Source of the DNA: a virus
Direction: 5' to 3' (one strand)
IMG/VR virus record: IMGVR_UViG_3300008450_000388
Span: 1 to 26,226 of that record
DNA length: 26,226 bases
Shown here: positions 1-26,226 of the stretch, one piece after another
How positions within the stretch are numbered: the stretch's first letter is position 1
Layout of the letters: each line of letters opens with the position of its first letter
The notes under the pieces: model-generated
The model's database searches: none
What the model saw: the letters and a program-made list of their open reading frames with translations, nothing else
Told to the model about the DNA's origin: nothing
Made by a program: the position numbers and the translations under genes

Positions 1-239
1 TCCAATACCCAATCTTCAGCGCAGTTTTCTGCGTCTTCTTCTAGATCAAATGCACTACTGAGTTTTTCAATGCCCTGTTCATCAAAGCATACTGTGACCC
101 AGTCCTTGAGCCAGGGGCGACGGTATACGTGGGCACGGACTTCATTGCCCACGTATTCGCTTACTAGAGTCATTTCTAACTGTTGTTGCACGTCTAATTC
201 CCATTGATGATGCAGTCCTGCTAGATCATCATCTTCCAT
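1..239 (-). CDS. Hypothetical acidic protein, cut by the left window edge
   Basis: An open frame starts at an ATG at 239 and runs without a stop off the left edge, giving 79 visible residues (start MEDDDLAGLHHQWELDVQQQ). Its ATG shares one base with the TAA of the lipoprotein gene just upstream (TAATG), which implies translational coupling to it and transcription from the promoter at 536-564. The visible part is strongly acidic (EDDD at the N terminus, EEDAEN further on) and has several Trp residues. There is no signal peptide, membrane segment or recognisable catalytic motif. I do not recognise the family. It is probably a small cytoplasmic phage protein expressed with the lipoprotein. The frame is convincing because of the coupled start and the absence of stops; the function is unknown. 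Confidence 0.6.
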   Translation of the reverse strand, partial: MEDDDLAGLHHQWELDVQQQLEMTLVSEYVGNEVRAHVYRRPWLKDWVTVCFDEQGIEKLSSAFDLEEDAENCAEDWVL

Positions 240-529
240 TATTTAGACCTTGATGTCTGAGTTACGGTCACTGTGCTACCTGAGCGGATAATGTTATAAC
301 CCGCGTTGGGCAAGTATACTTGTGTTGAGCTAATACCATGCGTTGAATTAGCCACAGGGCCACGGGGATCAATAGGGCCTTGTTCTGCTAGGATGCGTTC
401 CCACTCAGCGCATTCAAAAATACAACCTGTTCTAATTACGGTGCTGTAACTTGCACAACCACTCAGTGTGGTTAAAGCCAAAATTGCTAGGAGCAGTTTC
501 ATTGTGTTTACCATTTTGTTGTTGAACAT
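239..529 (-). CDS. Small predicted lipoprotein
   Basis: A 96-residue protein with a bacterial lipoprotein signal: a short basic N-region, the hydrophobic stretch LLLAILALTTL and the lipobox LSGC, with Cys at residue 25. The mature part of about 70 residues is polar and includes CIFEC, PIDPRGP and a Ser/Thr-rich C terminus. Signal peptidase II processing and membrane anchoring are inferred from the lipobox. The start is ambiguous. A consensus -10 box ends six bases before the ATG at 529, so that start would be leaderless. The internal ATG at 502 (MKLLLAIL...) gives a more usual signal peptide but has no clear Shine-Dalgarno sequence. Candidate roles are an outer-membrane spanin (Rz1-like) or a superinfection-exclusion lipoprotein. 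It lacks the Pro-rich body typical of Rz1, so I leave the function open. Confidence 0.7.
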   Translation of the reverse strand: MFNNKMVNTMKLLLAILALTTLSGCASYSTVIRTGCIFECAEWERILAEQGPIDPRGPVANSTHGISSTQVYLPNAGYNIIRSGSTVTVTQTSRSK

Positions 530-535
530 ATGTAT

Positions 536-564
536 ATTATATTTATGTTAGGGGTAAAAGTCAA
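536..564 (-). promoter_or_regulatory. Consensus sigma70-type promoter for the lipoprotein gene
   Basis: Reading the minus strand, TTGACT (564-559) is followed after exactly 17 bases by TATAAT (541-536). The predicted transcription start falls at about 529, on the first ATG of the lipoprotein frame. It is divergent from the plus-strand promoter at 726-754. Confidence 0.75.
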
Positions 565-603
565 CCTATTTTGGAGAAACTTTGGGTGTTTTTGATATGA
601 GAG

Positions 604-646
604 GAAGGAATTTCCTTCTTTTGGAGGCCCATACTTGGGCTTCCAA
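604..646. repeat. Two adjacent inverted repeats between the divergent promoters
   Basis: GAAGGAA-T-TTCCTTC (604-618) is followed directly by an 11-bp stem with a 4-base loop (621-631 pairing with 636-646, loop TACT, one G-T wobble in the plus-strand RNA). There is no T-run right behind the hairpin, so it is not an ordinary terminator. It may be a protein binding site or the start of a small RNA. It lies outside the 5' end predicted for either divergent transcript. Confidence 0.55.
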
Positions 647-725
647 TGGAGCTTCACAGTAATGTATATACTATTAGCATCACTATTTTTTTTGCAGGTG
701 CCACCCATCTATTTCACTATTTTTA

Positions 726-754
726 TTGACTTCTCATAAATATTATTGTATAGT
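726..754 (+). promoter_or_regulatory. Sigma70-type promoter for the polymerase-like gene
   Basis: TTGACT (726-731), a 17-base spacer and TATAGT (749-754) make a near-consensus host-type promoter. The predicted start is about 761, leaving an 18-base leader before the ATG at 779. This excludes the TTG at 746 as the start codon, because it would lie upstream of the RNA. It suggests that host RNA polymerase transcribes this gene early, independently of the late operon. Confidence 0.75.
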
Positions 755-762
755 TACTATAC
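748..762. promoter_or_regulatory. Palindromic operator candidate over the -10 box
   Basis: GTATAGT-T-ACTATAC is a perfect 15-base palindrome spanning the -10 box and predicted start site of the polymerase promoter, the usual place for a repressor operator. The related half-site TGTATATACTAT occurs at 663-674, and TGTATATTATA overlaps the divergent -10 box at 531-541. The number of sites suggests shared control, but AT-rich promoter sequence can produce such matches by chance. Confidence 0.45.
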
Positions 763-767
763 ACAAA

Positions 768-772
768 CGGAG
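768..772 (+). promoter_or_regulatory. Ribosome binding site that fixes the polymerase start
   Basis: CGGAG lies six bases before the ATG at 779. Together with the predicted transcription start near 761 it selects this ATG over the upstream in-frame TTG at 746. Confidence 0.75.
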
Positions 773-778
773 AATCAA

Positions 779-2329
779 ATGGCAACTTATTATTCAACTA
801 AGCAGATTGCTGACTTAGCACAGCAGGAACTCTGCATCAAAAGCAATAAAACCTTATCCAAAGCACAGCAATATCATGACGTAGTTTACCGTGAAATAAT
901 TTACGGTTATCATGTATTGGCCACGGCTGCACAGATCAAAAGCAATCAGATTCCATTTAGCCTACAAAGAGTGCGAGCACAACTTGGACGTTATGGTGTT
1001 CCACAACAATATTGGTGGGATTGGTTGCACAAGAATTTTCCATTAATAAAAATTACTAAAATGGGAAATTCAATTAAAGGAGAACTTTCAATGGCTGAGC
1101 CACAAATACCCATAGACATTGTTCTTGCCAGTGGTAATGGTAAAGATCTAGTAAGTGCAATTTACAGTCAATTTGATCCAAACAGCGATCTGCATTTTGC
1201 ACCCATTAATGTTTACAGTTTAGAAAACTATTGCAGAGCCACAAGAATGGAAGGCAATAAGAACGAAACGATACAAAGAAACCTACGTGCGGCAGAAATT
1301 ATATTGGCCATTGCACGTGAATGCGCGGGACGTTTACCACAGGTAGTAAACTTTTCTAGTTTTGGACGCACTTACTACAAAGGCATTAATTTACAAAGTG
1401 TGCATAAGACTGTGCGTCATGCGGCCCTGGGTGCCTGTTACGCAGTAGACATTGATACCAGTGTGTTCAATTGGAAATATGCTATGGCACCATTTCAAGA
1501 AGAATTAACCTACACACGTGAGCTCATACAGGATAAAGATCGCGTTCGTAGAAGTTTGGCACTATTAGTATTTGGCAATAACAGTGATTATTCTATCAAA
1601 ACCGTCAAGCAGGTGCTTACAGCAATTTCCTTTGGTGCAAAGAGTGAAACACGCTGTTGGTTCAAACGTGATGGCGTATGGACACAGGGTAGTGTGTCAG
1701 AAATTATCCGCAGTAAGCAGTTGCGTGAACAGTTGTTTGCAGATCCTTGGATGCAGAATTTTATGCGTGAACAGGATCGCATCAACAAACACATTGGAGA
1801 CAGTCTTGCACAAGCCGCAGGTAATGGTGATATACCAGAAACATATCTAAAAGATCTACGCAGTGAACGTGGACGCATCAGCAAGGGAAAATTAATTGCT
1901 TGGGCTTATCAACAGAATGAACAGCAGGTAATGCGCAAAATTATTGAAGCCGCAAGGGCAGAAGTATTGTTGCAGGTGCATGATGGTGTGTATTTTAAAA
2001 CCAAACCAGACATGCCCAGTATGCAGACTGTGCTACGTGCAGAATGGCCCATTGCTAGATTAAGCATTGAAGAAATTGACAACTATCATTATCGCAACAG
2101 AGAATTGGATCAAGAACATCTTGACTTCATAAGAGAAGAAGAACGCAAGGCTAATCTAGGACTAGATCCCTTAGTGAATGGCATTCACACAGAAACCCTG
2201 TCACAAAAGCATTTTGATCCGCACAGTGAACCTGATTGGGAAATGATGATGCAGGTGCAATACAATGAGTTATTTCCACAACCAGACAGTCGCATGCCTG
2301 AATTTGCGCGAAAACGTCTTGGCGTCTAA
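779..2329 (+). CDS. Compact, divergent single-subunit polymerase-like protein (PolA / T7 RNAP fold)
   Basis: A 516-residue protein read from the ATG at 779. Motifs appear in the order of family A polymerases and single-subunit RNA polymerases. G196-R197 followed by N204-L205-Q206 recalls the PolA GR-x-SS...PNLQN segment and the RNAP D-x-RGR-x-Y motif. D224 in VDIDTSVFNW fits motif A. K277-x7-F285-G-A-K288 fits the O-helix motif B (T7 RNAP K631...Y639-G-S-K). LLQVH401-D402-G fits motif C. It is far shorter than T7 RNAP (883) or PolA (about 600-930), and no 3'-5' exonuclease motifs are seen; the first 190 residues are unrecognised. D402 and D224 would be the metal-binding aspartates. It is the only convincing plus-strand gene in the window and has a private promoter. 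Template and product (RNA or DNA) cannot be decided from sequence; a reverse transcriptase-like or priming role is an alternative. The gene is certain, the polymerase assignment probable. Confidence 0.72.
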   Translation: MATYYSTKQIADLAQQELCIKSNKTLSKAQQYHDVVYREIIYGYHVLATAAQIKSNQIPFSLQRVRAQLGRYGVPQQYWWDWLHKNFPLIKITKMGNSIKGELSMAEPQIPIDIVLASGNGKDLVSAIYSQFDPNSDLHFAPINVYSLENYCRATRMEGNKNETIQRNLRAAEIILAIARECAGRLPQVVNFSSFGRTYYKGINLQSVHKTVRHAALGACYAVDIDTSVFNWKYAMAPFQEELTYTRELIQDKDRVRRSLALLVFGNNSDYSIKTVKQVLTAISFGAKSETRCWFKRDGVWTQGSVSEIIRSKQLREQLFADPWMQNFMREQDRINKHIGDSLAQAAGNGDIPETYLKDLRSERGRISKGKLIAWAYQQNEQQVMRKIIEAARAEVLLQVHDGVYFKTKPDMPSMQTVLRAEWPIARLSIEEIDNYHYRNRELDQEHLDFIREEERKANLGLDPLVNGIHTETLSQKHFDPHSEPDWEMMMQVQYNELFPQPDSRMPEFARKRLGV

Positions 2330-2460
2330 TTATTGCTACGGTTCTAGTTCAGGGCTAGGATACACTACGCGATGACACATAAAGAACAGATTTTTCAGCA
2401 ACCGCCACTGTAGGGGTATTGCGCCGCGTTAATTTCGCTAGATTTGCAGGGTCCAAATAA

Positions 2461-2480
2461 TAAGGCAAAAAAAATGCCTA
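2461..2480. repeat. Short hairpin with poly-A loop
   Basis: GGCA and TGCC pair across a run of A, flanked by a weaker TA/TA pair. The surrounding TGCAG and CTGCA arms (near 2445 and 2484) can extend it into a longer imperfect stem. Confidence 0.35.
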
Positions 2481-2531
2481 CCTCTGCAGTTTAACCTTAG
2501 CATTGCGCCTCAGTCTGCTAGGATAGGCAAT

Positions 2532-2549
2532 AAAAACCCTAGGGTTTTT
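2532..2549. terminator. Bidirectional terminator-like palindrome
   Basis: AAAAACCCT-AGGGTTTTT is a perfect 18-base palindrome between the convergent polymerase gene and late operon. On either strand the stem is followed by a T-run, as expected for a shared intrinsic terminator. The GC core is only three pairs, so it would be weak. Confidence 0.45.
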
Positions 2550-2550
2550 T

Positions 2551-2598
2551 GTTCCGTTGGGCTAACAAAACCAATTCTATAGGAAGATAGAAAGGAAC
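2551..2598 (+). ncRNA. Predicted three-way junction
   Basis: GTTCC (2551-2555) pairs with GGAAC (2594-2598) and encloses two hairpins: TTGG/CCAA (2557-2560 with 2571-2574) and TTCTAT/ATAGAA (2575-2580 with 2587-2592, loop AGGAAG). The unpaired joints are one base or none. I checked for a hammerhead core (CTGANGA plus GAAA) and did not find one. The strand is uncertain because the pairing is symmetric. Confidence 0.4.
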
Positions 2599-2609
2599 CC
2601 ACGTGAACG

Positions 2610-2702
2610 GTGTAGCGGAGACGATAAACGGAGATATTCAGAATGGCAGTACTGAGATATGATGGTGAAGTGACAGCCTCACCTGTTACATCTCCGCTAC
2701 AC
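2610..2702 (+). ncRNA. Predicted multibranch structure closed by a perfect 12-bp stem
   Basis: GTGTAGCGGAGA (2610-2621) is the exact reverse complement of 2691-2702. Inside, 2634-2641 pairs with 2652-2660 (8 bp, one bulged G, 10-base loop), and GGTGA (2664-2668) pairs with TCACC (2679-2683) with another 10-base loop. The outline resembles RNAs with long terminal stems, such as retron-type ncRNAs, but no family is assigned. It ends three bases before the stop codon of the convergent gene, so it could also be the 3' end structure of the late mRNA. Confidence 0.45.
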
Positions 2703-2729
2703 ATTTATTTATTACGACGTAAAACGTAG
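2643..2729 (+). CDS. Possible 28-residue small ORF (weak)
   Basis: ATG at 2643 is preceded by AAACGGAG at nine bases spacing, and the codons after ATG begin GCA. This resembles the leader of the polymerase gene (AAACGGAG...ATGGCA). The frame encodes 28 residues (MAVLRYDGEV...) and ends at 2729, overlapping the 3' end of the convergent zinc-ribbon gene. It lies inside the 12-bp stem structure, so the start context may be coincidental or a duplicated leader fragment. No function is suggested. Confidence 0.2.
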   Translation: MAVLRYDGEVTASPVTSPLHIYLLRRKT

Positions 2730-3010
2730 TTTCTAAAAAATGAAGGTGCTACATTGCTTTTGACATCAAACTTGCCTGACTCTGGATTGCGAAAATGCTT
2801 GCAGGACGAACAGTATTCTCTCCAATGGCGTTCTGGAAATGCGTATTGTTTGAATTCTGTTCTGCGGTCTGTGACCATTTTATCACAGCCATCACAGGGC
2901 AAGGGAATGGGTGTGAATTTTTCTAGTGTGGGGTATGCCGCGCACTCATCATCTGCGTTTTTGCGTGATTTGTATATGATGCGGTCTTGTATGTCTTGTG
3001 GTATCTGCAT
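2705..3010 (-). CDS. Small zinc-ribbon-like protein
   Basis: A 101-residue protein with two Cys pairs, C39-DG-C42 and C67-SS-C70, spaced as in a zinc ribbon; a further Cys sits at 23. The region between them is basic and aromatic (TDRRTEFKQYAFPERHWREY). Zinc binding is inferred from the spacing; a nucleic-acid or protein contact role is possible but not shown. It is the last gene of the minus-strand late operon. There is no Shine-Dalgarno sequence, and the ATG sits inside a perfect inverted repeat (3002-3020), eleven bases after the stop of the holin-like gene, so translation probably depends on coupling. Its stop lies directly beside the 12-bp stem structure. I do not recognise a named family. 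Confidence 0.7.
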   Translation of the reverse strand: MQIPQDIQDRIIYKSRKNADDECAAYPTLEKFTPIPLPCDGCDKMVTDRRTEFKQYAFPERHWREYCSSCKHFRNPESGKFDVKSNVAPSFFRNYVLRRNK

Positions 3011-3020
3011 GATGCAGATA
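3002..3020. repeat. Perfect 19-base inverted repeat over a start codon
   Basis: TATCTGCAT-G-ATGCAGATA spans the ATG (3010-3008) of the zinc-ribbon gene. In RNA it would fold as an 8-bp stem with a 3-base loop and hide the start codon. In DNA it could be a protein binding site. Confidence 0.5.
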
Positions 3021-3021
3021 T

Positions 3022-3288
3022 TTACGGCATTTTGGTATAGATGACTGCAATCGCGGAAATGATTGCGGCTATTATAGTTGCTGTGGCAGCGATAAGAGCC
3101 TTAAGAGTAGTGCTCTTATTGCTACGAACTTCGTCTGAGATTTGGTCCAGTTTTGTTTCAACTTTATCTAATCTTTCATCCATCTGTTCAAACTGTTTTT
3201 GCAATCCCTCATACCTCATTGAGCATTTGTCTACGTGAACTTCTAGATTTTCATACTCTAGTTTTGATGGAGTAGCTAGGCTTTGCAT
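3022..3288 (-). CDS. Coiled-coil protein with a C-terminal membrane anchor, holin-like (XhlA type)
   Basis: An 88-residue protein. Residues about 10-55 form a heptad-rich amphipathic segment (LQKQFEQMDERLDKVETKLD) and residues about 62-84 are one hydrophobic membrane segment (ALIAATATIIAAIISAIAVI). This layout matches XhlA/haemolysin-type small phage proteins that act with or as holins at the inner membrane. A preceding GAGGACAGT supplies the ribosome binding site for the ATG at 3288. It sits at the end of the tail operon, where lysis genes are often found, but no endolysin is visible in the window. Alternatives are a spanin component or a membrane-attached tail accessory. Topology is clear; the lysis role is inferred. 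Confidence 0.6.
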   Translation of the reverse strand: MQSLATPSKLEYENLEVHVDKCSMRYEGLQKQFEQMDERLDKVETKLDQISDEVRSNKSTTLKALIAATATIIAAIISAIAVIYTKMP

Positions 3289-3297
3289 ACTGTCCTC

Positions 3298-3729
3298 TTA
3301 GGTTGCTGATATTGCGGCGCCCAGTGCTACACGCAACCAATTAGTTCCATTGTAGACTGCTAGACAAGGACTTCCACCAGCGCCATTTGAACAGTAAGCA
3401 ATATCACCTGCGGCATTGCCAGGCGATAGGGCAAATGCTTGTAACTGTGCAACTGTCTTGGCTTCCATTCTTAGGATGTCTTCAATCTTCACAACTGTTG
3501 AAGTTGGGTTCAGTGTCATTACACCAAACGGCTGTTGAACTGCTGGAACTGCGGTTGAAGCAATTCTGCCACCACCATCCAGTAGGGCTACACCGTTGGC
3601 CTGATTGGCTTCAGCGATGATAGTGTTCACTGCTGTTGTAAGCATGAGTAAATCTACTCTAGCACTTGCTGGCGAATCAGCGTCGCTGTCTAGATTAGTT
3701 GTGTTAATTTGTGATGTTGGAAACGCCAT
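3298..3729 (-). CDS. Tail-associated or fibre accessory protein
   Basis: A 143-residue protein. The N-terminal part (residues 1-70) is helical and polar (SPASARVDLLMLTTAVNTIIAEA), suggesting a trimerising or attachment stalk. The C-terminal 40 residues contain GDIAYCSNGAGG and YNGTNWLRV, a compact beta motif common at the ends of phage fibre and neck proteins. AAAGAGGACAGAAC precedes the ATG at 3729. Position just after the tail-tip gene and a 237-residue structural protein supports a role in the distal tail or receptor-binding assembly. The fold assignment is by eye and the exact role is unknown. Confidence 0.55.
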   Translation of the reverse strand: MAFPTSQINTTNLDSDADSPASARVDLLMLTTAVNTIIAEANQANGVALLDGGGRIASTAVPAVQQPFGVMTLNPTSTVVKIEDILRMEAKTVAQLQAFALSPGNAAGDIAYCSNGAGGSPCLAVYNGTNWLRVALGAAISAT

Positions 3730-3752
3730 GTTCTGTCCTCTTTTTTATTTAC

Positions 3753-3794
3753 TTACTTGTTTGTAAAACTGCACATAATTGGGTAATTTTGCAT
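3753..3794 (-). CDS. Possible 13-residue leader or micropeptide ORF (weak)
   Basis: Directly after the stop of the 237-residue protein, ATG at 3794 opens a 13-codon frame (MQNYPIMCSFTNK). The TTGAGG encoded in the last codons of the upstream gene is a good Shine-Dalgarno sequence, and the stop and start are separated by two bases. It may only help keep ribosomes on the mRNA across the 67-base gap. No other support. Confidence 0.15.
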   Translation of the reverse strand: MQNYPIMCSFTNK

Positions 3795-3796
3795 CT

Positions 3797-4510
3797 TTAC
3801 CTCAATAATAAATTATTGCCACTCATATACTGTTCTGGCAGGGCTTCTGCTACAACGTCAATTACGCCATCTCTAGGCACGTTGTCTAAACCTACCAATC
3901 GTATACTTGGAACTGTTTTGTCTACTACGACAGGAATAACCACATTAGATGTAGGGTAATCAGTTGAGTAAACAGCCAGGGTGTAGTTGGTTACACTCTT
4001 AGGTGTAATTTGTATGTTAGTGATTCCACTGATAGTAAACCCTAGATCCAATGTTCTTGCATTAACTGTGCCTGCAAGTGTAGAAGTATTAAGACTGTTA
4101 ATTCTAATTACTCTGCTTTGATTTGTAGCTCTGGCACGCATGTCAAATATCTGTGGTAAACCATTGGTATTAGTAACCTTAATAACAATAATTGCACTTA
4201 CGCCTTCAAATGCAGGTATATCTTCATCACCCTGTTCAATAGTTGTAATTACTTCATCGCCATCAAATGCACCTGATGGTGATACCCATATTTCATATTC
4301 TACATCACCTGCGGCTTCTGTAACTATTTCAATAGCACAACTGCCGCGTGGTAGATCTAAAATCTGTGCAGGCCATTCAATTGTAGTTGCACTAGGATTC
4401 CAATTGGCAGCACTTCCCCAAGAAGTTAGTGCAGTCCAAGAACCTGCGGGTTCTGGTTCTATAATATTCAGTAATGGATTTAATACACCTTGTGTTGATG
4501 GTAATGCCAT
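3797..4510 (-). CDS. Predicted tail structural protein, beta-rich
   Basis: A 237-residue protein immediately downstream of the tail-tip gene (nine-base gap). It is rich in Thr, Ile, Val and Asn, with alternating hydrophobic stretches typical of beta-sandwich virion proteins, for example CAIEIVTEAAGDVEYEIWVSP and SAIIVIKVTNTNG. There is no signal peptide or membrane segment. Two or three beta domains seem likely: about residues 1-130 (with the Trp-rich start SWTALTSWGSAANW) and 130-237. It probably decorates or extends the tail tip, or carries receptor-binding domains. I do not recognise a named family, and function is inferred from position and composition. Confidence 0.55.
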   Translation of the reverse strand: MALPSTQGVLNPLLNIIEPEPAGSWTALTSWGSAANWNPSATTIEWPAQILDLPRGSCAIEIVTEAAGDVEYEIWVSPSGAFDGDEVITTIEQGDEDIPAFEGVSAIIVIKVTNTNGLPQIFDMRARATNQSRVIRINSLNTSTLAGTVNARTLDLGFTISGITNIQITPKSVTNYTLAVYSTDYPTSNVVIPVVVDKTVPSIRLVGLDNVPRDGVIDVVAEALPEQYMSGNNLLLR

Positions 4511-4519
4511 ATTTGCTCC

Positions 4520-7500
4520 TTATATCACCGCTGGTTCGCCCGCAGGCACAGTTGCTAATGCAGTCACAGTAGTTGTGCCATATCTCAATATACTTAAATT
4601 TGTAATGCTGGCAATTGATTGATTTAGATTTCTTAGATGCACTACAGGATATTGATTGTAAGCACTTTCTGTTATGTTTGCAGGGTTACCATATTGGAAG
4701 CCATCAATCTTATTAGTTAGACTGATGTATGGTATGTGTGGCAGTAACTGATAGAAATTACCTGTAGATGTTACTGTTAGCACTAGATATTCATAGTTTG
4801 CTGCCAATGCAGCCGCAAGTGGTTTGTTGGTTGAATATAGACTGTTTATTACAATAGTAGTATTAGTCTGTGTAGCACCAGAAGGAGCATTGTAGTAGAA
4901 ATTAAATTCATTGTGACCTAGAGGTGCTCTTAGGTTAACAGTGGTAACATCATTGACTGTGGTGCTGTTGCTGCCACTTATAACTAATTTTTCCCAACGT
5001 CCTACACCCCAATAGTTGCTGTAAAGATCTGTGGCTTGTAGATTGCGTTCTCTGCGATAGATTTCAACTCTGGTAAATCCAGAGATGTTGGCCGCATTGT
5101 ATTTGAGTTGGAAATAGAGTTGGCTTGGGCCGCTTGTGCCATAACCATCCTTTTGTATTCTGCTCCACTCTAATATCTGCACCTGTGTTTTTGCAGGACT
5201 TGGTGAAGGTGTTTGCAATTTTGCAGCCACGTCTGTGAGTGCAAAGTTTAACTGCTGCCAATAGTTAGGGAATGTAGTGCCTGCAACAAAGTTTATGCTG
5301 CCTTTGCCATACCAACCTTTGAAGGCGTTTGTTTTTGAGCCATTATAAAACACCAATGGAACTAATAGGTATTCATACTGAGCGTTATATTGTATAATGG
5401 TTGAAATAAAGTAAAATCCGCCTGAAAGTGTCATTGGGCTTACAGTTACAGAATTCCATGTTGATGCTGTTGTTGGTTTAAAATAAAGTTTAGCACCTGC
5501 CCATACGTTGTCTGGATCTACAACTGGATTAATGTGGAAGCCAATAGCATTGCCACCTCTAGCAAGGTTGAACGTTTGATTAACACTAAATTGAAACTCT
5601 CTTGGATCTACAACACCGCCGCCTGGAGGTGCTTCATCAGTTGTAAGCAAGTTGTAGGCTGTGACGTCTTCTTGACCCTGTGCAATGGCCTGTGTTGATG
5701 TAAAGATATTAAAGTTTCTACCGCCAAACACATCAGTTTCAATTCTAGTGTTCATTACTCTATACTGCTTGGTGCTCTGTTTTCCATCAGTGTATCTAAA
5801 TCTAAACACCCAATCATAAAGTTGGGCGCTGCCTGCGGCACCCAGTGTTGTTGGGAATTCAAATGTGTATGGCTGTCCTTCAGAGTAGGCCACAAAGTCA
5901 ATGGGCTGTTTAGTCCAATAGGTATTTGCACTAGGTTTGTAGTAAATGTCTACGCCTGCTATTCTATTAGTAATAGGATAGTTATTGATGTCTTGTGTAA
6001 CTGTAACGTTGATGCGTCTTGGGTTAGACACAATAGGACGTCCATCCAATGACTTGAATACATTGTTGTAGGTCAATGGAGGAGGTTCAGTGTTCAGCAA
6101 CCAACCTGTGGTTACTGTTTCTTGATAATCAACAGGATTACCTGAACCACCTGCTACAACAGGAATGTTTACTGTGCCTGCAAACTTGCTGTAATCACCT
6201 GTGGTATATTTTACTCTGCTCTTGATGATGTAGGTATAACCACCTGCAAGAGGACCAATGGTTGCTGTGATGTAATTGCCAGCACCAGGTTTGGTTAATT
6301 CAATCTTAGTCTGCCACTGTGTTTCTGATGCAATACTGCGCTTGTAATAGAAATCAACACCCTCATAGAGTGCATTCTGTGGCTGTTTGAAATCCAAATA
6401 CACATAGAAACCTGTGGTTGCATTTCCAACAACTCTATATAGATCAACCTGTATATAATCAGTTAATTCCTGCACAGGAGTTGGTGGAGGAGGTGGATTG
6501 TTTACTGGCTCTTCATTTACAGGACCATCTGGTGCACCTACGCCGCCGCCGTCAGTTGGGTCTGTGCCATCTGTTGGAGGTGGATTTGATATTGGATCAG
6601 TAATCACAGGCTCACCTGTGGTGTTGTCAAATGGGAAGTCTGCTGAAGTAGGCGGAACAAGTCCAACAGGAGGTGTTCGCTTGTTGCCTGGATAGTAGAT
6701 CTCTGCACCCTTGGGAATAAATGGTGGCAGCACTACGTCAATTTCACCCACACGCACATGTGGATACAAGAAATCAGGGTTGCGAACTGCACCAATATCA
6801 AAGGTGTAATCGTTGTTTAACTTTATACTTACAATGCGCCATGGAATTGCATTGTTTAATGGATTTGTGCCAAACTTTAGTATATTGGCATCAATGTAGA
6901 CGTTGTCACCTGGCTCTAGTTCAAAACATGAACTGTCGCCTTTGAATGAAATTGAATCTTGATAGCGTGACTTTTCAAGTATTAGACGTGCCATGTCTTT
7001 GGCAATGGCGTAGTTGGTCAAACCAGGGAATGTGATCTCTGCTTTGTTTTCTCTACCACCATCATCACTTTGTAGTAGCAGTCTAACTGATTCTTGTTCT
7101 GGATACACAACTTCCTGCACTGACCACTTTTGATCTGGGTCTACATAGCGCACCACAACTTGGTTGTATTTGCTGCCACGCTCAATACCTGTGTAGGTAA
7201 TGGCGCCTGTGATGTTGTCTTTGTTGAAAGTTTTTACAATAGTTGCAGAACCTGACAGGATGTCATCTTCATTGCCTGCATCTTCAATCTTAAGTTTGTA
7301 TTTGCCTTGAACATAGGGCAAATAGCCTCTAAAGTTGCTTAAAAGAACCTTAACGTTGTTAAAAATAGTTGACCCTGTGTCTAACACAATGTTAGTGGTC
7401 ATAATAGGACCCTGTATGCCATCAATGTAGGTCACTGTTTGATTACATTTTAGAGCAGCCTTGCGAAAACTGGTCCAATCAATTTCTGCATTGGTTAGTC

Positions 7501-8305
7501 CTTTACCATAGCGTGGATTGCGTAGGTAGTCAAGTAATATTTCAGCAGAGTTTGTAGAATAGCGTTCTGTGTAGCCCACACCACCATAGGTATAGTTTTG
7601 AGTGTCTGTGTTGATAAGACTAGCAACTTTCTTACCCAACAAACTGATCTGAACCTGTGGTATGTTACCTGAGAATGGATTGTTGTCAGCATCCTCTTGT
7701 GTTTTAATTTCTTTCCACTCATAACGTGCAAACAGCGTTACAAGTCCATTATGCACCATCTGTGGTTTCCAACTTGGAGCACTTGCTGTAATGGCTCTAG
7801 TGCCAATTGGTGAATTAGAAGGCGTATTGTAGTAAGTTCCTTGGAAGAACTGTAACTGCACTCTGTTGGCATATTTGCCTGTGGTAATCTCAATGGCCTG
7901 TCCTGCGTTTAAAGGTGCAATTACACTGGATTCTAATTGTGTATCATCAATGAATACTTCACGCAGGCCTTCTACTGGACCTTCTGCAAATGTGTAAACT
8001 ACCCAAAGATATTTGTTGTTGTCTGAACCTGTTTCAGCAAATGTAACAGCACCAGCAATTTTGCGATAGCCATACACCACAGGCACACTTACGTTTGAAC
8101 CCGTAGTTTGGACAAGGACACCTTCCTGCCTCTGCGCCTCTGCGGCGTCATTGGGCATGCTAGGAGTGCCAAAAATGCCCATAAAAGGGCTAGCCACAAA
8201 GTTAACAACAGCACTTATAACCTTACCAACGGCCTTAACAACACCTGTGATTACATTACCAATGGCCTTGGCAACGCTTTTGACTGCTTTAACTACGAAG
8301 CTCAT
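4520..8305 (-). CDS. Tail tip / central fibre protein (lambda J-like host specificity protein)
   Basis: A 1261-residue protein. Residues 1-45 are an amphipathic Val/Ala/Lys segment (VVKAVGKVISAVVNFVASPF) of the kind found at the start of many tail-tip proteins. Residues about 60-230 carry the hub-type sequence NVSVPVVYGYRKIAGAV...YTFAEGPVEGLREVFIDD, and about 250-345 carry LLDYLRNPRYGKGL...FRKAALKCNQTV, both typical of J/Phage-tail_3 family proteins. A Pro/Gly/Asp linker at about 545-612 separates this core from a string of beta (FN3-like) domains that should reach the host surface. AAGGAG precedes the ATG. The gene overlaps the end of the GNAT gene by 17 bases. It closes the distal end of the tail and is the likely main specificity determinant. 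The assignment is firm for the N-terminal half; C-terminal domains are inferred from composition. Confidence 0.85.
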   Translation of the reverse strand: MSFVVKAVKSVAKAIGNVITGVVKAVGKVISAVVNFVASPFMGIFGTPSMPNDAAEAQRQEGVLVQTTGSNVSVPVVYGYRKIAGAVTFAETGSDNNKYLWVVYTFAEGPVEGLREVFIDDTQLESSVIAPLNAGQAIEITTGKYANRVQLQFFQGTYYNTPSNSPIGTRAITASAPSWKPQMVHNGLVTLFARYEWKEIKTQEDADNNPFSGNIPQVQISLLGKKVASLINTDTQNYTYGGVGYTERYSTNSAEILLDYLRNPRYGKGLTNAEIDWTSFRKAALKCNQTVTYIDGIQGPIMTTNIVLDTGSTIFNNVKVLLSNFRGYLPYVQGKYKLKIEDAGNEDDILSGSATIVKTFNKDNITGAITYTGIERGSKYNQVVVRYVDPDQKWSVQEVVYPEQESVRLLLQSDDGGRENKAEITFPGLTNYAIAKDMARLILEKSRYQDSISFKGDSSCFELEPGDNVYIDANILKFGTNPLNNAIPWRIVSIKLNNDYTFDIGAVRNPDFLYPHVRVGEIDVVLPPFIPKGAEIYYPGNKRTPPVGLVPPTSADFPFDNTTGEPVITDPISNPPPTDGTDPTDGGGVGAPDGPVNEEPVNNPPPPPTPVQELTDYIQVDLYRVVGNATTGFYVYLDFKQPQNALYEGVDFYYKRSIASETQWQTKIELTKPGAGNYITATIGPLAGGYTYIIKSRVKYTTGDYSKFAGTVNIPVVAGGSGNPVDYQETVTTGWLLNTEPPPLTYNNVFKSLDGRPIVSNPRRINVTVTQDINNYPITNRIAGVDIYYKPSANTYWTKQPIDFVAYSEGQPYTFEFPTTLGAAGSAQLYDWVFRFRYTDGKQSTKQYRVMNTRIETDVFGGRNFNIFTSTQAIAQGQEDVTAYNLLTTDEAPPGGGVVDPREFQFSVNQTFNLARGGNAIGFHINPVVDPDNVWAGAKLYFKPTTASTWNSVTVSPMTLSGGFYFISTIIQYNAQYEYLLVPLVFYNGSKTNAFKGWYGKGSINFVAGTTFPNYWQQLNFALTDVAAKLQTPSPSPAKTQVQILEWSRIQKDGYGTSGPSQLYFQLKYNAANISGFTRVEIYRRERNLQATDLYSNYWGVGRWEKLVISGSNSTTVNDVTTVNLRAPLGHNEFNFYYNAPSGATQTNTTIVINSLYSTNKPLAAALAANYEYLVLTVTSTGNFYQLLPHIPYISLTNKIDGFQYGNPANITESAYNQYPVVHLRNLNQSIASITNLSILRYGTTTVTALATVPAGEPAVI

Positions 8306-8765
8306 TGTCTAACTCCTTGGTCATCCACACACCTTCTTTGAAACCCAAGTGTGTGTATACTTTGCGTGTTCTATCTGGGTTAATGCCAATGTCGCCTGCG
8401 GTTATCTTAGTGCAACCACACAGCTTGGCCCATTCTTCAACTGCACTATACAGTTGTTTAAAATTATCTAATGATCTATGACTTTCAATTAAGAAAATCA
8501 TATCAATGTGTGCAATAAGGATACGTCTGTTCCAAGGCACAGTGGTTATGCAGCCTGCAACTAATCCTACAGGTCGTTGTCCTTCATAGGCATTGAACCA
8601 AATATATTCATTGTGTGAATTATAAAGGCGAATTGTTTCAAGCACTGAGTCTGAATCGTATTCTTCCTCAATGCTGGGTATAGATTGAACTGCTTCATCT
8701 CTATAATAGCCAAAGAGATTGACTGTTACATCTATCTCTGCAGGCTGCATTTTGCGCACTATCAT
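8289..8765 (-). CDS. Divergent GNAT-family N-acetyltransferase
   Basis: A 158-residue protein with GNAT topology: an N-terminal strand (MIVRKMQPAEID), a central beta strand WFNAYEGQRPVGLVAGCI, the acetyl-CoA region near residues 85-106 (AHIDMIFLIESHRSLDNFKQLY) and the C-terminal signature YTHLGFKEG (137-145). The usual R/Q-x-x-G-x-G/A pyrophosphate loop is degenerate (SHRSLD), so cofactor binding needs checking. It overlaps the hub-protein gene by four bases (ATGA) and the tail-tip gene by 17, so it is made with the tail proteins. Similar acetyltransferases occur inside tail operons of environmental phages. The substrate is unknown; candidates are a virion protein or a host target during infection. 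Confidence 0.75.
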   Translation of the reverse strand: MIVRKMQPAEIDVTVNLFGYYRDEAVQSIPSIEEEYDSDSVLETIRLYNSHNEYIWFNAYEGQRPVGLVAGCITTVPWNRRILIAHIDMIFLIESHRSLDNFKQLYSAVEEWAKLCGCTKITAGDIGINPDRTRKVYTHLGFKEGVWMTKELDNELRS

Positions 8766-9349
8766 TTACGTCCCCACTTGAATTCTGATTGACCAACAAA
8801 GCCTGACTTTTCAAAGGCTACATCGTAATTAGTGCCTTGGTATAACCAGTTACTGCCATTGTTGGTTTTTCTACCTGCGGTGCGTTCAAAGTCCGCAAAT
8901 AGTGTGGAGCATTCTACGTTGATGCTGGCTGAATTTTGTGTTTCAGTGATGCTTACATTGTGTATCTGACCATCAAAGATTATGATAGGTGAGTTGATAA
9001 TGTCCAAGTTCATTGGATCAAAGTCAAGGAATGCCTTGCGTATTACCACACGCTTGCCTTCAAAGTCTTTGTCAATAAATCTATCCACCATGCCTGACCC
9101 AAGGCCACTTAGGTAAATTGAAAACTTACCAACCTTAACATCAAACTCTTCTGGCACAGTTGAGAAACCAATAAAGTCACCCTGTGCTGTGTAGGTATTG
9201 GAATTAAATGATATATCAAAGCCACCTGAGCAAAGATACAGGTAGGCAGGATCACCTACAGCATCAGTCAAATACATTTCTAACAGGTCTACGCAAATAA
9301 ACTTGTCGCGATAGAATTCATCTCTAGTAGTAGTTGGAAAAGTTTTCAT
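8762..9349 (-). CDS. Tail hub / baseplate protein (DUF2163 or minor tail L-like)
   Basis: A 195-residue protein between the distal tail protein and the tail tip, the position of the lambda L or gene transfer agent hub protein. Features that fit are the N-terminal ICVDLLEMYL, the beta segment NTYTAQGDFIGFSTVPEEFDVKVGK, the IIIFDGQI element and the C-terminal FERTAGRKTN. Such proteins form the ring joining distal tail and central fibre. No Cys cluster for the iron-sulphur site of lambda L is seen. Its ATG overlaps the upstream stop by one base. Family placement is moderate and comes mainly from order and pattern. Confidence 0.65.
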   Translation of the reverse strand: MKTFPTTTRDEFYRDKFICVDLLEMYLTDAVGDPAYLYLCSGGFDISFNSNTYTAQGDFIGFSTVPEEFDVKVGKFSIYLSGLGSGMVDRFIDKDFEGKRVVIRKAFLDFDPMNLDIINSPIIIFDGQIHNVSITETQNSASINVECSTLFADFERTAGRKTNNGSNWLYQGTNYDVAFEKSGFVGQSEFKWGRK

Positions 9350-9942
9350 TACCAGACTTCTCTCATATCAAGTTGTAGTGTGGTAATGCCGCCAAAGCCT
9401 ACTTCATATTCCTGCACATCACCATCTAAGATCACATTGAATGGCACAGCATTGAAAATGATCTGTGTGCCACTGGGAACTGCACTTACAAGACTGCCTG
9501 AGAAGTAAAGTGGTTGTCCACTGACCCAATCTGCTGTTACCATGTAAACTTTTGAGTGATTGGCAAACTTAATAAAGTCGCCTGCAAATAAGAATTGATC
9601 ACCAGGGGCAATACCACTGACGTTTACAGAGTTATCACCTATGGCTTTTGCACCACTGGTTACTACGCTGATACTGCCCAGTGTGGTATTCTTTGAATAA
9701 CTGATCTCTGGCAACACTATAGAAAAGTTATCCAACTGTCCATACTGTGCAGCCACAAAGCCCAACACAGGACCCATGTTGTAGGCTGTTTGGTTAGGAA
9801 ACTTCACAGTGAATGTGTAGTAACTGTGTCCCATACCAACTCTGCGCTTCTTACCACTAAGGGTTTCACTGGTAAGTGTTGGTGTGTTGATTTTAAAATT
9901 AACAGCCTGGAAACCTGGGCTGGATGGAAATGTTCCACTCAT
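9349..9942 (-). CDS. Distal tail protein (minor tail, tail-tube capping)
   Basis: A 197-residue protein directly after the tape measure gene, coupled to it by a one-base overlap (TAATG). The sequence is beta-rich: SYYTFTVKFPNQTAY, VYMVTADWVSGQPLYFSGSL and an ending YEVGFGGITTLQLDMREVW, which resembles the C-terminal strand of tail proteins that pack against the tube end. By position it corresponds to the distal tail or lambda M-type protein initiating the tip complex. No enzymatic motif is present. The role is inferred from synteny. Confidence 0.65.
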   Translation of the reverse strand: MSGTFPSSPGFQAVNFKINTPTLTSETLSGKKRRVGMGHSYYTFTVKFPNQTAYNMGPVLGFVAAQYGQLDNFSIVLPEISYSKNTTLGSISVVTSGAKAIGDNSVNVSGIAPGDQFLFAGDFIKFANHSKVYMVTADWVSGQPLYFSGSLVSAVPSGTQIIFNAVPFNVILDGDVQEYEVGFGGITTLQLDMREVW

Positions 9943-12401
9943 TATAACATGCTCCTTTGTCCACGATCTGTCATAGCATCTGAAATCATCTGCTGTATCA
10001 TACCACGACGTTGTATTAGTAAGTCATCAAAGCCCTGTGCATCATTGGCCTGTATAGTAAAGTTAACATTTACAGGTGCACCACCTATGTCGCTGTTGCG
10101 TGTGATTGAACCTGTGGTATTGGGTGTGAATATCTCAGGACCATTCTCACCAACGATATATGGTTTGCCACCCATAACAGGACCACCCAGTTGACGTCCT
10201 GAATATTGCTGTGCGCGGATTGTAGCAACCTGTGCCAAGCCCATACCAATAGCGGCAGCGGCTGCAATAAAGTTGAATGGTGGTGGATAAGTTGCCAGTG
10301 CTTTGGTTGCTGCCAAATAAGTGTTCATGATAGCGTTGGCAATGTTAAATGCCTTGGCTGCTTCAAAGGCACGCTTGTTTTGCTGTCCAAGTGCTGAGAA
10401 CATCTGAGCACCTTGGTCAATAGCAAATGCATACTTCTCTGCTTCTGACTTCTTCTCAAACTCAATTCTGTCTTGAGCATACTTTCTTTGACGCTCTTGG
10501 TCACCTGCTGTTTTTAAAAGTTTTTTATCTGCTTCACTTAAAATAACAGCACTGGCTTCTTTCTCAGCAGAAAGAATTCTTTGAATACGATCAAGTTCAA
10601 TTTGTGTTCGCTGTTGTGCGATTCGTCTATCAAATTCTAATCTTTCTAATTGTTGTTTACGATATAATTCTTCTTTGCCAGCATAGATAGCATTAATTTG
10701 CTCTTCTGTAAGTTTAACACCATTGACCAATGCGGTATTTTCTAAGTCATCTAAATCTTTAATTTCTTTTGAATGACGCTTTTTCAATGCATACAAAGAA
10801 TTATATTTGCCAATCTCTGAGTCAATGGTGCGTTGGATATTTCTATCATAGACTTCTTCAGCCCTTTTACCTAATTCTGGATTGTCTTTTAATTGTTGCT
10901 GACGAATCTTTTTAATTTCTTCAGCGCCTTTTCCTTCCATTAATAAACGGAATTCAAGTTGTTTTTGTAATGCCTGTTCAAAAGTTGATTGTTCACCTAA
11001 AATAGCATTGAATACTGCTTGGCTTTGTTCTTGGCGTAGAGCAATCTGACGCTTGATTGAATTTTCTTCCTCAATAGCACTACGTAGACGTTTTTCTTGA
11101 TCTGAAGTAATTTGAAGACCAACTTTTTGTAATTTGGCTGCTTCTTCAGCAACAGTCTTACGTATAGTAGCTTCTTGTTCACCTAGATTAAGAACATCAC
11201 GTTGGAACTGTGCGCTTTGCTGTAGTTTAGTTACAGTATCATCAAATGCTTCTAATGCCTTGCGCTGTGCTTCATTGAGTTGATTTGCACTATCTGCAAT
11301 AGCAGCCATTGCAGGTTTTGCTTCTGCTAACTCTGCATTGATTCTTTCGCCTTCTACAGCCGCATCACCTAGTGCGCTGTCAAATGCATCACCTGCTACC
11401 TTAGCGGCAGCAATGGCACCTGCAACACCCAGTGTTAGTGTTAGGATGGCACTTAGACCACCTGTAGCAATGGCCTGCATAGTAGCGGCAGCAACGCCTA
11501 CTGCTCTAATTGCTTTGGTTAATGAAACCATTGCAGCCACTGTCTTGGCTACAAAACCAATTAGTGCGGCAAACTTAGCAGCCGCTAGGACTGTAAACAG
11601 CACAGCCGCTGCCTGTGTAAGCAATCTTATAGCAGGCAATAGTTTGTCTTTGAGTATAGCATCAAAGCCGCCTGCTTCTTCAACTGCTTCTTTAATCCTC
11701 TTAGCAACTGCAATTATTAGAGGTGCTATTTCTGCAAAGGCTTTTTTCAACGCACCATCAGCAATAAACTTGAGTTCATCCAATGCATCGCCAGCTTCTT
11801 CAATGGCTCTAACATCAAAGTCGCTAAGTGCGATACCCAATGCTTCTGCTTCTTGTTTGAGTCTTTCAGCGTTTTGTGCAGCCTCAAGTAGTCTTGGACC
11901 CTGTTTGCCTAATAGATCCATTGCCAGTGCTGAACGTTCTGTTGGATTAGGTATTTGATTGATTGCTGTGGCAATTCTTTGGAACTGCTGATCAGCGCCC
12001 AGTGTGGATATTTCTCTTACGTTGATGTTTAAACGCTTTAATGCATCATTGGCAGGACCTGTGCCCTTGACCAATGCATCACCTACACTGACCTGTAGTC
12101 TGCGTAGACCTGCTGTGAATTCATCTGCACCAACACCTGCTAGAATTGCTGAGTTTTGAAATGCCTGTAGACTTTGAACAGTGGTGCCTAACTGTTTGGC
12201 TGTATCAGCCAGCGCACCTACTGAATCAAGTGTTTTAACAGTAGCAAAGGCCAGGGCACCAGCTGCGGCACCAACCACAGCCAGCGCACGTCCAGCGGCA
12301 TCACTAACGGCTTCTATGTTGGCTAATGCCTGCCCAAGCTTCTCTATCTGTCGTTCTGCTTGTGCCGTATCAGCCGTTATTCTAATTTTTGGATCAGCCA
12401 C
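9942..12401 (-). CDS. Tail tape measure protein
   Basis: An 819-residue protein, the second longest in the tail block, directly after the frameshifted chaperone genes as in lambda-type phages. The N-terminal part (KIRITADTAQAERQIEKLGQALANIE) is a typical tape-measure start. Hydrophobic helices occur at about 255-345 and again near 705-735 (AIMNTYLAATKALATYPPPFNFIAAAAAIG). A long charged coiled coil fills about 370-650. The Gly-rich segment GGPVMGGKPYIVGENGPEIFTP near the C terminus is a hallmark of the family. It sets tail length and may reach the host membrane on DNA entry. Start is GTG at 12401, one base after the stop of the GT extension, with AGGAGAGGG as ribosome binding site. By the usual rule of about 1.5 angstrom per residue the tail should be roughly 120 nm. 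Confidence 0.9.
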   Translation of the reverse strand: MADPKIRITADTAQAERQIEKLGQALANIEAVSDAAGRALAVVGAAAGALAFATVKTLDSVGALADTAKQLGTTVQSLQAFQNSAILAGVGADEFTAGLRRLQVSVGDALVKGTGPANDALKRLNINVREISTLGADQQFQRIATAINQIPNPTERSALAMDLLGKQGPRLLEAAQNAERLKQEAEALGIALSDFDVRAIEEAGDALDELKFIADGALKKAFAEIAPLIIAVAKRIKEAVEEAGGFDAILKDKLLPAIRLLTQAAAVLFTVLAAAKFAALIGFVAKTVAAMVSLTKAIRAVGVAAATMQAIATGGLSAILTLTLGVAGAIAAAKVAGDAFDSALGDAAVEGERINAELAEAKPAMAAIADSANQLNEAQRKALEAFDDTVTKLQQSAQFQRDVLNLGEQEATIRKTVAEEAAKLQKVGLQITSDQEKRLRSAIEEENSIKRQIALRQEQSQAVFNAILGEQSTFEQALQKQLEFRLLMEGKGAEEIKKIRQQQLKDNPELGKRAEEVYDRNIQRTIDSEIGKYNSLYALKKRHSKEIKDLDDLENTALVNGVKLTEEQINAIYAGKEELYRKQQLERLEFDRRIAQQRTQIELDRIQRILSAEKEASAVILSEADKKLLKTAGDQERQRKYAQDRIEFEKKSEAEKYAFAIDQGAQMFSALGQQNKRAFEAAKAFNIANAIMNTYLAATKALATYPPPFNFIAAAAAIGMGLAQVATIRAQQYSGRQLGGPVMGGKPYIVGENGPEIFTPNTTGSITRNSDIGGAPVNVNFTIQANDAQGFDDLLIQRRGMIQQMISDAMTDRGQRSML

Positions 12402-12402
12402 C

Positions 12403-12911
12403 TTACCCTCTCCTTTGACTCTGTTTTTTCAGTTCTTTTGCTTCCCAACTGTAGAATGCCGCCCAAGTTTGGAATTCATCTACAGTCATATCAAACACCT
12501 GCTCTAATGTAAGACCCAGATCTTTGCCCAGCCTACAGGCAAACATCAAATCTGGATCCTTTACGAGTTTTTTTCCACACTCTCCATATCAGCGGCGTCA
12601 GTCTTTGCGTTGATTTCACTGACTACACGAATAAGAACGTTTGGATCAACTTCGTTTAGTAATACCTGACGGTCCATCTGTGTAAACATCTTGGTGCCGT
12701 CTTCGTTGCGAGCCTTAACAATCAGACTCTCAACCAATGCTTCTACTTGCTTGCCTGAACTTGCTAGTTCAATCAATTTGCCTTGTTCTTTGAGAGTGAT
12801 AGTGGGCTTAAAATAAACTTTTGCTTCCCATTCTGGGACTTCAATGCTCATTAACTCCGCAGATAGTTTGTTGCGGAAGTGTGATGTTGCTTTCTCTAAT
12901 ACCTTGCTCAT
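12403..12911 (-). CDS. Tail assembly chaperone GT, -1 frameshift product
   Basis: Ribosomes slipping back one base at 12567-12573 leave the G frame and read 54 further codons, from 12567 down to the TAA at 12405-12403. The extension (LVKDPDLMFACRLGKDLG...) has the helical, Trp-rich features of T domains, including EFQTWAAFYSWEAKEL and a basic end. In lambda the G:GT ratio controls loading of tube protein onto the tape measure; the same role is expected here. The tape measure GTG follows one base after this stop, so frameshifted ribosomes deliver translation to that gene. The extension is open throughout and ends exactly at the next gene, which strongly supports frameshifting. Confidence 0.85.
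12561..12911 (-). CDS. Tail assembly chaperone G
   Basis: A 116-residue acidic protein ending at TAA (12563-12561), just after the slippery site. It begins MSKVLEKATSHFRNKLSAEL and contains WEAKVYFKPTITLKEQGKLIELASSGKQVEALVESLIVKARNEDG, resembling the chaperone N-domain of marine siphophages and gene transfer agents: a short beta element followed by helices. It lies between the gp10-like protein and the tape measure, the normal place for G. It is not expected in the mature virion. The assignment is supported by position and by the frameshift arrangement. Confidence 0.85.
   Translation of the reverse strand: MSKVLEKATSHFRNKLSAELMSIEVPEWEAKVYFKPTITLKEQGKLIELASSGKQVEALVESLIVKARNEDGTKMFTQMDRQVLLNEVDPNVLIRVVSEINAKTDAADMESVEKNS
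12567..12573 (-). promoter_or_regulatory. Programmed -1 ribosomal frameshift site (A AAA AAC)
   Basis: In the G frame the codons are GAA AAA AAC TCG TAA, so the heptamer A-AAA-AAC is a textbook X-XXY-YYZ slippery site four bases before the G stop codon. After slipping, the -1 frame is open for 54 codons. Confidence 0.88.
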
Positions 12912-13220
12912 TTAAATTTTTCCTTTTGTTGAATTAAGTGCTGGCCCTATTATCCCTCTGCCTTTGTTTGCTGCCCTCATTTTTGATGTTCCACTTTCTA
13001 GATACGGGACATATGGAGCATCGTTAGAAACTTCTGGTCTTTTAACAGAAGTATTCTTACGCCATCTTGACTGTGCATAGCCTGTTCTCACAGGAGTAAA
13101 GGCTTTTACTTCGTCAAGAAATACGTCAGTGACCCTTTGATAAAAAGCGTCCACGTCTTCATTGAGTTGACGCATGGTCTCATCAATGCCTAGGACTTTT
13201 ATCTGTATCTTCACTGACAT
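12912..13220 (-). CDS. HK97 gp10-like head-tail / neck protein
   Basis: A 102-residue protein with the gp10 family pattern: an N-terminal strand (IQIKVLGIDETMRQL), a long helix, then FTPVRTGYAQSRWRKN followed by NDAPYVPYLESGTSKMRA. The TPVRTG and Y-x-LE-x-GTSKM elements are the most conserved parts of that family. Such proteins are annotated as head-tail joining or tail completion factors. Here the gene comes after the tube genes rather than before them, a rearranged position. Length is near the short end of the family. One base separates it from the chaperone gene. Confidence 0.8.
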   Translation of the reverse strand: MSVKIQIKVLGIDETMRQLNEDVDAFYQRVTDVFLDEVKAFTPVRTGYAQSRWRKNTSVKRPEVSNDAPYVPYLESGTSKMRAANKGRGIIGPALNSTKGKI

Positions 13221-13225
13221 ATTAA

Positions 13226-13621
13226 TTAAGCGTAGGTTACTACACCGCTACCTTGGAATGAAATTGATGCTTCAATCAATCCATCATAGCTTGCGTTTAC
13301 TGTGTAACCAGTAATGATTACGTTACCTGTGAAACCAGTGCCTGAACCTTCTGGGTATAGAACGATCTGTGCAGGTGCAGAGCCAACTTGGCTTGTGCCT
13401 GTTACGTTTGGATTCATACCGTTTGTAGTCCAGTGACTAGCGTTCCATAGAACGTCAGCACTTCCTGAGAATGTGCTTAGACCCTTTACGTATACACGAG
13501 CGTCATTGCCCATTACACTTGTTTCAATAGTGTCTGCTGTTGCTTCAATGCTCCATGTGCGCACTTCAGCAACTGCTGATCCACCAAAATTTACTACTCC
13601 ATTGTTACCTACTGTTGCCAT
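13226..13621 (-). CDS. Major tail tube protein, copy 2
   Basis: A 131-residue protein clearly paralogous to the gene just upstream. Shared segments are VGNNGVV at the N terminus, ADTIETSVMGND in the middle, VLYPEG/VVYPEG and the near-identical end NASYDGLIEASISFQG. It has the size and beta composition of siphovirus tube proteins, which form stacked hexameric rings around the DNA channel. Compared with copy 1 it lacks about 15 residues after the N-terminal VGNNGVV. Whether both copies enter the tube, or one is a tube-end or decoration protein, cannot be told from sequence. Confidence 0.75.
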   Translation of the reverse strand: MATVGNNGVVNFGGSAVAEVRTWSIEATADTIETSVMGNDARVYVKGLSTFSGSADVLWNASHWTTNGMNPNVTGTSQVGSAPAQIVLYPEGSGTGFTGNVIITGYTVNASYDGLIEASISFQGSGVVTYA

Positions 13622-13632
13622 GATTGTTCTCC

Positions 13633-14094
13633 TTAAGCATTAGCCTGATAGTATAGTGGACCATTACCCTGGAATGAGATTGAAGCCTCAATTAGTCCAT
13701 CATAAGATGCATTGATTGTGAAACCAGTTACTACAACTGAACCACCAATGATCTTGTCTGTTGCACCTGCTTCACCTTCTGGGTAAACCACTAGGTATAC
13801 AGGATTTGCGCCTACGTTAGAACCACTAGCATTAGGATTCAATAGGTTGAATTGTGTTGCATCAAATAAAACATCAGCATTGCCACTCCATGTGCTCATG
13901 CCCTTGACATACTGTCTTGAGTCATTGCCCATTACTGAAGTTTCAATAGTGTCTGCTGTTGATTCAATTGAATAACTGCGGATTTCGCCAATTGCTGTTC
14001 CGCCTGTTGGTGCTGAGGTGCCAGGAGTTGTCCAAGTTATTGCACTTGAACTGGTTGAAACCCTGACAACACCATTATTGCCTACGATAGCCAT
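13633..14094 (-). CDS. Major tail tube protein, copy 1
   Basis: A 153-residue tube-type protein, first of a tandem pair. It carries the same blocks as its neighbour (VGNNGVV, ADTIETSVMGNDSR, VYPEGEAG, NASYDGLIEASISFQG) plus a Ser/Thr/Gly-rich insertion at about residues 12-32. AAGGAG precedes the ATG at 14094. It follows the tail terminator gene and a small protein, as expected for the main tube subunit. At DNA level the copies have diverged well beyond a recent duplication. Confidence 0.75.
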   Translation of the reverse strand: MAIVGNNGVVRVSTSSSAITWTTPGTSAPTGGTAIGEIRSYSIESTADTIETSVMGNDSRQYVKGMSTWSGNADVLFDATQFNLLNPNASGSNVGANPVYLVVYPEGEAGATDKIIGGSVVVTGFTINASYDGLIEASISFQGNGPLYYQANA

Positions 14095-14096
14095 AA

Positions 14097-14294
14097 TTAG
14101 TCTCCTTGAGTGTTATCGTTGTTGCCAACCTCTTCTGGGGCGGTGGGTTCTGGCGATACCGCTTTCTTGGTCTTAGGTGGACGAAGGACAATTACTTCCT
14201 CCATGGGCACCCAACCAAAATTCTTTAGATACTCTGCATCTTCAATGCGCCCTAATCGCTGTTGCATAGTTCCTGGTTTGTGATAAGTTATCAT
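14097..14294 (-). CDS. Small hypothetical protein with Pro/Glu-rich tail
   Basis: A 65-residue protein between the tail terminator and tube genes. The first 40 residues look folded (EDAEYLKNFGWVPMEEVIVL). The rest is a flexible basic-then-acidic Pro-rich tail (PPKTKKAVSPEPTAPEEVGN). It starts at the ATG at 14294 with GAGGAGCTAAG just upstream, and its stop is two bases before the first tube gene. Small proteins at this place are often neck or tail accessory factors. I do not recognise a family. Confidence 0.6.
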   Translation of the reverse strand: MITYHKPGTMQQRLGRIEDAEYLKNFGWVPMEEVIVLRPPKTKKAVSPEPTAPEEVGNNDNTQGD

Positions 14295-14313
14295 CTTAGC
14301 TCCTCACGCTCTG

Positions 14314-14748
14314 TTATGGATTTAATCTATTATAAAAATAACCAACTTCAAATGTAATCAATATTTCTGCCAATGGCGGAGCACGATCTACAACTTCAAT
14401 GGTTCTTATAATACTGTCTTTAACACCTGAACTATACAATTCTCTGTAGCGTTCACTTTCAAGTGTTGTTTCAATTTGATTGATTAATTCGTTGCGCTGT
14501 TTGTCAAGTTCTTTGCCTCTGACAAAGCCACGAATGTTAAATGTGATCAGTCCCTCTTTGATACCAGCAGAGCCCATGGTAGAAAGATTTCTTTCTTCAG
14601 CGGCAAAGGTTACTAATACAGCAGGGAATTGTGTGATGGCTAGTTCTGCAACTTCAAATGGTTCACGTGTTACAAGAACAGGACGTGGATCGTCCATTTC
14701 TTTCAGCGCATCTATGACGTGTGTTACAATGTGTTCTCTTAGGTTCAT
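14314..14748 (-). CDS. Tail terminator / tail completion protein
   Basis: A 144-residue protein. The pattern is a leading helix (LREHIVTHVIDALKEM), a strand around FPAVLVTFAAEERN, ITFNIRGFVRG, a helix QRNELINQIETTLESERY and the closing strand AEILITFEVGYFYNRLNP. This is the fold order of lambda U / minor tail terminators, which cap the tube and join it to the head. It overlaps the connector gene by four bases (ATGA), again as in head-tail joining modules. The family assignment is by pattern and synteny. Confidence 0.65.
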   Translation of the reverse strand: MNLREHIVTHVIDALKEMDDPRPVLVTREPFEVAELAITQFPAVLVTFAAEERNLSTMGSAGIKEGLITFNIRGFVRGKELDKQRNELINQIETTLESERYRELYSSGVKDSIIRTIEVVDRAPPLAEILITFEVGYFYNRLNP

Positions 14749-15173
14749 CTGCGTAGCCTTAAGGAAACAACTGGATCTTTTTCCATATTCTCAACGGTGC
14801 CATCACCGTCTAGATCATAGAGAACACCTTCACGTAAGATTAGATCCATTTCATGTTCAAATCTGCCACTGTAATACTTCATCATCACTGAGAACTTGTC
14901 TTCTTCAGGAGTGAACTGTGTTAGTTTAGGGCAAATGTGATAGGCCATTGCGTGATATATTGTGGCCTGAGTAAATTGACTGTCTGTCAACTTAGTAGGA
15001 TCAAATTCTACGGTAAGTGCAAATTTCTTTGCATAGGATTGATACCAGCGAACCTTAAGAACGCGGTTTATTTCAGCTTCTGAACGGGCTAATTCAGCGT
15101 CCCAGTCCAAAACGCCATAATCTGTTATTGTGGGTTCAACGACCAACAAGTCGTCTATTGTAGCATACGCCAT
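14745..15173 (-). CDS. Head-tail connector / adaptor protein with an EF-hand-type loop
   Basis: A 142-residue helical protein right after the capsid gene, where gp6 or gp36-type adaptors lie. It opens MAYATIDDLLVVEPTITDYG, continues with a long helix (AELARSEAEINRVLKVRW) and a second helical part around TQATIYHAMAYHICPKL. Near the C terminus, D120-L-D-G-D-G-T-V-E-N-M-E131 matches the 12-residue EF-hand calcium loop at every ligand position. The adaptor role is inferred from order and helical make-up; calcium binding is predicted from the loop. GGAGTAGGACTCT precedes the ATG. Translation starts about 80 bases after the intrinsic terminator, so expression depends on readthrough or a local promoter. 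Confidence 0.7.
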   Translation of the reverse strand: MAYATIDDLLVVEPTITDYGVLDWDAELARSEAEINRVLKVRWYQSYAKKFALTVEFDPTKLTDSQFTQATIYHAMAYHICPKLTQFTPEEDKFSVMMKYYSGRFEHEMDLILREGVLYDLDGDGTVENMEKDPVVSLRLRR

Positions 15174-15198
15174 AGAGTCCTACTCCTGATTGATTGAC

Positions 15199-15215
15199 AG
15201 CAAGTCCTACTTGCT
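15199..15215. repeat. Small hairpin upstream of the connector gene
   Basis: AGCAAGT-CCT-ACTTGCT is a 7-bp inverted repeat with a 3-base loop in the leader between the terminator and the connector gene. It has no T-run. It may protect the 5' end of the tail mRNA or tune translation. Confidence 0.45.
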
Positions 15216-15252
15216 CATAGTATTTAGCGTAAATGATCTATACGCCAAGAAA

Positions 15253-15282
15253 AAGCCCCTAAATCCTAAGACTTAGGGGCTT
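15253..15282 (-). terminator. Intrinsic terminator after the major capsid gene
   Basis: A perfect 10-bp stem (15253-15262 with 15273-15282, core GCCCC/GGGGC) with a 10-base loop, followed on the minus strand by TTTTTC. It lies 53 bases past the capsid stop. Partial termination here would give more capsid than tail mRNA. Confidence 0.85.
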
Positions 15283-15334
15283 GGCACTTAAAAATAAGGA
15301 AATGTAGTAATGTCAGTAACTACAAATTTATTTA

Positions 15335-16189
15335 TTAAGCAGGATCAACTAATGAGCTGTCAGCAGTGATCTTAACACCGTAGCCATCATATAGTTCGCC
15401 AACGCCATAGTGTGCAGAAGCCACAATGTCGTCACCAACATAAGAAGCACGACGCTGAGTCTCAATAGAGATATCACCAATCATTGCTAGGCCAAGAGCG
15501 TCACGATGGAATACAGCACCAACGTAATCACCAGCTGTGCCAGTGTTGTCAATGTTGCTTGACTCAAATACAGGAACGCCAAATAGAGTTCCTACGTAGC
15601 CCATTTGCATTGCTTCATTCTGGATGATGCCAGCATTTGGGTTAGCAAAAGTGTTGGTCAAGTTTGCTTTTAGGTCATAAGCAACAAATGGGTTTACAAC
15701 GCAGGCCAATGCATCTGAAGGCACAGCGTTAGCACGTAGACGTGCAACTGCTTGAGCAACTAAAGCGGCGCTCATTGCTGTAGATGCACCACCTACACCA
15801 GTTGAGAAACCACTGAACAGAGCCAATAGGTCCTTGTCCATTTTCTTAGCGATTGCTTCGCCAAATAAGCGACCAACGTCTGCAACAACGTTAGAAGCGG
15901 CACTTGCACGAATCAAATCAGTTACAAGTGTGCGAACTGCAACTGTGCTTACAGTTAGAGTAACACCGTTAGTAGATACTTCAGTGTTTGCAACTTCTTC
16001 ACCCTCTGTCAATGCTGTAGCAGTTTGAGTTGGGTAAATTGGAACTGTTACTGTCTTACCTGAACCAGCAGGTAGTGAGAAGTTCTTTACGAGTCCACGC
16101 ATAATTGAACGCTCATTGGCAACAAACATTGCTTCAGCGACAATTTGTGGAAGTAGATCATTTAATGTAGTTGTGGTTGAACCAGCCAT
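15335..16189 (-). CDS. Major capsid protein (HK97 fold)
   Basis: A 284-residue protein following the scaffold gene. Characteristic features are an N-terminal helix (LNDLLPQIVAEAMFVANERSIMR), a P-loop-like beta segment (TVTVPIYPTQTATALTEGEEVAN), the spine-helix region VADVGRLFGEAIAKKMDKDLLALFSGF, an A-domain stretch CVVNPFVAYDLKANL and GTLFGVPVFESSNID, plus the late TQRRASYVGDDIVASAHYGVG. These fit HK97-fold capsid proteins of marine siphophages. The length is typical for a protein without a cleaved delta domain, in line with a separate scaffold and no visible protease. AAAGGAAAATATC is the ribosome binding site. A strong terminator follows the gene. Confidence 0.88.
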   Translation of the reverse strand: MAGSTTTTLNDLLPQIVAEAMFVANERSIMRGLVKNFSLPAGSGKTVTVPIYPTQTATALTEGEEVANTEVSTNGVTLTVSTVAVRTLVTDLIRASAASNVVADVGRLFGEAIAKKMDKDLLALFSGFSTGVGGASTAMSAALVAQAVARLRANAVPSDALACVVNPFVAYDLKANLTNTFANPNAGIIQNEAMQMGYVGTLFGVPVFESSNIDNTGTAGDYVGAVFHRDALGLAMIGDISIETQRRASYVGDDIVASAHYGVGELYDGYGVKITADSSLVDPA

Positions 16190-16211
16190 GATATTTTCCT
16201 TTTATGTTAAA

Positions 16212-16886
16212 TTAAAATCCGCTTTTCTTACGATATTCTGCGTAAACTTTGCGGTGTTCTGGATTAGTCATATCCAATTTGCTGATGTCCAATTGCTCTT
16301 TGCTGTTATTAATTGAAGTCTTGGTATTTGTAGTGCTTGGGGTTGGTTGCACAAAATGTGGATTCGCATCTAAAAATTCTTTAACCAACTCCTCAACTCC
16401 TAGTGGCTTGCCTGCGTCACTGTAACGGACTGATCCGTCTTGACCAATGACTTCAACATCGCCTTCGTCGTTGAGCCTTACATTACTCTTCAACAGTGAC
16501 TTAACTTGTTCTGGGTTAACAGAACGATATTTTGCCGCTGTGCTTAACAATGGTGTATCCACCTTGTATTCTTTAATAATCGCATCGCGCCTTTGTATTT
16601 CAGCGTCCTTTTTTGCTGCCAGATCCTGCATTAGCTTTTCAAACTCACCGCGTTTCTTGGCTTCTTCAAATTTAATTGCTTCTGCCTTCTGCTTGAGTTC
16701 GCGGAGTTCATTTAGATCACCTAGTTCAGCAAATTGCTTTTCAAACTTCTTGCTGATGCTTGCCTTTAGGCCAGCCATGTGATTGTCAAATTCTTCCTGC
16801 GTGTAGGTTCTAGCGGGTTTAGCCTGACTATTGTCGTTTTCTGAAGTGTCAGTTACTTCGTTTATTGCCGTGTTTTCAGTGGTCAC
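16212..16886 (-). CDS. Capsid scaffolding protein
   Basis: A 224-residue highly charged protein directly before the capsid gene. Residues about 20-95 are a long coiled coil (KKFEKQFAELGDLNELREL and KFEEAKKRGEFEKL), followed by a folded middle (VDTPLLSTAAKYRSVNPEQVKSLL) and a basic C terminus (HRKVYAEYRKKSGF) of the kind that contacts the capsid subunit. It should direct procapsid assembly and then leave. The start is taken as GTG at 16886, eight bases after GGAGG (16899-16895). The longer frame from TTG at 16901 would place that ribosome binding site inside the gene. No protease domain is fused to it. Confidence 0.82.
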   Translation of the reverse strand: MTTENTAINEVTDTSENDNSQAKPARTYTQEEFDNHMAGLKASISKKFEKQFAELGDLNELRELKQKAEAIKFEEAKKRGEFEKLMQDLAAKKDAEIQRRDAIIKEYKVDTPLLSTAAKYRSVNPEQVKSLLKSNVRLNDEGDVEVIGQDGSVRYSDAGKPLGVEELVKEFLDANPHFVQPTPSTTNTKTSINNSKEQLDISKLDMTNPEHRKVYAEYRKKSGF

Positions 16887-16894
16887 GTTCACTA

Positions 16895-16899
16895 CCTCC
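16895..16899 (-). promoter_or_regulatory. Strong ribosome binding site that fixes the scaffold start
   Basis: GGAGG on the minus strand, eight bases before the GTG at 16886. It excludes the in-frame TTG at 16901 because that codon would precede the site. Confidence 0.7.
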
Positions 16900-16919
16900 A
16901 AATTGAGTTATTGTAAGTT

Positions 16920-16927
16920 TATTTATA
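16920..16927 (-). promoter_or_regulatory. TATAAATA box upstream of scaffold and capsid genes (weak)
   Basis: In the 57-base gap before the scaffold gene the minus strand reads TATAAATA, the T4 late promoter consensus. No good -35 element is visible upstream. It could be a late promoter for the two most abundant capsid products, or simple AT-rich spacer. Confidence 0.25.
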
Positions 16928-16958
16928 TGATGTGTTGTTAACTGCTACGAAAATGGCG

Positions 16959-17306
16959 TTATTTTTTAGGTTTGACAACCTTACGCTTTGGAACCTTGGG
17001 TGTTTTGATTTTGTGAGTAGGATGAATCAGTTCAGTGTGCTGTCTAGAGATGTAACCTACAACGTTGTTGGTCCAGTTACGCAGTCTTGATTCTGTAACT
17101 TTGTTGCGAGCAAGATTGTTTTCTAGTTTGCCTAGTAGGGCATTGCACCCTCTGTGTAGGACTGCACGTATCAGCCCTGTTTTGTGATCATGGTCTAGAA
17201 CAGCATCGTCTAGGATGGGTTCTAAACAAAGAGCACAGCAGCCACCTTGCTGTGCTAGAAGACTCTGTCTATGGGTGGCTACGTCTTTATACTTTAGTTT
17301 CTGCAT
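16959..17306 (-). CDS. Recombination endonuclease VII-like (Holliday-junction resolvase, HNH type)
   Basis: A 115-residue protein with the endonuclease VII core: C24-AL-C27, then L37-DHDHKTG-LIRAVL-H51-RG-C54-NALLGKLENN. T4 gp49 and most relatives bind zinc with two C-x-x-C pairs; here the second pair reads H-x-x-C. D38, H39, D40 and H41 form the expected beta-beta-alpha-metal centre. The Lys/Pro-rich tail (KTPKVPKRKVVKPKK) may bind DNA. Lying between portal and scaffold genes, it probably debranches replicated DNA during packaging. No Shine-Dalgarno sequence precedes the ATG; a TATAAT at 17320-17315 ends eight bases before it but has no good -35 partner. Confidence 0.88.
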   Translation of the reverse strand: MQKLKYKDVATHRQSLLAQQGGCCALCLEPILDDAVLDHDHKTGLIRAVLHRGCNALLGKLENNLARNKVTESRLRNWTNNVVGYISRQHTELIHPTHKIKTPKVPKRKVVKPKK

Positions 17307-17353
17307 TACAATTAATTATAATGTAGGGCAGATAGTAAAGTGCTAAACAGAAT

Positions 17354-17710
17354 CTAATCCATTGATCGTAGGCGATTTCGTATGGCATTCAATTCTGCTC
17401 TGTCTTGTTGTATCAACACAGGTAGAGGAGTTGACTCTCCACCATATCTAGGATGACTCCACAGCCATTCGTATTTTGGGTCTTGGTCTAACTTCTGACT
17501 TAACTTTTTAAGTCTGCGAGGGTTAAGATCTACAATGTATACTCTTGCACGGTATGGCTCCAAGTCTATGACTTGCCTTCGCCATTTTTGTATTGCAATC
17601 TTACCCTGCTGCCAGGCAGCATAACTCCAAGGACAGGATTTACGAATACTGTAAAAGTATTCGTCCCAATTAACCTCTACGCTTGCCGCCGCCGCCTTTT
17701 TTACCACCAC
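17354..17710 (-). CDS. Hypothetical protein between portal and endonuclease VII, start uncertain
   Basis: The open frame gives up to 118 residues from GTG at 17710. The body is aromatic and basic (VNWDEYFYSIRKSCPWSYAAWQQGKIAIQKW) with a central YIVDLNPRRLKKLSQKL and a helical C terminus (QDRAELNAIRNRLRSM). I do not recognise a family. The GTG has no usable ribosome binding site. The well-placed AAAGGA upstream serves an ATG at 17720 in another frame that stops after 16 codons. Either a +1 shift or a one-base error in the run of six A (minus strand, 17702-17697) would join the two as MAKRGGKKAAAAS... and give a normal gene. Function unknown; packaging or head assembly is suggested by its neighbours. 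Confidence 0.6.
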   Translation of the reverse strand: MVVKKAAAASVEVNWDEYFYSIRKSCPWSYAAWQQGKIAIQKWRRQVIDLEPYRARVYIVDLNPRRLKKLSQKLDQDPKYEWLWSHPRYGGESTPLPVLIQQDRAELNAIRNRLRSMD

Positions 17711-17720
17711 GTTTTGCCAT
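17670..17720 (-). CDS. 16-codon basic Gly/Lys-rich ORF overlapping the next gene
   Basis: ATG at 17720, with AAAGGA at good spacing right after the portal stop, encodes MAKRGGKKGGGGKRRG and then stops. It lies wholly inside the 5' part of the 17354-17710 frame in a different reading frame. It may be a genuine tiny peptide, the true start of the downstream gene reached by +1 frameshifting, or the result of a homopolymer indel. Confidence 0.35.
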   Translation of the reverse strand: MAKRGGKKGGGGKRRG

Positions 17721-17730
17721 GATTGTTCCT

Positions 17731-19209
17731 TTATTCATCTTCATGCACATAGCCTAACTCTGCGTAGGCCAAGTGTTCTTCTTCAGTTCTAGCAATAAAC
17801 TTTTCACCTGTTTCAGGATTTACCATGAAGTGTGGTTCAAATGGATATTTTGCTGGTAACTGTTCTGGAGGTAGATATTCCTGACTGGTCAATACCAATT
17901 CAGGTTCTTCACCTAACCATTCTACTAGTTCATGATCAATCAATTCCAATACTCTTGGATCAGTTGCTGTGTCTTTGGCAACCTTAAGTTGGTTAATTTC
18001 CATGCTGGTATCACGTATATTGAATGAGCCTGGATATTCAATTTCACCATCCCATTCCATGTCCTGATATTGTGCATAGAACTTCCACATCTGCTCTTCA
18101 GCAAGTTCTAGGTTATCTGCTTTCTCTGATAATTTTGCATTAAGCAATTGGAATTCTGTTTCCATTGCAACGCCACTCATTGTTCTGCTTTCTACGGCAC
18201 GCACAGCACCAATGTTGGCCATCTTATCAATAGCAGAGATACTGTTCTGTATGCTGGAGTAGATCTGTCCAACGTCTGTGCTGACATTTAACAAATATGG
18301 CTTTAGACTTGGGTCTAGATCTTCTGGCATTGATACAATAGCACCTGCACCGCCCACTGCTTCTACGCTTGGTGTCTTAACCAATGCAGGGTGACCATTT
18401 AGTCTAATGCTTTGTTCTATTTCTGAATATTCGTTATAAATCTTTTTCTGATGATCTGCAATATCAGTAATGTCTGAAAGACCTAATCCACGCACAGGTG
18501 AACGATGATTGTAGGCCACAGTTACAGGCACAACACCTAGTTGGTTTTCTTCTAGATATTCTTCTAACATGCGCTCACGCTTGGTGTCCACAATTGAAGT
18601 CTTGATGTATTCATTGGTCCACTCTTTGATCACTGTGGTATCACCGTTTACATCTTCAATGTATTTGATGTAATCCAAAACATACTGTCCATTTGGCTTA
18701 CGTGCCCAATTCCAATCTGTAACTACAAGTGGAGTAAGAATTGAAAGATACGGTCTGACACCCTGTGCAAGTTCCTCAGCACGAGTAGTTGCATTGATAT
18801 TTGGTTTGGTTAGGATCATAAAGCAATGCCCAAACACTGAACTCCAAATTGACACTTCTTTCATAAATGAATCCAATGAACGACCATCATAGTCAGCGTC
18901 TTTGAGGAAACTTTCTAGTGCTGGGTCACCTTTAAGTGTTCCAAATTCACGCTCTGGATGCTCACGAAATAAGAAAGAAACATAAACTGCAATCACTGAA
19001 CGGCAGTGATTGTCCAGGGGTGTTGCTCTGAGTCTGGCAGCGTATTCAGCGGCAGTTTCTAACTGATACTTGGTTAGATGTGCAGCCTCGCGATAGTCTT
19101 CGCCACCTAGATAGCTCTGTAGTAGGTATTCCCAACGTTTTTGAAACCTAGTGTAGATATCATTTGTTGATACCGCTAAGTTATATGCATCTTGTATAAT
19201 TTTATCCAT
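17731..19209 (-). CDS. Portal protein
   Basis: A 492-residue protein directly after TerL. Portal-like elements are the N-terminal helical region (YLLQSYLGGEDYREAAHL), the conserved PLDNHCRSVIAVYVSFLF, the segment SVFGHCFMILTKPN, the wing/stem region around DITDIADHQKKIYNEYSEIEQ and the stem helix SAIDKMANIGAVRAVESRTMSGVAMETEFQ. It should form the dodecameric ring for DNA entry and tail attachment. The size is typical. The C terminus ends in an acidic YAELGYVHEDE. Five bases separate it from the TerL gene. The pattern resembles the DUF4055-type portal group, but I hold that subfamily loosely. Confidence 0.85.
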   Translation of the reverse strand: MDKIIQDAYNLAVSTNDIYTRFQKRWEYLLQSYLGGEDYREAAHLTKYQLETAAEYAARLRATPLDNHCRSVIAVYVSFLFREHPEREFGTLKGDPALESFLKDADYDGRSLDSFMKEVSIWSSVFGHCFMILTKPNINATTRAEELAQGVRPYLSILTPLVVTDWNWARKPNGQYVLDYIKYIEDVNGDTTVIKEWTNEYIKTSIVDTKRERMLEEYLEENQLGVVPVTVAYNHRSPVRGLGLSDITDIADHQKKIYNEYSEIEQSIRLNGHPALVKTPSVEAVGGAGAIVSMPEDLDPSLKPYLLNVSTDVGQIYSSIQNSISAIDKMANIGAVRAVESRTMSGVAMETEFQLLNAKLSEKADNLELAEEQMWKFYAQYQDMEWDGEIEYPGSFNIRDTSMEINQLKVAKDTATDPRVLELIDHELVEWLGEEPELVLTSQEYLPPEQLPAKYPFEPHFMVNPETGEKFIARTEEEHLAYAELGYVHEDE

Positions 19210-19214
19210 TTATA

Positions 19215-20447
19215 TTACCCCAGTTTGTGTCCCCAGCGTGTGGGTTGTTGAATTTGTTCGCGTTCTCTGTTGATTGGGAACAAGCCATCTACGCAGTATC
19301 CCAATGCGTCCATCATGTGATCCAAGCCACTTGACTTGTCAGGCTGTGTAGTGCCTTCTTTGTAGATCTGTTTTTCTAAGCCTTCTATGGTGTGCTTGCA
19401 CTTAGGGTCTATAAACATTTTAATTTGTCCGCTGACACTCTTTAATCTTGAGTTTACAGCATTTACCCTATCTCTAACAGCAGTATGCACACTCCTGGCC
19501 TTTACTGTCCAACCTGCGTTTTGTAAGATTCTAATATCTGTTTGTCCATTGGCTGAAGTCTTACGCTGTGCTCCTGCAGGATCTGGGAACGCAATGATCC
19601 TTGCTTTGGGATAGCGTGAGTGAACTTCATCCACTAGTTCATTGGTGTTTGAACTAAAAATTCTTATTTCATCAAATGCGTGTAGTGTATCACCTTCACG
19701 TGCAAACAGCACAGCACTCATTGGGTCAATGTTAAAGTCACAGCCAATGTAGATAGTGTGTGGTGTTGCGCCTGCATAGGTCATTGCGTGAATGCGTCTA
19801 TCAAATGCGTAGTAAACACGACCTGCATATTCTTCAAATGTTGCCATGAATTCTTGGCGGAATGATCTTTCATCTAGATCACGACGTGCTGCCTCAATTT
19901 CTTCTAGAGGAACATTGCCGCCATCAATGGTTGTAAACTGAAAACTCTTCCACGCAGGGCTTTTGGTCTCCATCATATACATGTCATGTGCCCAGTTGGA
20001 GAAGCCTTTGGGTGTGCCAATAAACATTGCACCACCCTGCTTGTCTGCCAGTGTTGGGCGTAGAACTTCAAACCATGCTGAACTGTCCATTTCTGCAAAC
20101 TCATCTAGCACTAGATAATCAAGTCCTACTCCACGTAACGAGTCTGCATTGTCAGCACCCTTTAATTGAATAGTTGATCCATTCTTAAGGATGATTGTGA
20201 GTTCTGCTTCATTGATTTTTTGAGCCCAACGCAGTTCTAGTAACTTTTTCTTTAATTTTGTCCAAGCAATCATTTTGGCTTGGCGATAGGTAGGCGCAAC
20301 ATACCAAACGTCTCTGTTTGGAAAGCGAGCATTGCGACAGATCTCACGTATGGCAAGGTGTGTTTTGCCAAAGCGGCGACCTGCAACCACGACTTTGAAT
20401 CGTGTGTCTGTGTCAACTATGCTCTGTTGGGCCTGACTAAGTGCCAT
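19215..20447 (-). CDS. terL: Terminase large subunit
   Basis: A 410-residue packaging motor. The ATPase shows Walker A G23-RRFGKT29, the adenine-binding WYVAPTYRQAK, Walker B LVLD115-E116 and coupling motif IGTPKG (143-148). The nuclease shows GCD237FNIDP, AFPD289PAGAQR and GLD376HMMDALGY, giving the three metal-binding acidic positions of the RNase H-like domain. It cuts and pumps DNA into the prohead through the portal encoded next. The length is at the compact end of the family. Its ATG overlaps the adaptor gene stop by one base. No terminase small subunit is visible in the window. Confidence 0.95.
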   Translation of the reverse strand: MALSQAQQSIVDTDTRFKVVVAGRRFGKTHLAIREICRNARFPNRDVWYVAPTYRQAKMIAWTKLKKKLLELRWAQKINEAELTIILKNGSTIQLKGADNADSLRGVGLDYLVLDEFAEMDSSAWFEVLRPTLADKQGGAMFIGTPKGFSNWAHDMYMMETKSPAWKSFQFTTIDGGNVPLEEIEAARRDLDERSFRQEFMATFEEYAGRVYYAFDRRIHAMTYAGATPHTIYIGCDFNIDPMSAVLFAREGDTLHAFDEIRIFSSNTNELVDEVHSRYPKARIIAFPDPAGAQRKTSANGQTDIRILQNAGWTVKARSVHTAVRDRVNAVNSRLKSVSGQIKMFIDPKCKHTIEGLEKQIYKEGTTQPDKSSGLDHMMDALGYCVDGLFPINREREQIQQPTRWGHKLG

Positions 20448-20782
20448 TAGAGATACCTGTCCTCTACTTTGATTCTAAAGCGGCGTGCATCTACGTCTGC
20501 GCCTGAAGTGGTCACTGTGCAGGTTACTGTGTATATTTCACCTTCTTTACCACCACTGAGTTCAACGTAGGTTATGCCACCCGCTTGTATTCCTGAGCTT
20601 TCTATGGTCAATGGTGTTGTGTCACCTGTAATGGTGCTCACTGTGTAGGTTACTGCACTGATTGAATTACCCTGTGCTAACCACTCAGTGCCCCAGTCCA
20701 TTGCGTAAACCAACTGTGCGTCAGGATCTTTGGGTATCCAACTGCCCTTTACATCTTGTTTGTATCCAGTTTTGATTGTCAT
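20447..20782 (-). CDS. Fibre-tail adaptor-like small Ig-fold protein
   Basis: A 111-residue protein lying between the large fibre gene and TerL, overlapping both by 4 and 1 bases. It contains LVYAMDWGTEWLAQGNSISAVTYTVS and ends with EGEIYTVTCTVTTSGADVDARRFRIKVEDRYL, an immunoglobulin-like beta sandwich pattern. Proteins with this D-W-x-x-WL...I-x-x-x-x-Y-T signature in marine and alphaproteobacterial phages are annotated as phage fibre-tail adaptors (Gp77-like). The coupled upstream fibre with its repeated C-terminal peptide may be the partner. The domain call is by memory of the pattern. Confidence 0.65.
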   Translation of the reverse strand: MTIKTGYKQDVKGSWIPKDPDAQLVYAMDWGTEWLAQGNSISAVTYTVSTITGDTTPLTIESSGIQAGGITYVELSGGKEGEIYTVTCTVTTSGADVDARRFRIKVEDRYL

Positions 20783-23700
20783 ACCGTTAATATCCTTGTT
20801 TCTTGTTTTACTAATAGACCCCTATCTTCACTCTGCACCTTGATCTGTCTAGTTTCCTGTGGCACAATCAGTGTATAGTAGTCATCTATGTTAATTACTC
20901 TACCAGCAGTTAGTTGGAATCCGCTTACTTGTAGGTCTGCACGAGCGCTGACCAAGTAAGTGATTACAAACAAACCACTGGCCTGTGCAGTCATTGAGGC
21001 TTCAAAGAAGATTAAGATCTCTGAAACTGGCACACTAAGACTGGTAGTAGTATTTAAGCCAACCGCGTTATCGCGTATGCGATTTGGGGTGAAAACAGTC
21101 TCTGCTGAAGTATTGAATGAACCTGTGATGTCAGTGATCTTCTGACCTGGTATTGCAACTGCAAAATTGCTCTCTAAGGCAGCTTCAACACGCTTGATCT
21201 TGTCTGCGGCAATCGCACTGGTAAATTCAGCACCAAGTCCTGCAGCACCAAATACAGTCTTGATTGGATCTGCACTGAACTGTGCTTCAACAACTTGATT
21301 GCTGACCACATCAGTCTGTTTGAATGCATCTGCTGTGAGTGCAGCCACAGCGTCTATGGTTACAAGACCTTGTCCAGTTTTAACAACAACAGAAAGTTGT
21401 GTTGCAATTGAGTCAGTTTGAACAGCATTGTCTCTGAATCTATCATTTAGAGTAGATTGAGCAAATTCACTGTTTAAGAACGCACTTGGTGTTTTGAGTA
21501 TTTCACCAAATGGTAAGTTAAAATTGGCTGATGCTGAAAGAGCACTATCTGCGTAACGAACTCTACGTCCACTTGCTGATTGGGTTGCAGTTACAGTTTG
21601 ATTAGAAATACCTCTTGCTGTCTTACGTGCAATACTATTTTGAACAAAGATTGAGCTGAGTGTTCTTGCACCAGGACTGCGTATTCTATTATAAGTTATA
21701 TCCAGCGCAAATTCAGAACTTAGTGCAACACCAGGATCTCTAAGGCGTCTTGCACTTGTAGATTGTGTAGCTGTAGCTGTAATATTTGCATCAGCATTTA
21801 CAATAACATCAATATCGCAGGATACAGTGGATGTTGCGGCTGCTGACGCACTGAAGTCAAATGTATAACCTGTTAGAACTGTGCCTACTTTGGTATAGTT
21901 CCAAGCAGGTGCTACGTTGTTGCCTGTTTCATAGATACCCTGTTCCCAGTTATGATAGACTTCTGGAGTTATAGTATCATTGACATTGTCAAAACCAGGT
22001 TCATTAGGCAATACTTGTGTAGAAGTTACAACACCATTAGTGCCATAGGCAATTTCCCAACCTGTTGCATCATTGTAGAAATCAGTATTTCTGATTACAT
22101 TTGGGAATTGTGTTTGTTTAATCCACAGTTTGTTGATGTAGATGCTGAGATCAGTTTTGCTACTGTCTCCCCATATACCTGGATTTAAACTGTTTTCAAC
22201 ATAACCATTCAATACATTGCTGGTTGAGGTAGTTAAATTAAATGCAGAATTATTTCCATCAAATGATCCAACAGCACCAGCACTATCAGTAATTAATGGT
22301 AGTGTAACATTATGCCATTGAGTAAAGTCAATATTAGTTGCTGTGGTTGTTAAATCTGTAACAGATAAAATATATGTGCCTTCACTCTGCACAGTATAAC
22401 GTCTACTAGTGAATCTATAAGCACCTGAAGGTAATTTAGTTACTACTAAGCGGCTAGTATAAGTTGGATCAGATACAAAACCTCTAGCCTTAGATTGCCA
22501 TATTGTAATAGTTTCATTGGTGTTAAGATTTCTACTTAATCTCAACCACATATTGGCCATGCTCTTAGAACTTAACCAAGTTAATGTATTATCTAAATCA
22601 GCCGCAGTGATTGTAGCGCCGTTAATTAACTGTAGATGTTTGAAGTTTGCTGTTGCACTTAGAGATGCTGTGCTCTGTAGATTAGCAAATGTGCCCTTGT
22701 TCTTAATCGCATCAGCAGTTAGTGTAGCTGAAACAGGAAGATTTAATATAATGCCCTGCAAGCGTTCTGCGTCTGTGACCTGTGTAGTAACGGTTTGGAG
22801 TTCACTGACACCAAATCTAGTTCTATCACCAATGGCCACAACAGTTGCGATTGCTGTGGCTTCCATCTCACCAGGATTTAGTGCGCCAGCATTGATTACA
22901 AATGTGAGTGCGCTGTCAATTGAGGCACTAACTTCTATGGTAAATCCACCTGCGGCATTTACAGCAAACTCAGAAGCTAATGCGCTTGCGGCATCATTTA
23001 CCACAGTGGCACTAGCAGTTAATGACGCCTGTGCTGTAATAGAGGCAGCAAGTCCTGTTATAGTGTCAGCGTCTGCACTTAATCTTGTTTCTGTGCTAAA
23101 ATTAGCAACAACAGGAACTAGGATTGACGTGTCATCGTTAGCATTAGCATCAAAGTGAACTAATAGACTGGTTCTATCATCATTGTAGAATCTGTCTGTG
23201 GGAACTGTGACAGTGGTATTGGCAGTAGACCAACCATATGGAAAACTGGTCTTGCCTCTTACAATCCTAAATTCATCTACATAGGCGCTGCCTGCATAAC
23301 CTGTTTGGCCAATTCTAATTGAACCATTGGCCAATGAATAGCCTGTGTTTATTGTGGCTCTGGTTCCTCTGGTGCCATTGGTATAAACAGCAACGTTGTT
23401 AGTGCCTGTGTGCGATAGAATTAATATGTGATTCCAAGCATTTGCAGTAAGTGTGCCACCAAATGCTGTGGTAGATCCTACTTGGAATGTGATGTTAGAT
23501 GGTGATGCGGCGCTGGTAATTGCTGTGTAGCGCACAGTTCCACCTGAATCTTTAACTTCAAACAAAGGCACGTTGCTCACACTACCATAGATCCAGAATT
23601 CTATGGCAAGATATTCATTGTTGAATGACGTATTGTTTGGTATGCCGTAAGTTACTGAATTGTTGGTGTTGATCAGCGCAGAATGTGTGCCAAACTTCTT

Positions 23701-24450
23701 GATATTTGTAAAATAATCACCTGCACCCAGAGTATTTGCAGTCTGTGTGAGTGGACGACCTGGATTGAACGGTGTTACCAGTGCGCCTAGACTAAACGCA
23801 TTTTCAAATCTTGTGTAAGGTAATTTTACAGCGTAAGTGGTCTGTGCTGAAACTGTAGCTGTAGCAGAGAGACTTGCACTGGCTTCTTTGGTATTAGCAT
23901 TTGCAGAGACTTCAAGAGTAACCGCGGCTTCAATCTGTGAATCAAAGTCGCGGCTACGAGCACCCTCTGCTGAAGATACAAACATGTTGCTGGCTGTGGC
24001 ATCACTGCTTCTAACTCTAACATAGTCAGTGGCAATGTCAAATATGTCTGAAAGTGCAGCCTCATAGTCTCTGCTGGCAGAAATGGCTGCTGCCAATGCT
24101 GCCTCAGCAAAGGCAAACAGGTCAGCGCCTTCAATGTGACTGATTGTGCCTGAGCATGCGAACTCTGCATTTAGAGCGGCAGCGTATTCTTTGATTACAC
24201 CTACGACGGCATCAACGGTTGCACTAGAACTTAAGGCTGCTTCTGCTTCTTGTAGTGCGCCTTCAACTTCTGTAAGTTCACAGCTTAACTGCGCAAAGCC
24301 ACCAAAGTCTTCGTAATAATTGTATTCAATCCAGTCTGGATCAATGTAGAAGCCTGCGTCAAGACGTGCCTCAGCACTATAGACATAGTATTCTTCTGGT
24401 GTAAAATACCCTAGTTCTATGTATAAATTGTCAGTGGCTTGTCTTGACAT
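20779..24450 (-). CDS. Large repetitive fibre with a LamG/concanavalin A-like domain
   Basis: A 1223-residue virion adhesin. Residues 1-205 are Ala/Ser/Glu-rich and helical. About 210-440 is a LamG-like jellyroll (FGTHSALINTNNSVTYGI, LAIEFWIYGS, NAWNHILILSHTGTNNVAVYTNG, AYVDEFRIVRG). About 600-790 looks like a second lectin-type beta domain. About 880-1180 is a shaft of loose repeats (pattern R-x-R...L-x-S-x-F). The last 27 residues are three 9-residue repeats. It probably binds surface glycans of the host. It is co-translated with the adaptor gene (4-base overlap). Its position upstream of TerL, away from the tail genes, suggests an exchangeable host-range module. Domain limits are approximate. 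Confidence 0.82.
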   Translation of the reverse strand: MSRQATDNLYIELGYFTPEEYYVYSAEARLDAGFYIDPDWIEYNYYEDFGGFAQLSCELTEVEGALQEAEAALSSSATVDAVVGVIKEYAAALNAEFACSGTISHIEGADLFAFAEAALAAAISASRDYEAALSDIFDIATDYVRVRSSDATASNMFVSSAEGARSRDFDSQIEAAVTLEVSANANTKEASASLSATATVSAQTTYAVKLPYTRFENAFSLGALVTPFNPGRPLTQTANTLGAGDYFTNIKKFGTHSALINTNNSVTYGIPNNTSFNNEYLAIEFWIYGSVSNVPLFEVKDSGGTVRYTAITSAASPSNITFQVGSTTAFGGTLTANAWNHILILSHTGTNNVAVYTNGTRGTRATINTGYSLANGSIRIGQTGYAGSAYVDEFRIVRGKTSFPYGWSTANTTVTVPTDRFYNDDRTSLLVHFDANANDDTSILVPVVANFSTETRLSADADTITGLAASITAQASLTASATVVNDAASALASEFAVNAAGGFTIEVSASIDSALTFVINAGALNPGEMEATAIATVVAIGDRTRFGVSELQTVTTQVTDAERLQGIILNLPVSATLTADAIKNKGTFANLQSTASLSATANFKHLQLINGATITAADLDNTLTWLSSKSMANMWLRLSRNLNTNETITIWQSKARGFVSDPTYTSRLVVTKLPSGAYRFTSRRYTVQSEGTYILSVTDLTTTATNIDFTQWHNVTLPLITDSAGAVGSFDGNNSAFNLTTSTSNVLNGYVENSLNPGIWGDSSKTDLSIYINKLWIKQTQFPNVIRNTDFYNDATGWEIAYGTNGVVTSTQVLPNEPGFDNVNDTITPEVYHNWEQGIYETGNNVAPAWNYTKVGTVLTGYTFDFSASAAATSTVSCDIDVIVNADANITATATQSTSARRLRDPGVALSSEFALDITYNRIRSPGARTLSSIFVQNSIARKTARGISNQTVTATQSASGRRVRYADSALSASANFNLPFGEILKTPSAFLNSEFAQSTLNDRFRDNAVQTDSIATQLSVVVKTGQGLVTIDAVAALTADAFKQTDVVSNQVVEAQFSADPIKTVFGAAGLGAEFTSAIAADKIKRVEAALESNFAVAIPGQKITDITGSFNTSAETVFTPNRIRDNAVGLNTTTSLSVPVSEILIFFEASMTAQASGLFVITYLVSARADLQVSGFQLTAGRVINIDDYYTLIVPQETRQIKVQSEDRGLLVKQETRILTV

Positions 24451-24459
24451 TCTATTTCC

Positions 24460-26226
24460 TTAGTTGTAGTGTGTTGTAGACACACCGTTGTCGTCTATAA
24501 AGGTTGTTATGGCATCAGTGCCATCCATGTGCAATAACAGTAATGTGTTAGCATCATTCTGGAATGGTGCTGAGGGTGCTGTGAAACCAGCAGTATATCT
24601 GGCTGTATTACTGTAACGCACTTCGTCAATGTGACCATTGAAACTTTCAATGCCGCCACCTGTGCTTACAAACGCACCAATGTCAATGTCTCCATTAACA
24701 TCTAGACTTGCTGAACTTGTGCCAATGGTTGTGGCTGCACCGTTGAGGAATCCATACCAAGTAGAACCTGAACGCACTACGGCTACGTGATACCAGGTGT
24801 TGGCAGCAACTGTGCCTATGCTTATGCCGTTGAATATGTTCCATGTGCTGGATCCGCTTGAAGCGTAGACTCTGAGTGTAGTGCCGTTTTGATATACAGT
24901 TAGACCCCATCTACCACTTACACCTGTAAGGCTCATTACGTGATAATTTGTGCCTGTGTTGGCAGGACGTATCTGAGCTTCAAATGTAAAGTCTGCTGAA
25001 GGTGAAACACCCACAGAGTAAGCTCTCACATGATCACCTGTGCCATCAAACAGAGCACTTGCACCACCAAATTTACTCTGTGCGGTATCAATCTGTGCAT
25101 TACCAACAGCAACTACCCCTCTAGCACTTCTGCCTGTGCCATTGTCGTCAACAAACACAGTTGTAGCATCTGTGCCATCCATGTGTAACAATAGTAATGT
25201 GTTAGCATCATTAGTGAACTGTGCTGATGGTGCTGTGAAATTACTGGTGTATCGTGCTGTGTTTGAAACGCGGAACTCATCCATCCAACCATTGATTGCC
25301 GCAGTTCCATCAAAACTTGCGCCTATGTATAATGGTGCAGGGCTGATATAGTTAGTATTGTCAGTCCAGGTTGCTTCAGACGTTCCATTAAAATACAATG
25401 TAGTAGTAGAACCATTTCTAACCAATGCTAGATGATACCAAGTGCCAGTGGTCATTGAATTTGTTCCTGTGGCCACTGTGCTTCCATTGACAAAAAGATA
25501 TTGTCTATTATTGCTGTTAATACCCCAATATATTTGATTCTGTGGAGTCGCAGACAAATGCGTTGCAATGGTTGTAAATGAACCAACAGCGTTAAATCTA
25601 ATCCATGTTTCTAGTGTAAATGCACCTGTGCCATATCCAAATGCAGAATTTGATGCTGAGAATAGATAATCTCCTGTGCCGTCAAGTAATAGACTTGAAC
25701 CGCCAAATTTACTCTGTGCGGTGTCAATCTGTGCATTACCAATTGCGGTCATACCTACTTTGGCTCTCGCGCCATTGTCATCTTCAAAATAAGTTGAAGC
25801 ATCTGTGCCATTCATGTGCAATAACAATACTGTATTCTGGTCATTAACATGTGGTGCTGTTGGTGCTGTAAAGTTAGCAGTATAACGTGCTGTGTTAGAA
25901 ACACGCACTTCATCAACCCAACCATCAATAAAGTTAGTGATACTGTTCTGATCTGCACCAATATAGGTTACAGAAGATGTTATGTAGTTTGTAGAATCAC
26001 TGTAGGTTGATCCAGCTTGAGTGCCATTGATAAACATTTTTGTATCAGTGCCACTGCGACTCACAGCAATGTGATACCAAGTTCCTGTTGACAGCGTAGA
26101 TGACGTGATTCTATCAGCAGTATTAGCATAGTAGACTAGAGTTGACCCTTTAAGTGTTATGGCTGGATATGCTCCATTGCCGCTAGAAGGTCTTTGATCC
26201 CACAGTAATTCATAGTTTCCTGCACT
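24460..26226 (-). CDS. Multi-LamG-repeat adhesin, cut by the right window edge
   Basis: The frame is open from the right edge to a stop at 24460, giving 588 visible residues without a start codon. It consists of tandem LamG jellyroll units of about 210-218 residues. Each has SKFGGSSLLLDGTGDYL-type openings, a WYHIAVSRSG / WYHLALVRNG / WYHVAVVRSG strand, a WMDEFRVSNTARYT element and a LLLLHMDGTDA linker. Two units are complete and one is partial. The last linker is followed only by ITTFIDDNG and a short tail (VSTTHYN), as if a further unit had been removed. LamG domains usually bind carbohydrate, so this is a likely receptor-binding or capsid-decorating fibre. Nine bases separate its stop from the next fibre gene. 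Confidence 0.85.
   Translation of the reverse strand, partial: SAGNYELLWDQRPSSGNGAYPAITLKGSTLVYYANTADRITSSTLSTGTWYHIAVSRSGTDTKMFINGTQAGSTYSDSTNYITSSVTYIGADQNSITNFIDGWVDEVRVSNTARYTANFTAPTAPHVNDQNTVLLLHMNGTDASTYFEDDNGARAKVGMTAIGNAQIDTAQSKFGGSSLLLDGTGDYLFSASNSAFGYGTGAFTLETWIRFNAVGSFTTIATHLSATPQNQIYWGINSNNRQYLFVNGSTVATGTNSMTTGTWYHLALVRNGSTTTLYFNGTSEATWTDNTNYISPAPLYIGASFDGTAAINGWMDEFRVSNTARYTSNFTAPSAQFTNDANTLLLLHMDGTDATTVFVDDNGTGRSARGVVAVGNAQIDTAQSKFGGASALFDGTGDHVRAYSVGVSPSADFTFEAQIRPANTGTNYHVMSLTGVSGRWGLTVYQNGTTLRVYASSGSSTWNIFNGISIGTVAANTWYHVAVVRSGSTWYGFLNGAATTIGTSSASLDVNGDIDIGAFVSTGGGIESFNGHIDEVRYSNTARYTAGFTAPSAPFQNDANTLLLLHMDGTDAITTFIDDNGVSTTHYN
24500..25850 (-). repeat. DNA-level tandem repeats of about 630-655 bp in the adhesin gene
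   Basis: The linker sequence GTGCCATCCATGTG (plus strand) recurs near 24519, 25173 and, with one change, 25806, spacings of about 654 and 633 bases. The segment AAATTTACTCTGTGCGGT recurs near 25070 and 25703. The repeats allow unit gain or loss by recombination and can mislead short-read assembly. Confidence 0.75.

What the first reader, a model, noticed from the sequence alone, without database searches (positions are those of the whole stretch)
779..2329. Very compact, divergent single-subunit polymerase expressed alone from an early-type promoter
Seen: in one 516-residue protein, a GR...NLQ element (196-206), an Asp-containing motif A (D224), K277-x7-FG-x-K (motif B/O-helix) and VHD402 (motif C), in the correct order. 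Known: these motifs define family A DNA polymerases and T7/mitochondrial-type RNA polymerases, which are much larger. Inference: the protein is a minimal member or a new branch, with only about 27 residues between the GR motif and motif A (over 100 in T7 RNAP, closer to PolA spacing) but with RNAP-like residues in A and C. Solitary plus-strand placement with its own host promoter recalls early phage RNA polymerases. It could transcribe the late genes, prime replication or copy the nearby structured RNA.
Basis: partly seen in the sequence, partly recalled or inferred. Interest (0 to 1): 0.88.

Follow-up and report, generated by a model that had tools for sequence, protein, structure and literature searches.

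The report
Compact phage primase-like polymerase (TV-Pol)
A tailed phage carries, alone on one strand, a small unannotated DNA-polymerase-I-like enzyme of the known but barely studied TV-Pol family, whose active site lacks the residue that normally keeps out RNA building blocks, so it probably starts the phage's DNA replication by making primers rather than transcribing its late genes.

Summary
The 516-residue protein (779-2329) carries every stated motif at the stated position. Apart from GR/Y (one exception each) the motif residues are invariant in every relative that covers them (35 aligned). AlphaFold2 (mean pLDDT 82) gives a family A right hand; residues 136-435 match Pol theta (Z about 17) and T7 DNA polymerase (about 15). 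Pfam, PHROGs and NCBIfam have no model for it.

It is not a new branch of T7-type RNA polymerase. A profile of plasmid, chromosomal and Microcystis-phage relatives, built without the phage clade, finds it at E=6e-29. Those relatives fit the TV-Pol family (Iyer et al. 2008), predicted primase-polymerases; the one tested member (CcPol of SCCmec) makes DNA primers.

Newly seen here: a tailed-phage clade (about 18 contigs) with its own active-site signature. The Klenow E710 ribonucleotide gate is Val/Ala, Y766 is Phe and HDE is HD(G/A/S/C). Residues about 56-110 look winged-helix-like (unconfirmed). No other family A polymerase or DnaB was found in 17 contigs. Several relatives have iteron arrays, one with DnaA boxes, just upstream.

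No phage-specific promoter set was found, although the same test recovers T7's. Best reading: an origin-linked primase-polymerase, possibly making RNA or mixed primers.

The parts
779..2329 (+). TV-Pol family primase-polymerase gene, 516 aa
   Evidence: ORF; profile of relatives excluding the phage clade matches at E=6e-29; AF2 model pLDDT 82 with family A polymerase fold
944..1108 (+). N-terminal domain, residues about 56-110, predicted strand-helix-helix-strand-strand arrangement (winged-helix-like); proposed DNA-binding part
   Evidence: Secondary structure of model (E58-60, H62-69, H79-86, E90-94, E104-108), pLDDT 80-90 for most of it; not confirmed by any match (one search found nothing)
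1211..1321 (+). thumb-like helical pair, residues 145-181
   Evidence: H145-158 and H163-181 in model; inside the stretch aligned to family A polymerases
1364..1396 (+). GRxYYxGxNLQ element, residues 196-206 (template-strand beta-hairpin Arg; Klenow R668...Q677 equivalents)
   Evidence: R197 and Q206 invariant in the homologues that cover them
1448..1465 (+). motif A, D224-I-D-T-S-V229; V229 sits where Pol I has E710
   Evidence: D224 invariant; position 229 is V/A in phage clade, H in nearly all others, never E
1607..1642 (+). motif B, K277-x7-F285-G-A-K288
   Evidence: K277, G286, A287 invariant; F285 in 20/20 phage-clade members, Y in 14 of 15 plasmid/chromosomal and other members
1910..1921 (+). 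Q378-x-x-E381 (PolA 'QGT' / T7 RNAP H784 position)
   Evidence: Q378 and E381 invariant in 35 homologues
1976..1987 (+). motif C, V400-H401-D402-G403
   Evidence: H401, D402 invariant; next residue G/A/S/C, never E
726..754 (+). sigma-70-type promoter-like site TTGACT-17-TATAGT
   Evidence: not above chance count; flanking block shared with relative L044
747..763 (.). palindrome TGTATAGTTACTATACA overlapping the -10 element; possible operator
   Evidence: unique in window, 0.07 expected
680..728 (+). two 15-nt direct repeats TCACTATTTTTTTTG / TCACTATTTTTATTG upstream of the gene (weak)
   Evidence: repeat statistic for this window alone is not significant

Best explanation
The gene encodes a TV-Pol: a stripped-down family A polymerase (thumb, palm, fingers, no exonuclease) with an N-terminal domain that looks like a winged helix. 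Shown: membership by sequence profile, the family A fold, the complete two-aspartate active site, and the lack of the Pol I ribonucleotide gate in all members. Inferred: it is made early from its own host-type promoter, binds DNA at or near an origin beside its own gene through its N-terminal domain, starts chains without a primer (RNA, DNA or mixed, because the usual gate against ribose is absent), and hands the primers to the host replisome. In other words it serves a small siphovirus as its initiator-primase.
For: TV-Pol profile link E=6e-29 without the phage clade; leaving Ma-LMM01 out still recovers it at 2.7e-8. Ma-LMM01 and a Thauera sp. are named TV-Pol carriers (PMC2579912). CcPol, a TV-Pol, primes DNA synthesis de novo with its partner MP (PMC7581432). 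Fold: Pol theta Z 17.1, T7 DNA polymerase 15.2, residues 133-435. Active-site table. No DNA_pol_A or DnaB match in 17 related phage contigs, so TV-Pol is the only recognised polymerase there. Related genes lie on plasmids, one of them next to repA. Iteron arrays directly upstream of the gene in L023, L044, L048 and L051, above shuffles and above nearly all other windows of the same contigs; two DnaA-box-like sites upstream in L051.
Against: No helicase or SSB partner gene next to it in the window, and CcPol needs a partner protein to prime. The iteron signal is absent or not significant in the window itself and over all 16 loci combined it is modest. The winged-helix reading of the N-terminus rests on secondary structure alone. 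The window and most related contigs are fragments, so 'only polymerase' may be incomplete. No biochemistry exists for this clade.
Confidence: 0.55

Rival explanations
1. Primer-dependent DNA polymerase (gap filling, repair or replication) with no primase activity.
For: All shown structural neighbours are DNA polymerases; CcPol without its partner MP only extends primers; no MP-like co-directional neighbour in the window.
Against: The E710 equivalent, important for dNTP selection and the ternary complex in Pol I, is missing in every member; family context is plasmid/mobile-element replication initiation.
Confidence: 0.2
2. A single-subunit transcriptase of the phage (early RNA polymerase that transcribes late genes).
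For: V/A/H in place of E710 and HD(G/A/S) instead of HDE resemble T7 RNAP; solitary gene with its own sigma-70-like promoter; convergent to the late operon in the window, G413, G416 and G418.
Against: No repeated promoter-like sequence in the window or in six related contigs beyond shuffles, except a G410 family that looks like ribosome-binding sites, while T7's promoters are found by the same test; T7 RNAP's Y639/H784 are F/Q; plasmid relatives have no late genes to transcribe; no T7 RNAP profile match.
Confidence: 0.15
3. It works on RNA or on transcripts (reverse-transcriptase-like use of the structured 2330-2704 region).
For: The convergent gap folds better than shuffles.
Against: Fold and motifs are family A, not RT; the folded gap is an ordinary place for terminators between convergent genes.
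Confidence: 0.03

Closest known systems
TV-Pol family (Iyer, Abhiman and Aravind 2008, PMC2579912), including Microcystis phage Ma-LMM01 and Thauera sp. members
   Same: Minimal thumb-hairpin-palm-fingers unit, 400-600 aa, no nuclease domains, mobile elements and phages; profile match
   Different: Tailed-phage clade with its own signature (V/A229, T281, F285, HDG/A/S/C), extra N-terminal part, no linked D5 helicase or resolvase in the window
CcPol-MP primase of SCCmec (PMC7581432, PMC10061031)
   Same: Described as TV-Pol, family A palm, replication module of a mobile element
   Different: CcPol keeps E710 and F762 equivalents (E174, F225) and uses dNTPs; here these are V229 and T281, and no MP-like partner gene is seen
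divPolA2 of barbaviruses and vibriophages (PMC11348598, AUR84708)
   Same: Divergent phage PolA lacking exonuclease; GGRMY...NLP and YD motifs visible in its sequence (printed)
   Different: Keeps Glu at D+5 (YDFKAFE) and has FDE for motif C; no significant sequence link (hhalign probability 3-9%)
T7-type single-subunit RNA polymerases
   Same: DxxGR-like hairpin, K-x7-(Y/F)-G motif B, non-Glu residues at D+5 and after HD
   Different: The window protein is about 370 residues shorter, with no detectable profile link, no promoter family, and F/Q instead of Y639/H784

Membership tests
TV-Pol | Sequence-profile relation to named TV-Pols | tested here: met
   E=6e-29 with a profile lacking the phage clade; Ma-LMM01 recovered at 2.7e-8 when left out. 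That my Ma-LMM01 gene MAP_030 and Thauera gene are the very ones in the 2008 alignment is inferred from organism and context.
TV-Pol | Beta-hairpin with absolutely conserved Arg | tested here: met
   R197 invariant in 33 of 33 sequences covering it; strands 185-192 and 198-201
TV-Pol | RRM-type palm with two conserved Asp | tested here: met
   D224 at end of strand 220-225, D402 in the 396-400/403-406 hairpin; palm aligned to Pol theta and T7 DNA polymerase
TV-Pol | Thumb of two antiparallel helices | tested here: met
   H145-158, H163-181 in model, inside the aligned range
TV-Pol | Fingers with conserved Asp and RxxxK | tested here: inconclusive
   K277 invariant, but position -4 is not Arg in any of 35 members, including the Ma-LMM01 and Thauera proteins, so the published motif may refer to another pair; R257 is conserved
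TV-Pol | No nuclease domain | tested here: met
   516 aa, no Pfam/NCBIfam/PHROG domain
TV-Pol | Neighbouring D5 helicase, resolvase or integrase | tested here: inconclusive
   None in this 26-kb fragment; recombinases on the plasmids of relatives, integrases near L035 and in G410
T7-type RNA polymerase | Set of phage-specific promoters | tested here: not met
   None in window and six contigs; T7 control gives 8 copies at 6 sites
T7-type RNA polymerase | Tyr639/His784 ribose-selection pair | tested here: not met
   F285 and Q378 by motif alignment
T7-type RNA polymerase | Fold match to RNA polymerases | tested here: inconclusive
   None in the 50 rows shown, which is no exclusion
T7-type RNA polymerase | Promoter-dependent RNA synthesis | not testable with these tools
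   needs biochemistry
CcPol-MP type PolA-SSB primase | E710/F762 equivalents kept, dNTP-specific | tested here: not met
   V229 and T281
CcPol-MP type PolA-SSB primase | Adjacent OB-fold partner gene | tested here: inconclusive
   No co-directional gene follows in the window; a 64-aa gene follows in L023 and a 95-aa gene in L061/L062, folds not tested

The most novel reading that the evidence does not exclude
These tailed phages use a one-polypeptide origin-binding RNA (or mixed RNA/DNA) primase built on a family A polymerase core with a winged-helix domain: neither a DnaG, nor an AEP, nor a T7-type polymerase, and unlike CcPol free of the ribonucleotide gate. It would be a living intermediate between DNA Pol I and T7-type RNA polymerases.
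Probability: 0.3. Interest if true: 0.78.

Novelty: new variant of a known kind. Interest (0 to 1): 0.5.

Why it matters
TV-Pols were proposed in 2008 as the minimal ancestor-like form of both DNA Pol I and T7-type RNA polymerases, with combined priming and polymerising activity; as of 2020 the paper describing CcPol knew of no other member tested, and CcPol turned out to be a DNA-only primase that needs a partner. The phage clade described here lacks the ribonucleotide gate in every member and seems to be the only polymerase in many small phages, so it offers a direct test of the 'ancestral RNA/DNA primase' idea, a possible further solution to phage replication initiation, and a profile with which many unannotated phage genes can be named.

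Tried and rejected
Pfam, PHROGs, NCBIfam and PDB sequence searches with the single protein gave nothing usable, nor did a 16-member profile against PDB sequences. Profile comparison with single T7 RNAP, T7 DNAP and divPolA2 sequences was too weak to place it. Looking for phage-type promoters: none beyond shuffles, apart from a G410 family that proved to be ribosome-binding-site-like sequence. No T7 or N4 RNA polymerase was among the 50 structural rows shown, which does not exclude similarity. An iteron claim for the window itself was dropped: the repeats are not significant there; the 6-mer enrichment across upstream regions was only marginal. The PF00940 search in the phage contigs was uninformative because the control rang nowhere. 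Tree: the window groups firmly with L044 (100/98), but the deep split of phage clade from plasmid clade is poorly supported. The plasmid annotation 'Clp protease N-terminal domain' for a relative comes from a sub-threshold Pfam match inside the polymerase domain and was set aside.

Full report
Observation. A sigma-70-type site lies at 726-754. Such sites are no commoner in this stretch than in shuffles, but the block TTTTTATTGACTT...TAAATA is kept in the nearest relative L044, whose protein is only 40% identical. A 17-bp palindrome overlaps the -10 element.

What the virus is. The window is a fragment of a siphovirus: terminase, portal, major head protein, tape measure and tail fibre J all lie on the minus strand. 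The gene is the only sizeable plus-strand gene and runs head-on into the 3' end of that late operon.

Finding relatives. Single-sequence searches failed in Pfam, PHROGs, NCBIfam and PDB. Tblastn linked the protein to a 767-aa protein of Desulfovibrio phage 7757 (E=3e-9) and weakly to a Polaromonas plasmid protein. The latter led to a second plasmid, where the gene sits about 10 bp before repA, and to Microcystis phages including Ma-LMM01. Alignment-based scans added betaproteobacterial contigs and viral contigs. A final scan with four phage-type members gave 21 viral loci, about 18 of them distinct besides the window's own virus.

Fold. With 14 sequences AlphaFold2 gave a confident core. With 25 sequences the mean pLDDT rose to 82.4 and pTM to 0.71. 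Foldseek's shown hits in PDB are all family A DNA polymerases (best E 2.5e-7). VIA-align gives Z 17.1 for Pol theta (271 residues, 3.8 A) and 15.2 for T7 DNA polymerase (264 residues, 4.1 A) over residues 133-435. In the viral library the best hits are two uncharacterised proteins of uncultured tailed phages; the Zamilon virophage 'DNA replication protein' follows further down at E=3.7e-6. D224 ends a palm strand and D402 sits in the motif C hairpin. Their distance in the model could not be measured, since the tool releases no coordinates.

Family. Iyer, Abhiman and Aravind (PMC2579912) defined TV-Pol as the minimal unit of family A polymerases and T7-type RNA polymerases, found in mobile elements and small viruses, with Ma-LMM01 and a Thauera sp. 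among the members, and predicted joint primase and polymerase activity. A profile built from my plasmid, chromosomal, Desulfovibrio-phage and Ma-LMM01 relatives, without the four phage-type members then in hand, finds the window protein at E=6e-29. A profile without Ma-LMM01 still finds Ma-LMM01 at 2.7e-8. T7 RNAP is not found, and T7 DNAP only at E=0.15. The phage-type members group together, with the window next to L044 (100/98), but the deep split is weakly supported.

Active site. Over 35 members (positions counted only where a sequence covers them) R197, Q206, D224, K277, G286, A287, Q378, E381, H401 and D402 do not vary, and G196 and Y199 each have one exception. Position D+5, which is E710 in Klenow and excludes ribonucleotides (PMC9324360), is V or A in the phage clade and H in nearly all others, never E. 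K+4 (F762 in Klenow) is T in 19 of 20 phage members. K+8 (Y766, or Y639 of T7 RNAP) is F in 20 of 20 phage members and Y in 14 of 15 others. After HD comes G, A, S or C. The Klenow and T7 RNAP equivalences rest on motif spacing and general knowledge, not on a residue-level superposition. CcPol, the biochemically tested TV-Pol, keeps E710 and F762 and uses dNTPs (PMC7581432), so this clade is a different variant. A caution: Tt72 DNA polymerase also has Ser after the motif C Asp, so the motif C change by itself does not mean RNA synthesis. The published RxxxK finger motif is not seen at the expected place in any member, including the Ma-LMM01 and Thauera proteins.

N-terminal part. Residues about 56-110 are predicted as strand-helix-helix-strand-strand, the order of a winged helix, with some conserved positions in the clade. 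No structural or sequence match confirms this; it is a proposal.

Context. None of 17 related viral contigs has a DNA_pol_A or DnaB match (the controls rang). Gene lists for four contigs of 36-42 kb show TV-Pol as the only recognised polymerase and, in G413, G416 and G418, the same convergent placement as in the window. Other relatives have the gene in line with their neighbours. Iteron-like arrays stand directly upstream in L023 (5 exact TAGTGTAACTAAAA), L044, L048 and L051, above shuffles and above nearly all other windows of the same contigs; combined over all 16 loci the signal is modest (Fisher p 0.019 against shuffles, 0.14 against other windows). L051 also has two DnaA-box-like sites. 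For the window the repeat statistic is not significant.

Transcriptase test. In T7 DNA the same script finds the promoter (8 copies at 6 separated sites). In the window and the related contigs nothing exceeds shuffles, except a G410 family that is a ribosome-binding-site context.

Judgement. The polymerase and its TV-Pol membership are well supported (about 0.95, my estimate). The most likely job is starting replication as a primase-polymerase at or near an origin beside its own gene (0.55). A primer-dependent DNA polymerase (0.2) and a transcriptase (0.15) remain possible. The finding is a new variant of a known kind.

Noticed in passing
L023:7371-7595 (IMGVR_UViG_3300028400_000030): Five exact copies of TAGTGTAACTAAAA plus a 25-nt inverted repeat just upstream of the polymerase gene; none elsewhere in the locus (0.43 expected).
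   Followed up: partly
L069 about 7050-7545 (contig G410, same as L051): A long direct repeat upstream of the polymerase gene with two DnaA-box-like TGTGGATAA sites and an inverted repeat; looks like a replication origin.
   Followed up: partly
L071:935-1861 (contig G416): A 308-aa reverse transcriptase (RVT_1, E=2e-19) at the edge of a TV-Pol phage contig, preceded by an unidentified 313-aa protein; retron-like.
   Followed up: partly
window 2330-2704: Gap between convergent genes with a 12-bp perfect inverted repeat (2610-2621/2691-2702) that folds better than shuffles on both strands (z about -3); no Rfam match.
   Followed up: partly
L004:6095-7600 (Polaromonas plasmid pH8NP1): A TV-Pol relative is annotated 'Clp protease N-terminal domain-containing protein', from a sub-threshold Pfam match inside its polymerase domain.
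   Followed up: yes
L035/L038 and L018 (same Comamonadaceae genome, G004): One bacterial genome carries two different TV-Pols: a phage-type one not far from integrase genes and a plasmid-type one.
   Followed up: partly
window 20779-26064: Two very long minus-strand proteins with repeated LamG-like or alanine-rich stretches upstream of the terminase, in an unusual place for tail fibres.
   Followed up: no
L065:16618-17274 (contig G418 36615-37274): A 219-aa protein with CPMC...CLQC zinc-ribbon-like spacing in a TV-Pol phage that has no recognised helicase or primase.
   Followed up: partly
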